64,000 nt of DNA from Ruminococcus sp. GTDB taxonomy: Bacteria > Bacillota > Clostridia > Oscillospirales > Ruminococcaceae. Made by a program: the position numbers and the translations under genes. Of the stretch, positions 1 through 64,000 are shown one piece after another. A model generated the notes under the pieces. That model did no database searches. It saw only the letters and a list, made by a program, of their open reading frames with translations, and had not been told where the DNA came from. The DNA is taken from the NCBI GenBank assembly GCA_017525915.1, contig JAFXSC010000011.1, positions 31,081 to 95,080 of the forward strand, in the 5' to 3' direction. Within the stretch, counting starts at the first letter, position 1. Every line of letters starts with the position of its first letter.

Positions 1-333
1 CCGAAGGAAGCAAAGCGTGACGAGCGGATACGCAATTCCGGAAGAATAGTTGGATTTAAATATGCCGGAAATGACTTCCAGACTGAGCCTAAAACAGCCT
101 TTTATGACTATATCTATTTCAGCGCAGTCAAGCAGTCGCTGACAGCGGATGAGATTCAGAATATCCGGAAATACAGCCATTTCACTGACATTGAGTTCAA
201 TCCTGCCAAGAGCCTTAACACGCAGGCGAGGACTGCCGCTATAATCCGGTTTATGCTTGATGTTTACGGTGAATTGCCGCAGCTCAGCGTTGATGAGTTT
301 ATTGAGTTTCATAAGAAATGTGTTAAAGCATAA
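1..333 (+). CDS. Hypothetical protein, C-terminal part (truncated by window edge)
   Basis: An open frame enters at base 1 and runs 110 codons to TAA at 331-333. The start lies outside the window. The visible part is soluble, with no signal peptide or membrane segment, and contains the stretches GRIVGFKYAGNDF and YDYIYFSAVKQSL followed by a helical tail. I do not recognise the family and give no function. It is followed within ten bases by a strong hairpin, so it is the last gene of its transcript. Confidence 0.7.
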   Translation, partial: PKEAKRDERIRNSGRIVGFKYAGNDFQTEPKTAFYDYIYFSAVKQSLTADEIQNIRKYSHFTDIEFNPAKSLNTQARTAAIIRFMLDVYGELPQLSVDEFIEFHKKCVKA

Positions 334-341
334 CAGAACGA

Positions 342-360
342 GAGCCCTCACTGAGGGCTC
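342..360. terminator. Hairpin between two convergent genes
   Basis: Perfect 8-bp stem GAGCCCTC / GAGGGCTC with a 3-base loop, just after the upstream stop codon and just before the end of the opposite-strand Fic gene. The following T-tract is weak (TTAGTATTT), so it may serve both directions. Confidence 0.6.
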
Positions 361-367
361 TTAGTAT

Positions 368-898
368 TTATATTGCCAAGCAATTCATAACGACTTTTAT
401 CATAGTTTCCTTTTCGGTAGGAGGAGATTCGGCTATCATTATTGTCAAAGCGGCAAGCGTATGATCTGATATTCTTTTGACCGTTTTAAATTCGTCAAGG
501 AACAAAGAATTGTTCTTGTCGAGAAAATATAGGAACATTGCAGCTGCAATTCTTTTGTTACCGTCAGAAAACGAATGATTTTTTGTTATGAAATAGAGAA
601 GATGTGCGGCTTTTTCTTCAAGTGAAGGGTAAATCATCACACCGTTGAATTCTTGGAATATATTTGCAATGCTGCCCCTGAATGAGTTATCTTTTTCATT
701 TCCGAAAAGATCACTTTCAGCTGAGTATCTCATTGCATTTATGACAGCACGACACTCATCGTAGTCAAGGGCATAAAGTGCCATGCTGCCTTTTGGCTTA
801 TTCAAGGTCTGGTGATCGTATTCGTCAAGCAGATCAAGGGCGGTGCTGAACTTATTGAGCATCTCCAAGACCTGCTTATCATCGAACTCATTTTTCAT
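368..898 (-). CDS. Fic/Doc family protein
   Basis: 176-residue protein with the Fic signature HSFSDGNKR at residues 108-116, which fits HxFx(D/E)GN(G/K)R. Fic enzymes usually transfer AMP (or, in Doc, phosphate) to a protein side chain; the catalytic His108 and the phosphate-binding DGNKR loop are present. The helices before the motif (LEEKAAHLLYFITKN) fit the Fic core. No inhibitory (S/T)xxxE(G/N) motif was seen inside the protein and no obvious antitoxin lies beside it. The upstream gene on the same strand ends 18 bp away, so the two are probably cotranscribed. Target unknown. Confidence 0.85.
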   Translation of the reverse strand: MKNEFDDKQVLEMLNKFSTALDLLDEYDHQTLNKPKGSMALYALDYDECRAVINAMRYSAESDLFGNEKDNSFRGSIANIFQEFNGVMIYPSLEEKAAHLLYFITKNHSFSDGNKRIAAAMFLYFLDKNNSLFLDEFKTVKRISDHTLAALTIMIAESPPTEKETMIKVVMNCLAI

Positions 899-916
899 TA
901 GGCTTGTATTCTCCTT

Positions 917-2404
917 TTATCCAAGCGACTGGCAGTATGCACCTGCAAACAGTCCAGTCAGAATAACGGCATAGTTAAGTTCCGTGCGTCCTTCGGTCAG
1001 TTCATAGATCTTTTCAAGGCACTTCATAAAAGCATCATCAGGTATTCGGTGTCCGTTATACGGACGTACTGTTTCTATCAGTGCATAAGCAGCAAGACAA
1101 AGCAAATTAACGGGATCATCATTGGTTGTGGGTACATATTTGTCAATATTCCAGAATTTTTCAAACTCTGAAAGTCCTTCCAGATCCTTATAACGATGTT
1201 CAAAGAAGCAGCGAAGTATAGTCATATTCTCACAGTGTCCGCACTCCAGTAGTGAACCCATATAGAAATATGAAGCATACAAACAGGCGGTTTCAAATTC
1301 ATTACCGTTCCATATGTTGTTCTCTCTCATCATAGTTTCATACTGCTTGAAATGCTCAGCATATTCCTCATAAATAAAGCTTCCGAACTCTTCAAATCTT
1401 CTTGGAAGCTGGCAGAATTTCGGTGTATATCCATTCCTCTCGGCAAGGAATTCCTCAGCTTTTTTCATTCCGAGGTAAGCTCTTTCCATTTCAGGTTTTG
1501 CATACTCACTTCCTTTAGTTCCATTTTTGTAGAATTCCCAATAGTCACGCTGTATCGTTCTGTAATCCTTGTATTTTTCAGGAATCGGTCTTTCGCCTAT
1601 GGTTATGCCGTCAATGCTGTTGAAACCAAAATCATTGCCATAATGATCCTGTATTGTGTACTCATCTTCATTATCACTGTACATCGAGAAACTCATACTT
1701 CCAACATCTGAAAAGCTCGATAATTCGGCTATTTCAGGAACACAATAATAGAACTGCACATATTCAACATCTTCTATATCAGGAAGATACATTGATTCAA
1801 GAAATGTTTCAACGTCAAAATCAAGGCGCATACCGTTTTTTAACATTATCTTACACTGCCTGGCACCTAAAAAATCCAGTCCTCCAACTGTACATTCACG
1901 GTCGTGGCATACGTTATATCTTATCTGATCAAACATTATTTCAAGCATTTTTTTACAGTATTCCATTGGAGAAAGACAGTGAAGCAAAGAATATTTGACC
2001 TGAGTGTGCTTTATCTTCAGCATTGTGTGAATATGGACGTTTTTAGGTACATCTGCACCTGCAAAATTGAGATCATAGCATATCGCAAGTTCGGCAGCAA
2101 TATTTACTGCCTCATTATATCTGTCATCGTGAACAACATAAACATCATCAAGATCAAAGCAGCGCTCGCAGAGACGTATAATCTTATCCGCATCCCATAC
2201 CTTGAATAATAATCCCTCATCGTCCATCGGAATATCGGCAACATCTACACAGCCAGTTTCTCTTCTGTGAGTTGTTCTGAAGGATATTTCAGGCTTGCGG
2301 TATTTGAAGTCGTCCTTGAAAACATTGATAATAGCGTATTTTTCCTTCTTAGTATTAAATGTTCTCACTGCCTCATCAAGACTGATAACAAAGATATTTT
2401 TCAT
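917..2404 (-). CDS. Large hypothetical protein with N-terminal phosphatase-like domain lacking the catalytic Cys
   Basis: The start was set at the ATG at 2404 (protein MKNIFVISLD..., 495 residues) because AAGGAG lies nine bases upstream; longer frames run into the promoter. Residues 1-110 resemble the small phosphatase-like protein encoded at 6302-6760 in order of elements: a YAIINVFKDD strand, an acidic DIPMDDEG stretch, a long helix, then VYVVHDDRYNEAVNIAAEL where the other protein has LLIHCFAGVSRSMAVGAFA. The Cys and Arg of HCx5R are missing, so it should not be an active phosphatase. The remaining 380 residues are acidic and aromatic-rich and unrecognised. It is transcribed divergently from the SLOG gene. 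Confidence 0.7.
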   Translation of the reverse strand: MKNIFVISLDEAVRTFNTKKEKYAIINVFKDDFKYRKPEISFRTTHRRETGCVDVADIPMDDEGLLFKVWDADKIIRLCERCFDLDDVYVVHDDRYNEAVNIAAELAICYDLNFAGADVPKNVHIHTMLKIKHTQVKYSLLHCLSPMEYCKKMLEIMFDQIRYNVCHDRECTVGGLDFLGARQCKIMLKNGMRLDFDVETFLESMYLPDIEDVEYVQFYYCVPEIAELSSFSDVGSMSFSMYSDNEDEYTIQDHYGNDFGFNSIDGITIGERPIPEKYKDYRTIQRDYWEFYKNGTKGSEYAKPEMERAYLGMKKAEEFLAERNGYTPKFCQLPRRFEEFGSFIYEEYAEHFKQYETMMRENNIWNGNEFETACLYASYFYMGSLLECGHCENMTILRCFFEHRYKDLEGLSEFEKFWNIDKYVPTTNDDPVNLLCLAAYALIETVRPYNGHRIPDDAFMKCLEKIYELTEGRTELNYAVILTGLFAGAYCQSLG

Positions 2405-2424
2405 ATACATACACTCCTTTTTCA

Positions 2425-2520
2425 TTTCTGAGATCATTATACCACAGGCAAAGTACAAACTTCTGGACACAAGATGTTGTAGAATACAGATAAGAAAAAC
2501 CACCACGATCATTAAGGAGA
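2425..2520. promoter_or_regulatory. Divergent control region A (copy of the region at 7285-7394)
   Basis: On the minus strand an extended -10, TGGTATAAT, lies at 2436-2444 for the 917-2404 gene. On the plus strand AAGGAGA at 2514-2520 serves the SLOG gene. Bases 2425-2447 match 7285-7307 at 20 of 23 positions, and the order of elements further on (GTACA, a TGGACA/TGTACA box, GAAAAA, ACGAT..AAGGAGAT) is also kept. Confidence 0.65.
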
Positions 2521-2528
2521 TGTTTACT

Positions 2529-3011
2529 ATGGGAAAATCGGCTTGCTTCACAGGTCACAGAGAAATATCGGAAAATCCGAAAAAACTGTCACAGAGACTG
2601 TATCCTATTCTTGAAAAGCTCGTAACAGACGAGAAAGTCACGGACTTTTATGCAGGAGGTGCAGTCGGATTTGATACAATTGCAGCTATGAATGTGCTGC
2701 GCCTGAGATCAGATCATCCGGAGGTGAAACTACACCTTGTTTTGCCGTGTTCAAATGAAGAGCAGACAAAAAACTGGAATCCCACACAGAAGTATGACTT
2801 CAAGAATATACTTGCGAGAGCAGACAGTGTGGAATACACCTCAGAGCATTATCACAGTAGGTGTATGAGCATCCGCAATGCACGTCTTGTGGAGAATGCC
2901 TCGGACTATTGTATATGCTATCTTGATCCTGCACACAGGAGCGGAACTGCTCAGACAGTGGAACTTTCACGAAAGAAAGGACTGAAAGTCATAAATCTCT
3001 TTGAAAAGTAA
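2529..3011 (+). CDS. SLOG-domain protein (DUF1273/YpsA-like)
   Basis: 160 residues from the ATG at 2529, chosen for the AAGGAGA site nine bases upstream. It opens with CFTGHRE, the hallmark of the YpsA/DUF1273 branch of the SLOG superfamily. GGAVGFDTIAA is the glycine-rich loop that binds a nucleotide-sugar type ligand in this Rossmann fold. A later stretch, YCICYLDP...SGTAQTVELSRKKG, completes it. SLOG domains are viewed as nucleotide-ligand sensors or processors in stress and conflict systems. No effector is fused here. The gene stands between the pseudo-phosphatase gene (divergent) and the rtcB operon (same strand). Confidence 0.85.
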   Translation: MGKSACFTGHREISENPKKLSQRLYPILEKLVTDEKVTDFYAGGAVGFDTIAAMNVLRLRSDHPEVKLHLVLPCSNEEQTKNWNPTQKYDFKNILARADSVEYTSEHYHSRCMSIRNARLVENASDYCICYLDPAHRSGTAQTVELSRKKGLKVINLFEK

Positions 3012-3038
3012 CAAAACAATGAAAATTTCAAAAAGGTC

Positions 3039-3067
3039 TTGACAAACCGCCTTTTGCAATGTATAAT
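3039..3067 (+). promoter_or_regulatory. Promoter of the rtcB operon
   Basis: TTGACA (3039-3044), 17-bp spacer, TATAAT (3062-3067): a consensus vegetative promoter. CCGCCTTT in the spacer (3047-3054) is repeated inverted as AAAGGCGG at 3084-3091, just after the start site, and could be an operator. Confidence 0.85.
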
Positions 3068-3098
3068 AGGCTCATATTCTACGAAAGGCGGTGAGCTT

Positions 3099-3191
3099 AT
3101 GACTTACAGTTACAATTATTCATCATTATCAAAACTAAATATCATTATTAATAAGCATGGAGCTTGCCCGATATGTTCAGCCATGTGCTGA
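3099..3191 (+). CDS. Putative 30-residue leader peptide ahead of rtcB
   Basis: ATG at 3099 follows a GGCGGTGAG ribosome site (AAAGGCGG at 3084-3091) with good spacing. The frame runs 30 codons to TGA and ends with the cysteine-rich stretch ACPICSAMC. It sits wholly between a consensus promoter and an intrinsic terminator that precedes rtcB, the layout expected of a translated attenuator leader. No homology is recognised. The Cys codons (TGC, TGT, TGC) cluster in the last eight positions. Confidence 0.5.
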   Translation: MTYSYNYSSLSKLNIIINKHGACPICSAMC

Positions 3192-3209
3192 CGTTTTGCA
3201 CGCATTTTT

Positions 3210-3235
3210 AAGCACTCCTGCGGGAGTGCTTTTTT
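3210..3235 (+). terminator. Intrinsic terminator / attenuator before rtcB
   Basis: AGCACTCC (3211-3218), loop TGCG, GGAGTGCT (3223-3230), then TTTTTT. It lies inside the leader, 30 bp before the rtcB start, so all rtcB transcription must read through it. GTGC at 3185-3188, overlapping the end of the leader ORF, could pair with GCAC of the terminator and act as an anti-terminator. Confidence 0.75.
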
Positions 3236-3264
3236 GTTTATCGGGCGCTCGGAAAGGAAAAATT

Positions 3265-4467
3265 ATGATCGAATTAAAAGGAAAATACAACTCCGCAAAG
3301 GTATTCACCGATGTCATAGACGAGAGCGCAATATCCCAGATAATCGAGCTTTGCAACCAGCCGATGAGCGAGGGCGCAAATATCCGTATTATGCCCGATG
3401 TTCACGCAGGCGCAGGCTGTACTATCGGTACAACTATGACTATCACTGATAAGGTAGTTCCTAATCTCGTTGGCGTTGATATCGGCTGCGGAATGGAGAC
3501 TGTACGTCTCAAGGAGAAGCACATAGAGCTGCAAAAGCTGGACAAGCTGATATATGAAAAGATACCGTCCGGATTTGCTATCCGTGATAAGGCTCACCGT
3601 TATAGCGAACAGATAGACCTCACTGAACTGTACTGCTATGAGAGAATAAAGTCTGCCCGCGCGGAGCTTAGCATCGGCACTCTGGGCGGCGGAAACCACT
3701 TCATAGAGGCTGATCAGGGAGAGGACGGAAGCATATACATCGTTATCCATTCCGGTTCCCGTCATCTTGGTGTTGAGACAGCGAAGTACTATCAGGAGAA
3801 GGCATTCTGTGAGATAGCTAAGAATCGTGACGATGTGAAGGCGCTTATCGAATCCTACAAGGCAATGGGCAAGGAAAAGAAGATAGAAGAAACTCTCAGA
3901 AGACTGAAAAATACTGGCAAGGCTGGTGTACCAAAGCACCTTGCTTATTGCGAGGGTGAACTGTTTAAGCAGTATATCCACGATATGAAGATAGTGCAGA
4001 AGTTTGCTATGATAAACCGTCAGGCAATGATGGACGAGATAATCAAGGGTATGCACCTCCACGTTGAGGAGCAGTTCACTACTATACACAACTACATCGA
4101 CACTGACACTATGATACTGCGAAAGGGCGCTGTATCGGCAAATGCAGGCGAAAAGCTGCTCATACCGATAAATATGCGTGACGGCAGCCTTATCTGTACC
4201 GGCAAGGGAAATCCGGACTGGAACTGTTCCGCTCCCCACGGCGCTGGCAGACTTATGTCCCGTTCCGCTGCAAAGCAGAGCTTCACTGTGTCGGAATTCA
4301 AGAAGCAGATGGACGGAATCTATACCACTTCCGTAAACGCAGCTACCCTTGATGAGTGTCCTATGGCATACAAGTCCATAGAGGACATCGTTGACAATAT
4401 CGGCGATACAGTTGAGATAAACGAGATCATCAAGCCTATTTACAACTTCAAGGCAGGTGAAGAATGA
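3265..4467 (+). CDS. rtcB: RNA ligase RtcB
   Basis: 400 residues from the ATG at 3265 (GGAAAGG upstream). It joins RNA 2',3'-cyclic phosphate (or 3'-phosphate) ends to 5'-OH ends using GTP and Mn2+, repairing cleaved tRNA or other RNA. All family motifs are visible: MPDVHAGAGCTIG (44-55), VDIGCGM with the metal-binding Cys75, GTLGGGNHFIE, IHSGSRHLG, and CSAPHGAGR with His325, the residue expected to be guanylylated. Its stop overlaps the start of the GNAT gene (ATGA), so the two are translationally coupled. Expression is probably gated by the attenuator upstream. No archease or RtcA was found nearby. Confidence 0.97.
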   Translation: MIELKGKYNSAKVFTDVIDESAISQIIELCNQPMSEGANIRIMPDVHAGAGCTIGTTMTITDKVVPNLVGVDIGCGMETVRLKEKHIELQKLDKLIYEKIPSGFAIRDKAHRYSEQIDLTELYCYERIKSARAELSIGTLGGGNHFIEADQGEDGSIYIVIHSGSRHLGVETAKYYQEKAFCEIAKNRDDVKALIESYKAMGKEKKIEETLRRLKNTGKAGVPKHLAYCEGELFKQYIHDMKIVQKFAMINRQAMMDEIIKGMHLHVEEQFTTIHNYIDTDTMILRKGAVSANAGEKLLIPINMRDGSLICTGKGNPDWNCSAPHGAGRLMSRSAAKQSFTVSEFKKQMDGIYTTSVNAATLDECPMAYKSIEDIVDNIGDTVEINEIIKPIYNFKAGEE

Positions 4468-4961
4468 TAGAAATATCAGTCCTGAACAGTGGCTGCGAGA
4501 TGTGGAAAACTGTCGCAGACTATGCTGAAAAATGTTCGTGGAGAGCCGGAAAACAGCTCTCCACGCTTATGCATACAAATGCTTTTAAGTATTGGGAACG
4601 AGTTATTGCCACATTTGAGGACGGCGAGCCGGTCGGCTTCTGCACTCTGACTGAAAAGGACGAGCTGCCGCCGGATTTACCGTATACGCCGTTCATTGGA
4701 TTTGTGTTCATTGAAGAAGAACACAGGGGAAAACGGCTGTCGGAAAAAATGATAAGAAAAGCAATAGAAAATGCAGGCACACTTGGCTATGATAAGCTCT
4801 ATCTTATGAGCGGTGAAACTGGTCTGTATGAAAAATACGGATTCAGATATATAGACGATTTGGAAACGATATATGGAGACACTGAGCAGTTATACTGCAT
4901 CAGTACGCACGATCAGGAGGTCGATGATCAATGGAGAAATTCGTATCTTTCGAGAAAATGA
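4464..4961 (+). CDS. GNAT family N-acetyltransferase
   Basis: 165 residues, starting in a 4-bp ATGA overlap with rtcB. The acetyl-CoA binding region is FVFIEEEHRGKRLSEKMIRKAI (about residues 76-97, R/QxxGxG/A-type loop HRGKRLS). The C-terminal GLYEKYGFRYIDD is the usual GNAT ending. The acceptor is unknown; coupling to rtcB suggests an RNA- or translation-linked substrate, but that is only inference from position. Confidence 0.85.
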   Translation: MIEISVLNSGCEMWKTVADYAEKCSWRAGKQLSTLMHTNAFKYWERVIATFEDGEPVGFCTLTEKDELPPDLPYTPFIGFVFIEEEHRGKRLSEKMIRKAIENAGTLGYDKLYLMSGETGLYEKYGFRYIDDLETIYGDTEQLYCISTHDQEVDDQWRNSYLSRK

Positions 4962-5101
4962 GCAAGAAGGAGCAGAAAAAGCTCAACGCTGAAAAGCGCC
5001 GTGACTGGAACGGTATGAATCCAGTTACCAGAGTTGTTACGGATAACAAAAGAGCTTACAAGCGCAATCCCAAGCACCGAGGTTCGCTTTACGCAGAATA
5101 A
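4931..5101 (+). CDS. Small basic protein of 56 residues, third gene of the rtcB operon
   Basis: ATG at 4931 has a perfect AGGAGG (4915-4920) ten bases upstream. The frame overlaps the last 31 bases of the GNAT gene in another frame and ends at TAA 5101 just before a terminator. The product is rich in Lys and Arg (MSKKEQKKLNAEKRRDW, AYKRNPKHRGS) and could bind nucleic acid. No family is recognised. Confidence 0.7.
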   Translation: MEKFVSFEKMSKKEQKKLNAEKRRDWNGMNPVTRVVTDNKRAYKRNPKHRGSLYAE

Positions 5102-5104
5102 GAT

Positions 5105-5126
5105 ACTGCCCTCTTTCGAGGGCAGT
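5105..5126. terminator. Terminator of the rtcB operon (bidirectional)
   Basis: Perfect 9-bp stem ACTGCCCTC / GAGGGCAGT with loop TTTC, between the convergent ends of the rtcB operon and the LRR operon. Confidence 0.75.
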
Positions 5127-5130
5127 CAGT

Positions 5131-5703
5131 TTATTGTTCAGGAAATTTGCAGTTGAAATGTATAGTTGCAAGACTTAGAGCTTCAATACCGGGCTTGCGG
5201 ACGATCTTATCATAAGTGACTTCCTGTACAGGCGTACCGGGAATAAGCTCGCCGAACTCCTTAATTCGTTTTTCTGTGGGCGGTTCAAGTTCCTTCCAGT
5301 CTTCATAGCTGCCCTCGTAGTAAACGTCAGTCAGAGAGGAACAGCCGGAAAAAATATACTTGCTTATTCGTTTTATCTGCTTGGGGAAATATATCCTTTC
5401 GAGGGCGATACAACCTTTAAATGTACTGCCGCCCAACATTCTGATACCTGGATGTAGTATAACATCGGTAACAGTGGTGTTGCCTTGAAAAGCGTCACCT
5501 CCAATTCCAATTACGGCGACTTCCAGACCGTAGCGGTTGACAGCCTTTTCAGGTATCCTTATGATCTTATCAGTGCAGCCGTTGAGCGAAAAAACGCCCA
5601 GCGGAAGCTTTTCCGGGTGAAGCCACATTAGAGCTTGTTCATACTCTAAGCCCTGTGTCTCCGAAGTTCCTTTGATTGTATTTATGTATTCATAATAGTT
5701 CAT
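5131..5703 (-). CDS. Leucine-rich-repeat (BspA type, LRR_5) protein, copy 1
   Basis: 190 residues without signal peptide, so probably cytoplasmic. The middle has two to three LRR_5 units: VIGIGGDAFQGNTTVTDVILH, IRMLGGSTFKGCIALERIYFP-type and IKRISKYIFSGCSSLTDVYYEG. The flanks are unusual for this fold: an N-terminal module beginning MNYYEYINTIKGTSETQ and a C-terminal one with FGELIPGTPVQEV and HFNCKFPE. The neighbouring gene at 5736-6305 encodes a paralogue with the same flanks, so this is a tandem duplication. It is the last gene of a four-gene minus-strand operon. LRRs bind protein; partner unknown. Confidence 0.8.
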   Translation of the reverse strand: MNYYEYINTIKGTSETQGLEYEQALMWLHPEKLPLGVFSLNGCTDKIIRIPEKAVNRYGLEVAVIGIGGDAFQGNTTVTDVILHPGIRMLGGSTFKGCIALERIYFPKQIKRISKYIFSGCSSLTDVYYEGSYEDWKELEPPTEKRIKEFGELIPGTPVQEVTYDKIVRKPGIEALSLATIHFNCKFPEQ

Positions 5704-5735
5704 AGGTGCGCTCCTTTCAGTTTTGAGTAAGCTTT

Positions 5736-6305
5736 TTATTCAGGATACTTGCAATTGAAATGAATAGATACATCGCAAAGCTCTTCACACTCATATTTGT
5801 GTATTACTTTTTCATTACATACTTTTTGAACTGGCATACCTGGTATAAGATCTACAAATTCTTCTACAAGCCGTTCGGTATGAGAATTCAACTCTTCCCA
5901 TTTTTCTTTTGTTCCCTCGAAATACAGATCTATAAGTGATTTGCATCCGGCAAATGCTCCTTGTTCAATAGTCTTTACAGATTCGGGTATATATATTCTT
6001 TCCAATGAAGTACAGCCGAAAAATGATCCGGTCAATATCTCTTTAATATGCGGAGATAAGATTATATCTGTGACTGTTGTATTTCCTTTGAAAGTGTGTT
6101 CGCTGAAAGATATAACATTAACTGCATTACCGTAAGGATTTATCATTTTGCTTGGAAGTTTTATAACTTTATCTGTACAGCCATTCAGTGATGATACTTT
6201 TAAAGGGAGATAGCTTGGATTCAGGCAGCCACAGGCAAACTGATATTTAAGCCTTTTGGTTTCTGGAGTAGACTCAATGATTTTTATGTAATCGTAGAAA
6301 TTCAT
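5736..6305 (-). CDS. Leucine-rich-repeat (BspA type, LRR_5) protein, copy 2
   Basis: 189 residues, paralogue of the protein encoded next to it: MNFYDYIKIIESTPETK, SLNGCTDKVIKLP, then LRR units with HTFKGNTTVTDIIL, SFFGCTSLERIYIP and AFAGCKSLIDLYFEG, and the same tail FVDLIPGMPVQKV...HFNCKYPE. No signal peptide. Its ATG overlaps the stop of the phosphatase-like gene by four bases, so the two are translationally coupled. Confidence 0.8.
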   Translation of the reverse strand: MNFYDYIKIIESTPETKRLKYQFACGCLNPSYLPLKVSSLNGCTDKVIKLPSKMINPYGNAVNVISFSEHTFKGNTTVTDIILSPHIKEILTGSFFGCTSLERIYIPESVKTIEQGAFAGCKSLIDLYFEGTKEKWEELNSHTERLVEEFVDLIPGMPVQKVCNEKVIHKYECEELCDVSIHFNCKYPE

Positions 6306-6760
6306 AAGTGCGCTCCTTTCAGATAGACCTCTTTCAGCAGATCGTAAACATATCTGTTGAATGTTTGGCTTCCAGTATAAGGCTGTCCGAGTAATTCACT
6401 TGCAAACGCTCCAACTGCCATTGAACGTGACACTCCTGCAAAACAGTGGATAAGCAGAGTATCAACATATGAATTAGCTTGGATAAACGCTATAATCTGC
6501 CGTGCCTGAATTTCATCCATCAGCTTCAAACCAGCTTCGGGTTTCTCGATATCATCGAAGAAAAGAGTGATTGCTCCCTTGCAGAACTGATTCTGCCGAA
6601 GCTCAAAACCGTAACCGTTGCCGATAGTATCCTGTATTGATATTACAGCGTAAGTCTCAGTGTTCTTAGGGTACTCCGTAACACCGGGTTCGCAGAAATG
6701 ATCCATAACATAGCGCAATGCGCCTCTTGATGAAACAACGAGTATTCGTGGCTTTTTCAT
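6302..6760 (-). CDS. Cys-based protein phosphatase-like protein (PTP/DSP fold)
   Basis: 152 residues from the ATG at 6760, preferred over the GTG nine bases earlier because GGGAG sits eight bases upstream. The signature LLIHCFAGVSRSMAVGAFA contains HCx5R (Cys106, Arg112 in this numbering), the P-loop of tyrosine/dual-specificity phosphatases. LFFDDIE upstream may supply the acidic residue. Substrate unknown. It sits in the LRR operon, and the large protein at 917-2404 seems to carry a dead version of the same fold. Confidence 0.8.
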   Translation of the reverse strand: MKKPRILVVSSRGALRYVMDHFCEPGVTEYPKNTETYAVISIQDTIGNGYGFELRQNQFCKGAITLFFDDIEKPEAGLKLMDEIQARQIIAFIQANSYVDTLLIHCFAGVSRSMAVGAFASELLGQPYTGSQTFNRYVYDLLKEVYLKGAHL

Positions 6761-6778
6761 ATTCGTCACTCCCTGATC

Positions 6779-7213
6779 TCAGAAATATCCCATATACAGC
6801 CTTCGGCGATTTTTGCTGCCTCTGTGCTTGTAAAGGTTCAGTATCACTACATAGCCTTTATAACCAATTTCAATTATTGGTACAAGAGCATCTTCCAGTG
6901 CAGATTCATTGATGTATATTCCGACACTCTCACTTGTAAAAACAGCACCGTTCTGGCTGGCATATTCTACTATTTCAAAGTTTTGTGTTTCAGCATCGGT
7001 GATACATGGGCAGGTGCCTTCCGGGAACAAGAATACAGTTCCTTTGGTAAATTCAGGCTTTTTCTGCTGCATAAGAGCATTCATAAGTCTTGTTTCCTCG
7101 CTGCTGACACCGTCAGTATTGAGCTTTTCAAGTAAGATACGCCTGTCAGCTATACCTTTTTTACCGGACGGCACATAGATAACTTTATCATATTGCTTTT
7201 CATAAGCGTACAT
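6779..7213 (-). CDS. Hypothetical protein, first gene of the LRR/phosphatase operon
   Basis: 144 residues from the ATG at 7213, chosen because AGAGGTGG lies five bases upstream (a GTG nine bases earlier is possible). Soluble. It contains VIYVPSGKKGIADRRILLEKL, TKGTVFLFPEGTCPCI and an acidic middle. The last residues are basic (YKHRGSKNRRRLY). I do not recognise the family. It is divergent from the MoxR gene and shares its control region. Confidence 0.7.
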   Translation of the reverse strand: MYAYEKQYDKVIYVPSGKKGIADRRILLEKLNTDGVSSEETRLMNALMQQKKPEFTKGTVFLFPEGTCPCITDAETQNFEIVEYASQNGAVFTSESVGIYINESALEDALVPIIEIGYKGYVVILNLYKHRGSKNRRRLYMGYF

Positions 7214-7284
7214 AGTGTCCACCTCTTAGTCAATTTATAGAACATCAGAGCATCAAGGCTCATAACATATATACTCTTTTCCTG

Positions 7285-7394
7285 TTTCTGAGATTATTAT
7301 ATCAAAGGAAGTGTACAGAATAATGTACATAGCAAATGCTATTATGGTATCAGAAAAAGCAAACAGGAATTCACGACATAACGATAAGGAGATA
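7285..7394. promoter_or_regulatory. Divergent control region B (copy of region A)
   Basis: Extended -10 TGATATAAT on the minus strand (7296-7304) for the LRR/phosphatase operon. Plus-strand AAGGAGAT (7386-7393) is the ribosome site of the MoxR gene. The first 23 bases match region A at 20 positions. TGTACA-GAATAA-TGTACA (7312-7329) is an added palindromic box that could be an operator. Confidence 0.6.
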
Positions 7395-7396
7395 AT

Positions 7397-8461
7397 ATGA
7401 ATCTTTCTTTTACAGTAACACAAAACGAATTATCCGATATACTTCTTAACCTCTCACCCACAAGACCGGTGTTCATATGGGGCGCACCCGGAATCGGCAA
7501 GTCTGCTCTTGTTCAGAAATTTGCAGATGATGTGGGACTGCCCTGCGTATCACTTCTCGGCAGCCAGCTCGCTCCGGAGGACATTATCGGTATTCCGCAG
7601 ATAAACGGCGAGACTTCACAGTTTATGCCGCCAAAGATGATAGCCCGGAAAGAACCGTATGTACTGTTCCTTGATGAGCTCAATGCCTGTTCGCAGGAGG
7701 TGCAGAAGGCTTTTTACAGCCTTATCCACGAAAAGAGGATAGGGGAGTATCATCTCCCGAAGGGCAGCGTTGTCATCGGTGCCGGAAACCGTTCACAGGA
7801 CGGTGCGATAGTGAAAACTATGTCAACGGCTCTTGTCAACCGTATGTTTCACGTTCAGCTTGTTGCAGATCCGCAGCAGTGGCTCAACTGGGCATATGAG
7901 AATGAGCTGCATCAGTGGGTGATAGACTACATAACACAGCGTCCGGATCACCTTTTTTCAGAGCCGCCGAAGACGGAAGAACCCTATTCTACGCCCCGTT
8001 CGTGGCATATGCTCAGTGATGCACTGAAAGAATACGGCGCAGGCGAGAAAAATGTTCCGGAAAGCATACTGAGAGTACTTGCATACGGTTCAGTTTCACC
8101 GAGCCACGCAGGATTTTTCATTGCATTCGTCAAGAACCTCAGCAATAAAGACCTTCTCAGCAAGATCATCAAGGGCGAGGAGAGATTTCCCTCCGATCCG
8201 TCTGACAGAGATGTGCTTTATTTTGTATCTCAGAGCTTCCGTGCAAAGCTGCTTATGGAGCTTCCAGTTGATAAGCAGAAAATGGATAAGTCAGCGCAGT
8301 ACCTCACACACAGGGCAAAGGCGCTTATCAAGGACCTTTCCCACATAAACCTTGAACTTGCACAGATGATAGTATCTTCCGATGACGGAAAGGTGCTTCC
8401 GGAGTGGTTTATGCTGGAGATAGTCCGTGATCTGCCGAGACTTATAAAGAATGACAGGTGA
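7397..8461 (+). CDS. MoxR-type AAA+ ATPase
   Basis: 354 residues. Walker A is GAPGIGKS (29-36), Walker B VLFLDEL (about 88-94), and a sensor-1 like GAGNRSQDG follows. MoxR ATPases remodel or load metal into partner proteins, usually one with a VWA domain encoded next door. That is the case here: the next gene encodes a metallopeptidase-like/VWA protein and begins within the stop codon of this one (GTGA / ATG shortly after). The C-terminal third is helical with no added domain. Confidence 0.92.
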   Translation: MNLSFTVTQNELSDILLNLSPTRPVFIWGAPGIGKSALVQKFADDVGLPCVSLLGSQLAPEDIIGIPQINGETSQFMPPKMIARKEPYVLFLDELNACSQEVQKAFYSLIHEKRIGEYHLPKGSVVIGAGNRSQDGAIVKTMSTALVNRMFHVQLVADPQQWLNWAYENELHQWVIDYITQRPDHLFSEPPKTEEPYSTPRSWHMLSDALKEYGAGEKNVPESILRVLAYGSVSPSHAGFFIAFVKNLSNKDLLSKIIKGEERFPSDPSDRDVLYFVSQSFRAKLLMELPVDKQKMDKSAQYLTHRAKALIKDLSHINLELAQMIVSSDDGKVLPEWFMLEIVRDLPRLIKNDR

Positions 8462-8463
8462 TT

Positions 8464-10305
8464 ATGGCTAAGAAAAAAGAGGAGAAGATCTCCAGAAATG
8501 AACAGCAGCTCCTTAACGGGCTTGCTATTATAAAAGAACATCGGCTTTTCGGACATCTTAGCATATCTACGAACATTGTTCCGAAAAGCCAGCTTGGTAG
8601 AAATATTCCTGCAAAGGTATATTCGTCAGGTCACGTTTATCTCAACAAGGACTGCGACAGAACGCCGAAGGAGTGGGCATACATCATAGCTCACTGTATG
8701 CTCCACCTTTGCTTCGGTCACTTTGATGCTGACCGTATGCCTGGCTATTTTCAGCAGATAAACGAGAAAAAGCAGGTGTGGGTGAATAACTATGATCCTG
8801 TGCTCTGGAATATGGCTTGCGATATCTATATCACTCGGTTCCTTGCGGATATAAAGTTCGGCGCAACTGATATTGCCACTGAAAAACTCAGTGAGTTCGG
8901 CACTGCATCGACTGAGCTGAAAATATACGAAAAGCTTGCAGATGCACATATAAACGGGAACACCAACTGCTTTGGTACAGCAGGGGATTACCCGGATATG
9001 GCAGGCACAGAAAAGCCGCTGACTTATGGCAGCGGCAAGAATGAATATATCACAAGATTTGCGTATGTTTTAGCCGAATCTGTTCGCTCAGTCATTGACA
9101 GTGCAGGTGCTCAGAACGGAAATACCAGTAAGCGTAAGACTACAATGGACAAAGCGGCTGAGTGGTTCGTGAATCACTATCCGCTGCTCGGCGGTATTGC
9201 AATGGGTTTTAAGCTCGTTGAGGTCTCTCCGGTGAATCCCAATTCAGAGATAGAAGTGGCGGCAGTTGATGTTGTAAAGGGTGAGATATATGTAAATCCG
9301 GCTGCCGGGTTGACACTTGAGGAGTGGAAATTCGTAATCGCACACGAATATCTCCACGCCGGATTGCAGCACCACGCACGGCGAAACGGGCGTGACCATT
9401 ATCTCTGGAACGTAGCCTGTGACTTTGTTATCAACGGCTGGCTGAACGAGATGCAGATAGGTGTTATGCCGCAGAAAGGTCTGCTGTATGATCAGGAACT
9501 GAAAAATCTGTCGGCAGAGGAGATATATGACCGGCTTATTGAGAATATTCGCCGGAACTTGAAATATGTAACATTCCGTGGATACGGCAGGGGAGACATT
9601 ATCGACAACGGCTGGGAGAAGTTCGGGAACGGCGGTACTTCACTTGATGATTTCTGCAAGAGCGCTCTCAGGAACGGACTTGAATACCATACTGCGACCG
9701 GCAGGGGATATATTCCGGCAGGTCTTATCGAGGAGATAAAGGCACTTTCTATGCCGCCTGTTCCGTGGGATGTGGAGCTTGCAAAGTGGTTCGATATGTG
9801 GTTTGCACCTGTTGAGAAGCACCGCACCTATGCTCGTCCAAGCAGGCGACAGAGCAGCACTCCGGATATTCCCCGCCCGAACTGGGTAAAGCCTGAGATA
9901 CCGGAATACAGCCGCACCTACGCTGTTATCATTGATACCTCCGGTTCAATGACTCCTACTCTCATTGGCAAGGCTCTCGGAGCTGCCGCAAGCTATTCCG
10001 TTGCAAAGGATGTGCCGCTTGTGAGAGTAGTGTTTTGTGATGCGGCTGCCTATGATATAGGGTATGTTGCGCCAGAGGATATTGCAGGCAGAGTTATGGT
10101 AAAGGGCAGGGGAGGAACTGTATTGCAGCCTGCCGTTGATCTTATCGAGAATGCAAAGGATTTTCCCAAGGACGGACCGATACTCATAATAACCGATGCA
10201 GGTATCGAAAGTGATCTGAAAGTACGCCGCGAACACGCATTTCTTATTCCGGAGGGCAGGAGACTGCCGTTCAGACCACGGGGTAAAGTGTTCTATTTCA
10301 AGTAA
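8464..10305 (+). CDS. Metallopeptidase-like protein with C-terminal VWA domain (DUF2201 type)
   Basis: 613 residues from the ATG at 8464; a GTG at 8458 overlapping the MoxR stop is the alternative. The N-terminal half has two helices of zincin look: IIAHCMLHLCFGHF and VIAHEYLHAGLQHH, the second with a true HExxH (about residues 293-297). The C-terminal domain starts YAVIIDTSGSM, the MIDAS motif DxSGS of VWA domains (about 492-496), which bind a metal ion and a protein partner. With MoxR it forms the usual chaperone pair. Operon ends in a perfect hairpin. Confidence 0.9.
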   Translation: MAKKKEEKISRNEQQLLNGLAIIKEHRLFGHLSISTNIVPKSQLGRNIPAKVYSSGHVYLNKDCDRTPKEWAYIIAHCMLHLCFGHFDADRMPGYFQQINEKKQVWVNNYDPVLWNMACDIYITRFLADIKFGATDIATEKLSEFGTASTELKIYEKLADAHINGNTNCFGTAGDYPDMAGTEKPLTYGSGKNEYITRFAYVLAESVRSVIDSAGAQNGNTSKRKTTMDKAAEWFVNHYPLLGGIAMGFKLVEVSPVNPNSEIEVAAVDVVKGEIYVNPAAGLTLEEWKFVIAHEYLHAGLQHHARRNGRDHYLWNVACDFVINGWLNEMQIGVMPQKGLLYDQELKNLSAEEIYDRLIENIRRNLKYVTFRGYGRGDIIDNGWEKFGNGGTSLDDFCKSALRNGLEYHTATGRGYIPAGLIEEIKALSMPPVPWDVELAKWFDMWFAPVEKHRTYARPSRRQSSTPDIPRPNWVKPEIPEYSRTYAVIIDTSGSMTPTLIGKALGAAASYSVAKDVPLVRVVFCDAAAYDIGYVAPEDIAGRVMVKGRGGTVLQPAVDLIENAKDFPKDGPILIITDAGIESDLKVRREHAFLIPEGRRLPFRPRGKVFYFK

Positions 10306-10309
10306 TGAG

Positions 10310-10342
10310 AAAATCAGTGTGTCACCGTGACACACTGATTTT
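10310..10342. terminator. Hairpin after the VWA gene
   Basis: Perfect 15-bp stem AAAATCAGTGTGTCA / TGACACACTGATTTT with a 3-base loop CCG. The A/T ends make it a terminator in both directions, separating this operon from the convergent AbiE pair. Confidence 0.85.
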
Positions 10343-10384
10343 CCTTTGGTTACTTAATGGCTATTTGACGTTTGTTAAGAATTG

Positions 10385-11245
10385 TTATTTTAGTGCAATT
10401 GTTATTTGTTTAAAGAAATCCGCACTCCACAAGTCAAGTGAAGTGGTGTCTTTTATAAATGGGCGAACATCGTCCTTTGCCTGAGCGTAATCAATTGAAT
10501 CAAAACGTGAAAACAGCATTTGTTTTGCGTCTTCTATTGTGAAAATATTTTCGGATTTCCATACATCAGACTGAACGAGACGAGCTTTCAGATGTTCCTT
10601 ATTAATTGTAGCACCATGTGATAGATAAAATACATAATCATAAAGGTCTCTGCCTTTTACTCGGTTTTTCCACGAACGACATATAACTGCGTGAGCTTTA
10701 CCAGCAAAAAGCGATGGCATATCGTATAGTTTTACTTCATATGGTGAAGGAAGTAAGCGGTATTTATGCTCAAATGTTGCTCCAATAGGTGGATTTGTAT
10801 CAACCTCGAACTTGATTTTTATCTTTTCATCGCCTGCTATTGAACTTGTTATCGGATCAGAAGCATAGAACATAAGCATATGCTCTTTTGTATTACCTTT
10901 CAAAAAAGCTGAACGTATTGCTGATTCTTTAGTTTTCTGCTTTTCTGTTATTTCAACGTTTAAGCCATAAGAAGCTACTTCACTTTTTAGAACAGGGAAA
11001 TAATCTGACAGTTCAAAGGTTTCATCCGTTTTAATAAGGGAAAAATCAAGATCTTCGGAAAAACGGTCAAGCCCATAGAATATGCGAAGTGCAGTTCCTC
11101 CATAGAATGCAGCTTTTTTAAAGAATCCAGCTCTTGATAGTCCACAGAGAACTATTTCCTGCATTATCTCTTTTACGGCGTTCTTTTTATCAGTTAAACC
11201 GCCGGCATCATATTTATTCAGCATCTCGCTAATCATATTGTTCAT
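10385..11245 (-). CDS. abiEii: AbiEii-type nucleotidyltransferase toxin
   Basis: 286 residues. FYGGTALRIFYGLDR followed by FSEDLDFSL carries the GG(T/S) and DxD motifs of the DNA polymerase beta-like nucleotidyltransferase fold used by type IV AbiEii toxins, which block growth by modifying RNA such as tRNA 3' ends. KGRDLYDYVFYL is the second conserved block. The gene starts in a 4-bp overlap with the antitoxin gene, the standard order for AbiE loci, which act in phage defence and element maintenance. Confidence 0.9.
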   Translation of the reverse strand: MNNMISEMLNKYDAGGLTDKKNAVKEIMQEIVLCGLSRAGFFKKAAFYGGTALRIFYGLDRFSEDLDFSLIKTDETFELSDYFPVLKSEVASYGLNVEITEKQKTKESAIRSAFLKGNTKEHMLMFYASDPITSSIAGDEKIKIKFEVDTNPPIGATFEHKYRLLPSPYEVKLYDMPSLFAGKAHAVICRSWKNRVKGRDLYDYVFYLSHGATINKEHLKARLVQSDVWKSENIFTIEDAKQMLFSRFDSIDYAQAKDDVRPFIKDTTSLDLWSADFFKQITIALK

Positions 11246-11829
11246 TCTGCATCTCTCCTCAGATACTTTATCAGATATTTCAAGTTGTTACAATGATACA
11301 ATTCTCCAATTTGATATATATCTTCGTAATTAAGCCTTTCGAATTCGATTTTGTCAATTCTCAGGTCATCAAACAGCATTTTCTCGATGTCTCTTTGACT
11401 CGTCACTGGTGGCATAGTGTAAAGCTTATCACACAGAGCTTTTTCCGGAGAAGCAATCTTATATACATATCCATTCTCTTCCTTCATAACAACGCCATAA
11501 GGATACACTTCCGAAGGTACATCTCGATAGGTGAAATGACCGAAATGGTTTTCGTATTCCTTTGCCTTTTTCTTACTGAATGTAGCTGATGTAAAAGTAT
11601 AAACTGCTTCTGGTATTAATCCGTAAACGGACAATGCGTAATCAAATGACAGATATGATGGTCCGTATATTACACTCGCAAGACAATAGCCAGGTGTGTT
11701 TTTGTCGGTTTCATATATTCCCTTAGTTAGTTGAATCAATTCTCCGTTTTTCTTCATACGCATTATCTTACCAGCTGGATCACTATACTTATTAAGCTGA
11801 TCCGTTAACATTAAAGATGTTAAAATCAT
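11242..11829 (-). CDS. abiEi: AbiEi-type antitoxin / transcriptional autoregulator
   Basis: 195 residues from the ATG at 11829 (AGAGGTG six bases upstream; the GTG at 11838 overlaps that site). The N-terminus is a small winged-helix region with KIMRMKKNGELIQLTKGIYET. SYLSFDYALSVYGLIPE and YKIASPEKALCDKLY are typical of AbiEi/'type IV toxin-antitoxin' antitoxins. These neutralise AbiEii and repress their own promoter through inverted repeats, one of which is visible upstream. Confidence 0.88.
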   Translation of the reverse strand: MILTSLMLTDQLNKYSDPAGKIMRMKKNGELIQLTKGIYETDKNTPGYCLASVIYGPSYLSFDYALSVYGLIPEAVYTFTSATFSKKKAKEYENHFGHFTYRDVPSEVYPYGVVMKEENGYVYKIASPEKALCDKLYTMPPVTSQRDIEKMLFDDLRIDKIEFERLNYEDIYQIGELYHCNNLKYLIKYLRRDAE

Positions 11830-11842
11830 TATTTTCACCTCT

Positions 11843-11878
11843 AAATTGTATTGTACACAATTTTGCGGAGAAAATCAA
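11843..11878 (-). promoter_or_regulatory. AbiE promoter with palindromic operator
   Basis: Minus strand: -35 TTGATT (11878-11873), 17-bp spacer, -10 TACAAT (11855-11850). An inverted repeat AAATTGT / ACAATTT (11843-11849, 11857-11863) covers the -10, as expected for AbiEi autorepression. Confidence 0.75.
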
Positions 11879-11896
11879 GAGTTTTGCTTGATTTTT
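11872..11896 (+). terminator. Plus-strand hairpin with long T-tract
   Basis: AAAATCAAG / CTTGATTTT around AGTTTTG, followed by TTTT. It overlaps the -35 of the AbiE promoter on the other strand. No plus-strand gene that would use it is visible, so it may shield the promoter region from antisense transcripts. Confidence 0.5.
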
Positions 11897-12039
11897 TTTA
11901 TTTCAGTCCAGATACTATAACTTGATTCCTTTCATAGTACCAAAGAATACTATCAATTAGCTTTAATTCTTTTGAATGAGACTTCTTAAACTCTTTATCA
12001 AGAGTGTTCTCATATAAGAAGGTAGAACAATCAGAAGCG

Positions 12040-12205
12040 TAAGGAGCCTTCGGCTCATCGGGCTCTGCCCGAACCCGAGGTTTATCGCTTTCGTTTCCAA
12101 GTAATGAAAAGGCGAGCCGCATATCGCTGACATCGCCCATTACTTGTAAACCTCACAGGACGCTCAGGTCGCTCCTCAGCGTTGCCCTATCCTCCCTGTG
12201 AGTAA
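12040..12205 (-). ncRNA. Candidate structured RNA, possibly part of a mobile element
   Basis: Five nested or stacked helices can be drawn on the minus strand: CTCACAGG/CCTGTGAG (12202-12195 with 12159-12152); inside it ACGCT/AGCGT (12182-12178 with 12164-12160); GGTTTA/TAAACC (12152-12147 with 12084-12079); CAAGTAATG/CATTACTTG (12146-12138 with 12106-12098) enclosing GGCGA/TCGCC; then hairpins TCGGGC-AGA-GCCCGA (12072-12058) and GAGCC-GAA-GGCTC (12056-12044). Unpaired bases on this strand are A-rich (GGAAACGAAAGCGA), as in folded RNAs. A frame of 80 codons (11898-12140) crosses it but looks accidental. Class not identified; HEARO/IscB-type RNA or an intron fragment are options. Confidence 0.45.
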
Positions 12206-12232
12206 AGTATATTTATTGTATCATACAAGTTT

Positions 12233-12320
12233 GGCGACGTCAATGTACAACTGCTGCGACGACACTGTTCATTTTCGGCGACGCAAGTGTTCAACTTCGC
12301 CGGCCGCAGGTGTTCAACTG
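12233..12320. repeat. Four direct repeats of 22-23 bp, IS21-type element end
   Basis: Units start near 12234, 12256, 12278 and 12300, each of the form GCGACGnnAnTGTtCAACtt. Arrays of about 20-bp repeats like this at element ends are typical of IS21-family insertion sequences, where they bind the IstA transposase. No istA or istB gene is present, so this is probably a solo end. Family assignment is from memory of such ends. Confidence 0.5.
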
Positions 12321-12373
12321 GAGCGCTATATTCAAAAATCAAGGCAAGCGGTCTGCTGACAACAAGGAAGACC

Positions 12374-12401
12374 GCTCCCATTATATTGAATGGAGCTTTT
12401 T
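12374..12401 (+). terminator. Terminator-like hairpin ahead of the partner-switching operon
   Basis: GCTCC(C)ATT / AATGGAGC with one bulged base, then TTTTTTT. A second stem AGCGGTCT/AGACCGCT lies just upstream (12347-12376). It would isolate the operon from element-derived transcription. Confidence 0.6.
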
Positions 12402-12414
12402 TTGAGTATAACTC

Positions 12415-12443
12415 TTGAAAATATGACGATATTGTGCTATAAT
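12415..12443 (+). promoter_or_regulatory. Promoter of the partner-switching operon
   Basis: TTGAAA (12415-12420), 17-bp spacer, TATAAT (12438-12443). The 5' untranslated stretch to the first start is about 240 bases; no clear structure was seen in it apart from an inverted repeat around the CTCCGGAGC/CCGGAGG segment (12531-12565). Confidence 0.75.
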
Positions 12444-12690
12444 TAAATTGTGTATAAATGGTTGCTTAGAAATATGCAGATGCCTAAATTAACGTCATAT
12501 CAAACAGCTCCTGTCAGATAGGATATCTGCCTCCGGAGCGAGATCCTCCGTTTGGAAACCGGAGGAATGCTGTAAATTGACGGTAATGACGATCTGGCAA
12601 TGAAGTATTACTTGGGCTACGGTAGTGTTGAAAAGCCCAAGCTCTGAAAATAGCGGCTTCGAGGTATATGATAAAAGCGAGGGAATACGA

Positions 12691-13293
12691 ATGAAAACAG
12701 ATGTAATTAAAATCAACAGTGCCATTGAAGGACACGATGCTGCAATGCAGACAGCTGAAAAGTTTTCTGTGTACAATAATATTACCGGAAAGGCTGCAAT
12801 GCACATCAGATTGCTAACTGAGGAAATGATAAGTATGGTCCACGGTATTCTGGACGGTTTCAGCGGTGACTTCTGGCTGGAAAGCATTCAGACAAAGAAA
12901 GGATTACTGTGCCGTATCTGCCTATCCGCAGATAAGTTCCTGAATAAAGAACAGGAATCAAAGATCCTTTCTGTTTCAACGAGCGGAAAGAATCAGAATG
13001 TAAAAGGTATCATGGGTAAGATACGGGAGCTTTTCAGGCAGAGCCTTCAGGCGGAATCATCTGAAGATGAGAGATTCCTGACCAATATGGCTGATGCTAT
13101 GGGACAACCGGGAATGGCAGGTTCATCATATTGGTCATTGCAGGCATACCGTCAGAGCATTTCGCCTAAGTCCAAACCGGAGGAGTGGGATGAACTGGAA
13201 AAATCCATCATAGCCAAAATCGCCGATGAAGTCAAGGTATGGCTTAGATCCGATGCGACAGAGATCGTTATAGAAAAGCTGATAACACAATGA
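12691..13293 (+). CDS. Anti-sigma-like ATP-binding protein (divergent HATPase), hypothetical
   Basis: 200 residues from the ATG at 12691 (GAGGGA seven bases upstream). MHIRLLTEEMISMVHGIL resembles the N-box helix of HATPase anti-sigma kinases (E replacing part of the usual ExxxN), and DFWLESIQTKKGLLCRICLSAD looks like the following beta-hairpin. The C-terminal half is helical and has no recognised domain. The glycine-rich G-boxes are not evident, so ATP binding is uncertain. Its stop overlaps the start of the HD-GYP gene by four bases, tying it to the regulatory operon. Confidence 0.6.
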   Translation: MKTDVIKINSAIEGHDAAMQTAEKFSVYNNITGKAAMHIRLLTEEMISMVHGILDGFSGDFWLESIQTKKGLLCRICLSADKFLNKEQESKILSVSTSGKNQNVKGIMGKIRELFRQSLQAESSEDERFLTNMADAMGQPGMAGSSYWSLQAYRQSISPKSKPEEWDELEKSIIAKIADEVKVWLRSDATEIVIEKLITQ

Positions 13294-14591
13294 AAAATGA
13301 AGGGACCATTTTCGGCAGCATTCTGAACGATATGTCGGACGGCTTGCTTGTGATCGGCTTTGACGGCAGCATCCGACTGCATAACCCCGCTGCCGCTGCG
13401 ATCCTCGGACTGCCCGAAAACGCGCTGGATATGAGCATTGCCGATCTGGTGCAGCAGGCAGGTGAAAACGATGCACTCTTTGCAGATCTGCAGAAAGCTG
13501 TCGAACAGAAGAAAAAGACCGTCAAAACAGTGCCGTATTTCCGTGACGATGATATGTATTATCTGCGGATCACTGCGGATATCCTGTGCAGTGAAGGCGA
13601 GCAGATCGGCATCGTCGCACAGATCACAGACATCACCGAAGCTACCATGCTGTTTATTGCCAACAAGCGGCTTGCGAATCAGGTGACAAACCTCATGAAC
13701 TCGTTTGTCGAGGTCATGGTAACTGCTATCGAGGAAAAATCTTCCTACAACGCCAACCATACCAAGAGCATGGTGCGGTATGCAAAGCGCTATCTGGCAT
13801 GGCTGGAGCAGAAGGGGACGCTTTCACAGTTCACTTCCGAAAATACTGCACCGCTGCTCATGAGCATCTGGCTACATGATATAGGCAAACTGCTTGTGCC
13901 GCCGGAGGTCATGGATAAGCCGACACGCCTTGGCAGTGCGGAAAAGGATATCCGCCACCGTATAGAAACGGCAAGGCTCATGCTGCAGATCAAAGCGCTG
14001 AAATATCCGGAAAGTTCCGCAGAATTTCAGCTGCAGAGCGAACGTCTTGAAAAAGCCGAGGCACTGATCTTCACGGCGAATACTGCCGGCTTTCTGGAGG
14101 ATGATGTGCGTGAACAGCTCCGGGAAGCCGCAAAAATCCAGTGCTTTGCAGCAGACGGCAGCACCGTTTCGCTGCTTGATGAAAACGAGCTGGAAGCGAT
14201 CACCGTACAGCGCGGCACACTGACCGCTGACGAGCGGAAGATAATTGAGGCTCATGTGAGCTGGACAGGCACTCTGCTCTCAAAAGTGGAATTCCGCGGC
14301 GATTACAAGCCTGTGCCAAAATGGGCAGTAGGACATCACGAACTGCTGGACGGCTCCGGTTATCCCGATCATCTCACGGAAGGCTCTATTCCGTGGGAAA
14401 CACGGCTGCTCACCATTATTGATGTATACGATGCGCTGACCGCCGAGGACAGACCATATAAACCGCCGCTGCCGCCTGAGAAAGCATTTGCGATACTCAC
14501 CGATATGGCAGAGCACGGTAAAATTGACAAACAGATCTTAGAAAGCTTCCTAGTAAGTGAAGCGTGGAAGCGTGAAACAACCAATAACTGA
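13290..14591 (+). CDS. PAS domain-HD-GYP phosphodiesterase-type signalling protein
   Basis: 433 residues. Residues 1-115 form a PAS domain (GSILNDMSDGLLVIGFDGSI, ending QITDITE). The HD-GYP domain follows from about 130: HTKSMVRYAKRY, WLHDIGK (about 194-200), HVSWTGTLLSKV, and GHHELLDGSGYP (about 348-359). HD-GYP domains hydrolyse cyclic di-GMP; the metal-binding HD, HH and the GYP triad are all there. An insert of about 90 residues between HDIGK and HVSWTG is longer than usual. Overlap of four bases with the gene before it shows translational coupling. Confidence 0.88.
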   Translation: MKNEGTIFGSILNDMSDGLLVIGFDGSIRLHNPAAAAILGLPENALDMSIADLVQQAGENDALFADLQKAVEQKKKTVKTVPYFRDDDMYYLRITADILCSEGEQIGIVAQITDITEATMLFIANKRLANQVTNLMNSFVEVMVTAIEEKSSYNANHTKSMVRYAKRYLAWLEQKGTLSQFTSENTAPLLMSIWLHDIGKLLVPPEVMDKPTRLGSAEKDIRHRIETARLMLQIKALKYPESSAEFQLQSERLEKAEALIFTANTAGFLEDDVREQLREAAKIQCFAADGSTVSLLDENELEAITVQRGTLTADERKIIEAHVSWTGTLLSKVEFRGDYKPVPKWAVGHHELLDGSGYPDHLTEGSIPWETRLLTIIDVYDALTAEDRPYKPPLPPEKAFAILTDMAEHGKIDKQILESFLVSEAWKRETTNN

Positions 14592-14605
14592 AAGGATGGA
14601 TCATC

Positions 14606-14902
14606 ATGACAATCAATCAGAACAAAGCAGGAAATATGCTGACCTTAGCAATCGAGGGAAGGATCGACACCCAAACCGCACCGGAGCTTGAAAAGGTTCT
14701 TGACGGCACACTGGACGGCATTACCGAACTGGTGTTTGACTTTACTGGGGTCTCGTATATTTCCTCTGCCGGACTGCGTGTGCTGCTGAAAACTCAGAAG
14801 CAGATGAACAAGCAGGGCAGTATGACAGTCATTCATGCGAATGAAGACATTATGGAAATCTTTGAGGTAACAGGATTTACAGATATACTGAATATCAAGT
14901 AA
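14606..14902 (+). CDS. STAS-domain anti-sigma factor antagonist
   Basis: 98 residues, the full length of a SpoIIAA/RsbV protein. VFDFTGVSYISSAGLRVLL contains the conserved Ser in SSAGLR that is phosphorylated by the partner kinase. IDTQTAPELEKVL is the typical first helix. In its unphosphorylated form such a protein frees a target from the anti-sigma kinase. AAGGATGG precedes the start. The kinase and phosphatase partners are the next two genes. Confidence 0.92.
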   Translation: MTINQNKAGNMLTLAIEGRIDTQTAPELEKVLDGTLDGITELVFDFTGVSYISSAGLRVLLKTQKQMNKQGSMTVIHANEDIMEIFEVTGFTDILNIK

Positions 14903-14913
14903 GAGGAAACTGC

Positions 14914-15342
14914 ATGAAAGAGCTTGTTATTGAAGCTGTAAGCAATAACCTCGATACTGTACTGGCTTTTGTCGATGAACAGCTCGAAGAAATGGAGTGC
15001 CCACCGAAAAATCAGATGCAGATCGAACTTGCCGTAGAGGAGATCTTTGTCAATATCGCCAATTATGCCTATCTGTCTGAGACTGGCGATGTAACTGTGC
15101 GTATGGAGACCGATACGGAGCGGCAGACTGTGACGATTACATTTATCGACCGAGGTGTACCGTATGATCCCCTTTCAAAGGAAGACCCCGATGTGACACT
15201 GCTGTCTGAGCAGCGCGAAATTGGCGGACTTGGCATCTTCCTCGTAAAAAAGACGATGGACGATGTACGGTATTCTCATCAGGATGGAATGAACATTCTT
15301 ACAATTTGCACGACGTTTGCTTTACAGGAAGGACAGAATTGA
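14914..15342 (+). CDS. RsbW/SpoIIAB-like serine kinase (HATPase)
   Basis: 142 residues. QIELAVEEIFVNIANYAY is the N-box (ExxxNxxxH-like), VTITFIDRGVPYDPL the D-x-G box and EIGGLGIFLVKKTMDDVRY the G-rich box. Kinases of this family phosphorylate the STAS protein and bind the regulated target. The spacing to the STAS gene is 11 bp. No sigma factor gene lies next to it. Confidence 0.92.
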   Translation: MKELVIEAVSNNLDTVLAFVDEQLEEMECPPKNQMQIELAVEEIFVNIANYAYLSETGDVTVRMETDTERQTVTITFIDRGVPYDPLSKEDPDVTLLSEQREIGGLGIFLVKKTMDDVRYSHQDGMNILTICTTFALQEGQN

Positions 15343-15346
15343 TACC

Positions 15347-17032
15347 ATGAAAAAAGTGACAAGTATCAAGACAAAAGTTGCCCTGGCGGCAGTTGTTTTT
15401 ATGTGTATCCTGACGGCTACGATCGCCGGAATCGGATATAAGCTCTACCGCGACAGCGTTACTGAAAGCTATGAAACATATACGGATACGGTTCTGGAAT
15501 ATGCGTATCAGGCAAGTGTAAAGTACAGCTTCGGTGATATGATCGCAGCCCGTGAGATGCCGGAGCAGTATGAAAAGTTCCGGTCAGAGCTTAATACCGT
15601 AAAGGACAGCTCGAAAATCGAATATCTCTATGCGGTGTATTTTGATGATATTGAGGATATGCACAGTCTGCATTATGCGATCAATGCCAAAACGAAGGCA
15701 GAATTATCCTCTGGAAAGCCGCTGTCAGAGATATACACCTATATGGGAAAGCCCTGCGAAGAAGGCGCATTTCACGATGATACACTGAAGATACTCTGGG
15801 GTGCTGTAAAAAACGGCAGCCGGGAAAACGGAACACTGGACGGCTATTCAGACGGATACGGTCATATGCTGAACGGATACCGTGTGATCTTCGACAGTAA
15901 TGACAAGCCTGTTGGTCTTATCTGCGTTGAAATTGATGTCAGCAGGATAAACGTTGAACTCAACCGCTACCTTCGGACTGTGATACTGATAGCATCTTCA
16001 TTTGTGGCCGTTGTCATTCTGGCTTATCTGTTCAATACACAGCGTTTTCTGACCGGTCCGATAGAAAGAATTGCTGAGAGCAGCGATTCCTTCGTAAGAA
16101 AAATGCAGGCGAATACGGAACCGGAAGAGCTTGTATTTGATGAGGTCCGCATCCGCTCGAACGGTGAGCTTCGTGTGCTGGCAGATAATGTCAAAAGTCT
16201 CGCTGACAGTGTGGCGTCCTACATGACAAATCTGAAAGCTGCAACAGCTGAAAAAGAACGTATCAGCACAGAGCTGGAGCTTGCCACAAGGATACAGGAG
16301 TCCATGCTCCCGCATATTTTCCCTCCTTATCCCGACCGACATGAATTTGATATTTATGCGATGATGGAGCCTGCACGAGAGGTGGGTGGCGATTTCTACG
16401 ACTTCTTCCTGATAGACAACGACCATCTGTGTCTTGTCATGGCTGACGTATCCGGTAAGGGCATTCCGGCAGCACTGTTCATGATGATCTCCAAGATCAT
16501 TTTACAAAGCTGTGCAATGCTCGGACAATCTGTGTCGGATATCCTGACGAAAACGAACGAAGCCCTCTGCTCAAATAATCAGGTGGAAATGTTTGTGACC
16601 GTCTGGCTCGGTATTCTTGAGATTTCGACCGGTAGGCTGACCTGTGCCAATGCAGGACACGAATATCCGGTGCTGAAACAAAAAGGAGGAGAATTTGCCC
16701 TCTATAAGGATAAGCACAGCTTTGCGGTCGGCGGCATGGAGGGAATCCGCTATAAGGAATATACGCTCCAGCTCGAACCAGGCGATAAGCTGTTCCTTTA
16801 TACGGACGGTGTACCCGAAGCCACAGATGATAAGCAGCAGATGTTCACAACTGAGAGAATGATAGCTGCACTGAATAAAGAGCCTGATGCAAAGCCGGAA
16901 GTGCTCCTTGAAAATGTCAGGAAAGCAGTGAGTGGTTTTGTGAAAGACGCGGAGCAGTTTGACGATCTGACGATGCTGTGTATTGAGTATACCAATCATT
17001 ATACTATCAAGGGAGACGTGTCAGATGAATGA
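15347..17032 (+). CDS. Membrane PP2C (SpoIIE/RsbU-type) serine phosphatase
   Basis: 561 residues from the ATG at 15347 (AGGAAGGA upstream; the start lies just behind the kinase stop). Membrane segments at about 9-28 and 208-228 bracket an extracytoplasmic sensor domain. A HAMP-like linker follows, then the PP2C domain with EVGGDFYDFF (about 344-353), ADVSGKGIPAALFM and DDLTMLCI. It should dephosphorylate the STAS protein in response to an external signal and thereby switch the partner module. Confidence 0.92.
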   Translation: MKKVTSIKTKVALAAVVFMCILTATIAGIGYKLYRDSVTESYETYTDTVLEYAYQASVKYSFGDMIAAREMPEQYEKFRSELNTVKDSSKIEYLYAVYFDDIEDMHSLHYAINAKTKAELSSGKPLSEIYTYMGKPCEEGAFHDDTLKILWGAVKNGSRENGTLDGYSDGYGHMLNGYRVIFDSNDKPVGLICVEIDVSRINVELNRYLRTVILIASSFVAVVILAYLFNTQRFLTGPIERIAESSDSFVRKMQANTEPEELVFDEVRIRSNGELRVLADNVKSLADSVASYMTNLKAATAEKERISTELELATRIQESMLPHIFPPYPDRHEFDIYAMMEPAREVGGDFYDFFLIDNDHLCLVMADVSGKGIPAALFMMISKIILQSCAMLGQSVSDILTKTNEALCSNNQVEMFVTVWLGILEISTGRLTCANAGHEYPVLKQKGGEFALYKDKHSFAVGGMEGIRYKEYTLQLEPGDKLFLYTDGVPEATDDKQQMFTTERMIAALNKEPDAKPEVLLENVRKAVSGFVKDAEQFDDLTMLCIEYTNHYTIKGDVSDE

Positions 17033-18434
17033 GATAATCTGTCCGCATTGCAAAAAAGCATTTACGATAGACGAAAACGACTATGCCAAACTCATCGCAC
17101 AAGTAAGGACTGCCGAGTTTGATAAAGAGATACATGATAAACTCCAGGCGGAAACTGACAAACAAAAGGCAACTTATGATCTGGATAAAAAAGAAACTGA
17201 AATACAGCATAGAGCAGAAATTTCAGAAAAAGAAAAGCAGATCGAAAAACTGAAAGCTGAAATCGACAAGTTTGAAAACGAGAAAAAACTTGCGGTAAAC
17301 CAGGCGCTTGCTGAAAAAGAGAGCGAAATATCTTCGCTTAAAGCACAGCTTACAACCGCTGAGTCCGAAAAGGAAATTGCGGTCAGTCAGGCGGTCAAGG
17401 TCAAGGACGATGAACTCACCAGAAAGGATCGTGAGATCATCGAATTAAAGTCGAGCCTTAGCAATAAGGAGACTGAAAAAAAGCTTGCCGTCACACAGAT
17501 CGAACAGAAGAAAGACAGTGAGATTGCAAGCAAAAATGCTGAGATACAGACTCTTTCGTCTACAATAGAACTGAAAGAAAGCGAGCATAGGTCAAAGGAA
17601 CAAACTCTGAAAGCCAATTATGAAGAACAGCTCAAAATGAAAGATGAGCAAATTGAGAAATACAAGGATTTCAAACAGCGCCTTTCGACAAAAATGGTCG
17701 GAGAAACACTTGAGCAGCATTGCAGCATTCAGTTCAATCAGTACAGGATGACTGCATTTCCGAACGCTTACTTTGAAAAAGATAATGATTCATCTTCCGG
17801 CAGTAAAGGCGATTTTATCTATAAAGACTTCTCTGATGACGGAACAGAATTCATATCAATAATGTTTGAAATGAAGAATGAAGCAGACACAACTGCTACC
17901 AAGCACAAAAACGAGGACTTTTTCAAAGAGCTCGATAAGGACAGAAATGAGAAGAAATGCGAATATGCAGTGCTTGTTTCAATGCTTGAAGCCGATAATG
18001 AACTGTATAATAACGGAATAGTTGATGTTTCGTATAGGTATCCGAAGATGTATGTTATCCGTCCACAGTTCTTTATTCCGCTTATAACTCTGCTCAAAAA
18101 CGCAGCACTGAATTCACTGGAATACAAGAAACAGCTTTACATCGTCCAGAATCAGCAGGCTGACCTTACAACATTCGAGAGTAATATCGAAACGTTCAAG
18201 AATAGTTTCCTGTATACATACGAAAATGCGACGAAAAAGCATAAAGAAGCAATTGATGGCATTGATAAGGCGATTGCACAGCTCACAAAGATAAAGGAAG
18301 CCCTTCAGACTTCGGACAAGCACCTTAACGCGGCTAATAACAAGCTGGAGTCAGATCTTACCATAAAGCGCCTTACAAAAAACGCTGATTCCGTATATGA
18401 TAAATTGATCGAGATCCGTAATGATAATAAATAA
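17025..18434 (+). CDS. DUF2130 protein with long coiled coil and nuclease-like domain
   Basis: 469 residues from the ATG at 17025, which overlaps the stop of the phosphatase gene by eight bases. It opens MNEIICPHCKKAF, half of a zinc ribbon. Residues about 35-215 are a charged coiled coil (repeated KEKQIEKLKAEI, KESEI patterns). The DUF2130 domain begins GETLEQHCSIQFNQ. GSKGDFIYKDF...FEMKNEAD looks like the D..(E)xK core of PD-(D/E)XK nucleases. The last 100 residues are helical. The coupling to a regulatory operon is odd for this family. Confidence 0.85.
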   Translation: MNEIICPHCKKAFTIDENDYAKLIAQVRTAEFDKEIHDKLQAETDKQKATYDLDKKETEIQHRAEISEKEKQIEKLKAEIDKFENEKKLAVNQALAEKESEISSLKAQLTTAESEKEIAVSQAVKVKDDELTRKDREIIELKSSLSNKETEKKLAVTQIEQKKDSEIASKNAEIQTLSSTIELKESEHRSKEQTLKANYEEQLKMKDEQIEKYKDFKQRLSTKMVGETLEQHCSIQFNQYRMTAFPNAYFEKDNDSSSGSKGDFIYKDFSDDGTEFISIMFEMKNEADTTATKHKNEDFFKELDKDRNEKKCEYAVLVSMLEADNELYNNGIVDVSYRYPKMYVIRPQFFIPLITLLKNAALNSLEYKKQLYIVQNQQADLTTFESNIETFKNSFLYTYENATKKHKEAIDGIDKAIAQLTKIKEALQTSDKHLNAANNKLESDLTIKRLTKNADSVYDKLIEIRNDNK

Positions 18435-18653
18435 CCGGATCGATCATGAACATATGGATCGTGAGCAACTGGTAGATTTTTGGCACCTCAACATTGGAGC
18501 GCCATCCTTTTAATTAAACCTAAGCTGACCTGAACGGCGTTGCTGTTTTCAGACTTGAAGTTGATTATATGACCTGCAAAGCTAAATAATATTTTGGTAT
18601 CATGTATGTTCGCAGTGAAGATCTATAAATTAAAGAAAATGGTATGATCACAT

Positions 18654-19564
18654 ATGGAAAACACTGGAAATAATAAAGCTTATTTTCATCTTCCGGGTCT
18701 GTTTGAATTCTATGACCTGTACAGTGCGTTTCTGCCGCTGTACCGTGAACACAGGGAATATTTCTACGACTGGTGCGAAATAGCGTCTGTCTATGGCGCT
18801 CCTGCCGATTGTATCTGGGGCGGCGGACGAGTTGGATTCGGCGAATGCGATGCTGATGATGTACTCGCTCTTATGAGTGAATATGGTATTTCTTCAAGGC
18901 TCGCTTTCAGCAATTCGCTTTTAAAACCTGAACATCTCTCCGACAGGAAATGCAATGCTCTGTGCGAGCTTTTCGCCGGAAGCCAAGGCGTACAGAACGG
19001 CGTTATAATCCACTCTGATCTTCTGCTTGAACATATTAAAAAAAAATATCCCGGCCTTTATTTCGTTTCCTCGACAACAAAGGTTCAGACTGATTTTGAT
19101 CAGTTTTTAAAGGAAACAGACCGCAGTGATTTAAAATATGTTATTCCTGATTTCAGGCTGAACAAGCTGTACAAAAAACTTGATATGCTCTCGCGGGTCC
19201 AGAAAGATAAAGTCGAATTTCTGTGCAATGAATGCTGCTCGTTTTACTGTAAAGACAGAAAAGCGTGCTATGAAAATGTTAGCCGGAAAAACCTCGGAGA
19301 AGACTGTCCCGACCATGTCTGTACCGCGCCGGATGCCGGAGACGGATACCGTTTTTCAAAGGCGATGAAAAATCCCGGATTTATCAGTATCAACGACATC
19401 ACCAGCACCTATCTGCCCTCGGTTTTTCTAATTTCAAAATAGAAGGCAGAGGACTCGGAAGCGCGGTCAATCTCGAATTTCTGCTTTATTATCTCACAAA
19501 GCCGGAGTATCAGCTTACCGTTCGTGAAGAGATATATCTTGACAGTATGCTGGATCTGTTCTGA
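18654..19564 (+). pseudogene. Cys-rich conserved protein (U32/radical-enzyme-associated type), frameshifted
   Basis: The reading frame from 18654 stops at 19442 after LPSVFLISK. One base further on, the sequence continues in another frame from GGT at 19421 as GFSNFKIEGRGLGSA and ends at TGA 19564 (47 codons). GFSNFKIEGRG after TYLP is a natural continuation, so a single base is missing near 19418-19421. The body has LAFSNSLLKPEHLSD, a KYVIPDFRLNKLYKK stretch, and a Cys cluster FLCNECCSFYCKDRKAC...EDCPDHVC that could hold an iron-sulphur site. The family resembles collagenase-like U32 proteins but I am not certain. Lost function or a sequencing error are both possible. Confidence 0.65.
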
Positions 19565-19628
19565 ATATAAACAAAAGATGCTGAAAGGCGACGTTGTTTT
19601 CAATCGCCGTGGGGAATGGGTGAAATCT

Positions 19629-20321
19629 ATGAGTGATATTTTTACGATTCAGGAAGAATTTCTGAGACAGCAGAATGAGCTGTGTGACAGGATAGAGACG
19701 ACTGACAAATTCGATATTGACAGCGTGAAGCTGATCGCAGGTGTTGACCTTGCCTATTGGAATAAGGACGACGAAGAGTATGCGGTCTGCTGTATCGTTA
19801 TTATTGATGCGAATACGCATGAAGTCATTGAAAAGCAGCATTACAGCGGAAAGATAGAAGTGCCGTATATGCCGGGATTCCTTGCGTTCAGAGAATTGCC
19901 GCTTATACTGAAAACAGTGGAGCTGCTTGAAAGCAATCCTGATATATTCATTTTTGACGGTAACGGTTATCTGCACCCACGGCACATGGGTATTGCAACT
20001 CACGCGAGCTTTTATCTGAACAAGCCGACTATCGGTATCGCAAAAACATATTTCCGTGTCGATAAAAAGACCGACTACACAGAACCCGATAACGATGCTG
20101 GCAGCTATACTGATATCGTCATAGACGGCGAGATCTACGGCAGAGCGCTGAGGACTCAAAAGGATGTCAAGCCGATATTTGTATCTATCGGAAACTACAT
20201 ATCTCTTGATACTGCCTGTGTTCTTGCGATGAGACTAACTGACAAGGAAAGCCATATACCGATTCCAACACGATTGGCTGATTTGGAGACACATATCGAA
20301 AGAGAAGCAGAGAGAAGTTAA
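19629..20321 (+). CDS. nfi: Endonuclease V (deoxyinosine 3' endonuclease)
   Basis: 230 residues from the ATG at 19629 (MSDIFTIQEEF), the normal family length; in-frame upstream codons would add an unlikely tail. It nicks DNA (or RNA) one phosphodiester 3' to inosine. Motifs: IAGVDLAY with Asp40, VPYMPGFLAFREL with Tyr80 and Glu89, and FIFDGNGYLHPRHMGIATH with Asp110. All catalytic residues are present. A terminator follows directly. Confidence 0.95.
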   Translation: MSDIFTIQEEFLRQQNELCDRIETTDKFDIDSVKLIAGVDLAYWNKDDEEYAVCCIVIIDANTHEVIEKQHYSGKIEVPYMPGFLAFRELPLILKTVELLESNPDIFIFDGNGYLHPRHMGIATHASFYLNKPTIGIAKTYFRVDKKTDYTEPDNDAGSYTDIVIDGEIYGRALRTQKDVKPIFVSIGNYISLDTACVLAMRLTDKESHIPIPTRLADLETHIEREAERS

Positions 20322-20332
20322 CAAGGGAACTG

Positions 20333-20362
20333 AGCACTTGTCCAAATAGGCAAGTGCTTTTT
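20333..20362 (+). terminator. Terminator of nfi
   Basis: AGCACTTG / CAAGTGCT, 10-base loop, then TTTTT. Confidence 0.85.
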
Positions 20363-20407
20363 CTCGTCTTAGATGTATTCAGCGAAGTGTTCATAATAAA
20401 CGCATAT

Positions 20408-20432
20408 AAAAAACTCGCCCTTCATGGGCGAG
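20408..20432 (-). terminator. Terminator of the minus-strand phosphatase operon
   Basis: CTCGCCC / GGGCGAG with loop TTCAT; on the minus strand it is followed by TTTTTT. Confidence 0.85.
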
Positions 20433-20457
20433 AATAAATTTCAAATACAAGGATATA

Positions 20458-21186
20458 TCAATCATGCCGCTGTTCGTTATTGCTGAACATTTCGCAGAAT
20501 CGTCCTGCAAATGCAGGCGGTTCTCCACCGCTATTCAGGTGGGAGATATCTCCGAAAGCTGAAACACGGAAGTACGCTATGCCTTCACGGCGTTCCTCTG
20601 TGCAAACGGTAGTTACCGAGGTAGGTGCAGCAATGAAGCCGTGCCAGAGCACCATAGGCGATATGCCGAGAAGATGTCCGAGCATCACACATTCAACTCC
20701 GAAATGGCAGAACAGCGCGATTGTATCTTCATTGGGACGGACTGCGATATAGCAGTTTCCGGAACGATCATAGCCGTGCTTGGAAAGCAGTGTGTCCAGA
20801 CCGTTCTGAACATAGGCAATGCCGTTTTTCATATCTGCTTCGGACATCACTGGAACGTCAGTCCACTTGTCCTTGTCGTAGTATTCTGGAACAGCAGTCC
20901 AGTCCTGCGGCAGCATATCCCAAGCAATGCGGCGCTGACCGTCAGGACCAATAATAAGATTGCGGTCAAATTCATGCAGCCAGTCGAGAGTTTCTGCTGT
21001 CCGTCCGCATCTTTTCAAAGTATACTCAGCGGTCGCCTGCGCCCTGCCGAGAGGGGAGACATAATAAGCGGCAATATCCATTGGAGCTATTCGCTCAGCG
21101 AGCAATGCAGCTTCCTTATGACCTTTTTCGGTTAGCGAGTCGATAGTGTAGTCAGGATCACCGTGCCTGATAATAAGCAGTTTCAT
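20458..21186 (-). CDS. Histidine phosphatase family protein (phosphoglycerate-mutase-like)
   Basis: 242 residues from the ATG at 21186, where MKLLIIRHGDPDY gives the catalytic RHG motif at residues 7-9; longer frames upstream lack a ribosome site. YYVSPLGRAQATAEY carries the second Arg and FCHFGVECVML the second catalytic His. Enzymes of this type remove phosphate from sugars, nucleotides or acids via a phosphohistidine. The last gene of a four-gene operon rich in phosphatases. Confidence 0.9.
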   Translation of the reverse strand: MKLLIIRHGDPDYTIDSLTEKGHKEAALLAERIAPMDIAAYYVSPLGRAQATAEYTLKRCGRTAETLDWLHEFDRNLIIGPDGQRRIAWDMLPQDWTAVPEYYDKDKWTDVPVMSEADMKNGIAYVQNGLDTLLSKHGYDRSGNCYIAVRPNEDTIALFCHFGVECVMLGHLLGISPMVLWHGFIAAPTSVTTVCTEERREGIAYFRVSAFGDISHLNSGGEPPAFAGRFCEMFSNNEQRHD

Positions 21187-21206
21187 ATTTTTGTGCCTTT
21201 CTGGAT

Positions 21207-22049
21207 TTACTTTTCTTCGATAAACATTCCCGTCAGTTTCGGAACATTGAAGCGTGAGGTGAAAAGGTCGCATTTGCAGAGAAATTCGTAAAAAACGTGC
21301 CTCCCAAGTCCGGACATCGATTCATAATTCCCCTGACCTTTGGCGAGTATAACGTCGGAATTATCGAGAACTTCTTTTGCATATTCGGGCAGCATTTCGC
21401 AGATAGTTCCAGCGATCGCTTCACCGTTGGAGACTATCTCGGCAACAGTATCAAGTCCGACATAGTTTGCGTCTTCGACGGTCGCATCGTTAAGAACTTC
21501 TCCGCCCCGAACCATAGCTCTTACAGTCAGCTGCGGAAATCTCTTTTGCAGCTGTTCGAGCAAAAGCTTGTCGAGAACTATCTCTCCGCAGTTGTCGCAT
21601 ATCAGAAGAAAAGTACCAGCGCCGCAGCACTCCCGGAGAAATGCTTCGTAAGTCCTGCGGTCATCTTCACGCATTTCAGTATTCCTGAACAGCGCAAGGA
21701 ACTCGTCACTGTTAATGCTGCTCATAGCTCCGAAGTCGATATAATTGCCTATTCTTGCCATTATCAGCGCCTTCGCAAGAGGATCTTCCGCGGAGTTTAT
21801 TTCGCGGCGAAGGCTGTCCTCCATAGAAAGCACAAGGTCATTGTACTGCTTCTTAATTGCGCTGTAATCTGCCGTTTCACCGAAATATTTCATATGTACC
21901 TTGTTGAAAAGATAGACCATATACGGACTTGTATCTGTTTCTTTCCGGTTGTCGAGAAGGCGTTTTACTTCTGTAAGATACCCGATGTTATCTGTTTTAT
22001 TCTTCTGGCGCTCATACAAACATTCAGCGCAGCTTTGTGGAATTCGCAT
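21207..22049 (-). CDS. DUF89 (ARMT1-like) damage-control phosphatase
   Basis: 280 residues from the ATG at 22049 (AAGAGG upstream), five codons inside the longest frame. CAECLYERQ opens the protein with two Cys. The core motifs FLLICDNCGEIVLDK, VLNDATVEDANYVG and VILAKGQGNYESM are diagnostic of DUF89. The family is metal-dependent and hydrolyses damaged or side-product phosphometabolites. Its neighbours PgeF and the histidine phosphatase also fit metabolite clean-up. Confidence 0.9.
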   Translation of the reverse strand: MRIPQSCAECLYERQKNKTDNIGYLTEVKRLLDNRKETDTSPYMVYLFNKVHMKYFGETADYSAIKKQYNDLVLSMEDSLRREINSAEDPLAKALIMARIGNYIDFGAMSSINSDEFLALFRNTEMREDDRRTYEAFLRECCGAGTFLLICDNCGEIVLDKLLLEQLQKRFPQLTVRAMVRGGEVLNDATVEDANYVGLDTVAEIVSNGEAIAGTICEMLPEYAKEVLDNSDVILAKGQGNYESMSGLGRHVFYEFLCKCDLFTSRFNVPKLTGMFIEEK

Positions 22050-22067
22050 TTTATACCTCTTCATGTG

Positions 22068-22805
22068 TTATTCTTTCATAATAATGTACGCAAGATTCTG
22101 TTTGCCCCTGTCGCCGCGCCTGTATGAGTAATATGTTGTATCATGGCAGGTGCAGCCACTCGCGGCGCATATGTTTTTACAGGAAATACCCTCGGATGTC
22201 AGTTTCAGACGTATTGCCTGAGTAAGATTGAGATACAAACGTCCTTCACGCTGCTGAAATACACGTTCAAGTTCTTCTGGTGCAAAAACTTTGGCGTACT
22301 CATCACGGACTTCCTCGCCGACTTCATAGCAATCTGCACAGATATGAGGTCCTATAATTATTTGTATATCTGAAGGAACGGCTCCCAACTTTTTCATCCG
22401 CTCAACAGCATTGTGTATCAGCATTCCCGCCGCCGACCTCCAGCCGCAGTGAAGTAGTCCGATAACCTCAGCCTTTTCATCGACAAGATAAACCGGAACG
22501 CAGTCAGCGGCAATAATGCTCAGAACCAAGCCTTTTTCAGCAGTGATAAGTCCGTCAACTTTTCTGAGATCGTTGTCCTTGATAACACCGGAACCGCCGT
22601 GTTCAGAGCCGACTATTTCGACTTTGTCTCCGCCTGCCTGATAGGGACGGATAAAGCGTGAGAGCGGCATTTCAAGCTTTTTACTGAGTGCAGTATAATC
22701 GTTTGTCGGCGGATCAGAGGGTTCGTTCCTCGACCAGATCCCTTCTTTTCCGGACGTAAAGCCTGCAAGCGCAAAGTCGCTGTCGATCATCGTTATTTCC
22801 TTCAT
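22068..22805 (-). CDS. pgeF: Purine nucleoside phosphorylase / 'polyphenol oxidase' family protein (YfiH/YlmD)
   Basis: 245 residues. SIIAADCVPVYLVD, GLLHCGWRSAAGMLI and IGPHICADCYEVGEEV hold the Zn-binding and catalytic His/Cys residues of the DUF152 family. Members were first called laccases but act as nucleoside phosphorylases/adenosine deaminases, and in E. coli also as an editing enzyme of peptidoglycan precursors. The start overlaps the stop of the LMW phosphatase gene. Confidence 0.9.
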   Translation of the reverse strand: MKEITMIDSDFALAGFTSGKEGIWSRNEPSDPPTNDYTALSKKLEMPLSRFIRPYQAGGDKVEIVGSEHGGSGVIKDNDLRKVDGLITAEKGLVLSIIAADCVPVYLVDEKAEVIGLLHCGWRSAAGMLIHNAVERMKKLGAVPSDIQIIIGPHICADCYEVGEEVRDEYAKVFAPEELERVFQQREGRLYLNLTQAIRLKLTSEGISCKNICAASGCTCHDTTYYSYRRGDRGKQNLAYIIMKE

Positions 22806-23260
22806 AATTGCTCAATAAGGTAATTGAGAAGCCCCTTGCAGCCTTCTTCGATATTGGCGTAAGCTTTACCGAAATCCCGGGTATACCACGGGTCTGAAAC
22901 GTCATCGCTCCTGCCTGTAAATGCGAGGAGCTTGTATATCTTCCCATCTTTGTCGCTGCCGAAAATGCGGTTCATATTGCGGATATTGGCAGTATCCATT
23001 CCAATGAAATAGTCGTATTTATCGTAGTCGGACTTTTTAAGCTGAACTGCATACTTTCCTGCACAGCCTATGCCGTGCTTTGCAAGCTCAGATTTTGCAG
23101 GAGGATAGACGGAATTGCCAATCTCCTCCGTGCTTGTCGCACTTGAAGTAATGTAAAAGTCATTGGAATAGCCTGCGTCTGACGCCAGCTTTTTCATTAC
23201 AAACTCAGCAATCGGTGACCTGCAAATATTGCCGTGGCAAACAAACATAACTCTTATCAT
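22802..23260 (-). CDS. Low-molecular-weight protein tyrosine phosphatase
   Basis: 152 residues. FVCHGNICRSPIAEF gives the P-loop CX5R(S) with Cys8 and Arg14, and SDPWYTRDF near residue 122 supplies the general acid Asp. It dephosphorylates phosphotyrosine. First gene of the minus-strand operon running to 20458. Ribosome site AGAGG. Confidence 0.93.
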   Translation of the reverse strand: MIRVMFVCHGNICRSPIAEFVMKKLASDAGYSNDFYITSSATSTEEIGNSVYPPAKSELAKHGIGCAGKYAVQLKKSDYDKYDYFIGMDTANIRNMNRIFGSDKDGKIYKLLAFTGRSDDVSDPWYTRDFGKAYANIEEGCKGLLNYLIEQL

Positions 23261-23283
23261 ACGTTTTTACCTCTAATTATTCA

Positions 23284-23736
23284 TCACTTGGAAACAGCCC
23301 ATCTCGGTCCTTCTGCGCCGATTACTCCATTGAGGGCAAATCCGCATTTCTCAAGCACTCTTTTTGATGCAGCATTGTCTGAATCGGTCTCCGCTTCCAC
23401 TGCAGTGACCTCCGGATGCGCAAACGCCCATTCCAATACTGCCTTGACTGCTTCGGTCGCATAACCGTTGTTCTGATATTCTTCATTGATACCGTATCCG
23501 ATCTCTGCAACGCCGTCCGCAGAAAGTCCCTTGAAGCAGAGTTCACCGATATGTGCGCCGTCTTTCAGTTCGATCATCCAGATCGCATACCACTCCCACT
23601 GGTCGGGATGCTCCAGACAGCCGTTCAGCATTTCTGTGTAAGCAGCTTTCAGGACATCAACAGTCTGCGCTTCAATGAACTGTTCCATGATATCCTGAGA
23701 TGCAGCATAGATTTTCAGCCTTCTTGTTTCGAGCAT
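23284..23736 (-). CDS. GNAT acetyltransferase (RimJ/RimL type)
   Basis: 150 residues: MLETRRLKIYAAS at the start, IGYGINEEYQNNGYATEAVK as acetyl-CoA loop (QNNGYAT), and DNAASKRVLEKCGF near the end, the standard RimJ-like pattern. It may acetylate a protein N-terminus or a small amine. AAAAGGAG precedes the ATG. Confidence 0.88.
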   Translation of the reverse strand: MLETRRLKIYAASQDIMEQFIEAQTVDVLKAAYTEMLNGCLEHPDQWEWYAIWMIELKDGAHIGELCFKGLSADGVAEIGYGINEEYQNNGYATEAVKAVLEWAFAHPEVTAVEAETDSDNAASKRVLEKCGFALNGVIGAEGPRWAVSK

Positions 23737-23758
23737 TGAGTTCTCCTTTTTTCAGGCT

Positions 23759-24277
23759 TTATTCTGCCCAGTAAACGTAGTTTTCTTTGCGCGGCGAGAC
23801 AGCAGGTTCTTCACAGTCAGCATATCCAAGAATACAGTGACCTATTCCTTCGTAGTCTCCGTTGATACCGAGACTTTTGAGCAGTTCCTTACCTTCCTCA
23901 GACGCGAATTCCTCCTTTGCACGGTGTATCCAGCAGCTTGAAATGTCGTAAGCATGGGCGGCATTCATAAGGTTGCCCATGACAAGGCTTCCGTCGTACA
24001 GGTATGTGGGAAACTCTTTATTTGCAAGCACGATCAGTACGACCGGAGCGTTGTAGAAAGGGTCGGTATCAACTCCCATTATTCTTGCATTCAGCGCAGA
24101 AAGGCGGTCGCGTATCTCTTTGTTTGTAACGGCAATAATTACAGGGGACTGCCTGTTCATTCCTGTAGGAGCATAGGTTCCGGCTTCGATTATCTTCCCG
24201 ATAATATCCTTTGGAATCATATCAGATCTGAATTTCCTGATACTTCTTCTTGTAAGCATATTTGTGATAGCGTCCAT
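23759..24277 (-). CDS. Nitroreductase family protein
   Basis: 172 residues: RRSIRKFRSDMIPKDI is the FMN-phosphate binding start, AGTYAPTGMNRQSP the next FMN contact. CILGYADCE near the end matches the conserved GY. Small FMN-dependent NAD(P)H oxidoreductase; substrate unknown. Ribosome site GAGGAGG. Confidence 0.92.
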   Translation of the reverse strand: MDAITNMLTRRSIRKFRSDMIPKDIIGKIIEAGTYAPTGMNRQSPVIIAVTNKEIRDRLSALNARIMGVDTDPFYNAPVVLIVLANKEFPTYLYDGSLVMGNLMNAAHAYDISSCWIHRAKEEFASEEGKELLKSLGINGDYEGIGHCILGYADCEEPAVSPRKENYVYWAE

Positions 24278-24379
24278 GTTTTTCCTCCTCAGAGTTTATT
24301 GATAATTATTCGGCGCGAGATGCCTCGCTCGTTTTTTGATAACTGCTTTCATTTTCAAGTTCCAATATCGATCAAAATT

Positions 24380-24430
24380 ATTATATCACTTTTCAGAGGT
24401 GTTGTAAATGCCTTTGCGTTGTGCTATAAT
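24380..24430. promoter_or_regulatory. Overlapping divergent promoters of nitroreductase and crcB
   Basis: Plus: TTGTAA (24402-24407), 17 bp, TATAAT (24425-24430). Minus: TTTACA (24408-24403), 17 bp, TATAAT (24385-24380). The two -35 boxes occupy almost the same bases, so polymerase cannot sit on both at once. Confidence 0.7.
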
Positions 24431-24458
24431 AGAAAAAATATAATGAGTGGGTGATAGT

Positions 24459-24832
24459 ATGAAGGATTGTCTGATAGTCGCTGCCGGCGGTGCGATAGGT
24501 GCTGTTTGCAGATTCCTGATAGGAAAGCTTCCGATAGGCAGCAGTGACGATTCCCGATAAAGACTTATATTGTCAATATACTTGGTTGTTTTCTGATCGG
24601 ACTTGTTTCTGCACTTGCATTGAAACAGTTTTCGGATTCACCGAGGCTTGTTCTTTTCCTTAAAATCGGAATCTGCGGCGGCTTTACCACTTTCTCATCC
24701 TTTGCTCTTGAAACAGGCGGACTGTTGGAAAAGGGCTCATATATTACAGCTGCCTCGTATGTCATATTGAGTGTTACGGCAGGTGTTGCAGCAATGTTTG
24801 CGGCACAGTTACTTGCCGATAAATTATTCTGA
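24459..24832 (+). pseudogene. crcB: Fluoride exporter CrcB/FEX, frameshifted
   Basis: ATG 24459 starts MKDCLIVAAGGAIGAVCRFLIG, the CrcB N-terminus, but the frame ends at TAA 24560 in GATTCCCGATAA. Adding one T (GATTTCCCG) restores FPIKTYIVNILGCFLIGLVSAL and the rest, including GICGGFTTFSSFALE, to 24832. So one base of a short T run is missing. Function is membrane export of fluoride. No fluoride riboswitch was found between promoter and start. Either a recent inactivation or a base-calling error. Confidence 0.8.
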
Positions 24833-24857
24833 TCAATTGAGAAGCGGTGTTGGAATT

Positions 24858-25058
24858 ATGAGAATACTGAATATACACGGATTCATGGGCGAAGCCGACA
24901 ACAAGAATTACAAGGCACTGTGTGGAATTATATCTCCTGAGGGTATTATTTTTCCGCAGATAAATTACAAGGGAACTGCACCCTCTGAGCTTCTTGAACT
25001 GCTTTCTGCTATCTTCGTCATTGTATATATATGTGATTTGGGACAATGGAAAACCTGA
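24858..25058 (+). pseudogene. Fragment of an alpha/beta-hydrolase-like gene
   Basis: MRILNIHGFMGEADNKNYKAL is the beginning of a small serine hydrolase/esterase (HGF oxyanion segment), and IFPQINYKGTAPSELLELLS fits the following part. The frame ends after 66 codons, before any GxSxG nucleophile elbow. IFVIVYICDLGQW at the end may be the eroded elbow region. It looks like a truncated remnant. Confidence 0.5.
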
Positions 25059-25415
25059 AAAAACATAAACAGGATATTCATATAGTTATATTCTATGAAT
25101 TTGATTATGAATAGTGTAAAGTTGGATTATTGTACTTGTTCTTACCTTATCATCAAGAGAGCGGCAGGCCGACTGCGATATAAGTATGCACTCTACTGCT
25201 GGAGGGATTTCTTTTCTCTCCAGCATTTTTCTCAGAGTTCTGACAATCAAGTATTCATACAGCAACAGGCAGTCTCGTGCCGCCTGTTTGCATATTGATA
25301 CTTTTAGCTGTTTAGTTGACGCACGCAGTTGCATTCGTAAGGAATATGTGTTAGAATAGGTATATACATCATACTTGAATAGGAAGCTCCTATTGCAATG
25401 TAAGGAAGTGATAGC
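25059..25415 (+). other. Intergenic region with terminator and promoter
   Basis: Contains the hairpin TGCTGGAG / CTCCAGCA (25197-25225) with a TTTTT tail. The promoter for the subtilase follows: TTGCAT (25329-25334), 17 bp, TAGAAT (25352-25357). No gene was seen. Confidence 0.7.
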
Positions 25416-28400
25416 TTGAAAAAATCATTATTGAAAAGACTGTTCTCTGCGGCAACAGCTGCTGCACTTGTAATACCCGTGTGTGCGGAAGCTTTTCCGG
25501 CATTTGTTGAATTGAATGTACCGGCAGCTGCAAGCTATGCAGACAGCAGTATTATTGATGTTATGGTAAGACTGAAGGGCGATCCCGTACTTGCCGCTCC
25601 TGAGGCACAAGGTCAGGGAACAGGATTTATTGATACAGAGCTTGCACATTCAGCCGAAGCTGATCTCCGTGAAACTCAAGACGCAGCAGAGGAGCATATA
25701 CGCCGGCTGTACCCTGAGCTTGAGATACAGCGCCGCTTTACACTGACCGCAAACGGATTCATATGCGCTCTTCCGGATTCACTCATCAGCATAATAAGAA
25801 GCGACCCGCTCGTTGAAAGCATAACAGAGGTACACCGCGATATAGTTCCTGTACCGCAGCTTACGGCTGCTAAGGAAGCCTGCGGTATCACGGAATTCTG
25901 CAATAACACCGGCTGTACCGGTGAGGGCGAAGTCATTGCGATACTTGATACAGAATTTGATGTAACTAATGATATGTTCGCAGCGATCACCGACAAAAGC
26001 GTAAAGATAAACAAGGATACTGTCGTCGGAATAAACAGCAATAGCGGCTTTTCATCTGATGTGGATACCGACGAAGTCTATATCAGCAGCAAGATACCAT
26101 TTGCATACGATTACAGCGACAATACACCTTATACCCTGTCCTCACGCAGCAACTACCACGGCACACACGTCAGCGGAATTGCAGCCGGTGACCGTGTTAT
26201 AAACGCAGAGGGAAATGAAATATCCGGTATCGCTCCGGACGCGCAGCTCCTGATGATGAAAGTGTACGGAAACAGGTATGACAATGATGAAGGAGTTTTT
26301 GAGGTCTCGGATGCAGCTATTGCAGCCGCGATCGAAGATGCTGTGAAACTGAAAGCTGACGTAATAAATATGAGCTTCGGACGTGTATATGAGAACTACG
26401 ACAGCCTTGTCTACGCTGATTCAATAGCCGCTGCCGAAAACGCAGGTATAATTATCTGTGCCTCTGCCGGAAACAATGCAAACGATCACTCAGGCTTGGG
26501 TACACGGATAACAGTTGATAACGTGGATACCGGCAGCATCAACGAGCCTTCAGTATTTCCGCAGGTATTATCGGTGGCGTCCGCAAGTATTACATCATCT
26601 TCCCCGGACACTGCCGGCGGAAGCATTCAGATAAGCTCATTCAGCTCATACGGTGTAGGAACATCTCTTGACATCAAGCCTGAGATCATGGGTATCGGCG
26701 GAAATATCGAGTCGGCTGCTTACGGTAACACCTTCGAGAAAAGATCCGGAACTTCAATGGCTTCCGCATACATAGCAGGCTGTGCGGCTGTCTATGACCA
26801 GTATGTGAAAAAGCAGGAGCCTGCTCTGGCTGGCAGTAGCCCTCAGTATATAAAGAACATACTTATGAATTCAGCTGTTCCCGTCTCGGAAAACGGTATA
26901 TATCTGAGCCCGAGACGTCAGGGAGCAGGACTTGCCGCACTTGACATGGCAGTCAATGATAAAGTCGTTATGACCGGCGCTTCGGGGAAAGCTGATATTG
27001 AGCTGCGTGACGGACTTGGTGAGGAGTTCAGTTTTGAGCTGAATATCACCAATATCAGCTCAGAAGATGTCACTTTCCCTGCCGCTTCTGTTGCACTGTC
27101 AACTGACGGATACGAATATGATGAAAAGACGGAAAAAACTTTCATTTCCGGACAGACTGCACTTGCCTCGGAAAATGACCTTGGCAGTGATATCAGCGTC
27201 CCGGCAGGGACTGCCGTTACCAGAACTGTTAATGTCAAGCTTGACACCGCGCAGCTTGAAACGCTCGCATCAGTGTTCACGCGCGGTTTCTTCGTTGAGG
27301 GTTATGTTACACTTTCCGGTGCTGAAAACTGCTGTGACATATCCATTCCTCTGCTCGGCTTCTGCGGAGACTGGTGTATGGTGCCGACCATTGACACGGA
27401 CAGGTACCCTGTCATACCTAAAGTGACCGTTGGCGACAGTGAGATGCGCTCTGATATCAGCTTTGCGAAGGCAGCTGCGATGATGGAGAGGATCGTTGCC
27501 GGTGATGATAATCTGATCTCACTTTCCCCCGAAAAAACGGAAACATTTCCCGATAAACCTGATCTTTCATCAGAACAGCAGCAGGGATTCAACAGCCTGG
27601 CTGACGGTAAGATATACCTTTCTCCGAACAATGACCGGTTCGGTGACTTTGCCGGCTGCTATTACGTCCCCTCACGCGAAGCAACATTTACGGGCATTGA
27701 CCTTTACGACAGTCAGGGCGGGCTTATGTACAGCTCTGGCAAGGGAAGACGCAACAGCTTCGATACTCAGCTTGCACTTCTGCCTGATAGGGCATATTCG
27801 CTTCCTGACGGCTCTTACAAGGGCAGGATAGATTCATACATCAACTATGGGAGCGGCGCCGATAAAAAGCAGAGCTGTCCCGTTGACGTTGTTATCGACA
27901 CAACAGCGCCAAGGGTCACATACGAAACTGTCAATGAAAATGGAAAGAAACTCCTGAAGCTGACTGCTGCTGACAATGCCATTGACGGTATATATATCTT
28001 TGGCATGAAGTCAGGGAATACTGAAAAAAGCAGTCTGGCGTGCTTCAATGCGCTTGTTCTGGCAGAAAAAATGCTCTCATATGATAATCTTCCAAAAACT
28101 AAAAAGAGCATAATGTCAAACTATTATATCGAGCCGTCAGATAATGGATTGTCCGATTTCCAGAAAGCACTAACAGGCAATGTCAAGCCCCGGGATTACT
28201 ACAACTTCTGCGATATTATCCCTGTCGAGCCTGACGAAAACGGTACTATTTCGCTGACATACGATGTCACCGAACTTGGAGAATACAGCGTAACAGTCAC
28301 AGACCGCGCGTACAATGAAACGGTCATACACTCAGAAGCTCCTGTGCTCACTGAATTCAAACAGGGCGTGTGGAGATGCACCAGTGATGATGACACCTGC

Positions 28401-29471
28401 TACTATGAATTCGGCGAGGACGGTGAAATGGCGGTTATGTTTCCGGAAAGCAGAGAATTATACCGCAGCAAATACTCTATAAACGGCGATGAGGTCACAA
28501 TTGAACAGACAGATTTTCTTATCCATTCTGTTGGAAAAATAAAATGGAGCAGTCCGGACAGAGCAATTATCTGCTGGGATTACGACAACATTTTCAGGGA
28601 GATGCGCTTCATTCAGAAATGTTCAATCCTCGATTTCCCGTTCTATACCAATGAGGAACTGTGTGAGCTTGCTAAGAGGTATTATTTATACAAGTATAAT
28701 AAAACACCTGCCGATGCGTATATGACCGCATACAGTAACAATTTGCAAGTATATGTGCGTGACGAGACCGGAGCGGTACTCGATACATATACTGTTGACC
28801 GCGAAACAGGCGTAGGCACCGACAGAAGCGGTAAATCTGTTGATCTTAAAGAAGGCTTCTATTTTGTAACTGATGCCGTCTGGAGCGGCGTGTCTCTCAT
28901 GCCTGATCTGAATATGCGGCGATATTTCAAATTCACCGAGATAGACGAGCACGGCTACGGTAAGGGCGTTTATGCCTATGCGTCTGACGGTATTGAGCAC
29001 GAATTCGAGTGTTTCATCGGAGGAAGTAAAATAATCGTATTCTCATTCGATCCCTATGAAGAGGAGGGCAAGTCTTACACCACTGCCGAGCTCAGACCCG
29101 TGTCACCGTACACTGTCTTTCTTGATTGGGTCAACGGTTACAGTGAAGAGCTGACCTTACACCCGTATTATACAGAGATAAGTGAGATGATGGAAGCTTA
29201 CAATGAAAACCTCAGGCTTGGAGATGTAAACTCAGACGGTATAATCAATGCTATCGATGCATCAAAAATACTCGCCCGTGCTGCTGAGCTTTCATCAGAT
29301 GATGCTGAGGCAAGTGACAGCGACTTCCTGACCTGTGATATAAACGGCGACGGACGCATAACAGCCGTTGACGCATCACTGCTTCTTGTATACTGCGCTG
29401 ATCTCGCGGATGATCCTGAACTGACACTAAAAGATTTCCTCGAAAGAAAGGTAACTATTCAATCCCGCTGA
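25416..29471 (+). CDS. Secreted subtilisin-like serine protease with C-terminal dockerin
   Basis: 1351 residues starting at a TTG (AAGGAAG seven bases upstream). A signal peptide covers about 1-27. An inhibitor-like propeptide follows, then the S8 catalytic domain with Asp178 (AILDTEFD), His251 (NYHGTHVSGI) and Ser447 (RSGTSMASAY), a full triad. Beyond about 530 lie beta-rich accessory domains as in C5a-peptidase/lactocepin types. Residues about 1268-1335 are a dockerin with two Ca-binding loops (DVNSDGIINAIDA, DINGDGRITAVDA), which should attach the enzyme to a cohesin-bearing scaffold. Dockerin proteases may trim the cellulosome or act on host or feed proteins. Confidence 0.93.
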   Translation: MKKSLLKRLFSAATAAALVIPVCAEAFPAFVELNVPAAASYADSSIIDVMVRLKGDPVLAAPEAQGQGTGFIDTELAHSAEADLRETQDAAEEHIRRLYPELEIQRRFTLTANGFICALPDSLISIIRSDPLVESITEVHRDIVPVPQLTAAKEACGITEFCNNTGCTGEGEVIAILDTEFDVTNDMFAAITDKSVKINKDTVVGINSNSGFSSDVDTDEVYISSKIPFAYDYSDNTPYTLSSRSNYHGTHVSGIAAGDRVINAEGNEISGIAPDAQLLMMKVYGNRYDNDEGVFEVSDAAIAAAIEDAVKLKADVINMSFGRVYENYDSLVYADSIAAAENAGIIICASAGNNANDHSGLGTRITVDNVDTGSINEPSVFPQVLSVASASITSSSPDTAGGSIQISSFSSYGVGTSLDIKPEIMGIGGNIESAAYGNTFEKRSGTSMASAYIAGCAAVYDQYVKKQEPALAGSSPQYIKNILMNSAVPVSENGIYLSPRRQGAGLAALDMAVNDKVVMTGASGKADIELRDGLGEEFSFELNITNISSEDVTFPAASVALSTDGYEYDEKTEKTFISGQTALASENDLGSDISVPAGTAVTRTVNVKLDTAQLETLASVFTRGFFVEGYVTLSGAENCCDISIPLLGFCGDWCMVPTIDTDRYPVIPKVTVGDSEMRSDISFAKAAAMMERIVAGDDNLISLSPEKTETFPDKPDLSSEQQQGFNSLADGKIYLSPNNDRFGDFAGCYYVPSREATFTGIDLYDSQGGLMYSSGKGRRNSFDTQLALLPDRAYSLPDGSYKGRIDSYINYGSGADKKQSCPVDVVIDTTAPRVTYETVNENGKKLLKLTAADNAIDGIYIFGMKSGNTEKSSLACFNALVLAEKMLSYDNLPKTKKSIMSNYYIEPSDNGLSDFQKALTGNVKPRDYYNFCDIIPVEPDENGTISLTYDVTELGEYSVTVTDRAYNETVIHSEAPVLTEFKQGVWRCTSDDDTCYYEFGEDGEMAVMFPESRELYRSKYSINGDEVTIEQTDFLIHSVGKIKWSSPDRAIICWDYDNIFREMRFIQKCSILDFPFYTNEELCELAKRYYLYKYNKTPADAYMTAYSNNLQVYVRDETGAVLDTYTVDRETGVGTDRSGKSVDLKEGFYFVTDAVWSGVSLMPDLNMRRYFKFTEIDEHGYGKGVYAYASDGIEHEFECFIGGSKIIVFSFDPYEEEGKSYTTAELRPVSPYTVFLDWVNGYSEELTLHPYYTEISEMMEAYNENLRLGDVNSDGIINAIDASKILARAAELSSDDAEASDSDFLTCDINGDGRITAVDASLLLVYCADLADDPELTLKDFLERKVTIQSR

Positions 29472-29545
29472 TAATTCCGCAGAGTTGATAGTGAGTAGAT
29501 CCCGGATTCTGTGTAAACGACAAATATTGCAATAGAAAAGCGTAT

Positions 29546-29579
29546 GATGAGACCGATTGTGAAAGCAGTCGGTCTCATC
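29546..29579 (+). terminator. Inverted repeat after the subtilase gene
   Basis: GATGAGACCGA / TCGGTCTCATC, 11-bp perfect stem, 12-base loop. There is no clear T-tract, so termination is likely but not proven. Confidence 0.5.
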
Positions 29580-29667
29580 TGCGTATTAGCACATGATTAT
29601 TTGATTGCCATGCCTGCCTTCGCGTGACGTTCAGCATCAGCCGGTTTATGCAAACTGACCGATAATA

Positions 29668-29696
29668 TTGACAATCTTTGCTATATAGTATATAAT
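29668..29696 (+). promoter_or_regulatory. Promoter of the GH43 gene
   Basis: TTGACA (29668-29673), 17 bp, TATAAT (29691-29696); ribosome site GGGAGG follows. Confidence 0.85.
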
Positions 29697-29727
29697 ATCT
29701 GTAACGAATTCAAAAAGGGAGGTCTGT

Positions 29728-32640
29728 ATGAAACTATTAAGGAAGATAATGCCGTCAGTGCTTGCGTTCATTACAGGTGTAAGTGCTGTACCCTTTACGG
29801 CAGATGCGGTCGACTATGATAAAGTGCAGTCCGCTGACCTTGAACAGTATGCCGACAGTTACGGAGAAGTGATAAGCGGTTTGGACTATAACATTATGGT
29901 CAGGCTGAGCGGCAAGTATATCACTGCTGGTACGGACGGCAATGTCATTCAGTGGGAGGACAATGGCTCTGACGCACAGCTCTGGCATATCACGTCAAAC
30001 GGTGACGGCACTTGCAGCATCGTTTCTGCCGGTGAAGGCCTTTCGCTCACCGTTGAGAATGAAAATGCTGAAAACGGCAATAACATTTACCTCTCTGAGT
30101 ACACCGGAAGTCCGGCGCAGAGATTCATACTTCACAGGACTGACGATGCTTACTGGATAACTGCTGATTGTTCGGGGCATACAGCACTCGATGTCTATGA
30201 TATAAGCTATGACAACGGCGCAAATATAGACCAGTGGGATTACTGGGGCGGTGAGGGACAGAAGTTCTATATCCGTCCGGCAGGCGGCGCATACAAGCTC
30301 ATTCGCGGTGATATCAACTGCGACGGCAGAGTAAACGTATTCGACAAGATACTCGTTGCACGGTGCATGGGGAAAGCTGCCGATGATCCGAAAACTATCC
30401 GCGCTGATATCGACGGAAACGGCTTCTGTGACGCGAATGACCTTGCCCTGATAAATGACTTTCTTCTCGGCAGAGATCCGGATATCGAGCCTTATGCGGA
30501 GCTGTCCGCAGACAAACCCGATGTAGCTTACCTTTTCGCTTATTTTCTTGGAAATGCTCCTGCTGAAGAACAGCTATCCTATGCGGTCAGCCTTGACGGC
30601 AAGAATTTCCGCGCACTGAACGGCGGAAGGACAGTATGGAAGTCCGGACAGGGTACTGAGTGCATACGCGATCCGTACATCTTCAAAGGTGAGGACGGGC
30701 TCTATCATCTTCTTGCGACGGATATGAAGTCCTCGCTCGGCTGGAACAGCAACCGCAACCTCATAACCGCAAATTCCACGGACCTTGTTCACTGGTTTGA
30801 TGATACCATAATCGAGATAGCAAACAAGTACCCGAATATGATGGGCTGTGACCGTGCATGGGCTCCGCAGGCTATCTACGCCCCCGAAAAGCAGTCGTAC
30901 ATGATATATTTTGCAGCGAGAGTACCCGGCACTGACGACAGGACAATAATGTACTATGCTTACAGCAGTGACCTTAAAAAGCTCGACACTGCTCCCACAC
31001 TCCTGTTCGCTCCTCAGAACGGCAATGATGCTATCGACTCCGATATCATCTTCCGGAACGGCACTTACTATATGTACTACAAGAACGAGACCAACAAGCG
31101 CATTTATCTTGCAGAATCGGAGCACGCGAGCGGTCCCTACCGCGAGATAAAGCAGGTCTCAGAGGGAAATATCGGTGTTGAGGGGCCTAACATCTATAAT
31201 GTTATCGGTACAGACGAATGGCTGATGATGTCCGATGCCTACGGAAACGGCTATTATGTTATGCAGTCTACCACTGACCTTGAGAATTTCACTACTGTTG
31301 ACAGGAGCGCTTACAGCTTTGATTTCACTCCACGTCACGGCTATGTTATCCCAATAAATGCCGACCAGTACAATGCTCTTGTGAGCGCGTATCCTTCCTC
31401 CGGCATCAACGCGATAAACACCGGTACCAAACCTGTGACAGTCGGTGTGAAGGCAGGGGATACTCTTGAACTTCCTGGCAGCGTTACGGCAGTTTACAGC
31501 GACGGAAGCAAGGGCGATTTTCCGGTAAGGTGGGAGCCAAGCGATATTTCAGCAGTGAATACTTCAGTTCCCGGAACGTATAAGGTCAGGGGCAGGACTG
31601 CTTCAAGTGCTGAAAGGTACGCTGACCCGTTCATAAAAGAACGTGCCGATCCTTATGTCATAAAAGGTGAGGACGGCTGGTACTATTTCACAGCCTCGTA
31701 TCCGGCTTACGGCAGCGTTGACAAAGGCTACGACCGTATAATCCTCCGCAGAAGCAGGACCGTTGCAGGGCTTGCCGATGCGGAGGAGATCACAATTTGG
31801 AAGGCGCATCCGGATGGGATTATGTCAAAGCATATCTGGGCTCCGGAAATGCACTTCATAGGCGGAAAATGGTACATATACTTTGCGGCAGGCGCCTCCG
31901 GGAATGTCTGGGCGATACGTCCGTATGTCCTTGTGTGCGACGGTGACCCCTATACAGGAAACTGGACCGAGCTCGGACAGATGCAGGCTTCGGCAGGCGA
32001 TACAGAGTCCTTTGCAGGATTCTCGCTGGATATGACTTACTTTGAGAACAACGGCAGGCACTATGTGGTGTGGGCTGAGATAAAGGGCGATTCTTCGCTG
32101 TTTATGGCTGAAATAGATCCCGAAGTTCCGAACCGCCTTGTCAGCAGGCCGATACTCCTGACCAAGCCGGAGTATAAGTGGGAGATGGTCAACAACCGCG
32201 TGAATGAAGGCGCGGCAGTGCTTGTTACTGACAAAAAAGTCTATGTGTTTTTCTCGGCATCAGGTACTGGTTCGGAGTATTGTGTCGGACGTCTTGAGGC
32301 TGACCGGACTGCCGATCTTTTGGATGTATCAAGCTGGAAGAAGCTAAGTGAGCCAGTGCTTGAGACAGCAGACCTTGAAGGCGTGTCTGGTCCGGGACAC
32401 AACAGCTTTGTTGTTGATGAGAACGGCTGTTTGCTCATTGTTTACCATGCGCGTCCGGAATCACATTCCTCAGGAAAATGCGAAACTTACAGCAAAGATC
32501 CGCTCTATGACCCTTGCAGGCATACGCGCATAAAGCAGGTGCTTTTTGCGCCGGACGGCACTCCTGTGATAGATGTTGACCCGAAAAATGAGATACTTCC
32601 GCAGTATCGCGATGTGACCGCGACTGTTTATGTATATTGA
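29728..32640 (+). CDS. Secreted double GH43 glycoside hydrolase with ricin-type CBM and internal dockerin
   Basis: 970 residues. Signal peptide about 1-27. A ricin-B-like CBM13 domain (about 50-190) with QxW-type repeats (DAQLWHI, PAQRFIL, GQKFYIR). A dockerin in the middle (about 193-258; DINCDGRVNVFDK, DIDGNGFCDANDL). First five-bladed propeller module (about 265-560; IRDPYIFKGEDG, RAWAPQAIY). A bacterial Ig-like linker (about 570-628). Second GH43 module (about 633-965; ADPYVIKGEDGWYYFT, IWAPEMHFIGGKWYIYFAA, EGAAVLV). GH43 enzymes cleave arabinose or xylose side chains of plant xylan and arabinan. The second module looks canonical; the first is more divergent. An internal dockerin is uncommon. 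Confidence 0.9.
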   Translation: MKLLRKIMPSVLAFITGVSAVPFTADAVDYDKVQSADLEQYADSYGEVISGLDYNIMVRLSGKYITAGTDGNVIQWEDNGSDAQLWHITSNGDGTCSIVSAGEGLSLTVENENAENGNNIYLSEYTGSPAQRFILHRTDDAYWITADCSGHTALDVYDISYDNGANIDQWDYWGGEGQKFYIRPAGGAYKLIRGDINCDGRVNVFDKILVARCMGKAADDPKTIRADIDGNGFCDANDLALINDFLLGRDPDIEPYAELSADKPDVAYLFAYFLGNAPAEEQLSYAVSLDGKNFRALNGGRTVWKSGQGTECIRDPYIFKGEDGLYHLLATDMKSSLGWNSNRNLITANSTDLVHWFDDTIIEIANKYPNMMGCDRAWAPQAIYAPEKQSYMIYFAARVPGTDDRTIMYYAYSSDLKKLDTAPTLLFAPQNGNDAIDSDIIFRNGTYYMYYKNETNKRIYLAESEHASGPYREIKQVSEGNIGVEGPNIYNVIGTDEWLMMSDAYGNGYYVMQSTTDLENFTTVDRSAYSFDFTPRHGYVIPINADQYNALVSAYPSSGINAINTGTKPVTVGVKAGDTLELPGSVTAVYSDGSKGDFPVRWEPSDISAVNTSVPGTYKVRGRTASSAERYADPFIKERADPYVIKGEDGWYYFTASYPAYGSVDKGYDRIILRRSRTVAGLADAEEITIWKAHPDGIMSKHIWAPEMHFIGGKWYIYFAAGASGNVWAIRPYVLVCDGDPYTGNWTELGQMQASAGDTESFAGFSLDMTYFENNGRHYVVWAEIKGDSSLFMAEIDPEVPNRLVSRPILLTKPEYKWEMVNNRVNEGAAVLVTDKKVYVFFSASGTGSEYCVGRLEADRTADLLDVSSWKKLSEPVLETADLEGVSGPGHNSFVVDENGCLLIVYHARPESHSSGKCETYSKDPLYDPCRHTRIKQVLFAPDGTPVIDVDPKNEILPQYRDVTATVYVY

Positions 32641-32680
32641 AAAATCGCACGGATCCTCCGTAAGTTCTTGAGGAGCTGAT

Positions 32681-33229
32681 ATGGAAAAGAAGCAGAAAAA
32701 GAATAAGCCGATGTTCATTATCGGCGTGATAATGATAGTGCTGGGAGTCGGTATCTTGTCGTTCTACGGCTACCGGAAGATAAGCAGAGAGCTTTATCTT
32801 CGCAGGCTGCTGAGAGATAATATCAACTTTGAGATACCGCGGCTCGGTATAAAGGTCCCTGTACTTGAAGGGACCGATTCAAAGTCACTGCAGGTCTCGG
32901 CAGGCCACTTCAAGGGCACAGGGGCGCTCGGCAGCGGAAATTACTGCATCTGCGGCCATAACAGCACTATTTACGCTGAGATTTTCAATGACCTCGACAG
33001 GATAAAGCTTGGCGATGAGATGTATCTTGTGGACATCGATGAAAAGCGCACCCGTTACACCTATATCGTCACCGAATACAGAACGGTCGAGCCCAGTGAT
33101 ACATGGGTGCTGAACGACTTCGGCGACGATCGGCTCACGGTTATTTCGTGTACCGATGACGGCAAGCTCAGGCAGGTCGTCGTTGGTATGCTCAAAACTG
33201 AAATACAGACAGAAAACGCCTCAGAATAG
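32681..33229 (+). CDS. Sortase-family transpeptidase
   Basis: 182 residues. One N-terminal membrane anchor (about 11-30) precedes the catalytic domain. His93 (CGHNS), Cys157 (VISCTDD) and Arg164 (KLRQVVVG) make the sortase triad. It links LPxTG-type proteins to the cell wall or to each other; in cellulosome producers a sortase fixes the anchoring scaffoldin. The gene follows the GH43 gene by 40 bp. No LPxTG protein was seen in the window. Confidence 0.92.
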   Translation: MEKKQKKNKPMFIIGVIMIVLGVGILSFYGYRKISRELYLRRLLRDNINFEIPRLGIKVPVLEGTDSKSLQVSAGHFKGTGALGSGNYCICGHNSTIYAEIFNDLDRIKLGDEMYLVDIDEKRTRYTYIVTEYRTVEPSDTWVLNDFGDDRLTVISCTDDGKLRQVVVGMLKTEIQTENASE

Positions 33230-33243
33230 CCTTCTGAGGCGTT
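33215..33243 (+). terminator. Hairpin overlapping the end of the sortase gene
   Basis: Perfect 12-bp stem AACGCCTCAGAA / TTCTGAGGCGTT, with the TAG stop codon in the loop. The T-tract is missing. Confidence 0.6.
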
Positions 33244-33276
33244 CGCCAAGTGATGCCGGATTTCATGGAAGCGGCA

Positions 33277-34365
33277 TCACGTTTTTTTATCAGTGACCTT
33301 ACCGGTTTTGGTACCGGTAAGAAAGCACAGCAGTGGTACTCTGAGAGTTATCTCACAGCATATGAAAGTCACAGCATATGCGGCTGCAGCGGGGATAATA
33401 TACAGCGCAGCCGTACTCATTCCGGGGGAATCTGACAAGATGTACTGGAACAATACCAGCCATACAAAATGAAAGCTGAAAAACGGGAACGATATATCAG
33501 ACATATGGTGCGATGTCCTGCCGGTAAAGTCAAGGCGGCTTTTTCCGATGCCCATGAGCGCAGGAAGCATGAACCATTCAGCGGTGAACTTTGCGGCGGT
33601 GTTCAAAGCCGGGTGCCGAGTTTCCGACCAGATGAAAAGCCAGACGTTCAGTATACTCGCATACAGTCCGACAGCAAGCAGGATATGTCTGTATTTTGCA
33701 GTTTTTTCAATGATGCTGTCGTTCGAGAATACGCAGCAGCCGATGAGGAAGATGTAAAGGTATTCCGCAAGACTTTTGCCGCCTGTGGATAATACTTTGT
33801 TCAGCAGCGGAAGCGGCAGTCCGAGCAGCATAACAAGCAGGAACGGCGGCTCTGGAACAGGCTTTGAGAAACGCTTTTTCAGAAACACTGTAATGCCTGC
33901 GGCGGTCACTGATATCACAAACAGGTACAGCAGGAACCAGAACTGCCCGACAGAAAAACCGCCGTCAGCGCCGGTCAGGTCGGTGAATTTAGTGAAAAAT
34001 ACGGAATAATGTGCGGAAAAGCTTGCGCTGCTGCCATAGTTGTATCTGTCCGCGATATACGTCATAACCGGCATGAACAGCAGAGTGCCGGACACCAGCG
34101 GTATCAGCAGACGTTTGGCGCGTTCGGCAGTGTATTGCCCGAAGGTGCGCTTCCGGAGAGCGTATTTCGTGCTTATGCCAGCAAGAAGAAACAGCAGCGG
34201 CATATAGTACGGGCTGAAAAAGACTATAAGGCTGCTTATCGCTTTGCTGCCGTGAAAGTATATATAATTGGGTTCATCCCATACGTTCCATGCCATTGCC
34301 GCATGATACGGGATAAGGAGCAGTACAGCGAGCCACCTTAAGTTATCAATATAATGCTTTCTCAT
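33277..34365 (-). CDS. Membrane acyltransferase (Acyl_transf_3 / OpgC-like)
   Basis: 362 residues, about ten membrane segments. It starts MRKHYIDNLRWLAVLLLIPYHAAM, with the conserved DxLR and H of acyltransferase-3 proteins. RAKRLLIPLVSG and QFWFLLYLF are further family blocks. These enzymes move acyl groups onto surface sugars or glycans across the membrane. ATGA overlap with the small gene upstream. Confidence 0.88.
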   Translation of the reverse strand: MRKHYIDNLRWLAVLLLIPYHAAMAWNVWDEPNYIYFHGSKAISSLIVFFSPYYMPLLFLLAGISTKYALRKRTFGQYTAERAKRLLIPLVSGTLLFMPVMTYIADRYNYGSSASFSAHYSVFFTKFTDLTGADGGFSVGQFWFLLYLFVISVTAAGITVFLKKRFSKPVPEPPFLLVMLLGLPLPLLNKVLSTGGKSLAEYLYIFLIGCCVFSNDSIIEKTAKYRHILLAVGLYASILNVWLFIWSETRHPALNTAAKFTAEWFMLPALMGIGKSRLDFTGRTSHHMSDISFPFFSFHFVWLVLFQYILSDSPGMSTAALYIIPAAAAYAVTFICCEITLRVPLLCFLTGTKTGKVTDKKT

Positions 34366-34583
34366 AGGCGCAGGGAGTCCGTATTGTCAATGCCGTATTT
34401 TTTGCAGAAGGCTTCTATGTCCTTTGCGGAGCGGACGAGCTCGGCGCAGACAAGTCTGCCTGACGTTCTGTCGCAGAAGCCGATAGTTTTCTCGCCGGTG
34501 CAGATGCTGGATTCGAGCTTTATATCTTCTGCCGTAAATCCATCTGGTATCGGGAGCACAGTATGCTTTTTGAAAAGGCTCAT
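34362..34583 (-). CDS. Hypothetical 73-residue protein coupled to the acyltransferase
   Basis: From the ATG at 34583 (GAGGTG six bases upstream; a GTG at 34592 lies inside the ribosome site). MSLFKKHTVLPIPDGFTAED... is soluble, with two Cys (ESSICTGEKTIGFCDRTSG) and CAELVRSAKDIEAFCKKYGI near the end. No family recognised. Its stop overlaps the acyltransferase start by four bases. Confidence 0.65.
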   Translation of the reverse strand: MSLFKKHTVLPIPDGFTAEDIKLESSICTGEKTIGFCDRTSGRLVCAELVRSAKDIEAFCKKYGIDNTDSLRL

Positions 34584-34690
34584 TCTTATCACCTCAATGT
34601 TATTCTACCACTTTTATTCAGCTTTGTAAATAATAATGGGAAACGATACTGTGAAAACTGAATAAAATCGTCAACAGGTCAAGAAATTCA

Positions 34691-34719
34691 TTGACATTTT
34701 GACGCAAAAGGTGTATAAT
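34691..34719 (+). promoter_or_regulatory. Promoter of the GGDEF operon
   Basis: TTGACA (34691-34696), 17 bp, TATAAT (34714-34719). Confidence 0.85.
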
Positions 34720-34782
34720 ATAACTATACTAACTGCGTTAAATCAGTGCAGGGAGCTGCACTTTATATACCGAGGTATGAAT

Positions 34783-36069
34783 ATGTCAGGATCAATAAAG
34801 AAAAGTATCGCTGTTTCAACGGCTCTGTTACTCTTCCTGTTTGTCATTATCGGGTTTGGAGCATCATATATCGCTATCCGGCATATAGACAGCCGCTATC
34901 AGGACGCCTCAGTACAGGCGGCGCTCGATTTTGCCGAGCTCACCATAGATGCCGATGCGGCTAAGGAGTGCTTTTCAACAAGAAACAGAACAGAGGACTA
35001 TTTTACCGTACAGAACAAGATAAGCGAATACCAGAAAAACAACAGCAGTATAATAAGCCGTATCTCACTTGTGAGCTTCAGCAATTCCTCCGGATATTTC
35101 ATATACGATTCATCAGGCGCGGAGCTCGGTTCAAAGCTCGATTACAACGATCAGACCTCCGCTTCCAAGGCTGAACTGATAAACGGCAGAAGTTCGCTTG
35201 AATACAAGGAAAAGGGCTATATCACCGCCATGCGCCCTGTTCGTACTGTCGATGACACCCTCTGCGGATACATTATCGTTAAGATTAAAAGGCCCTACGG
35301 CAGCAGGCATTTTATGTTCATCGGAGGCGTAGTTGCCGGAATTCTCATTATCAGCGTTGCATTTGTGTTCATTATCTCTGCTATGCTGAACAGGCGCATT
35401 TTCAAGCCTATCAAGCAGATAACGGATTCTGCGGTATATCTTTCCGGTGACGACAGTGCTTCCGAGGGCAAGGATGCCTCGGTCATGTTCGACACCAAGC
35501 GCAAGGACGAGATCGGACGTCTCAGCTCTGCGCTCCAGAAGATATTTTTCGATATGAATACCGGTGCGAAACATCTCTCGCAGGCGCTCTATGATGCTAA
35601 CCATGACGGTATGACCCAGCACCTAAACAAGAGGTGCTATCACAGCATGGAGGAGACCTTCCGCAGCAGCGAACAGCTCTGCGTGGTATATTTCGATGTC
35701 AACAACCTCAAGCTGATGAACGATACAAACGGCCACGAGAGCGGCGATTTTGTCATAAAACGCGCTGCGGACTATATCCGCGGATTTCTCGGACAGGGTG
35801 ACTACTGTTTCCGTATGGGCGGAGATGAATTCCTTATCGTCATGACCGAGCGCTCTTTCAGGGACCTTGACAGCATGATGGAAAAGCTCAGCAAGGACTC
35901 CCCCTACATCCTCAGCAGGGAATCGGACAGCATAAAGTGCTCGCTGTCATACGGCTGTGCCTTTGCAAAGGGCGAATTCAGCTATGATGAGCTTCTTGCA
36001 GAAGCCGAGGAGAATATGTACAGGAATAAAACTGAGCTCAAAAAGCTCTTGCAGATGCCCGACAGGTAG
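34783..36069 (+). CDS. Membrane diguanylate cyclase (GGDEF)
   Basis: 428 residues from the ATG at 34783 (GAGG seven bases upstream; ATG 34777 is closer than usual to it). Membrane segments at about 10-31 and 182-206 enclose an extracytoplasmic sensor of about 150 residues. A HAMP-like region is followed by the GGDEF domain, with FDVNNLKLMNDTNGHESGD and the intact RMGGDEFL (about 344-351). It should make cyclic di-GMP from two GTP. No RxxD inhibitory site is obvious (DYIRGFLGQGD precedes). The operon partners suggest a sugar signal. Confidence 0.92.
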   Translation: MSGSIKKSIAVSTALLLFLFVIIGFGASYIAIRHIDSRYQDASVQAALDFAELTIDADAAKECFSTRNRTEDYFTVQNKISEYQKNNSSIISRISLVSFSNSSGYFIYDSSGAELGSKLDYNDQTSASKAELINGRSSLEYKEKGYITAMRPVRTVDDTLCGYIIVKIKRPYGSRHFMFIGGVVAGILIISVAFVFIISAMLNRRIFKPIKQITDSAVYLSGDDSASEGKDASVMFDTKRKDEIGRLSSALQKIFFDMNTGAKHLSQALYDANHDGMTQHLNKRCYHSMEETFRSSEQLCVVYFDVNNLKLMNDTNGHESGDFVIKRAADYIRGFLGQGDYCFRMGGDEFLIVMTERSFRDLDSMMEKLSKDSPYILSRESDSIKCSLSYGCAFAKGEFSYDELLAEAEENMYRNKTELKKLLQMPDR

Positions 36070-36081
36070 TGGGGTGGTTAA

Positions 36082-37662
36082 GTGGATAAAAAGCAGAAAA
36101 AACGTAAGGCCTTGCCGCTGTCAAATCTGCCGGTGATGCTGAAATTTGCACTGATGGACGTCCTGCTCGTGACATCGGTGCTGCTCATATGGGCCGCTAT
36201 GCTGCGCTCTGTAAAGGGAACGCAGAAGGAAAAGTACAAGCAGATGGAGAACACCGCAGTAAGTGCAACTGCCGATATCATGAATGTTACCGTTGAAACT
36301 GCGGTCTCTATCGCAAAGAGCATCTATACGAACGATGATATCTATAAATTCCTGAATAAGGAGTATGTGTCCGCGTCGGAGTATTATTCGGCCTATTATC
36401 CCATACAGTCCAACACGGCACTCAACATAGCCGATACTAACATTATAAGGAACTGCGTGATATACACATCTAACTCGACTGTTCTTACAGGCGGAAATAT
36501 CCGGAAGCTCAGCGACTCAAAGGACGAGTTCTGGTACAGGTATTTTGTCAAGACCAAGAAGCCGACCGTTCTCTGCATTGATCCTGACAAGAACGATATT
36601 ATCCTTGTGAGGAAGCTCGACTATCAGAACCTCAAGACCGGCGAGAGCTATATCTGTATGTTCCTCGAACCGAGCGTGATAAGCAGCTTTGCGGACGATT
36701 TCGGATTTGACGGAGAGCTTTATATTATGAGCGGCGGCAGTCTCATTTACAGCAGTGACAAGGAAGCCGCCTCCGCTGATGATATTGTCATAGGTTCAGA
36801 TTTTGAGTGCATACAGCGCAATTACTATACAACTGAGATAGAGTTCTATTCATGTTCGGCTAAGAAGGACTTTAAGGATTTCATTTCCGCAAATGTTCCC
36901 GTGCTGATATTCCTGCTTACTGTAACGTTTATTGCTGTTGCTGCAGGAATTGCAATGGCAATGAACATTAAGCGGCGTATCAGGGCTGCCCTGCGCGAAT
37001 ATGATTCGACAGGCAGCATGAAGTCACTTTCCGATGCCGCCAACGGCAGGGACGAGCTCGGACAGCTCCTCGGAAAATGCGGCAGTATGTCGGAAAGGAT
37101 CGAAGCTACTGACAGCGAGTTCCGCCAGCATAACGATTCTCTCGTCCGCAAGAGCGATGAGTACGATTCGCTTTTCGAGACTGCTATGAGGCTTGATGCG
37201 GAGCTTGCTGTAGCCGAGGCAATGCCGGAACTCAGGGCAAAGAGAACTGAGGAATTCTTCCCGCTCTCGTTCGAGGCTGACCTTATCAAGAAAACAGCCC
37301 TTAAATTCGGCGGCACCTATGTCGGCAAGATACCTTATACGGATATGAAGGTGCCTGCGTATGCGCTGATGCTCATCGCACGCGATGCCTTTGAAAAGCT
37401 TGGTGCTGACAGTGTTGAGATAACGGTCAGCGATGACAGGGCGGAGATACGCTTTGATGGCGAAAATGCGCCGAAGTCCACCGATGTCCTTAAGCTGAGC
37501 GCGATATTTGAGGACGACAGCGTCAGCGGCGAGTACACCTTTGACAGAAACTACCGGTTCAATCCGTACCTCCGCCTGAGACATTGTCTCGGCAGCAGTG
37601 CGGAGCTTGATATCAGCGGCAGAAACAAGCTCAGGCTTGTGATAATCATAAGAAGAGACTGA
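36082..37662 (+). CDS. Membrane sensor protein with degenerate histidine-kinase-like ATPase region
   Basis: 526 residues, GTG start with GGGGTGG five bases upstream and only 12 bp after the GGDEF stop. Membrane segments at about 20-42 and 271-295 flank a Cache-like extracellular sensor (YYSAYYPIQSNTALNIADTN). A HAMP and coiled-coil region follows. The final domain aligns in shape with YesM-type HATPases, but the N-box is LMLIARDAFEKLGAD instead of LxxxxENAxxHG, there is no phosphorylatable His motif, and G-boxes are absent. It is therefore likely a non-catalytic signalling protein. Confidence 0.65.
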   Translation: MDKKQKKRKALPLSNLPVMLKFALMDVLLVTSVLLIWAAMLRSVKGTQKEKYKQMENTAVSATADIMNVTVETAVSIAKSIYTNDDIYKFLNKEYVSASEYYSAYYPIQSNTALNIADTNIIRNCVIYTSNSTVLTGGNIRKLSDSKDEFWYRYFVKTKKPTVLCIDPDKNDIILVRKLDYQNLKTGESYICMFLEPSVISSFADDFGFDGELYIMSGGSLIYSSDKEAASADDIVIGSDFECIQRNYYTTEIEFYSCSAKKDFKDFISANVPVLIFLLTVTFIAVAAGIAMAMNIKRRIRAALREYDSTGSMKSLSDAANGRDELGQLLGKCGSMSERIEATDSEFRQHNDSLVRKSDEYDSLFETAMRLDAELAVAEAMPELRAKRTEEFFPLSFEADLIKKTALKFGGTYVGKIPYTDMKVPAYALMLIARDAFEKLGADSVEITVSDDRAEIRFDGENAPKSTDVLKLSAIFEDDSVSGEYTFDRNYRFNPYLRLRHCLGSSAELDISGRNKLRLVIIIRRD

Positions 37663-37738
37663 CGTCCGGGACGGTTTGGATATGCCGTCCGGCAGGTCTT
37701 GAAGCCTCCTGTAAAAAGAAAAGAAAAGGGTGAATGAT

Positions 37739-39382
37739 ATGACAGTCAGACGGGCATTTTCAGCAGTTGCCGCAGCGGTCATGGCACTTACTCTCGCAGG
37801 CTGCGGAAAGGGTAAGGAGTCAGCTTCCGGAGATAAAGGCGGCAGAACTTCCTATAAGCAATTCACCGGAGTTTATGCAGCAAGACTTACCGCGGTCAAC
37901 AATGGAAACGATATCCAGAAGTTGATCGCCGACAAGACCGGCGTGATCCTTGATCAGCAGTTCATCGCCGATCAGGACGACATCGACAAGACCTTCAGCG
38001 ACATGATAATCAAGAACAAGTATCCTGATTTCCTCGTGCCTGATGCTGCGAACTGTCAGGGGCTCCTGAAAGCAGGAGCATTCATACCTATTGACAATTA
38101 CTGGGATAATTACCCGAATATCAGGGCTCTGTATACTGATGCACAGTGGGAAAGGCTCCGTCAGCCTGACGGACATATCTACTATGTTCCGCTCTTTTCG
38201 TCCGTGAATATCAGGGAAACGAATCCGACATACAGCGGTGAAGCCTTCTGGATACAGGTCAAGGTGCTTGAATGGGCGAATTATCCGAAGATCAAGACTC
38301 TCGATCAGTATTTCGACCTGATAGAACGCTATCTTGCAGCACACCCGACAAATGAAAACGGCGAGCCCTATTACGGGTATGAGATAGAAGCGAATGACGC
38401 GTGGTTCTTTGCACTTGACAATCCGCCGATGTTTCTCGACGGCTACCCGAACGACGGCTGCTGCATAGTGGACCCCCAGACGCACACTGCAAAGGATTAC
38501 AACATCTCGCCGACCGCAAAGAAATGGTTCAGAAAGCTCAACGAGGAGTACAGGAAGGGCGTTATCGACCCCGAATGCTTCGTTATGGACTCAAATCAGT
38601 ATTACTCAAAGCTGTCAACAGGCAGAGTGCTCGGACTTGTCGATCAGAGGTGGAACTTCAACAATGCGGTGAAGGACCTTCCTGAGGACTGCACATATAT
38701 ACCGCTGGGCATCACGATAGACGAAAGGGTCGAGGAACACTACCGTGACATGACCTCCTTCAACGATTCAGCAGGAGCAGGCATCTCCATAAGCTGCAGC
38801 GACCCCGAGGGCGCAATGAAATTCATGAACGACCTGCTTGAACCTGACATTCATCTGCTGAGGTTCTGGGGCGTCGAGGGCGTGGACTATACGGTCCGCG
38901 AGGACGGCGTCTTCGAGATGACTGACGAACAGTACGCAAACTGGTACACAAACGAAGACTACAAGCTCAATCATGTCTGCAACTACGACTATATGCCGCA
39001 GAGACAGGGCATGGCTTCCGACGGCATCAATGCCTATCAGCCTTCAAATCAGCCAAATATCTTCTACGAGAAGCTCCCGCAGAGTGTGAAGAAGTGCTTC
39101 AGCGCATACGGAGCACAGACCTTCTCTGAAATGCTCAACGAACCGGGTGAGAATCCGCCGTGGTATCCGATGTGGTCGTTCAGCAATGCCGTTACTGACG
39201 ATACCGAGTACGGAAGGGTCATGAAACAGATAGATGCTCTCAAGCACAAGGACCTGCCGCTCATCGTTATGAGCGAGGACTTCAACAAGGCGTGGGCGGA
39301 CTACGTCAGTGAATACGGAAATATTGATACGAAGCTGTACTTTGACGAGCTTACGGCTGAGGTGCAGAGACGCTGCAAATAA
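37739..39382 (+). CDS. Extracellular solute-binding lipoprotein (ABC sugar-binding type)
   Basis: 547 residues from the ATG at 37739 (AAGGGTG upstream). A lipoprotein signal ends in LTLAGC (Cys about residue 22). The mature part resembles family 1 (UgpB/LipO-like) solute-binding proteins, with IADKTGVILDQQFIADQDD and YIPLGITIDERVEEHYRD. Proteins of this sort bind oligosaccharides. No permease or ATPase gene is near, and the gene is in line with two membrane signalling genes, so it may act as a ligand sensor rather than a transporter part. Confidence 0.85.
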   Translation: MTVRRAFSAVAAAVMALTLAGCGKGKESASGDKGGRTSYKQFTGVYAARLTAVNNGNDIQKLIADKTGVILDQQFIADQDDIDKTFSDMIIKNKYPDFLVPDAANCQGLLKAGAFIPIDNYWDNYPNIRALYTDAQWERLRQPDGHIYYVPLFSSVNIRETNPTYSGEAFWIQVKVLEWANYPKIKTLDQYFDLIERYLAAHPTNENGEPYYGYEIEANDAWFFALDNPPMFLDGYPNDGCCIVDPQTHTAKDYNISPTAKKWFRKLNEEYRKGVIDPECFVMDSNQYYSKLSTGRVLGLVDQRWNFNNAVKDLPEDCTYIPLGITIDERVEEHYRDMTSFNDSAGAGISISCSDPEGAMKFMNDLLEPDIHLLRFWGVEGVDYTVREDGVFEMTDEQYANWYTNEDYKLNHVCNYDYMPQRQGMASDGINAYQPSNQPNIFYEKLPQSVKKCFSAYGAQTFSEMLNEPGENPPWYPMWSFSNAVTDDTEYGRVMKQIDALKHKDLPLIVMSEDFNKAWADYVSEYGNIDTKLYFDELTAEVQRRCK

Positions 39383-39396
39383 TGAAATATAAACGC

Positions 39397-39421
39397 AAGG
39401 GGACGCTTGATGCGTCCCCTT
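39397..39421. terminator. Bidirectional terminator
   Basis: AAGGGGACGC / GCGTCCCCTT with loop TTGAT, between the convergent binding-protein and ABC permease genes. Confidence 0.85.
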
Positions 39422-39446
39422 TAAATATTCCATGCACGAGAACAGT

Positions 39447-41783
39447 TCACTCAACGTTTTTCAGTGCAACTGTTTTGGGTATGTGCCTGATGCGTATGAG
39501 ATCGACTGCCGTTATCAGCAGATATGCCGCAAATACAAGCAGGAATTCCTTGACAAAGCCTGCGGCTGTCATTTTGAATTCAAACCATCCGCTCATGGTC
39601 ATCATCATTTCAGCCCATACCAGTTTCATAAGTATATAACCGAGGAACACCGCTGCCACTTCGGATATCAGCACCATGACCGCAGTCGTAAGCATATACA
39701 GTGAGGCTATCTCGGCGTCAGTATAGCCCAGTATCTTTGCCATTGAGATAGACCGCTCGTTCTTCTCAATGACTATTTTTGTCAGGAGATAGAGGATTAT
39801 TGCAGCAATTATCACGCAGAGATACTGGAAGTACGTCATGTAGCTTCCGAGCGAGTGGTCGAGCTGCTTTGCAAGCTTCATCATGTCCTCGGAGGTTATT
39901 TCCTTTGCGATATACCGTCTGTCGATATCGTCTATCTGTGTATCCGACATATATCCGCTGAACGAGCCCTCCGGCTTTTCAAATATCCTGTTGAAGCTGC
40001 CGCTGTCCGTAAAGACTGCTATGCCGGCGGAATAGTCCGTTATGCCGCAGACCTTCCAGCGGTACTGCTTGTCCTCGAACTTGTCTGAAAGCCTGATGGT
40101 ATCGCCCTTCTTCACGCGGTATTTGTCCGCGTAAGCCTTGGAGATGCAGACGTTTTCCTCGTCGGCGCTGTCCGGAAGGCTTATGTACCTGCTGTCACGG
40201 CAGACTCCGTAGACCGTGACCTCCTCGTCATATGCGGAGGAGCGGCGTTCGAGAGCATATACGGAGAACGGCTCCGCACCCTCTGCGGCAGTTGTGATGA
40301 TAGTGCCGTTTTCGTCGGCAGGGGAGGCGAGAATGACCTGATCCTCTGCGAATACCATATCCTGAATGTTGTCCTGGAAATGAGAGAGAGTATCGGGCAT
40401 ACCGACAGCCATTGTGAGCATCAGCATAACAAAGGTTATGCCGGTGAAAAGCATAATGTAATTCGGGATATTCTGAAGGAACACGCGCATCCTGAATCTT
40501 GAGAAGAAGCTCCAGTGAGGAAGCCTTATCGCCTTTTTCCGCTTTGTTTTTCTGAGGTCATGGCGCAGGAATCTGAGCGGAGAAAGTTTCAGCGTGCGGG
40601 TTATCACGACGAAGTTTATCACAGCCATGAGAATGAACGGCACGATCGTGGTCTTGACAAAGGCGACCGGAGTCCACAGAGTTTTGTAGGCGGGAAGGCT
40701 GTAACTGTTGCGGTACATATCGACCACGGCATTCTTGAAGAAAGTATAGCCGAGAAGGTTGCCGACGACCGCCGCAAACAGAAAAACGATGAGCGGTGCG
40801 CTCATGTAGTACCTTAGCATCTCTCCCTTTGTATAGCCGGAAGCGCGGAGAGTGCCTATGACCGAAGCCTCCTTTTCGAGCGTAGTACTGATAGTTACGG
40901 CAATGATGAATGCGAACACAGCCGTGATGATATAGAGGATAACGCCGCCCATGGATTTGTCTTTTCCGAGGTCATCGCTGGCAAAATTAACAGCCTGATT
41001 TGCATATACCGGAACATAATCCTCGATAGTGCAGCCGCTCCCTGCGGCAATAGCCGCAAGCTCTGCGATGAAGGCGTCGGACAGCTTTTTCTCCTCGCTC
41101 CTGCCGGGCGGAGCGTTCACATATCTGAACGCATAATTGTACATGACCGGCACAGTCAGCCGGCTGAATCCCTCGTCCGTGACCATAGCAACATCGAAGG
41201 TCAGTGCATCGAACATCGTATCCGAGTTGTTCTCATAGAGCGCAGTGTAGTCAACGAAGGCAGCAAATCCGGTTACCGTAAAGTCTGTTCCGCCGACTGA
41301 AACGGTGTCTCCGATGTGGATACCGGCATTGTCAGCGTGCATACGGTCGATGATGATATCTTCCGCGCTTTCCGGAGAATGTCCTTTCAGAATGTCATAG
41401 AGATCGACCTCCGAACGCTCGGTGTAGACCCTTACCTTGCCCTTGTAACCGCTTTTTTCCGGGAGCAGCTCGCTGTCCTCCTTATAGAAAAGCCCGTAGG
41501 TCTTTACAGGGACAGCCGAATTTTCTATCTTTTCCAGAAGTTCATCGTCAGGCATTGCCGACAGCCTGAAATGTCCGTCCTCGCGGCAGAGTTTTTCAGC
41601 GTTGTCCGAAAGCGACTTCATCATGCTGTTGTTTGCAACGTACATTCCGGATACGAAGCCTATCGTCACGACAAGCAGCAGGAATATCATCAGATATCGC
41701 TTCCACTCGCTCCGGAAATCACGCCATACGCGCCTTTTCAGCGGGTCGCCGGGACGTTTTCCCTTTCTGATAGTGTTTTCCAT
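39447..41783 (-). CDS. ABC transporter permease, FtsX family
   Basis: 778 residues with an N-terminal membrane segment (YLMIFLLLVVTIGFVSGMYV), a large extracytoplasmic domain, then two FtsX-type blocks of three to four segments (IITAVFAFIIAVTISTTLEKEASVIGTLRASG and a C-terminal copy with RSISMAKILGYTDAEIAS). This is the 10-segment MacB/BceB-like plan of exporters or lipoprotein/peptide-detaching transporters. The ATPase gene precedes it by 12 bp. Confidence 0.92.
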   Translation of the reverse strand: MENTIRKGKRPGDPLKRRVWRDFRSEWKRYLMIFLLLVVTIGFVSGMYVANNSMMKSLSDNAEKLCREDGHFRLSAMPDDELLEKIENSAVPVKTYGLFYKEDSELLPEKSGYKGKVRVYTERSEVDLYDILKGHSPESAEDIIIDRMHADNAGIHIGDTVSVGGTDFTVTGFAAFVDYTALYENNSDTMFDALTFDVAMVTDEGFSRLTVPVMYNYAFRYVNAPPGRSEEKKLSDAFIAELAAIAAGSGCTIEDYVPVYANQAVNFASDDLGKDKSMGGVILYIITAVFAFIIAVTISTTLEKEASVIGTLRASGYTKGEMLRYYMSAPLIVFLFAAVVGNLLGYTFFKNAVVDMYRNSYSLPAYKTLWTPVAFVKTTIVPFILMAVINFVVITRTLKLSPLRFLRHDLRKTKRKKAIRLPHWSFFSRFRMRVFLQNIPNYIMLFTGITFVMLMLTMAVGMPDTLSHFQDNIQDMVFAEDQVILASPADENGTIITTAAEGAEPFSVYALERRSSAYDEEVTVYGVCRDSRYISLPDSADEENVCISKAYADKYRVKKGDTIRLSDKFEDKQYRWKVCGITDYSAGIAVFTDSGSFNRIFEKPEGSFSGYMSDTQIDDIDRRYIAKEITSEDMMKLAKQLDHSLGSYMTYFQYLCVIIAAIILYLLTKIVIEKNERSISMAKILGYTDAEIASLYMLTTAVMVLISEVAAVFLGYILMKLVWAEMMMTMSGWFEFKMTAAGFVKEFLLVFAAYLLITAVDLIRIRHIPKTVALKNVE

Positions 41784-41795
41784 CAGCTCACCGCC

Positions 41796-42512
41796 TTACC
41801 ATTCGAGCTCGGCGGAGGTCAGCTTGATTGTATTGAGGTCGTCATGGCGTATCCTGCCGTCGCGGAGCTTGATAACGTGGTCAGCCATCTGCCTGATAGC
41901 CTCGTTGTGAGTTACCATGATTACGGTATTGCCGTACTTCTGGTTTACGTCTTCGATAAGGCGGAGTATCTCCTTCGATGTGGTATAGTCCAGAGCACCG
42001 GTGGGCTCGTCGCAGAGGAGAATGTCCGGATTTTTCACGATAGCCCTGCCTATGGAGACCCTCTGCTGCTGACCGCCGGAGAGCTGGTTCGGGAGCTTGT
42101 GGCGGTGCTCATAGAGGCCGAGGACTTTCAGAAGTTCGTCGATATCAAGAGGTGCATCCGAGAGATAAGCGCCTGTTTCAATATTCTCCTTGACGTTTAG
42201 GTTCGGAATTAGATTGTACATCTGGAACACATATCCGAGGTGCTTGCGCCTGTATCTGGTAAGTCCTTTTTCGTCCATTCTGTTGAGCTTGTCGCCGTTT
42301 ATGGTTATCTCACCGCTGTCGGCGCTGTCGATGCCGCCGAGGATATTCAGCAGGGTGGATTTTCCGGAGCCGGAAGGTCCGAGAAGTACGCAGAATTCTC
42401 CCTTGGCTACGGTAAAGTCAATGCCTTTGAGAACCTCCTGTCTGGTGTCGCCGCTGCCGAAGCTTTTGGTCAGTTCGCGGACTTCAAGGAATTTCTTTTC
42501 AGCCTCGCTCAT
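41796..42512 (-). CDS. ABC transporter ATP-binding protein (MacB/LolD type)
   Basis: 238 residues: Walker A GPSGSGKSTLL, signature LSGGQQQRVSIGRA, Walker B ILLCDEPTGALD, and switch His in VTHNEA. Partner of the FtsX permease downstream. Ribosome site AAGGAGGG. Export substrate not evident. Confidence 0.95.
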   Translation of the reverse strand: MSEAEKKFLEVRELTKSFGSGDTRQEVLKGIDFTVAKGEFCVLLGPSGSGKSTLLNILGGIDSADSGEITINGDKLNRMDEKGLTRYRRKHLGYVFQMYNLIPNLNVKENIETGAYLSDAPLDIDELLKVLGLYEHRHKLPNQLSGGQQQRVSIGRAIVKNPDILLCDEPTGALDYTTSKEILRLIEDVNQKYGNTVIMVTHNEAIRQMADHVIKLRDGRIRHDDLNTIKLTSAELEW

Positions 42513-42526
42513 ATTATCCCTCCTTA

Positions 42527-42574
42527 GTTAGTTCTTTCTAACAGTATTATAGCACTTATCCGCAGGATAATCAA
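42527..42574 (-). promoter_or_regulatory. ABC exporter promoter with palindrome
   Basis: -35 TTGATT (42574-42569), 17 bp, -10 TATAAT (42551-42546). GTTAG-N6-CTAAC (42527-42542) lies on the start site and is a likely repressor operator. No regulator gene is adjacent. Confidence 0.7.
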
Positions 42575-42660
42575 CTGTCTGTACTGCAAAATTTCCCTGT
42601 TATAACCGCCGGAATTATGTTCATTTCAACAATGAGTGCTTTTCCTTTTTACCGGTAATA

Positions 42661-42689
42661 TTGACATATCGGGACGATCGGCGTATAAT
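42661..42689 (+). promoter_or_regulatory. Promoter of the TIR/RyR operon
   Basis: TTGACA (42661-42666), 17 bp, TATAAT (42684-42689). AGAGGTGG precedes the ATG. Confidence 0.85.
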
Positions 42690-42748
42690 TATATTGATTG
42701 TTAAGCCGCCTGACCGCGGCAGGACAGTAAATCTCAAGAGGTGGAATT

Positions 42749-45700
42749 ATGAAAAACTATAAATACAAAGCGTTTATCAGCTACCGTCATCTCGAACCCG
42801 ATATGCAGGCTGCCGAAAAACTCCAGAAGCTCCTCGAAGGTTACAAGCCTCCGAAGAACCTTTCGGAAAATAAGGAGCACTGGCGAATTTTCCGCGATGT
42901 TTCAGAGCTCCAGTCAAGCAGCGACCTCAGTGAGGATATCCGCAATGCTATCGAGGATTCCGACTTCCTTATAGTCATCTGTTCGCCTGCGTACAACGAG
43001 TCCAAATGGTGTATGCAGGAGCTCACACGCTTCCGTGAACTTCACGGTGACACGAACGAGAATATCATCACACTTCTCGTTGCCGGTGAGCCGGATAAGG
43101 CTTTCCCTGAACTTCTCCGCTATACCGACATGAAGACCGTGGACGAGAATGGAGTTGAGAACACGGTCAAGGTCGAAGTCGAGCCGCTTGCCGCAAATAT
43201 CAAGGCTGATACTCTCAAGGCTTCGATGAAGAAGCTCAACACCGAGTACCTTCGTATAGCCGCGCCGCTTATCGGCTGCGATTTCAACGACCTCTACCAG
43301 CGCGAGAAAAAGCGCGAGGCTCAGCGCCGCATGAGGCTTTTCGGAGCAGCTTTTGCCGTGCTTTCGGTGATAACTGTCATCAGTGCAGCCTCCGCTGTTG
43401 CCATCAGCAAGAGGAATAAGGAGATAAAGGACAAGAACGACACTATCGAACAGCAGTACGGCAAAATCCAGGAGCAGTACGAGAAGATACAGGAGCAGTA
43501 CGACGACCTTCTTGTTGAAAACGCCGGACATCTTGCGGCTGAGTCCGAGGTGCTTTTCAAGAACAATGAGCTTATCCCGGCGATTCGGAAGTCGGTTGAG
43601 GCGCTCCCCTCTGAGGAAGGCGAAAAGCCGGTCATTCCCGAGGCTGAGTACGCTCTTTCGCGTGAGCTTGGAGCTTTTGAGGCTTATCAGACCGTTCCGA
43701 GGTATGCGCTCCGCCATGAAGCTGCGATAGAACAGCTCTCCTACATGGGCGGCGGCAAGAGCGTGGTCTCGCAGGACGCGACCGGCGTTTACTTCTGGAA
43801 GGCAGAGGACGGCTCGCTCATCAGAAAGCTCTCGCCGTCTGACAGCGAGTTTGCATCTGAAAAGTACGGTACCTCCAACAAGCTCACGGCTATTATCAAG
43901 GCTGACACTGACAAGACCGGAACGGTCCTCAGCTTTGCGGGCATTCCACAGAACAAGAGATACCTTACCGGAAATATCTTCGATGCTATCTACATCGGAT
44001 ATCAGCATAACGTTACCGATGAAGAAAAAGGCACCGGCGGAGACGTATATCTTTCCAATTCGGACGGAACTGTCTGGAGGCTAAATGGTGAGAACGGCGA
44101 TATCGTCTGGAAGGCACCAGTTCAGGAGGAGGCTTATTCCTGCATACAGGTGAAGTACGACGGCAGTCATATCCTTAGGCTGTGGAAAAACAAGCACATG
44201 ATGAGCGAGAACAACTACATCGCCGGTACCGATACCTATATCGACATAATTGACTGCGAGACCGGAAAAATAGCCGATTATGCGAAGATATCCGAGCTTG
44301 CGGACAATAGCTATACCTTCCTTGCTTCTGTTAATGTGCTGACATACAATGACGGCGTTCTGAGTGTATTCGTCAGCGCTTCCATCGGCATTGGCTCAGA
44401 CGGCGTCATAGCTTCATACAAGATAGAGGACCATAAACTCGTTCAGGCGGACAAGTATGAGATACCTGACCGCGCGAGCGTTTCCTCCAGAAAAGTCTTT
44501 GTAAGAAACACCGGCAGAGGACTTGTAACAGTCGTGAGCGACTGCGTTTTCTCCGGCAGCATTTCCTCTGTATCACGCTTTGAAGGCTCGCTCAGTGAGC
44601 CGGAATGGACTGTGGAACTTTCCGGCGGTCCGACCGGAAAATGCGAGATGTACACATTCAAGGGAAGTGAACTCGGCTGCGATTATGACGTTCTGGCTGT
44701 GGTTTACGAAGAGGGATTCAGCATCATCAACTATGAGACCGGCAGCGTGATAAGGAACGTTGCGCTTGATTCGGAAATTGCAGATGTTTCATTCAGCGAC
44801 AGGGGACTCATCATGTTCACTGTAAAGAGCGGTGCTGAGTACGCAGTTAGCGTAAAGGGCTATGTTTCTGAGAAACCGGTCAACAACGCATACCGTGTAC
44901 AGACATTCAATTCGTCATTAGATCTTTGTAGTTACAGCCTGAACAGATATGTCACAGCGGCGGAGTATTCCAGCACGGCGTACATACAGTTCAGCGACAA
45001 GACCTCTGCATTTATTCCCCTTGACATTGGTGAGGACAACTACTGCACGGAACTCGTTTCCTCCGACGACGGAGGCTGTGTCCTTATTTGCAGCAGGGAC
45101 TATTCCGGCGGCAGCAGTGACGGAACCGGAAGATTCTTTATCTACAATATCGGTACCGATAAGCTTATCGAGATAACCGATCTTAAAGGCAGCAATGTTG
45201 CGGCGACTGCATACTTCGGCGAAAAATTCGCCGCGGCTGTGACTGACGGCAGCGGTGCAAAGAAAATAGTCCTCATCGGCGCTCCTGACGGAAAGGTAAC
45301 AGCAGTTGCTGACACCGGAGACTTCAACAGTGCGGTGCGCCTGATAACGGACGGCAGCAGTATGTATTACAGGGCAAATTCTTCCAGTGATGTTTTAAGG
45401 ATAACTCCCGATGGCGGACGTACTTCATGGAAGAAGGACGGAAAGCTCAACGAGGACGGCATCTTCTGTCCTGTCGGAGAGAAGCTTGCAGTATATGCCT
45501 ATTACAATACAGATAAGACGCATAAGCTCGAATTTTACAGCTTTGACACCGGCGAGACCGTGACTGCCGATCATAACTTTGACGCTGCGGACGGAGTTGA
45601 GATAGCTCATATTTTCAGCATTGACGATAATACCTGCGGTGTGCTTCTCAGCAGCCGGGTGGTTCTCATTTTCGATACCGCAACGGGCAGGCTCACTTCC

Positions 45701-46168
45701 GAGATAAAGCTCAGCGGCATCAGTCAGGAGCCTGTTTCTGCTGAGGGCATCGAAGGCGGAAAATTCGCTGTTCTCTGCCGCGATTCCGTGCTCTATGAGG
45801 CTGATGCGAACGGTCTTACCGGCAGGAAGATCAGCCTTGAATTTGCAGACAGCTATAACGGGAAGAAGATATCTGAGGCTGACGCTTCAAATGACAGCTA
45901 CTTTGAGGTCAAGGCTTCCCCCGAGGACGGACAGCTCTACATAGTCTGGGGCGGCTCTCATGCATGGCTCATCGACACGGAGCAGTTCAAGCTGCGCTAC
46001 CGTATCGGCAGTTTCGCTTCTGCTTCACGCGGAAACAGCATAGTTTTCACCTTCGACCGCTTCAACGGAAAAGGGGGGTATTTCCCGGTGTATTCAGCTC
46101 AGCAGCTCAGGGAAGCGGCAGAAGAATATCTGTCTGACCTCGGCGAGACACCGGAGGCGGATAAATGA
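42749..46168 (+). CDS. TIR domain-transmembrane-beta-propeller-like protein
   Basis: 1139 residues. Residues 1-185 form a TIR domain: YKAFISYRHLEPD, IFRDVSELQ, DFLIVICSPAYNESKWCMQEL. Glu91 in WCMQE is at the place of the catalytic glutamate of NAD-cleaving TIRs. A single membrane segment (about 197-220) and a short heptad coiled coil (QEQYEKIQEQYDDL, about 235-255) follow. The remaining ~850 residues are beta-rich with recurring patterns (VYFWKAEDGSLIRKL, VWRLNGENGDIVWKA, VLIFDTATGRLTSEI), a WD-like propeller probably exposed outside. So an extracellular sensor could drive a cytoplasmic TIR. ATGA overlap with the next gene shows they act together. Confidence 0.88.
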   Translation: MKNYKYKAFISYRHLEPDMQAAEKLQKLLEGYKPPKNLSENKEHWRIFRDVSELQSSSDLSEDIRNAIEDSDFLIVICSPAYNESKWCMQELTRFRELHGDTNENIITLLVAGEPDKAFPELLRYTDMKTVDENGVENTVKVEVEPLAANIKADTLKASMKKLNTEYLRIAAPLIGCDFNDLYQREKKREAQRRMRLFGAAFAVLSVITVISAASAVAISKRNKEIKDKNDTIEQQYGKIQEQYEKIQEQYDDLLVENAGHLAAESEVLFKNNELIPAIRKSVEALPSEEGEKPVIPEAEYALSRELGAFEAYQTVPRYALRHEAAIEQLSYMGGGKSVVSQDATGVYFWKAEDGSLIRKLSPSDSEFASEKYGTSNKLTAIIKADTDKTGTVLSFAGIPQNKRYLTGNIFDAIYIGYQHNVTDEEKGTGGDVYLSNSDGTVWRLNGENGDIVWKAPVQEEAYSCIQVKYDGSHILRLWKNKHMMSENNYIAGTDTYIDIIDCETGKIADYAKISELADNSYTFLASVNVLTYNDGVLSVFVSASIGIGSDGVIASYKIEDHKLVQADKYEIPDRASVSSRKVFVRNTGRGLVTVVSDCVFSGSISSVSRFEGSLSEPEWTVELSGGPTGKCEMYTFKGSELGCDYDVLAVVYEEGFSIINYETGSVIRNVALDSEIADVSFSDRGLIMFTVKSGAEYAVSVKGYVSEKPVNNAYRVQTFNSSLDLCSYSLNRYVTAAEYSSTAYIQFSDKTSAFIPLDIGEDNYCTELVSSDDGGCVLICSRDYSGGSSDGTGRFFIYNIGTDKLIEITDLKGSNVAATAYFGEKFAAAVTDGSGAKKIVLIGAPDGKVTAVADTGDFNSAVRLITDGSSMYYRANSSSDVLRITPDGGRTSWKKDGKLNEDGIFCPVGEKLAVYAYYNTDKTHKLEFYSFDTGETVTADHNFDAADGVEIAHIFSIDDNTCGVLLSSRVVLIFDTATGRLTSEIKLSGISQEPVSAEGIEGGKFAVLCRDSVLYEADANGLTGRKISLEFADSYNGKKISEADASNDSYFEVKASPEDGQLYIVWGGSHAWLIDTEQFKLRYRIGSFASASRGNSIVFTFDRFNGKGGYFPVYSAQQLREAAEEYLSDLGETPEADK

Positions 46169-48123
46169 AGAACAGACAACGTACCCACAGAGTTCTGCTG
46201 ATACTGGCGATATTCTCCTTCATCATAGCGGCTGTTCAGGGAATGATATATTACAGTGGCTATGATACGTTCTTCAAGCTGCTTCTGGTACTCCAGAACA
46301 GTATCAATGCCTTCGGATTCAAGGCGACCATTTCGATAAAGGACGTTGTTGCGTTCATCAACAAAGACCCGAGTGCGGTCAATCTTACGGTCGGCTATGC
46401 CTACTGCATCGCCGTGTTCACTGCACCGTACTGCACGGTCTCCTTCCTGTACAAGTTCCTCGAGCGCATACTCAGGTTCTTCGTGAGCTTCCGCAGAAAG
46501 GGAAGCTGCGGTCATATCGTCATCTTCGGCTACAACGACGATGTGAAGTCGATGATAGCGAACACCTCCGCAGCTGACCTGAAGAAGGTGCGTATCCATA
46601 TAGTTACGGCTGCCGATATCGGTCATGCCGAGGTATATCGTCTCAACAAGAGCGGCTTCGCCGTACACTGTGTCGATGTGCTGAAGCTCCCGGAGAACGA
46701 ACTCCCGGAGGCTATGGACAGGATATGTGCCGATGTTGCCGAAAACCTTCTGCTCTTTGAGGACTCATCCATACGTAATTTCTCACTTCTCCAGCTTTTC
46801 AGGCTGAACGAGGCTGACAGCAGCAGGAGGCTCAGGCTCAGGAGCGGTGCAAAGGTATCCTGCCGCTGTGAGGAGGAGGGGATAAGCCGGCTCATTTCCG
46901 GCTATTACGACAAGGCTGCCGGCACGGATGCCTTCTATGACCTTGAACTGATAAGCCTTCCGGAATTGCAGATACACAGAATGTACAGCGAGCATCCGCT
47001 CCAGAGTTGTTATTCCGGCAGGGATGTCCCACTCAGGGAACAGACTGTCCACCTTCTTGTCGGAGGCCTCGGAAAACTCGGTCAGCAGGCTGTTTTGCAG
47101 GCTATGAACCTCGGCGTCGTACATGAGAACAACCGCATCGTCATTGATGTTTTCGACAAGGACATCAAAAACCGCCGTCAGCACTTCACAAGGCAGTTCA
47201 GCGAGGGAGCATTCACTTTCACCGACGATTCGATGACGCTCAGGAGTGATACCGCGGACGGCGAGCTCACCGTCAACTTCTTCGGCATTGACGCCGGTCA
47301 CAGGGACTTCTATTCGACTGTCCGGAGCAGGAACAGAGAGCTGCCCTACACCTACGCAGTCATTACCTTCGGAAGCGTTGATATGTCTGTTGAATGTGCA
47401 ATGGACCTGAACATGATATTCTGTGAGGAGAACGGGAAAGTTCCGCTGCTCGTGCGAATGGATGCAGACCGCCGCCTTGCGGAATATATAAAAGGCGAGA
47501 ACGATAGCCTTGCAGACCTTGAGATAATCGACGACCGGAGCTGCGTCATCAGCCTCGAAATGATAATCAACCGGAGCATCGACCGCCGTGCCAAGGACTA
47601 CAACCACTTCTACAACAATATCGCAATAATCACAGGCAATGAGACCGGAAACAGCGGCAATTCCGATGCTGACCCGGAGAGGGAGTGGAACAGCATCAGA
47701 ATGTTCAAGCGTTCGTCAAGCAAGGCTGCCGCTTATCATGATGAGGTCAAGGACGTAATAATTCCTGCGCTTGCCTCTGAATGCGGCGTTCAGCTGAGCG
47801 CAAAGCTCAGTGATCTCCTCGGTGAGAACGGCTCTCTTATGCGGTATACCGGCAGCGCGTGGCGTATGGAAGGCACTGAGCATGAGGTGCTCGAGAAGCT
47901 CTGTGCAGACCGTTTTGCGTATGAACTTGCGGCACTCGAACACAGGCGCTGGTGCTGTTATATGGCATCTGTCGGCTGGAGATACGGTGAGCGCAGCGAC
48001 AAGCTCCGCTGTAATCCCTGCCTGGTCACTCAGGAAAAGCTGATGGAGACGAGGCCGGAGATGTGCAAGTACGATCTCATGTCGCTGATGGCACGTTATT
48101 TATCTGACCGCGGGAAGCGGTGA
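46165..48123 (+). CDS. Membrane protein with two TrkA_N-like Rossmann domains and C-terminal RyR domain
   Basis: 652 residues. Two membrane segments lie at about 9-28 and 74-97. A first Rossmann domain starts GHIVIFGYNDDVKSMI (about 112) and a second HLLVGGLGKLGQQAVL (about 296), the look of NAD(H)-binding RCK/TrkA_N domains. The C-terminus FAYELAALEHRRWCCYMASVGWRYGERSDKL (from about 583) is an RyR domain, with the conserved E-H-xRW and GW(R)YG residues; bacterial RyR domains are thought to bind nucleotide-type ligands. It is coupled to the TIR gene by a 4-bp overlap. An ion-channel-like or receptor role is inferred. Confidence 0.85.
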   Translation: MKNRQRTHRVLLILAIFSFIIAAVQGMIYYSGYDTFFKLLLVLQNSINAFGFKATISIKDVVAFINKDPSAVNLTVGYAYCIAVFTAPYCTVSFLYKFLERILRFFVSFRRKGSCGHIVIFGYNDDVKSMIANTSAADLKKVRIHIVTAADIGHAEVYRLNKSGFAVHCVDVLKLPENELPEAMDRICADVAENLLLFEDSSIRNFSLLQLFRLNEADSSRRLRLRSGAKVSCRCEEEGISRLISGYYDKAAGTDAFYDLELISLPELQIHRMYSEHPLQSCYSGRDVPLREQTVHLLVGGLGKLGQQAVLQAMNLGVVHENNRIVIDVFDKDIKNRRQHFTRQFSEGAFTFTDDSMTLRSDTADGELTVNFFGIDAGHRDFYSTVRSRNRELPYTYAVITFGSVDMSVECAMDLNMIFCEENGKVPLLVRMDADRRLAEYIKGENDSLADLEIIDDRSCVISLEMIINRSIDRRAKDYNHFYNNIAIITGNETGNSGNSDADPEREWNSIRMFKRSSSKAAAYHDEVKDVIIPALASECGVQLSAKLSDLLGENGSLMRYTGSAWRMEGTEHEVLEKLCADRFAYELAALEHRRWCCYMASVGWRYGERSDKLRCNPCLVTQEKLMETRPEMCKYDLMSLMARYLSDRGKR

Positions 48124-48138
48124 ATTATATGAAACGAC

Positions 48139-48168
48139 AAAAAGCGCTCTTTACAAAAGGGCGCTTTT
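48139..48168 (+). terminator. Terminator of the TIR/RyR operon
   Basis: AAAAGCGCTCTTT / AAAGGGCGCTTTT (one G-T pair), loop ACA. It overlaps the -35 of the next promoter. Confidence 0.8.
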
Positions 48169-48178
48169 CGTGTATAAT
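48150..48178 (+). promoter_or_regulatory. Promoter of the flavin reductase gene
   Basis: TTTACA (48150-48155), 17 bp, TATAAT (48173-48178), embedded in the terminator stem of the operon before. The leader to 48305 holds one small hairpin GCGGC-GTTCT-GCCGC and no riboswitch that I recognise. Confidence 0.7.
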
Positions 48179-48305
48179 AGAGGTAAGTGAAAACTCAAGC
48201 TCAGAAGTTTGCGGCGTTCTGCCGCTTATCATACCGGGGGAGTGCATCGCGGTTCTTTCAAGACGCGTAACACTTCCCGGAAAACAGATACAGGAGGTAA
48301 TCACC

Positions 48306-48866
48306 ATGAAACTATCTTTAGAAAAAGGCTTTATCACTCCGCATCCGGTGCTCATTATCGGCACTTACGGTGCTGACGGCAGACCCGATGCCATGAATGC
48401 GGCATGGGGTGGACAGATAGGCGGCAGCCAGATCTCGATAAGCCTTTCCAACACTCATCTCACCACTGACAACATTAAGCTCAACAGGGAATTTACAGTT
48501 GCTTTTGCAACAGCTGACCAACTCGCAGCCTGCGATTATGTGGGGCTCGTTTCCGGCGCCAAGGTATCTGACAAGCTCGATAGATGCGGATTTACCGTTA
48601 CAAAGTCTGACAAGGTGAACGCTCCCGTCATCGACCAGCTTCCGGTCACTATCGAGTGCAGGGTCATCGAGCTTCAGGACGAATTCAATGAGACCAGGGT
48701 CGTTGCCGAGATCGTAGGTCTGAAGGCTGACGAGGAAGTCGTTACTGACGGCAAGGTAGATATCAGCAAGCTCGGGCTCGTCGTTTACGACACGGTAGGA
48801 AAGTGTTACAGGGCAGTAGGCGACGTGGCAGGCGGCGCATGGAATATCGGCAGGAAATTTGACTGA
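48306..48866 (+). CDS. Flavin reductase family protein (FMN-binding split barrel)
   Basis: 186 residues from the ATG at 48306 (ACAGGAGG upstream). HPVLIIGTYGADGRPDAMNAAWGG is the FMN-binding start of DIM6/NTAB-type flavin reductases and SNTHLTTDNI the next conserved block. It reduces flavin or uses FMN to reduce small molecules. Followed at 17 bp by an alcohol dehydrogenase, so a redox pair. Confidence 0.9.
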   Translation: MKLSLEKGFITPHPVLIIGTYGADGRPDAMNAAWGGQIGGSQISISLSNTHLTTDNIKLNREFTVAFATADQLAACDYVGLVSGAKVSDKLDRCGFTVTKSDKVNAPVIDQLPVTIECRVIELQDEFNETRVVAEIVGLKADEEVVTDGKVDISKLGLVVYDTVGKCYRAVGDVAGGAWNIGRKFD

Positions 48867-48883
48867 TGCGGAGGGAATGAGTT

Positions 48884-50047
48884 GTGCACAATTTTGACTA
48901 CACGACCCCCACAAGGCTTATTTTCGGCAAGGACTGCATATCAAAGCTCCCGGAAGTAATGAGCGGCTTCGGCAAAAAAGTGCTGCTCACCTATGGGGGC
49001 GGCAGCATTAAGAAGATCGGACTTTACAACAAGGTCAGGGAGCTCCTTTCAGGTTACGGTATCGTTGAGCTCTCCGGCATCCAGCCGAATCCGAAGTATG
49101 ACCCGAGTGTGCTTGATGGCGTAAGGCTCTGCAAGGAGCATGATATCGACGTTATCCTTGCAGTCGGCGGAGGAAGCGTTCTTGACTGCTCCAAGGCTAT
49201 CGCGGCAGGTGCGCTCTACGACGGCGACCCGTGGGACCTCATATCGTACAAGGTCAAGGCAAAGGCTGCGCTTCCGATTGTGGATATAATCACTCTTGCC
49301 GCGACAGGCAGCGAGTACGACTGCGGCGGCGTTATTTCGAGGACAGACACCAATGACAAGATAGGCTATATCGACGAGCATCTCTATCCGGCAGTATCCT
49401 TCCTTGACCCGGTATATACTTTCACCGTGCCGAAAAATCAGACCGCGGCAGGCTGTGCCGACGCGATGAATCACATCATGGAGCAGTATTTCTGTGAGGA
49501 CTCCTCTCTGCTGAATGACGGCTTCATGGAGGCAGGTCTGAAGAGCCTTATGGTCAATGCGGAAAAGTGCATCGCAGACCCCGAAGATTACAATGCAAGG
49601 GCAGAGATGATGCTTGCCTGCACCTATGGCTGCAACGGTATATACGCACTCGGAAACAGCCAGTCCTGCTGGCCGTGTCACGGCATGGAGCACGCACTTT
49701 CCGCATATTATGACATTACCCACGGCGAGGGACTTGCGATCATCACTCCGCGCTGGATGAAGCATATCCTGAGCGCGAAAACGGTTGACCGTTTCGTGAA
49801 ATACGGTGTGAACGTCTTCGGGATCGACAGCGGCCTTGACAGGTTCGATATCGCCGAGAAGGCGATACAGGCGACCTACGATTTCTTCCTTTCGATAGGT
49901 ATACCTATGACCCTCCGCGAGGTCGGCATCGACGAGAGCCGCATCGGTGAAATGGCTCATCATGTTGCTGAGAATGAGGGGCTTGAAAACGCATGGGCGC
50001 CCCTTACCGAGAAGGATATCGCAGAAATATTCACTGCGTCGCTCTGA
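48884..50047 (+). CDS. Iron-containing alcohol dehydrogenase (BdhA/YqhD type)
   Basis: 387 residues, GTG start with GGAGGGA upstream. ILAVGGGSVLDCSKAI is the NAD(P) diphosphate loop; GCADAMNHIMEQY, HGMEHALSAYYDITHGEGLAI hold the Asp and three His metal ligands. It reduces aldehydes such as butyraldehyde to alcohols. A strong hairpin follows the stop. Confidence 0.94.
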   Translation: MHNFDYTTPTRLIFGKDCISKLPEVMSGFGKKVLLTYGGGSIKKIGLYNKVRELLSGYGIVELSGIQPNPKYDPSVLDGVRLCKEHDIDVILAVGGGSVLDCSKAIAAGALYDGDPWDLISYKVKAKAALPIVDIITLAATGSEYDCGGVISRTDTNDKIGYIDEHLYPAVSFLDPVYTFTVPKNQTAAGCADAMNHIMEQYFCEDSSLLNDGFMEAGLKSLMVNAEKCIADPEDYNARAEMMLACTYGCNGIYALGNSQSCWPCHGMEHALSAYYDITHGEGLAIITPRWMKHILSAKTVDRFVKYGVNVFGIDSGLDRFDIAEKAIQATYDFFLSIGIPMTLREVGIDESRIGEMAHHVAENEGLENAWAPLTEKDIAEIFTASL

Positions 50048-50065
50048 TTATCGGAGCGCAGACGG

Positions 50066-50109
50066 AAGCACCTCCGGGAACTGCATTACGCAGAGCTCCG
50101 GAGGTGCTT
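50066..50109. terminator. Hairpin between ADH and luxS (convergent)
   Basis: AAGCACCTCCGG / CCGGAGGTGCTT, 12 bp, 21-base loop. Works in both directions. Confidence 0.75.
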
Positions 50110-50123
50110 GATTTATTGATACA

Positions 50124-50648
50124 TCACGAATCGAAGAACTGCTGACCGTCATCTGTAACGAGTCGTTCGGTTCTGGGATATTCATAGATAGCGGCATTAT
50201 CGGCGTTTTCTTCAAGATAGTCCGCAAATCTTGCAGCGTACCACTTTGCCATTCTGAGGTTGTGCAGGAGATAATTGCCGCAGTTCTTTTCCTCAGCGCC
50301 GGGAACGATCTCCGCTTTGTCAACTGACCTGAAGGCATTCAGCAGAAGACCGTGTATCTCCTGCGGTGCGCGGCTGCCCTTGAGTATGAGGTAGAAGCCT
50401 GTGAGACAACCCATAGGTCCCCAGTAGATCACTTCGTCCTTCCAGTCCTTGTCGTTGCGGAGGAAGGTAGCGATGATGTGCTCGAGGGAGTGCATAGCGG
50501 AAACGTCTATCGCGGGTTCACGGTTGGGGCGCGTGAGCCTTATATCATAGGTCGTGAGCTTGTTTCCGCCGACTGTATCGGTCCTGCTTACGAAAATGCC
50601 GGGGATTATCAATGTATGGTCCACTGAAAAGCTTGGAATGAGTTCCAT
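50124..50648 (-). CDS. luxS: S-ribosylhomocysteine lyase LuxS
   Basis: 174 residues. It cleaves S-ribosylhomocysteine into homocysteine and DPD, the AI-2 precursor. Metal ligands His53 and His57 (HSLEH) and Cys123 (KNCGNYLL), and the catalytic Cys81 in GPMGCLTGFY, are visible. The tail past 160 is slightly longer than usual. Monocistronic. Confidence 0.97.
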   Translation of the reverse strand: MELIPSFSVDHTLIIPGIFVSRTDTVGGNKLTTYDIRLTRPNREPAIDVSAMHSLEHIIATFLRNDKDWKDEVIYWGPMGCLTGFYLILKGSRAPQEIHGLLLNAFRSVDKAEIVPGAEEKNCGNYLLHNLRMAKWYAARFADYLEENADNAAIYEYPRTERLVTDDGQQFFDS

Positions 50649-50680
50649 GTGAACAACTCCTTTACAAATACTTTAATGTT

Positions 50681-50709
50681 ATTATACCACGTTAAGGCGG
50701 CTGTGTCAA
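50681..50709 (-). promoter_or_regulatory. luxS promoter
   Basis: -35 TTGACA (50709-50704), 17 bp, extended -10 TGGTATAAT ending at 50681. No SAM or SAH riboswitch was seen in the short leader. Confidence 0.85.
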
Positions 50710-50727
50710 TCAGCGGCGCCCGTGCGA

Positions 50728-50756
50728 TTGACATTTCCGGTGCGGTCTGTTATAAT
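50728..50756 (+). promoter_or_regulatory. Promoter of the YhfC-like gene
   Basis: TTGACA (50728-50733), 17 bp, TATAAT (50751-50756), divergent from luxS. Confidence 0.85.
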
Positions 50757-50816
50757 TATGCCAGCGGAAGGGTGTGTACTGCCGCAAAAACAGATATTCA
50801 AAGGAAAAATCATGCT

Positions 50817-51461
50817 ATGACTGATATATACTGCCTTATTGCAGGACTGCTGAATCTGTTACTTCCAGCAGTTCTGGTCATATTCTGGCACAAAAGAACA
50901 GGCGCACGGTTTCTGCCGGCGTTCGCGGCATTTGCGGTGTGCCTGCCGGTATTCATCATCGGAAGTGCGATACGTTCCGGATTTGACAGGAGCAGTCCCA
51001 TAGCCTTTTACATTCAGCAGGGCCTGCTTTTCGGCATCTTCGAGGAGGGCGCGAAATATCTTGTCCTGCGGTATCTCCTTACCTCCTATGACAGCCGGAA
51101 GGACGCTGTCACATACGGTATCGGACACGGCGCATACGAGGAATTCGGCTGCGGACTTGCCTGCCTCGGACTTATGGGCACGGGAAAGGCTGCCTCCGAT
51201 ATACTTCTCTACCAGATACTCTCGATAGCGGAGGGAACGGTCTTTGTTGTATCCCTGACCGTTATCATCTTTTACGGTATCAGCATGGAAAAGAACATTG
51301 TTACTCTGCCGGCCGCAATACTTGTCCACGCTGTCAGCAATGCTTCTGTCGGCATATTCATCGAGCCGGTCTCGATAGTTCTGTGGATTATAATTGATAT
51401 CGGCATCGGCTGTGCGGCCTGGCGCTGCTGGAAGGCAATGGAGCCTCCTTACGAAGAATAA
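50817..51461 (+). CDS. YhfC-family intramembrane metalloprotease-like protein
   Basis: 214 residues from the ATG at 50817 (AAAGGAA upstream); the longer frame runs into the promoter. About seven membrane segments. FGIFEEGAKYLVLRYLL, YGIGHGAYEEFGCG and ILVHAVSNASVG carry the Glu and His residues of the YhfC/CPBP-related group of intramembrane glutamic proteases. Substrate unknown. Terminator follows. Confidence 0.85.
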   Translation: MTDIYCLIAGLLNLLLPAVLVIFWHKRTGARFLPAFAAFAVCLPVFIIGSAIRSGFDRSSPIAFYIQQGLLFGIFEEGAKYLVLRYLLTSYDSRKDAVTYGIGHGAYEEFGCGLACLGLMGTGKAASDILLYQILSIAEGTVFVVSLTVIIFYGISMEKNIVTLPAAILVHAVSNASVGIFIEPVSIVLWIIIDIGIGCAAWRCWKAMEPPYEE

Positions 51462-51462
51462 C

Positions 51463-51488
51463 GGCGGAGATAATATTCTCCGCCTTTT
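51463..51488 (+). terminator. Terminator of the YhfC-like gene
   Basis: GGCGGAGA / TCTCCGCC, loop TAATAT, then TTTT. Confidence 0.85.
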
Positions 51489-51502
51489 GTATTGCCGCAG
51501 GT

Positions 51503-52216
51503 TTATTTCTCCATGCGTTCGATGCCGCCGAGATACAGTTTCGTTGAAATGAAGCAGGATATGCAGTAGAGCGGTATTCCCAAGAGGATGATCCTTCCGC
51601 CGGTCGATTTGAGGTCGAGTCCTGAGAGCTTGTCGAGGAATCTGTCCGCAAATTCCTCCTCGCTGCCGAACATCGAAATATCACCGAAAAGCAGATATAT
51701 CACGATCATGAGCACAAACATCACGAATACTCCTGCCTTGACATAGGCACCGTTCCTTGTGCCGAATGCGATCGCAAACGGCAGTTCCAGTGCTACAATA
51801 ATGAAGGTGATGCAGGCGAGTATGAGGAATACTCCAGTAAGACTTGCTACTTCGTCATTCAGCTTCCGGGAGATGAGGTTCTGGACGTAGCATGCTCCAA
51901 ATGTGAAGGCTATCGTCAGAGCTACGAAAATGTATTTTGCAGTGACCTGCTTAACTATCCCGTTGGGGATAGAAGCAATGTAATATCCCCATTTCTTGCG
52001 CTCGTCAGTCTGGATGTAGTTCAGCGCAAAAGCGGAGCAGGTAAAGAACACCATTGCGTAGATGATGTAGTAAACGGCTTTCATGCCAACGAAGTCGAGC
52101 TCATGCGAGGTGATGTTCGTTAAGCCCATGAGTATGTTGAAGCCCAGTACAACTCCGCCGATGAGCAACAGCCACCCGAGATTTGTGCGGATATCTTTGT
52201 ATATCAGTCCGGCCAT
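51503..52216 (-). CDS. ABC-2 type permease, subunit 2
   Basis: 237 residues, six membrane segments, starting MAGLIYKDIRTNLGWLLLIGG (the 'KD' start common in ABC-2 permeases). NYIQTDERKKWGYYIASIP is a typical cytoplasmic loop. Partner of the two genes before it in a GntR-controlled exporter operon. Confidence 0.85.
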   Translation of the reverse strand: MAGLIYKDIRTNLGWLLLIGGVVLGFNILMGLTNITSHELDFVGMKAVYYIIYAMVFFTCSAFALNYIQTDERKKWGYYIASIPNGIVKQVTAKYIFVALTIAFTFGACYVQNLISRKLNDEVASLTGVFLILACITFIIVALELPFAIAFGTRNGAYVKAGVFVMFVLMIVIYLLFGDISMFGSEEEFADRFLDKLSGLDLKSTGGRIILLGIPLYCISCFISTKLYLGGIERMEK

Positions 52217-52219
52217 AGT

Positions 52220-53008
52220 TCAGCTCCTCCTTTCAAATTCGCGGACGCTCCGTAAATAGGACAGCAATATCACCGCGCCGCCTACGAGCATGAACGCCCA
52301 CCAGAAATGAGCACCGACCCAGCCGAGATTCCGTGCAAAGTCGCTTGCAAACTCAGCCGTGAGCGAATCAGGCGGCGTTTTTTTGTCTTCGTTGTCAGAG
52401 AACATATCGTAGCCTCTTTTTTTGAAGTAATAGTTCATGAGACCGAGCATACCGAATTCCAGCCCGAAGGATAATACAATAATTAAAACCGCGAGGATGG
52501 CTGTCGAGACCTTCCTGCTCTGGAAGCGGTAATTGAGGTAAATCTTTGAGCAGTAGAATGTGAATAGTATAGCGTTGATAATGAGGATATACAGCAGATA
52601 TCGCGGCTCAATGCTTCTGCTGAACACTCCGCAGGCGAGGAAATACGTCAGCCAGCCGCACACGGTCGCTGCGCCGAGCGACAGGAGATTGTGTATGTAC
52701 AGCGAGCCGACTATCTGCCTTGAAGTCAGCGGCAGTGATCTGGAAAAGTGTTTGAAACGGCTTTTCTCGTCCTCAAGCACATGGCATGAAAGGCTGGAAA
52801 TTCCGAGAACTGCCGGAAGTGCGAGAGCCATCAGATAGAATATCGTGCCGAGGAACATATCCTTGCCGTTCATATCCGCGACGTTCCCGTAAACCGAGGA
52901 TATCTTCACAAGTATGCACAGGATGAGCAGTATGAGGTAAGATAACAGACAGATCGCCCTTATCCTGAGTGAGAGATAGAACTCCTTCAGTATCAGACCT
53001 TTCATCAT
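52220..53008 (-). CDS. ABC-2 type permease, subunit 1
   Basis: 262 residues from the ATG at 53008, which overlaps the ATPase stop by four bases (another ATG follows at once). Six membrane segments. MKGLILKEFYLSLRIRAICLL start and DEKSRFKHFSRSLPLTSRQIV loop resemble ABC2_membrane_2 proteins. It pairs with the second permease three bases downstream. Confidence 0.85.
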   Translation of the reverse strand: MMKGLILKEFYLSLRIRAICLLSYLILLILCILVKISSVYGNVADMNGKDMFLGTIFYLMALALPAVLGISSLSCHVLEDEKSRFKHFSRSLPLTSRQIVGSLYIHNLLSLGAATVCGWLTYFLACGVFSRSIEPRYLLYILIINAILFTFYCSKIYLNYRFQSRKVSTAILAVLIIVLSFGLEFGMLGLMNYYFKKRGYDMFSDNEDKKTPPDSLTAEFASDFARNLGWVGAHFWWAFMLVGGAVILLSYLRSVREFERRS

Positions 53009-53883
53009 GACCACTCCTTCTTCTCGCGGTTGACATAGTATATCATTATGTCGTCGAGTGTTGCCGGGTCGATGATAGCTCCGGAGTATTTCCTCTCGCA
53101 GGCAGTTCTGTCCTGAACGAGCAGCTCGGCACCGAAATCGTTCAGGCGTGCGGAAATATAGTCCTCCCTGTCAACAGCGGCATAGTCCTCTCTGGAGCAC
53201 TTCATTACAGCATGGGAGGCGAGGATATCATCCTTGTAGCCGGTGAGGAGTATCCTTCCTTTGTCGATGAAGGTCACGCTGTCGGCAATTTTCTCAAGGT
53301 CGGAGGTTATGTGCGAGGACATGAGGATAGTGTTGTCCTCGTCCTGCAAATACTCCATGAAGATGTCGAGTATCTCGTTGCGGACAACGGGGTCAAGCCC
53401 TGTCGTAGCCTCGTCCATGATGAGGAGCTTTGCGCCGTGGGAGAGCGCGGCAGAGATCTGCATTTTCATCTTCATGCCCTTGGAGAACTTGCCGAACTTC
53501 TTCTTCACCGGAAGCGAGAAGCGTTCGAGGTAGCCGAAGAAGGTCTCACTGCTCCATGTGGGGTATATGTAACGGAGCATTTTGTCCAGCATTTTGGCGT
53601 TGAGCTGGTCGTGAAACGGCATCTCGTCGAATACGGCGGATATATTGCGCTTGATATCGGCAGTGCCGGAAGAAGTCTCCATTCCGAGCATACGGATATC
53701 GCCGCTGTCGGGCTTGACTATTCCGAGAAGGGCATTGATAGTAGTGGACTTTCCGGCACCGTTCTGACCGATGAATCCCATGATACTGCCCTTTGGTACG
53801 CTGAACGTCACATTGTTGAGCGTAAAGCCGTCATAGCGCTTGGTAAGTCCGTTTATCTCGATAGCATTTTCATACGCTGTCAT
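53005..53883 (-). CDS. ABC transporter ATP-binding protein (YtrB-like)
   Basis: 292 residues from the ATG at 53883 (AAAGGAGG upstream). Walker A GQNGAGKSTT, signature-like FSKGMKMKMQISAAL (SKGM in place of SGGQ, normal for this subgroup), Walker B LLIMDEATTGLD, switch SSHITSD. With the GntR gene upstream it matches the ytr-type operons that answer cell-wall antibiotics. Confidence 0.93.
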   Translation of the reverse strand: MTAYENAIEINGLTKRYDGFTLNNVTFSVPKGSIMGFIGQNGAGKSTTINALLGIVKPDSGDIRMLGMETSSGTADIKRNISAVFDEMPFHDQLNAKMLDKMLRYIYPTWSSETFFGYLERFSLPVKKKFGKFSKGMKMKMQISAALSHGAKLLIMDEATTGLDPVVRNEILDIFMEYLQDEDNTILMSSHITSDLEKIADSVTFIDKGRILLTGYKDDILASHAVMKCSREDYAAVDREDYISARLNDFGAELLVQDRTACERKYSGAIIDPATLDDIMIYYVNREKKEWS

Positions 53884-53906
53884 AATATTTCCTCCTTTAA
53901 AGGGAT

Positions 53907-54281
53907 TCACTCCCCGTTGTAGATGATATCGACAAGCTCGTGCAGTTCCTCGACGGTAATACCGCCGATACGAGCCTTGTCGCACGCCTGAGCTATGAAC
54001 TGCTCGGTCTGGCGAAGGTATTCCTCTCGGACAAGCTCGCGGTCCTGTCCCTTTACGAAGCTGCCCTTGCCGGTCTGGGACACGATGAAGCCATCGCGTT
54101 CGAGCTCCTCATAGGCGCGTTTCGTCGTGATAACGCTGATACGCAGGGATTGAGCAAGGGCACGCATTGACGGGAGGGCGTCCCCTTCCGAAAGTTTGCC
54201 GCTCATTATCTGCGCTTTGATCTGTGAGACGATCTGTTCGTAGATAGCCTCGCCTGAAGAATTTGAAATAATAATATCCAT
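53907..54281 (-). CDS. GntR-family regulator (YtrA type)
   Basis: 124 residues from the ATG at 54281 (MDIIISNSSGEAIYEQIVSQI; GGTGAT upstream). The winged helix is GDALPSMRALAQSLRISVITTKRAYEELERDGFI. The C-terminal tail is short, as in YtrA, without a ligand domain. It probably represses its own operon of three ABC genes. Confidence 0.92.
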   Translation of the reverse strand: MDIIISNSSGEAIYEQIVSQIKAQIMSGKLSEGDALPSMRALAQSLRISVITTKRAYEELERDGFIVSQTGKGSFVKGQDRELVREEYLRQTEQFIAQACDKARIGGITVEELHELVDIIYNGE

Positions 54282-54315
54282 AGTGATCACCATAATGTAT
54301 ATATTCGATATATAC

Positions 54316-54344
54316 ATTATACACTACATATACACACTTGTCAA
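54316..54344 (-). promoter_or_regulatory. Promoter of the GntR/ABC-2 operon
   Basis: -35 TTGACA (54344-54339), 17 bp, -10 TATAAT (54321-54316). The region is rich in alternating TGTATA/TATACA steps that could be the regulator's operator. Confidence 0.8.
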
Positions 54345-54457
54345 TACCATTTTGAAACTTTTTTGTTTTTTTCAGCACAGCAGCCAGTCGGAGGTGACCA
54401 CGGACAAAGGTTGCGGAACTGTGAAGGGGTTATAATATTTTAAAAATTATTCAACTA

Positions 54458-54486
54458 TTGACAAAATTTTGGTTATATTGTATAAT
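54458..54486 (+). promoter_or_regulatory. Promoter of the dockerin-protein gene
   Basis: TTGACA (54458-54463), 17 bp, TATAAT (54481-54486); AAGGAGG at 54494-54500, so a very short leader. Confidence 0.85.
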
Positions 54487-54509
54487 GTATGGTAAGGAGG
54501 TGTTCCAAA

Positions 54510-56435
54510 ATGATGAAAAAGCTAATTTCTGCTGCTCTTTCGGCAGCTGTTGCGGCTTCCTCTATGCCTCTTGTGACATCTGATGCCGCAGACCCTTCAA
54601 GCAGAGACGTTGACGCCTTGCAGTATACATATGAAATATACCCCCTCGCTGCACCGTTCAACGAATATTTCTATGTCAGGACCGAAAATCCCAACCCCGA
54701 ATCCTTCCGCTTCTCTGACAAGGATTCGCCTTACTCTGAGACCTCCGTCATATATAACGATGACGGCAATTACGCCGACGTTGAGTACGAGGACGCCGCT
54801 ATGCACCGTGTCAAGGGCGGCTATATCTTCAAAAGCTTCACCACCAACGGCGGTGAGGTGACTTTGCAGGTTCATGAGGATATTACAAGACAGGAGTTCA
54901 ATACCGCAATATACGGGACGCCTGACCCGGAAACCACCGGCTATTCCCCTTATCACGGGATGCCTGTCGGTTCCTATGACAAGCATTATGACAATTCGTG
55001 GTCGTACACGATAGTCGGCTATTACAAGTGGGTCGATACCGATGTGAAGATAACTCTTCCGGAACTTTATGACGACTGCGACTACCTTATAAAGACTTAT
55101 GCAAAGGGCGACGGCTTCTTCGATAAAATGGACGCCGTTCAGAGCGGGTTTTCGTCGATATGCCTTTACAGCGGCTCGTATATCCGCGGCGAGCTCTACC
55201 GCTCCGGTACAAGTGACTGGCGCCTTACACCGGCATTCTACGCCGACCAGCCCTACTACATCTACAGTCCTTACAGCCGGAAGGACAGCAAGTCGCTCCT
55301 TGCGTCGGCACTCTATCCTTTCAGGTACGATTCTCTTGGCTTCCCCGGAATGATGGGAAAGGTCTCGAAGCGCCTAAGCGAGGACTCCACCTACGAATGG
55401 AGCAGTACCAGCCACGCGCATATCAACGTTACCTATGACGGCGAGACAAAGACCTATGGCGGAAACGGTCACGGCGACGGTCAGGGGCTGACCGAGGACA
55501 AGCTTACCCATATCTTCACTTTCGGCGACAAGGACGAGTCTCTTACAGTCGAGCAGTCAAAGGCTCTCCTCGATGCGTATGCCAGGACCGAAATGGACGA
55601 TGATATCCCGCGCGAGGGAGAGCTCACATGGAAGTGGATATACGATACAGTCGGCGACGGTGCATGGGTGGACTGCGGCAGCGGCACCTACACATACTTA
55701 TATCAGAAGGACGACAAGGCTTCATTCCGCGCTGAGGAATGGGGCGTCGGCAATAATCTCTACTGGAGCGGAAGTCTCGGTTACTGCGCTGATACATGGG
55801 TGGACGGTAAATACGTCAGCAAGTTCAAGCGCTTCGTTCCGGGAGCAACGCTCGAGGAACACCCCGAAAGCTCGGTAATGCTCACCGAGGCGCAGATACC
55901 TGTTCTCAGCGATACCAAAAAAGAATGGGACAAGGAAAAGAAGACGTATGTCTTCACTGAGGCAACGGCTGGCGCTGAGACGAGAAAGAACGTCCTCTAC
56001 CGCTACGACAAGGAAAACAATGTCTGGAAGGCAAGCGTTTCCTGGGACGATTATTACATAAAGAACGATACCTTCAGGGATCTTGCGGAGCGGGGGATAA
56101 TTGACAGTTCGTATTACGATATGCTCATACTCACTCCTGAGAAGGTCGAAGCTCTCATCGGCAGCGCTGCCGGTTCGGAAGCACCGGACAAGGGATTCGT
56201 GTTCGACGGTGTTGTCCCGAACGGCTCTGCTTTCCTCAGAGGAGATGTCAATGACGACGGCGAAGTATCGGTCGCGGACGCAGTATCGCTCCAGAAGTGG
56301 ATACTCGGCTCCGGCGAAGTCAAGTGCTGGTGGAATGCAGACCTCATTCCCGACAGGGAACTGAACGCATTCGATATGATAAAAATGAGAAGGCTTCTTG
56401 TCGAAAAGCTTCCTTCTTTTGCAGAAGAAGCGTGA
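54510..56435 (+). CDS. Secreted dockerin protein of unknown function
   Basis: 641 residues from the ATG at 54510 (AAGGAGG nine bases upstream). Signal peptide about 1-27. The main body (about 30-560) is acidic and rich in Tyr and Trp (DNSWSYTIVGYYKWVD, AEEWGVGNNLYWSGS), beta-type, and matches no enzyme family I know. A C-terminal dockerin starts RGDVNDDGEVSVADAVSLQKWILG (about 566) with a degenerate second repeat (NADLIPDRELNAFDMIKMRRLLV). So it should dock to a cohesin scaffold. Confidence 0.8.
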   Translation: MMKKLISAALSAAVAASSMPLVTSDAADPSSRDVDALQYTYEIYPLAAPFNEYFYVRTENPNPESFRFSDKDSPYSETSVIYNDDGNYADVEYEDAAMHRVKGGYIFKSFTTNGGEVTLQVHEDITRQEFNTAIYGTPDPETTGYSPYHGMPVGSYDKHYDNSWSYTIVGYYKWVDTDVKITLPELYDDCDYLIKTYAKGDGFFDKMDAVQSGFSSICLYSGSYIRGELYRSGTSDWRLTPAFYADQPYYIYSPYSRKDSKSLLASALYPFRYDSLGFPGMMGKVSKRLSEDSTYEWSSTSHAHINVTYDGETKTYGGNGHGDGQGLTEDKLTHIFTFGDKDESLTVEQSKALLDAYARTEMDDDIPREGELTWKWIYDTVGDGAWVDCGSGTYTYLYQKDDKASFRAEEWGVGNNLYWSGSLGYCADTWVDGKYVSKFKRFVPGATLEEHPESSVMLTEAQIPVLSDTKKEWDKEKKTYVFTEATAGAETRKNVLYRYDKENNVWKASVSWDDYYIKNDTFRDLAERGIIDSSYYDMLILTPEKVEALIGSAAGSEAPDKGFVFDGVVPNGSAFLRGDVNDDGEVSVADAVSLQKWILGSGEVKCWWNADLIPDRELNAFDMIKMRRLLVEKLPSFAEEA

Positions 56436-56746
56436 GCGCAAAGCTTTTCCGCAGCGTATACACTGAACATTCCTGACTGATACCCTGAATGGATACCTGA
56501 CTTAGTTCTCAACAGAAAGAAAGCAACAATATGAGAACAGCTTACGTAGCGGTATATGTCGCAATAATACTTGCGCCTCTGACTTGTAATGTTCGGCGAA
56601 AAGCAGGAACACGGCAGTTACAGATGAGATGCAGGGCGGTGTCCCCGGGAGGGGATACCGCCCTTCTGATCGTGGATATACCGTGCTGCGGAGGTGCTTC
56701 CGGTAAGGCAGCAGGCAGTAATTTCCAGAGATATTACCAAAAAGCC
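56436..56746 (+). other. Intergenic stretch with terminator hairpin
   Basis: Contains GGGCGGTGTCCCC / GGGGATACCGCCC (56634-56663, 13 bp with G-T pairs, loop GGGA), then TTCT, the likely terminator of the dockerin gene. No gene is supported here. Confidence 0.65.
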
Positions 56747-56775
56747 TTGACAATCAGTTCGGGATATGCTATAAT
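56747..56775 (+). promoter_or_regulatory. Promoter of the BspA-like gene
   Basis: TTGACA (56747-56752), 17 bp, TATAAT (56770-56775), with a leader of about 220 bases. Confidence 0.85.
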
Positions 56776-56848
56776 GTGAACGGATAGCAGAATTTTACCT
56801 ATTCACAGAATAGTTACAAATTTCTGGCTTCAAGGGGTGGGAATAGTT

Positions 56849-56953
56849 ATGAAATGTACTGCATTTAATTTTAATATGATACATTGCTGTACTGACAATA
56901 TAACTGCGCCCATTTTCAGAAATCATCATGTTATTATTGCGTCCAGAGGGTAA
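56849..56953 (+). CDS. Putative 34-residue leader peptide before the BspA-like gene
   Basis: ATG at 56849 with AAGGGGTGGG upstream. It begins MKCTAFNFNMIHCCTD and ends IIASRG, stopping inside the loop of the terminator. Three Cys codons lie in the first 14 positions. No homology recognised. The TAA is the start of the second copy of the 11-base repeat TAACTGCGCCC (56901-56911 and 56951-56961). Confidence 0.45.
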   Translation: MKCTAFNFNMIHCCTDNITAPIFRNHHVIIASRG

Positions 56954-56975
56954 CTGCGCCCTCAGGACGTTTTTT
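56940..56975 (+). terminator. Intrinsic terminator / attenuator before the BspA-like gene
   Basis: CGTCC-A-GAGGG / CCCTC-A-GGACG with an A-A mismatch, loop of eight, then TTTTTT. It stands 26 bases before the structural gene start, behind a leader ORF. Confidence 0.75.
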
Positions 56976-57001
56976 ATATTTTTTAAGGAGGTTTTTCCAA
57001 A

Positions 57002-60000
57002 ATGAAAGGATCATTCAAAAAGGCAGTAGCAGCTGCTATGGCACTTCTCATAGTTGCAGGTGCAGCTCCCTTCGAGCCCGGCACTTTCAGCTTTGTTCCG
57101 AAGGCTTCTATAACAGCCGAGGCTGCCGGTACATTATCGTTCAACAAGACAACAGGTACGCTTACCATCAGCGGCGGTGCGTTTACCAAGGCACAGCTCC
57201 AGGAATCAGCATTCGTCAACAATGCTGACGTAAAGAAGATCGTCGTAGAGAATACTGCTGTTTTCCCGGCTGATTCAAGCAACCTCTTCGAGAACTTCCT
57301 CTGCAAGACTATTGATATCAGCTATGCAGACACTTCTAATGTTACGACCATGAAGGATATGTTCAAGGGCTGTACAAATCTCACTTCAGTCAATATGTCG
57401 CACTGTAACATGAAGAAGGTCGCTTCCTTCTATGAGTTGTTCTATAACTGTTCAGCACTGAAAACTGTAGTATTTACAGGCGCAACAACATCAACTTCTC
57501 TTACAAACATGGGCTATATGTTCCAGAACTGTTCAGCACTGACTACTCTTACTGATTTTTCTTCTCTCACTACGTCAGGTGTTACTTCATTCGTAGGTTT
57601 CCTCTATAACTGTAAAGCTCTTACCACGCTTGATTTGAGCAGTCTGAATACTTCCAGCGCGATGAATATGAGCTATATGTTCTATAACTGTTCTGCTCTT
57701 ACATCTCTTGATCTTTCAAACTTCAAAACATCGAAAGTAACCTCTATGAACTCGATGTTCTACGGCTGTTCTGCGCTTACTAAACTGAACATCAAGAACT
57801 TCGATTTCTCAAGTGTTACTAATCTTGCCTCCTTCCTCAAGAACTGCTCTAAGCTCTCAAGCTTTACCTATCCTACTTCCACTTCACAGTGGAGTACTGG
57901 AAAAGTAACAAGTATGAACGGTATGTTCTACGGATGCTCGTCCCTTACTACTGTTCCTGCTTCAAGACTGAATACATCGAGTGTTATGAACATGGGCTAT
58001 ATGTTCCATGGCTGTAGTTCGGTAACTTCCATTTATCTTAGAGATTTTGATACATCAAATGTCACAAATATGGCTTCGATGTTCAGAGGATGCACCAAAG
58101 TTACAAAGATCGATATTGACGCTGAAAAATTCGATACTTCAAAGGTAACAGATATGTCGTATATGTTCGGCAACTGTCAAGCGCTTAATACCCTTGATGT
58201 ATCAGGATTCAACACAGGCAGCGTTACAGACATGAACAATATGTTCTGGAACTGTAAGGCGCTCACCGCACTCAGTCTTGCAAAGTTTGATACACGCAAT
58301 GTAACGAATATGTCATATATGTTCCAGAACTGTCTCGCTCTTACGAAGATCGATGTTTCCCTCTTCGATACCGGAAGTGTAAAGAATATGAAGGGTATGT
58401 TCGCAGGAGACAAGGCTGCTAAATACATCTATTTCGGAAGCAAGTTCGATACCTATGATGTAACCGATATGTCCTATATGTTCCAGGGCTGCTCTGCTGT
58501 CACATCACTTAACCTTTCACGTTTCTGCACGTATAATGTTTCAACGTCAGACTATATGTTCGATGGCTGTAAATCGCTCGAGACATTGTACCTTTCTGAA
58601 CTCTGGGTAAATAAGAAAATGCTCAACGGCAGCAGCACTGGTATGTTCAAGGAGTGTACCTCTATTGTCGGAGAATATAACGGCACGACATATGATGCTT
58701 CATGTACTGATGCTCATTACGCTGGTTATGGCGGAGGTCAGTACGGTACATATGCGGCTTGCTACTTCCCGATATATGTTGCGGGAACGACGGTATCTTC
58801 CGCAAACATGGATGATGTTCTCGGCGATTCTGCGGTATCCTATGATTACGCCAACAACACGCTGCATATTGATGACGACATAAAAGTTCCCGTTGCTGAA
58901 GGTTCGACCTCAGCTTATGTAGTAAAATCGTTATACAGCCTTAATATATATCTCTGGCCTTCCAGCACAGTGCCGTTCACAACTTCCCGCGATGTCTCCA
59001 ATAAGTATCTCTTTGACTTACGCGGCGATAACATGACATACAATGTATATGACTACGGTTATCAGAAAATTGACGCACATGACTGGAATGTCTACGTTGC
59101 CGGAAAGAATACTACGGTTAACTTCGATGAAATGGCAGATCTGAAGGTAAACTATATCTATGCTAACAGCTCGAATGATAAGTGCAAGCTCAATATCTAT
59201 GAATCAAACATTGACGTTGCTAATACGGTCTATAACTTCTCAGGTGGAATAACCTTAGATGACTGCGCTGTTGTAGCACCTGCGAGTGCAAAAGTTTCAG
59301 GCGGCGTTATAAAGAACGGCTCCTCTTGGGCAACAAATATCAAGATAAGAAGTCAGTATGCTAATTATGCTGTACTCAATACAGCACAGGTTACTTTCGG
59401 CGGTGCTCTTGGTCTTAGCTTCAGCGTTAAGCTCAGCGATTATTTCGTGAATGGCTATCCTAAGGCGTTCGTTCGTATGAAGGTAAACGGCAGAGAGACA
59501 ACTGTCAATATCGCAGATGTTAAACCCAATAACGGTGTATATACCTTCACCTGCCCGGTTTACTCAACTGAGATGCGCGATACTATCGAATTCAAGGTTT
59601 GCTATCCGAACGGACAGCCTATCGAGCTCTTCAAGGGTTCAAACGGCGACGCTGTTGAAAACGGCATATTCAAGTATACCGTTGCTGATTATCTCAACGC
59701 AGTAGCAGCTCTCACTGACTCCGGCTATGCTAAGATGGTAAAGCTTGCAAAGGCTACACTCGATTACGGTGCAGCTGCACAGATCAAGTTTGACCACAAC
59801 AAGACAGGCCTTGGAGTAAGCAATGATGTTGAAGATCTTGAATTCAGCGATATCGACATATACAATCTGAGCATCACAGCTGCAGCAAGCAGACCTTCCG
59901 GCGTAACAGGTACAGCTAACGTTGAGTTCGGTGAGGACAATACGCTCTTCGTAGTCTATACACTTCCCAGCGGCAAGAAACTCGAAGATTACACATTCTA

Positions 60001-60274
60001 CATTGACGGCAAGGCTGCAACACCTAAGAGCCTTGGCAACAGACAGTACAGACTTGAAGTAAAGAACATCTCGCCTGACAACCTCGCTACATATCATTCC
60101 TTCAACTGCAAGGAGAAGTCAACAGGCAAGCAGTTCTACGTTAAGCTCAACGTTCTCGCATATGCTAACACAGTTGCAAAGAGCACACTGAAGGCTGCAG
60201 AGATCAATATGGCCAAGGCTATGTATCTCTACTACTATGCAGCGGCAGATTACTCAGGAAAGCTCCCGCAGTAA
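57002..60274 (+). CDS. Secreted BspA-like protein with DUF285 repeats
   Basis: 1090 residues, AAGGAGG upstream. Signal peptide about 1-43. From about 105 to 545 there are some sixteen to eighteen repeats of about 24 residues of the kind NMSYMFYNCSALTSLDLSNF (DUF285, a BspA-type leucine-rich repeat). A second beta-rich region follows, then a domain from about 800 with VTFGGALGLSFSVKLSDYF and YLNAVAALTDSGYAKMVKLAKATLDYG that recurs in secreted clostridial proteins. No dockerin, LPxTG or membrane anchor. Adhesion or binding to fibre or host surface is likely. Confidence 0.9.
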   Translation: MKGSFKKAVAAAMALLIVAGAAPFEPGTFSFVPKASITAEAAGTLSFNKTTGTLTISGGAFTKAQLQESAFVNNADVKKIVVENTAVFPADSSNLFENFLCKTIDISYADTSNVTTMKDMFKGCTNLTSVNMSHCNMKKVASFYELFYNCSALKTVVFTGATTSTSLTNMGYMFQNCSALTTLTDFSSLTTSGVTSFVGFLYNCKALTTLDLSSLNTSSAMNMSYMFYNCSALTSLDLSNFKTSKVTSMNSMFYGCSALTKLNIKNFDFSSVTNLASFLKNCSKLSSFTYPTSTSQWSTGKVTSMNGMFYGCSSLTTVPASRLNTSSVMNMGYMFHGCSSVTSIYLRDFDTSNVTNMASMFRGCTKVTKIDIDAEKFDTSKVTDMSYMFGNCQALNTLDVSGFNTGSVTDMNNMFWNCKALTALSLAKFDTRNVTNMSYMFQNCLALTKIDVSLFDTGSVKNMKGMFAGDKAAKYIYFGSKFDTYDVTDMSYMFQGCSAVTSLNLSRFCTYNVSTSDYMFDGCKSLETLYLSELWVNKKMLNGSSTGMFKECTSIVGEYNGTTYDASCTDAHYAGYGGGQYGTYAACYFPIYVAGTTVSSANMDDVLGDSAVSYDYANNTLHIDDDIKVPVAEGSTSAYVVKSLYSLNIYLWPSSTVPFTTSRDVSNKYLFDLRGDNMTYNVYDYGYQKIDAHDWNVYVAGKNTTVNFDEMADLKVNYIYANSSNDKCKLNIYESNIDVANTVYNFSGGITLDDCAVVAPASAKVSGGVIKNGSSWATNIKIRSQYANYAVLNTAQVTFGGALGLSFSVKLSDYFVNGYPKAFVRMKVNGRETTVNIADVKPNNGVYTFTCPVYSTEMRDTIEFKVCYPNGQPIELFKGSNGDAVENGIFKYTVADYLNAVAALTDSGYAKMVKLAKATLDYGAAAQIKFDHNKTGLGVSNDVEDLEFSDIDIYNLSITAAASRPSGVTGTANVEFGEDNTLFVVYTLPSGKKLEDYTFYIDGKAATPKSLGNRQYRLEVKNISPDNLATYHSFNCKEKSTGKQFYVKLNVLAYANTVAKSTLKAAEINMAKAMYLYYYAAADYSGKLPQ

Positions 60275-60313
60275 CGTTTTTAATTATATTTTCATTGAAA
60301 GGAGGTGATAGAG

Positions 60314-60418
60314 ATGGAGAAGTACAATACACCTGAGATCGAGGTTGTTGCTTTCGACGCTGATGATATCATTGCTACAAGTGACGGTCCTCCGGTTGGC
60401 CCCCCGATTCAGCTTTAA
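60314..60418 (+). CDS. Short peptide of 34 residues, YxxPEIEVV type
   Basis: ATG 60314 with a perfect AAAGGAGGTGAT seven bases upstream, 40 bp after the BspA-like gene. The N-terminus MEKYNTPEIEVVAFDADDII is acidic and hydrophobic, followed by ATSDGPPVGPPIQL. The layout (Y..P.(I/M)E(I/V), then D-D-(I/V)I-x-TS, then a variable Pro/Gly/Cys tail) is a kind of small peptide seen in gut clostridia; it could be a RiPP-like or signal peptide precursor. A terminator follows. Confidence 0.75.
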   Translation: MEKYNTPEIEVVAFDADDIIATSDGPPVGPPIQL

Positions 60419-60431
60419 TGAGCAGAAAAAG

Positions 60432-60464
60432 AAAACACCGTTCCGAAAGGGACGGTGTTTTTTT
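60432..60464 (+). terminator. Terminator of the BspA/peptide operon
   Basis: AAAACACCGTTCC / GGGACGGTGTTTT, GAAA loop, T7 tail. Confidence 0.92.
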
Positions 60465-60623
60465 AGGTCAAAAAATGATTTATCCGGATTGTAAATAAGA
60501 TGTAAATTTTAAAATATTCGCAAATCTGCCTTATTTTTAGTGTATTATGTATGGTATTGGTTTGCCGTTTTTGTGAAAAATGACAAAAATCCGCTCTATA
60601 TTGGAATTGCCCGAATTTTCCGC

Positions 60624-60652
60624 TTGCTTTTTTCGCCTGTAAAGGGTATAAT
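60624..60652 (+). promoter_or_regulatory. Promoter of the polysaccharide operon
   Basis: TTGCTT (60624-60629), 17 bp, TATAAT (60647-60652). Confidence 0.7.
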
Positions 60653-60734
60653 TAATCTGTGAAATAATCTCGTAGTGTACAACTTTTAATTGCCAAATTT
60701 TTTACATTATGATTACGGATCTAATAGAGGATTT

Positions 60735-60820
60735 CCAGGGGACACCTATCATTCTACGGCTTTCAGCCGGGCAGCTGGGCTGCTTTGATTATCGCTATCC
60801 CGAGACCAAGCGGTCTCTAT
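60735..60820 (+). ncRNA. Candidate structured leader RNA of the polysaccharide operon
   Basis: Three perfect hairpins close together: CGGCT-TTC-AGCCG (60757-60769), GCAGC-TGG-GCTGC (60771-60783), GAGACC-AAGC-GGTCTC (60802-60817). The first two abut and could be enclosed by GGGA/TCCC (60739-60742, 60798-60801) as a three-way junction. There is no T-tract, so not a terminator. The leader is about 200 bases. I do not recognise a known riboswitch. Confidence 0.45.
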
Positions 60821-60858
60821 CAATATATACTTGATTCTAAGTATCGGAGGGTGGAACG

Positions 60859-61746
60859 ATGCAGGCAACAGACATGATCAGGGAAAATCACGGGGCAGAA
60901 AAGGGAGTGTCTAAAGATATGTTTGAATTACGCAGGGCAAAGGAAATAACTATGTCCGAAAACGACGTAACTCAGGATATGCTCGAACAGCTCGAAAAGG
61001 GAAAGGATCCCAAGCCGACTCTTCCGGGAAAGTCAGGAGTTACTGAATATCCCATACTTACCTTTGATGAACGCGCACTCAATCTCCTTCACGAGGGCGT
61101 TTCAAATACTCTCAAATACAGCAAGGTCAGACCGGCCGGCGGAAAGCTCTATCGCCTTTTCAAGAGGACATTCGACATCGTAGCGTCTGCCTGTGCTCTT
61201 ACAGTGCTCGCTGTACCGATAGGCGTTTTCGCTCTGGCTATATACATAGACGACAAGGGCAACCCATTCTTCTCACAGGTCCGCCTTACCGAGAACGGAA
61301 AGCCTTTTAAAATGTATAAGCTCCGCACTATGTGCATCGACGCTGAGGAGCGTTTTGCCGAGGTGCAGAAGGAGAACCAGTCGGACGGACTTGCCTTCAA
61401 GAGCGATAAGGATCCCCGTATAACAAGACTCGGAGGATTCCTCCGCAAGTGCTCGATAGATGAGCTCCCGCAGCTTGTGAACGTGCTTCAGGGCTCAATG
61501 TCAATAATCGGTCCGAGACCGCCGCTTCCGCGTGAAGTGGTGCTGTATACACCCGACCAGATGGACAGGCTCCTCGTCAAGGGCGGACTTTCATGTATCT
61601 GCCAGACCGAGGGAAGAAGCGATATGGAATTCGATAAGTGGGTCGAGGGCGATGTACGCTACATAAAGACCCGCAGCGCAGGCCTTGACATAAAGCTCAT
61701 GTTCAAGACAGTCGGCGCAGTTGTTATGCGTAAGGGCGCAAAATAA
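60859..61746 (+). CDS. Initiating sugar (phosphoglycosyl) transferase for surface polysaccharide
   Basis: 295 residues, GGAGGGTGG upstream. A long N-terminal extension (about 1-90) is soluble. One hydrophobic re-entrant segment (about 105-130, FDIVASACALTVLAVPIGVF) is followed by the catalytic domain: FKMYKLRTM, SDKDPRITRLGGFLRKCSIDELPQL, MSIIGPRPPLPREV. It puts a sugar phosphate on undecaprenyl phosphate at the membrane. First gene of the operon. Confidence 0.92.
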   Translation: MQATDMIRENHGAEKGVSKDMFELRRAKEITMSENDVTQDMLEQLEKGKDPKPTLPGKSGVTEYPILTFDERALNLLHEGVSNTLKYSKVRPAGGKLYRLFKRTFDIVASACALTVLAVPIGVFALAIYIDDKGNPFFSQVRLTENGKPFKMYKLRTMCIDAEERFAEVQKENQSDGLAFKSDKDPRITRLGGFLRKCSIDELPQLVNVLQGSMSIIGPRPPLPREVVLYTPDQMDRLLVKGGLSCICQTEGRSDMEFDKWVEGDVRYIKTRSAGLDIKLMFKTVGAVVMRKGAK

Positions 61747-61768
61747 AGGATACAGGAGAAGGATATAG

Positions 61769-63007
61769 ATGAATATAGCAGTTGCAGGCACAGGATACGT
61801 TGGACTTTCGATAGCGACTCTGCTCTCACAGCACAACAAGGTCACGGCAGTGGATATCGTTCCCGAGAAAGTCGAACTCATCAACAACAGGAAGTCACCT
61901 ATACAGGATGACTACATCGAGAAGTATCTCGCCGAAAAGGAACTCGACCTTACTGCTACGCTTGATGCCGAAGCTGCTTACAGGGACGCTGATTTTGTTG
62001 TCATTGCAGCGCCTACAAATTACGACAGCCAGAAGAATTTCTTCGATACCAGCGCTGTTGAAGCTGTTATCGACCTCGTTATGAAATACAATCCCGACGC
62101 GATAATGGTCATCAAGTCCACTATCCCCGTTGGCTATACAAAATCTATACGCGAGAAGAAGGGAAGCAGTAATATTATTTTCAGCCCCGAATTTCTTCGC
62201 GAATCAAAGGCTCTTTACGATAATCTCTACCCGAGCCGCATAATCGTCGGAACTGATATGAACGACGAAAGGCTGGTGCAGGCGGCACATACATTTGCCG
62301 GACTTCTCCAGCAGGGTGCCCTCAAGGAGGATATAGACACCCTCTATATGGGATTTACTGAGGCTGAGGCTGTAAAGCTCTTTGCCAATACTTACCTCGC
62401 GCTCCGCGTGAGCTATTTCAATGAACTCGATACTTATGCTGAGATGAAGGGACTTGACACACAGCAGATCATCAACGGCGTGTGCCTTGATCCCCGTATC
62501 GGCACTCATTATAATAACCCTTCCTTCGGGTACGGCGGATATTGCCTGCCCAAGGATACAAAGCAGCTCCTTGCAAATTATGCTGACGTTCCGCAGGATA
62601 TGATGTCAGCTATCGTTGCTTCAAACCGTACCCGCAAGGACTACATCGCAGACCGCGTTCTCCAGCTTGCAGGCTATTACGCCTACGGCAACAATTCCGA
62701 CTACGACAGGAACAAGGAGAAGGAGGTCACGATCGGCGTTTACAGGCTGACAATGAAGTCCAACAGTGATAACTTCCGCCAGAGCTCGATACAGGGCGTT
62801 ATGAAGCGTGTAAAGGCAAAGGGCGCAAAGGTCATCATCTATGAGCCGACCCTCAGGGACGGTGATACCTTCTTCGGAAGCCTCGTTGTGAACGACCTTG
62901 AGAGCTTCAAGATGCAGTCAGACGCAATAATCGCAAACAGATACGACGGTTGCCTTGATGATGTTCAGAGCAAGGTATACACAAGAGATCTTTTCAGGAG
63001 AGATTGA
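61769..63007 (+). CDS. ugd: UDP-glucose/nucleotide-sugar 6-dehydrogenase
   Basis: 412 residues. [15 protein letters not shown] is the NAD-binding loop, [11 protein letters not shown] and [23 protein letters not shown] are family blocks, and [11 protein letters not shown] holds the catalytic Cys. It oxidises UDP-glucose (or a related sugar) twice to the uronic acid. It is typical of the Ugd branch; substrate is inferred. Its stop is adjacent to the rmlA start. Confidence 0.92.
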
Positions 63008-63895
63008 ATGAAAGGTATAATACTCGCCGGAGGTTCCGGCACAAGACTGTACCCCCTTACAATGGTAACATCCAAGCAGCTCCTTCCGGTCTATGACAAG
63101 CCGATGGTATTCTATCCTTTATCAACGCTCATGCTCGCGGGGATAAGGGATATACTCATAATTTCGACACCTTCGGATCTTCCGAATTTCGAGAGACTTC
63201 TCGGCGACGGCTCACAGTTCGGTATAAACCTCAGCTACAAGGTGCAGCCCAGTCCGGACGGACTTGCACAGGCATTCATTCTCGGCAGGGAGTTTATCGG
63301 CAATGACGCCTGCGCTATGGTGCTCGGCGATAATATTTTCTATGGGAACGGCTTCGGAAAGCTTCTCCGTGCTGCAAAGGAAAACGCAGAGAATAACAGC
63401 CGTGCCACAGTTTTCGGCTACTATGTTCCCGATCCGGAGCGCTTCGGCGTTGTTGATTTCGACGAAAAGGGAAGGGCTCTCTCAATCGAGGAGAAGCCGG
63501 CTGTTCCTAAGAGCAATTATGCGGTTACAGGACTTTATTTCTACCCCTCGGGCGTCAGCGCAAAGGCTGACGAGGTCAAGCCCTCAGCCCGCGGTGAACT
63601 TGAGATAACCACGCTCAACGAGATGTATCTCGGAGAAGGCAAGCTTGATGTCCAGCTTCTCGGCAGAGGCTTTGCATGGCTCGATACCGGTACTATGGAC
63701 AGTCTCGTTGAAGCTACAAACTTCGTTCAGATGGTCCAGAACCGTCAGGGAATAGAGATATCAGCCCCTGAGGAGATAGCCTTCATCAATGGCTGGATAG
63801 ACAGCGCAGAACTCATGAGCTCTGCTGAAAAGTACGGAAAATCGCCCTATGGCGCCCACCTCAAGAAGGTCGCCGAGGGAAAAATAAAGTATTAA
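63008..63895 (+). CDS. rmlA: Glucose-1-phosphate thymidylyltransferase
   Basis: 295 residues. It makes dTDP-glucose from dTTP and glucose-1-phosphate, the first step to dTDP-rhamnose. [16 protein letters not shown] is the nucleotide loop; [35 protein letters not shown] and IEEKP follow in the usual order and length. Confidence 0.97.
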
Positions 63896-63906
63896 GGACT
63901 AAGGAT

Positions 63907-64000
63907 ATGACAATTTTTGTAACAGGCGGTGCCGGATTTATCGGCTCCAACTTCGTATTCCATATGCTTGACAAATATCCGGACTACCGCATCGTATGTC
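63907..64000 (+). CDS. rmlB: dTDP-glucose 4,6-dehydratase (start only)
   Basis: ATG 63907, 11 bp after rmlA, with AAGGAT upstream. The 31 visible residues are MTIFVTGGAGFIGSNFVFHM..., the NAD-binding TGGxGFIGS start of RmlB. Truncated by the window edge. It continues the rhamnose pathway. Confidence 0.93.
   Translation, partial: MTIFVTGGAGFIGSNFVFHMLDKYPDYRIVC

What the first reader, a model, noticed from the sequence alone, without database searches (positions are those of the whole stretch)
42749..48123. Two-gene TIR / beta-propeller and Rossmann-RyR membrane system
Seen: a 1139-residue TIR-TM-coiled coil-propeller protein and a 652-residue membrane protein with two NAD-type Rossmann loops and an RyR domain, coupled by ATGA, with own consensus promoter and terminator. 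Known: TIR domains cleave NAD+ or make cyclic ADP-ribose-like signals; TrkA_N/RCK domains bind NAD(H); bacterial RyR domains are proposed ligand sensors in nucleotide-centred conflict systems. Inferred: an outside propeller senses an insult, TIR makes or destroys an NAD-derived signal, and the RyR/Rossmann membrane partner reads it, perhaps as a channel. The catalytic Glu91 is intact.
Basis: partly seen in the sequence, partly recalled or inferred. Interest (0 to 1): 0.85.

Follow-up and report, generated by a model that had tools for sequence, protein, structure and literature searches.

The report
TIR sensor paired with RyR-gated channel
A gut bacterium carries a two-gene unit in which a membrane sensor with a TIR enzyme domain sits beside a channel-like protein ending in the ryanodine-receptor domain that was recently shown, in phage proteins, to bind TIR-made signals; the pair may be a new relative of known bacterial immune signalling systems.

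Summary
Window 42749-46168 encodes a 1139-aa TIR / single-TM / coiled-coil / tandem beta-propeller protein. It overlaps by ATGA a 652-aa membrane protein with two RCK (TrkA-type Rossmann) lobes and a C-terminal RyR domain. The pair is a conserved unit: adjacent in 24 of 27 related loci, and both genes occur in 27 of the 29 genus genomes that have either. Flanking genes are mostly not shared. A homologous operon occurs in Fusobacterium, another phylum, and RCK-RyR relatives also lie beside unrelated TIR genes. The residues matching the RyDEP cADPR contacts His75, Trp78 and (less surely) Asp117 are invariant in ten family members; the TIR catalytic Glu is invariant in eight diverse TIRs. Best fold matches are TrkA/CASTOR gating rings, and tandem WD40 propellers. 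Most likely mechanism: the propeller senses an insult, TIR makes an ADP-ribose-type signal, RyR binds it, and the RCK ring changes a membrane conductance. Ligand, conductance and phage phenotype are inferred. Against exclusivity: several RCK-RyR relatives have no TIR beside them, and many similar TIR proteins lack the partner. An unread 2025 preprint on TIR systems may be prior art.

The parts
42661..42689 (+). sigma-70 promoter, exact TTGACA-17-TATAAT
   Evidence: 12 of 12 match; nine exact matches in the window
42749..46168 (+). gene 1: TIR / TM / coiled coil / tandem beta-propeller protein, 1139 aa
42749..43198 (+). TIR domain, about aa 1-150
   Evidence: PF13676 E 3e-14 over aa 9-135, ThsB_TIR 4e-6
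43019..43021 (+). E91, predicted catalytic Glu (SKWCMQE)
   Evidence: invariant in 22 of 22 rows of A2 and 8 of 8 diverse TIRs
43349..43405 (+). single transmembrane segment, aa 201-219
   Evidence: hydropathy 2.35; low-confidence region in the AF2 model
43400..43561 (+). long helix / coiled coil, aa 218-271
   Evidence: AF2 secondary structure
43685..46087 (+). beta-propeller region, aa 313-1113; the fast-diverging part
   Evidence: mean pairwise identity 0.48-0.49 against 0.82 for TIR in 22 sequences
46165..48123 (+). gene 2: membrane RCK-RCK-RyR protein, 652 aa
46165..46500 (+). membrane region, aa 1-112: TM1 10-28, short helix with QNSINAFGF, further helices 58-111
   Evidence: low model confidence
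46501..47844 (+). two RCK-type Rossmann lobes, aa 113-560
   Evidence: Foldseek TrkA gating ring 1e-7, CASTOR gating ring 1e-6, GsuK 6e-6; about 10% identity, TM-scores 0.3-0.5
47065..47082 (+). GxGxxG of the second lobe (GLGKLG, aa 301-306)
   Evidence: G301, G303, G306 invariant in the 26 rows of A1; G301 and G306 in the ten rows of A3
47911..48084 (+). RyR domain, aa 583-640
47941..47943 (+). H593, equivalent of RyDEP catalytic H75
   Evidence: aligned by HMMER to RyR chains; invariant in ten rows of A3
47950..47952 (+). W596, equivalent of RyDEP W78 (adenine contact)
48013..48015 (+). N617 at the place of RyDEP H100; His in five of ten rows of A3, Asn in five
48073..48075 (+). D637, probable equivalent of RyDEP D117
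   Evidence: invariant; the pairwise alignment would need a 3-residue gap
48134..48171 (+). hairpin after gene 2, likely end of the transcription unit
   Evidence: -18.1 kcal/mol, z -4.3; not listed by the terminator scan

Best explanation
A two-gene signal-and-effector system. Gene 1 is a membrane-anchored sensor: its fast-diverging double propeller, probably outside the membrane, perceives an insult, most likely phage- or envelope-related, and activates its cytoplasmic TIR enzyme. The TIR converts NAD+ into an ADP-ribose-type signal (2'/3'cADPR or similar). Gene 2 is the receiver: its cytoplasmic RyR domain binds the signal and, through the RCK ring, changes the conductance of its own membrane pore, so that ion flow stops growth or kills the affected cell. 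Shown by computation: anatomy, pairing, the presence of other TIRs beside relatives of gene 2, conservation of the catalytic and most ligand residues. Inferred: enzyme product, binding, gating, and a role in defence.
For: Pairing: 24 of 27 loci (gene 1 is split or cut in three of the 24; L027 is cut at the contig end, L025 has another TIR, L020 none). Of 120 genus genomes 28 have gene 1 and 28 gene 2, 27 both, 26 of these adjacent. Homologous operon in Fusobacterium and in G484 of another family. Other TIRs beside relatives of gene 2: L025, L118/L119, convergent, L197, L227, and with one gene between in L199; a DUF4062 protein, reported as TIR-like NADase (PMC13174449, abstract start only), in L198. 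In a class sample, a TIR_2 hit lies within 5 kb of a PF02026 hit in 10 of 27 genomes with RyR, all of different genera, against 0.2 expected. In trans: 11 of 22 genomes with a hit of the gene-2 profile have a gene-1-like hit, against 16 of 269 without. Ligand residues: read against RyDEP (PMC13232231). Folds. Sensor-like divergence of the propellers. Unshared flanks.
Against: Relatives of gene 2 in L020 and, within the three ORFs shown on each side, L228-L237, and those of L113-L116, have no TIR beside them; some sit at conserved sites. 16 of 27 class genomes with a gene-1-like hit gave no gene-2 hit. Close relatives of gene 2 stay in the genus: 1 of 291 class genomes, its own. Pfam calls no RyR in the Fusobacterium and G484 proteins; these rest on alignment and my own profiles. 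No K+ filter, a weakly hydrophobic second helix. H593 and D637 match the glycosidase dyad of RyDEP, so RyR could destroy the signal. No defence gene among the window proteins scanned near the pair. No wet evidence.
Confidence: 0.55

Rival explanations
1. Gene 2 is the off-switch, not the effector: its RyR domain hydrolyses or soaks up the TIR signal as phage RyDEP does, and the membrane and RCK parts only place or tune it. The TIR itself kills by NAD+ depletion.
For: RyDEP dyad H75/D117 is matched by H593/D637; stand-alone mini-RyR genes abut TIR genes in L093, L097, L098, a plausible host off-switch.
Against: Six of eight tested RyDEP homologues bind, none of them cleaves (PMC13232231); a TM plus tandem RCK ring is a costly frame for a sponge; L093, L097 and L098 hold both a larger RyR protein and a mini-RyR, so two roles seem to exist.
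Confidence: 0.2
2. A metabolic or envelope-stress regulator: the RCK lobes read NAD(H) level, TIR lowers NAD+, and the protein tunes ion transport. No antiviral role.
For: Canonical GxGxxG in the second lobe; of ten window proteins scanned, none near the pair hit PADLOC; relatives of gene 2 at conserved chromosomal sites in two genera of family f11 and, by eye, next to an alr gene in three g37 loci.
Against: Patchy presence, 28 of 120 in the genus, and unshared flanks fit an accessory system; propellers diverge much faster than TIR.
Confidence: 0.17
3. TIR as scaffold only: the pair signals by protein contact, without an NAD-derived molecule.
For: Not all TIRs are enzymes (established knowledge, recalled).
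Against: E91 invariant in 22 of 22 and in 8 of 8 diverse TIRs; relatives of gene 2 also lie beside unrelated TIRs and once beside a DUF4062 protein, so the shared item is more likely a small molecule than a contact surface.
Confidence: 0.08

Closest known systems
Thoeris (TIR ThsB plus ThsA effector)
   Same: Two-gene operon; TIR with catalytic Glu; partner with a predicted ligand domain for ADPR-type signals
   Different: The partner has RCK lobes and RyR, not SIR2-SLOG or a macro domain; the TIR protein is membrane-anchored with a double propeller; no PADLOC or NCBIfam hit for gene 2 and only weak Thoeris hits for gene 1
RyDEP, phage RyR-domain proteins (PMC13232231)
   Same: Same domain family; His, Trp and probably Asp of the ligand site kept
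   Different: RyDEP is a small phage anti-defence protein; here the domain is part of a host membrane protein operonic with the TIR; H100 is Asn
CASTOR/DMI1 and GsuK RCK channels, and TrkA
   Same: Tandem RCK gating-ring-like fold, N-terminal membrane helices
   Different: RyR domain at the C-terminus, no K+ channel signature, membrane part poorly modelled
Animal ryanodine receptors
   Same: RyR domain on a predicted ion channel; cADPR as a proposed regulator
   Different: No sign of the same pore; one RyR domain instead of four matched repeats; bacterial, beside a TIR
Apaf-1 and Dark
   Same: Double WD40-type propeller
   Different: TIR and TM here; no NB-ARC or CARD hit in the Pfam scan

Membership tests
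Thoeris | TIR protein with catalytic Glu | tested here: met
   PF13676 over cut-off, E91 invariant
Thoeris | Partner is a described Thoeris effector | tested here: not met
   Gene 2 has no PADLOC or NCBIfam match at E up to 1; types in the unread 2025 preprint could not be tested
Thoeris | TIR product activates the partner and protects from phage | not testable with these tools
   needs enzymology and phage assays
RyR domain (PF02026) | Score over Pfam cut-off in the window protein | tested here: not met
   19.6 bits against 27.4
RyR domain (PF02026) | Homology by profile and by relatives over cut-off | tested here: met
   A3 profile against PDB RyR E 1.5e-15; L199 relative RyR E 6e-16 and TrkA_N E 4e-15, both over cut-off; but no Pfam RyR in the L186 and L175 proteins
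RyR domain (PF02026) | Ligand residues H75, W78, H100, D117 of RyDEP | tested here: inconclusive
   H and W kept, D probably; all three invariant in ten; H100 is Asn here, His in five of ten
RCK-gated ion channel | Tandem RCK gating-ring fold | tested here: met
   Foldseek E 1e-7 to 1e-5 with partial TM-scores
RCK-gated ion channel | TM1-pore-TM2 and a known selectivity filter | tested here: inconclusive
   QNSINAFGF between helices is conserved in A1 but model confidence is low and no TVGYG filter is present
RCK-gated ion channel | Conducts ions | not testable with these tools
   -

The most novel reading that the evidence does not exclude
A bacterial counterpart of cADPR-gated ryanodine-receptor channels: TIR-made cyclic ADP-ribose isomers open an RCK channel through its RyR domain, as an immune effector class found in Bacillota and Fusobacteriota, to which phage RyDEP proteins would be the counter.
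Probability: 0.35. Interest if true: 0.95.

Novelty: new variant of a known kind. Interest (0 to 1): 0.8.

Why it matters
I found no tested host function for bacterial RyR domains in the papers searched. Phage RyDEP shows that the domain can bind and destroy TIR signals (PMC13232231). The link found here, a TIR hit within 5 kb of a RyR hit in ten genera and a RyR domain on a gating-ring-like membrane protein, suggests the host side: a receiver that turns the signal into a membrane event. If true, it adds an effector class to TIR immunity and makes the old question of cADPR action on ryanodine-type channels testable in a two-protein bacterial system.

Tried and rejected
K+ filter: the window protein reads TVGYA at 74-78, but the site lies at the start of a later helix and relatives read GIGYA, VVGYA or IIAYA, so it is not a filter. 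Mobile carriers: no gene-2 relative in the phage collection at E 0.01 or confirmed in viral contigs; one in the plasmid collection, in a 2.1-Mb Fusobacterium record labelled a plasmid. Defence island: of ten window proteins scanned, only an AbiE pair about 31 kb away hit PADLOC. Island control: ResIII in the 27 RyR genomes; in the printed rows (the listing is cut) I saw none within 5 kb of a RyR hit or 2 kb of a TIR hit, judged by eye. Profile comparison of A3 with the RCK protein of L187 gave nothing useful.

Limits of the counts. Several of the 22 genomes counted for the gene-2 profile match only over the RyR end or in pieces (G032, G043, G099, G126, G138, G223), and G000 and G045 have members in the profile itself. 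The binomial and Fisher values treat genomes as independent, which they are not. The correlated distances of genes 1 and 2 could also come from common descent alone. Class and phylum samples are unnamed, one genome per species.

Papers. PMC13232231: outline, main text parts 1 and 2 of 6, passages and part 1 of the references. PMC9503650 and PMC13142454: term searches inside the text only (RyR absent in both). PMC13174449 and PMC11204291: only the start of their abstracts in search listings. [quoted passage not shown] known to me by recall only). Literature searches whose listings showed no TIR plus RyR-channel system: all in one open-licence library.
Full report
What is there. Two ORFs lie at the stated coordinates, 1139 and 652 aa, coupled by ATGA, behind an exact sigma-70 promoter (nine such in the window) and before a stable hairpin (not listed by the terminator scan). 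The window lies in a 3.09-Mb genome, in which gene 2 has one match, itself; the related loci found are mostly Ruminococcus flavefaciens and kin.

Gene 1. TIR_2 E 3e-14 and ThsB_TIR 4e-6. One TM at 201-219; 7 K/R in the 16 residues before it and 6 in the 22 after it, a weak hint that TIR is inside and the propellers outside. The AF2 model (pLDDT 77.8, pTM 0.61) shows TIR, long helices and a mostly beta region 313-1113; Foldseek ranks tandem WD40 proteins and Apaf-1 highest, with low TM-scores. Over 22 sequences the mean pairwise identity is 0.82 for TIR and 0.48-0.49 for the two propeller halves, as expected for a conserved enzyme with a diversifying sensor. E91 is invariant in 22 of 22 and is one of seven invariant columns among eight diverse TIRs, two of them not of the gene-1 family.

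Gene 2. The AF2 model (pLDDT 80.6, pTM 0.77; membrane part poor) has TM1, short helices, a longer helix to 111, two Rossmann lobes and a helical C-terminus. Foldseek: TrkA gating ring 1e-7, CASTOR 1e-6, DMI1 4e-6, GsuK 6e-6, at about 10% identity and TM-scores of 0.3-0.5. The RyR domain is weak by Pfam but clear by profile. In PMC13232231, RyDEP contacts its ligand through H75, W78, H100 and D117, and six of eight tested homologues bind 2'/3'cADPR without cleaving it. In gene 2 the HMMER alignment places H593 on H75, W596 on W78 and N617 on H100. In an alignment of ten gene-2 proteins down to 18% identity, 17 columns are invariant, including H593, W596 and D637; residue 617 is His in five and Asn in five. 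D637 as the match of D117 is probable, not certain.

Pairing. Of 27 loci from genome contigs, 24 have gene 1 directly upstream (split in L006 and L017, cut in L011). L027 is cut, L020 shows no TIR by eye (3.5 kb upstream, 8 kb downstream), and L025 has a different 537-aa TIR upstream and another protein with a weak RyR end downstream. In 120 genus genomes, gene 2 is in 28 and gene 1 in 28; 27 have both, 26 adjacent. In G305 they lie on separate contigs; there, and in G386, gene 2 converges on an unrelated 362-aa TIR gene. Distances of genes 1 and 2 correlate (r 0.95, Mantel 0 of 5000). No flanking gene family is shared by more than 4 of the 28 loci compared, some of them short, so the two genes form the unit.

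Beyond the genus. Close relatives of gene 2 were found in 1 of 291 class genomes, its own. With wider profiles more appear. Fusobacterium vincentii carries a homologous operon, a 1018-aa TIR-WD40 protein and a 608-aa protein 3 nt apart; the 608-aa protein was found by tblastn (21% identity, E 2e-11) and keeps the invariant residues, but Pfam calls no domain in it over cut-off. G484 has a similar overlapping pair, its 626-aa protein again without a Pfam hit. In G631 and G256 an RCK-RyR-like protein abuts another TIR gene, in G604 two TIR genes lie one gene away on either side, in G715 a DUF4062 protein is next to it; in G077 the neighbour begins like a DUF4062 protein, by eye. In G483 a relative of gene 2, split in two ORFs, lies by a gene-1-like TIR. 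In a class sample of 391 genomes, 27 have a PF02026 hit, against 0 of 14 control genomes; in 10 of the 27, each of a different genus, a TIR_2 hit lies within 5 kb (nine within 2 kb), against 0.2 (0.08) expected. In the same sample 13 of the 27 have a gene-1-like hit, against 24 of the other 364. With the gene-2 profile, 22 of 291 class genomes have a hit, some only over the RyR end; 11 of these have a gene-1-like hit, against 16 of 269 others, often not adjacent, as in genera g17, g37 and g54. The phylum sample gave 5 of 299, its own genome included.

Results against. Relatives of gene 2 in L228, L229, L230 and L231 (G013, G050, G061, G138) have no TIR within the three ORFs shown on each side and their genomes no gene-1-like hit. 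Those of g17, g37 and g54 have no TIR neighbour, several of them at conserved chromosomal sites. Many gene-1-like proteins stand without gene 2: of 24 such genomes lacking a PF02026 hit, 16 gave no hit of the gene-2 profile either. So the RCK-RyR protein is often, not always, tied to TIR.

Mechanism. The simplest reading that covers the changing TIR partners is a diffusible TIR product read by RyR and passed to an RCK ring in the membrane. The pore, the ligand and the antiviral role are inferred. The His/Asp pair leaves open that RyR cleaves the signal.

Prior knowledge. Thoeris works in a similar way with other effectors; gene 2 matches none of the effectors searchable here, so I do not file it as Thoeris. 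RyDEP is the phage-side relative. The listings of the ten literature searches named under Tried and rejected showed no TIR plus RyR-RCK operon, but the most relevant preprint (Yirmiya 2025) is not held.

Noticed in passing
L093 8329-8628, L097 4252-4563, L098 2134-2430: Stand-alone RyR proteins of about 100 aa abut or overlap a TIR gene and follow a larger RyR protein with hydrophobic N-terminus (by eye): a three-gene cassette in three genera. Candidate host off-switch like RyDEP.
   Followed up: partly
L164, L168, L169, L171, L172, L174, L180: Gene-1-like TIR genes with no gene 2 beside them lie next to a DHH-type phosphoesterase (Pfam checked for L168 only; the others by eye).
   Followed up: no
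L165 3413-5113, L182 8683-10338, L199 8670-10472, L198 6486-8273: SLOG-like proteins (TGHR motif by eye; weak YAcAr hit in L182) next to gene-1-like or RCK-RyR genes.
   Followed up: partly
L025 10035-11987: A 650-aa protein with a probable HD motif (by eye) and a weak RyR-like end (E 0.075) directly after the gene-2 relative.
   Followed up: no
window 10385-11838: AbiEi/AbiEii toxin-antitoxin pair.
   Followed up: no
L187 7046-8493: MT836850.1, labelled Bacteriophage sp., looks by eye like a Bacteroidota chromosome piece; a mini-RyR gene overlaps the gene of a membrane protein with a near-cut-off Slo-like RCK hit.
   Followed up: partly
L186: NZ_CP084075.1 is labelled a plasmid but is 2.1 Mb and looks chromosomal.
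   Followed up: no
window, whole: Nine exact TTGACA-N16..18-TATAAT sites in 64 kb against 0.01 expected: near-perfect consensus promoters are common here.
   Followed up: no
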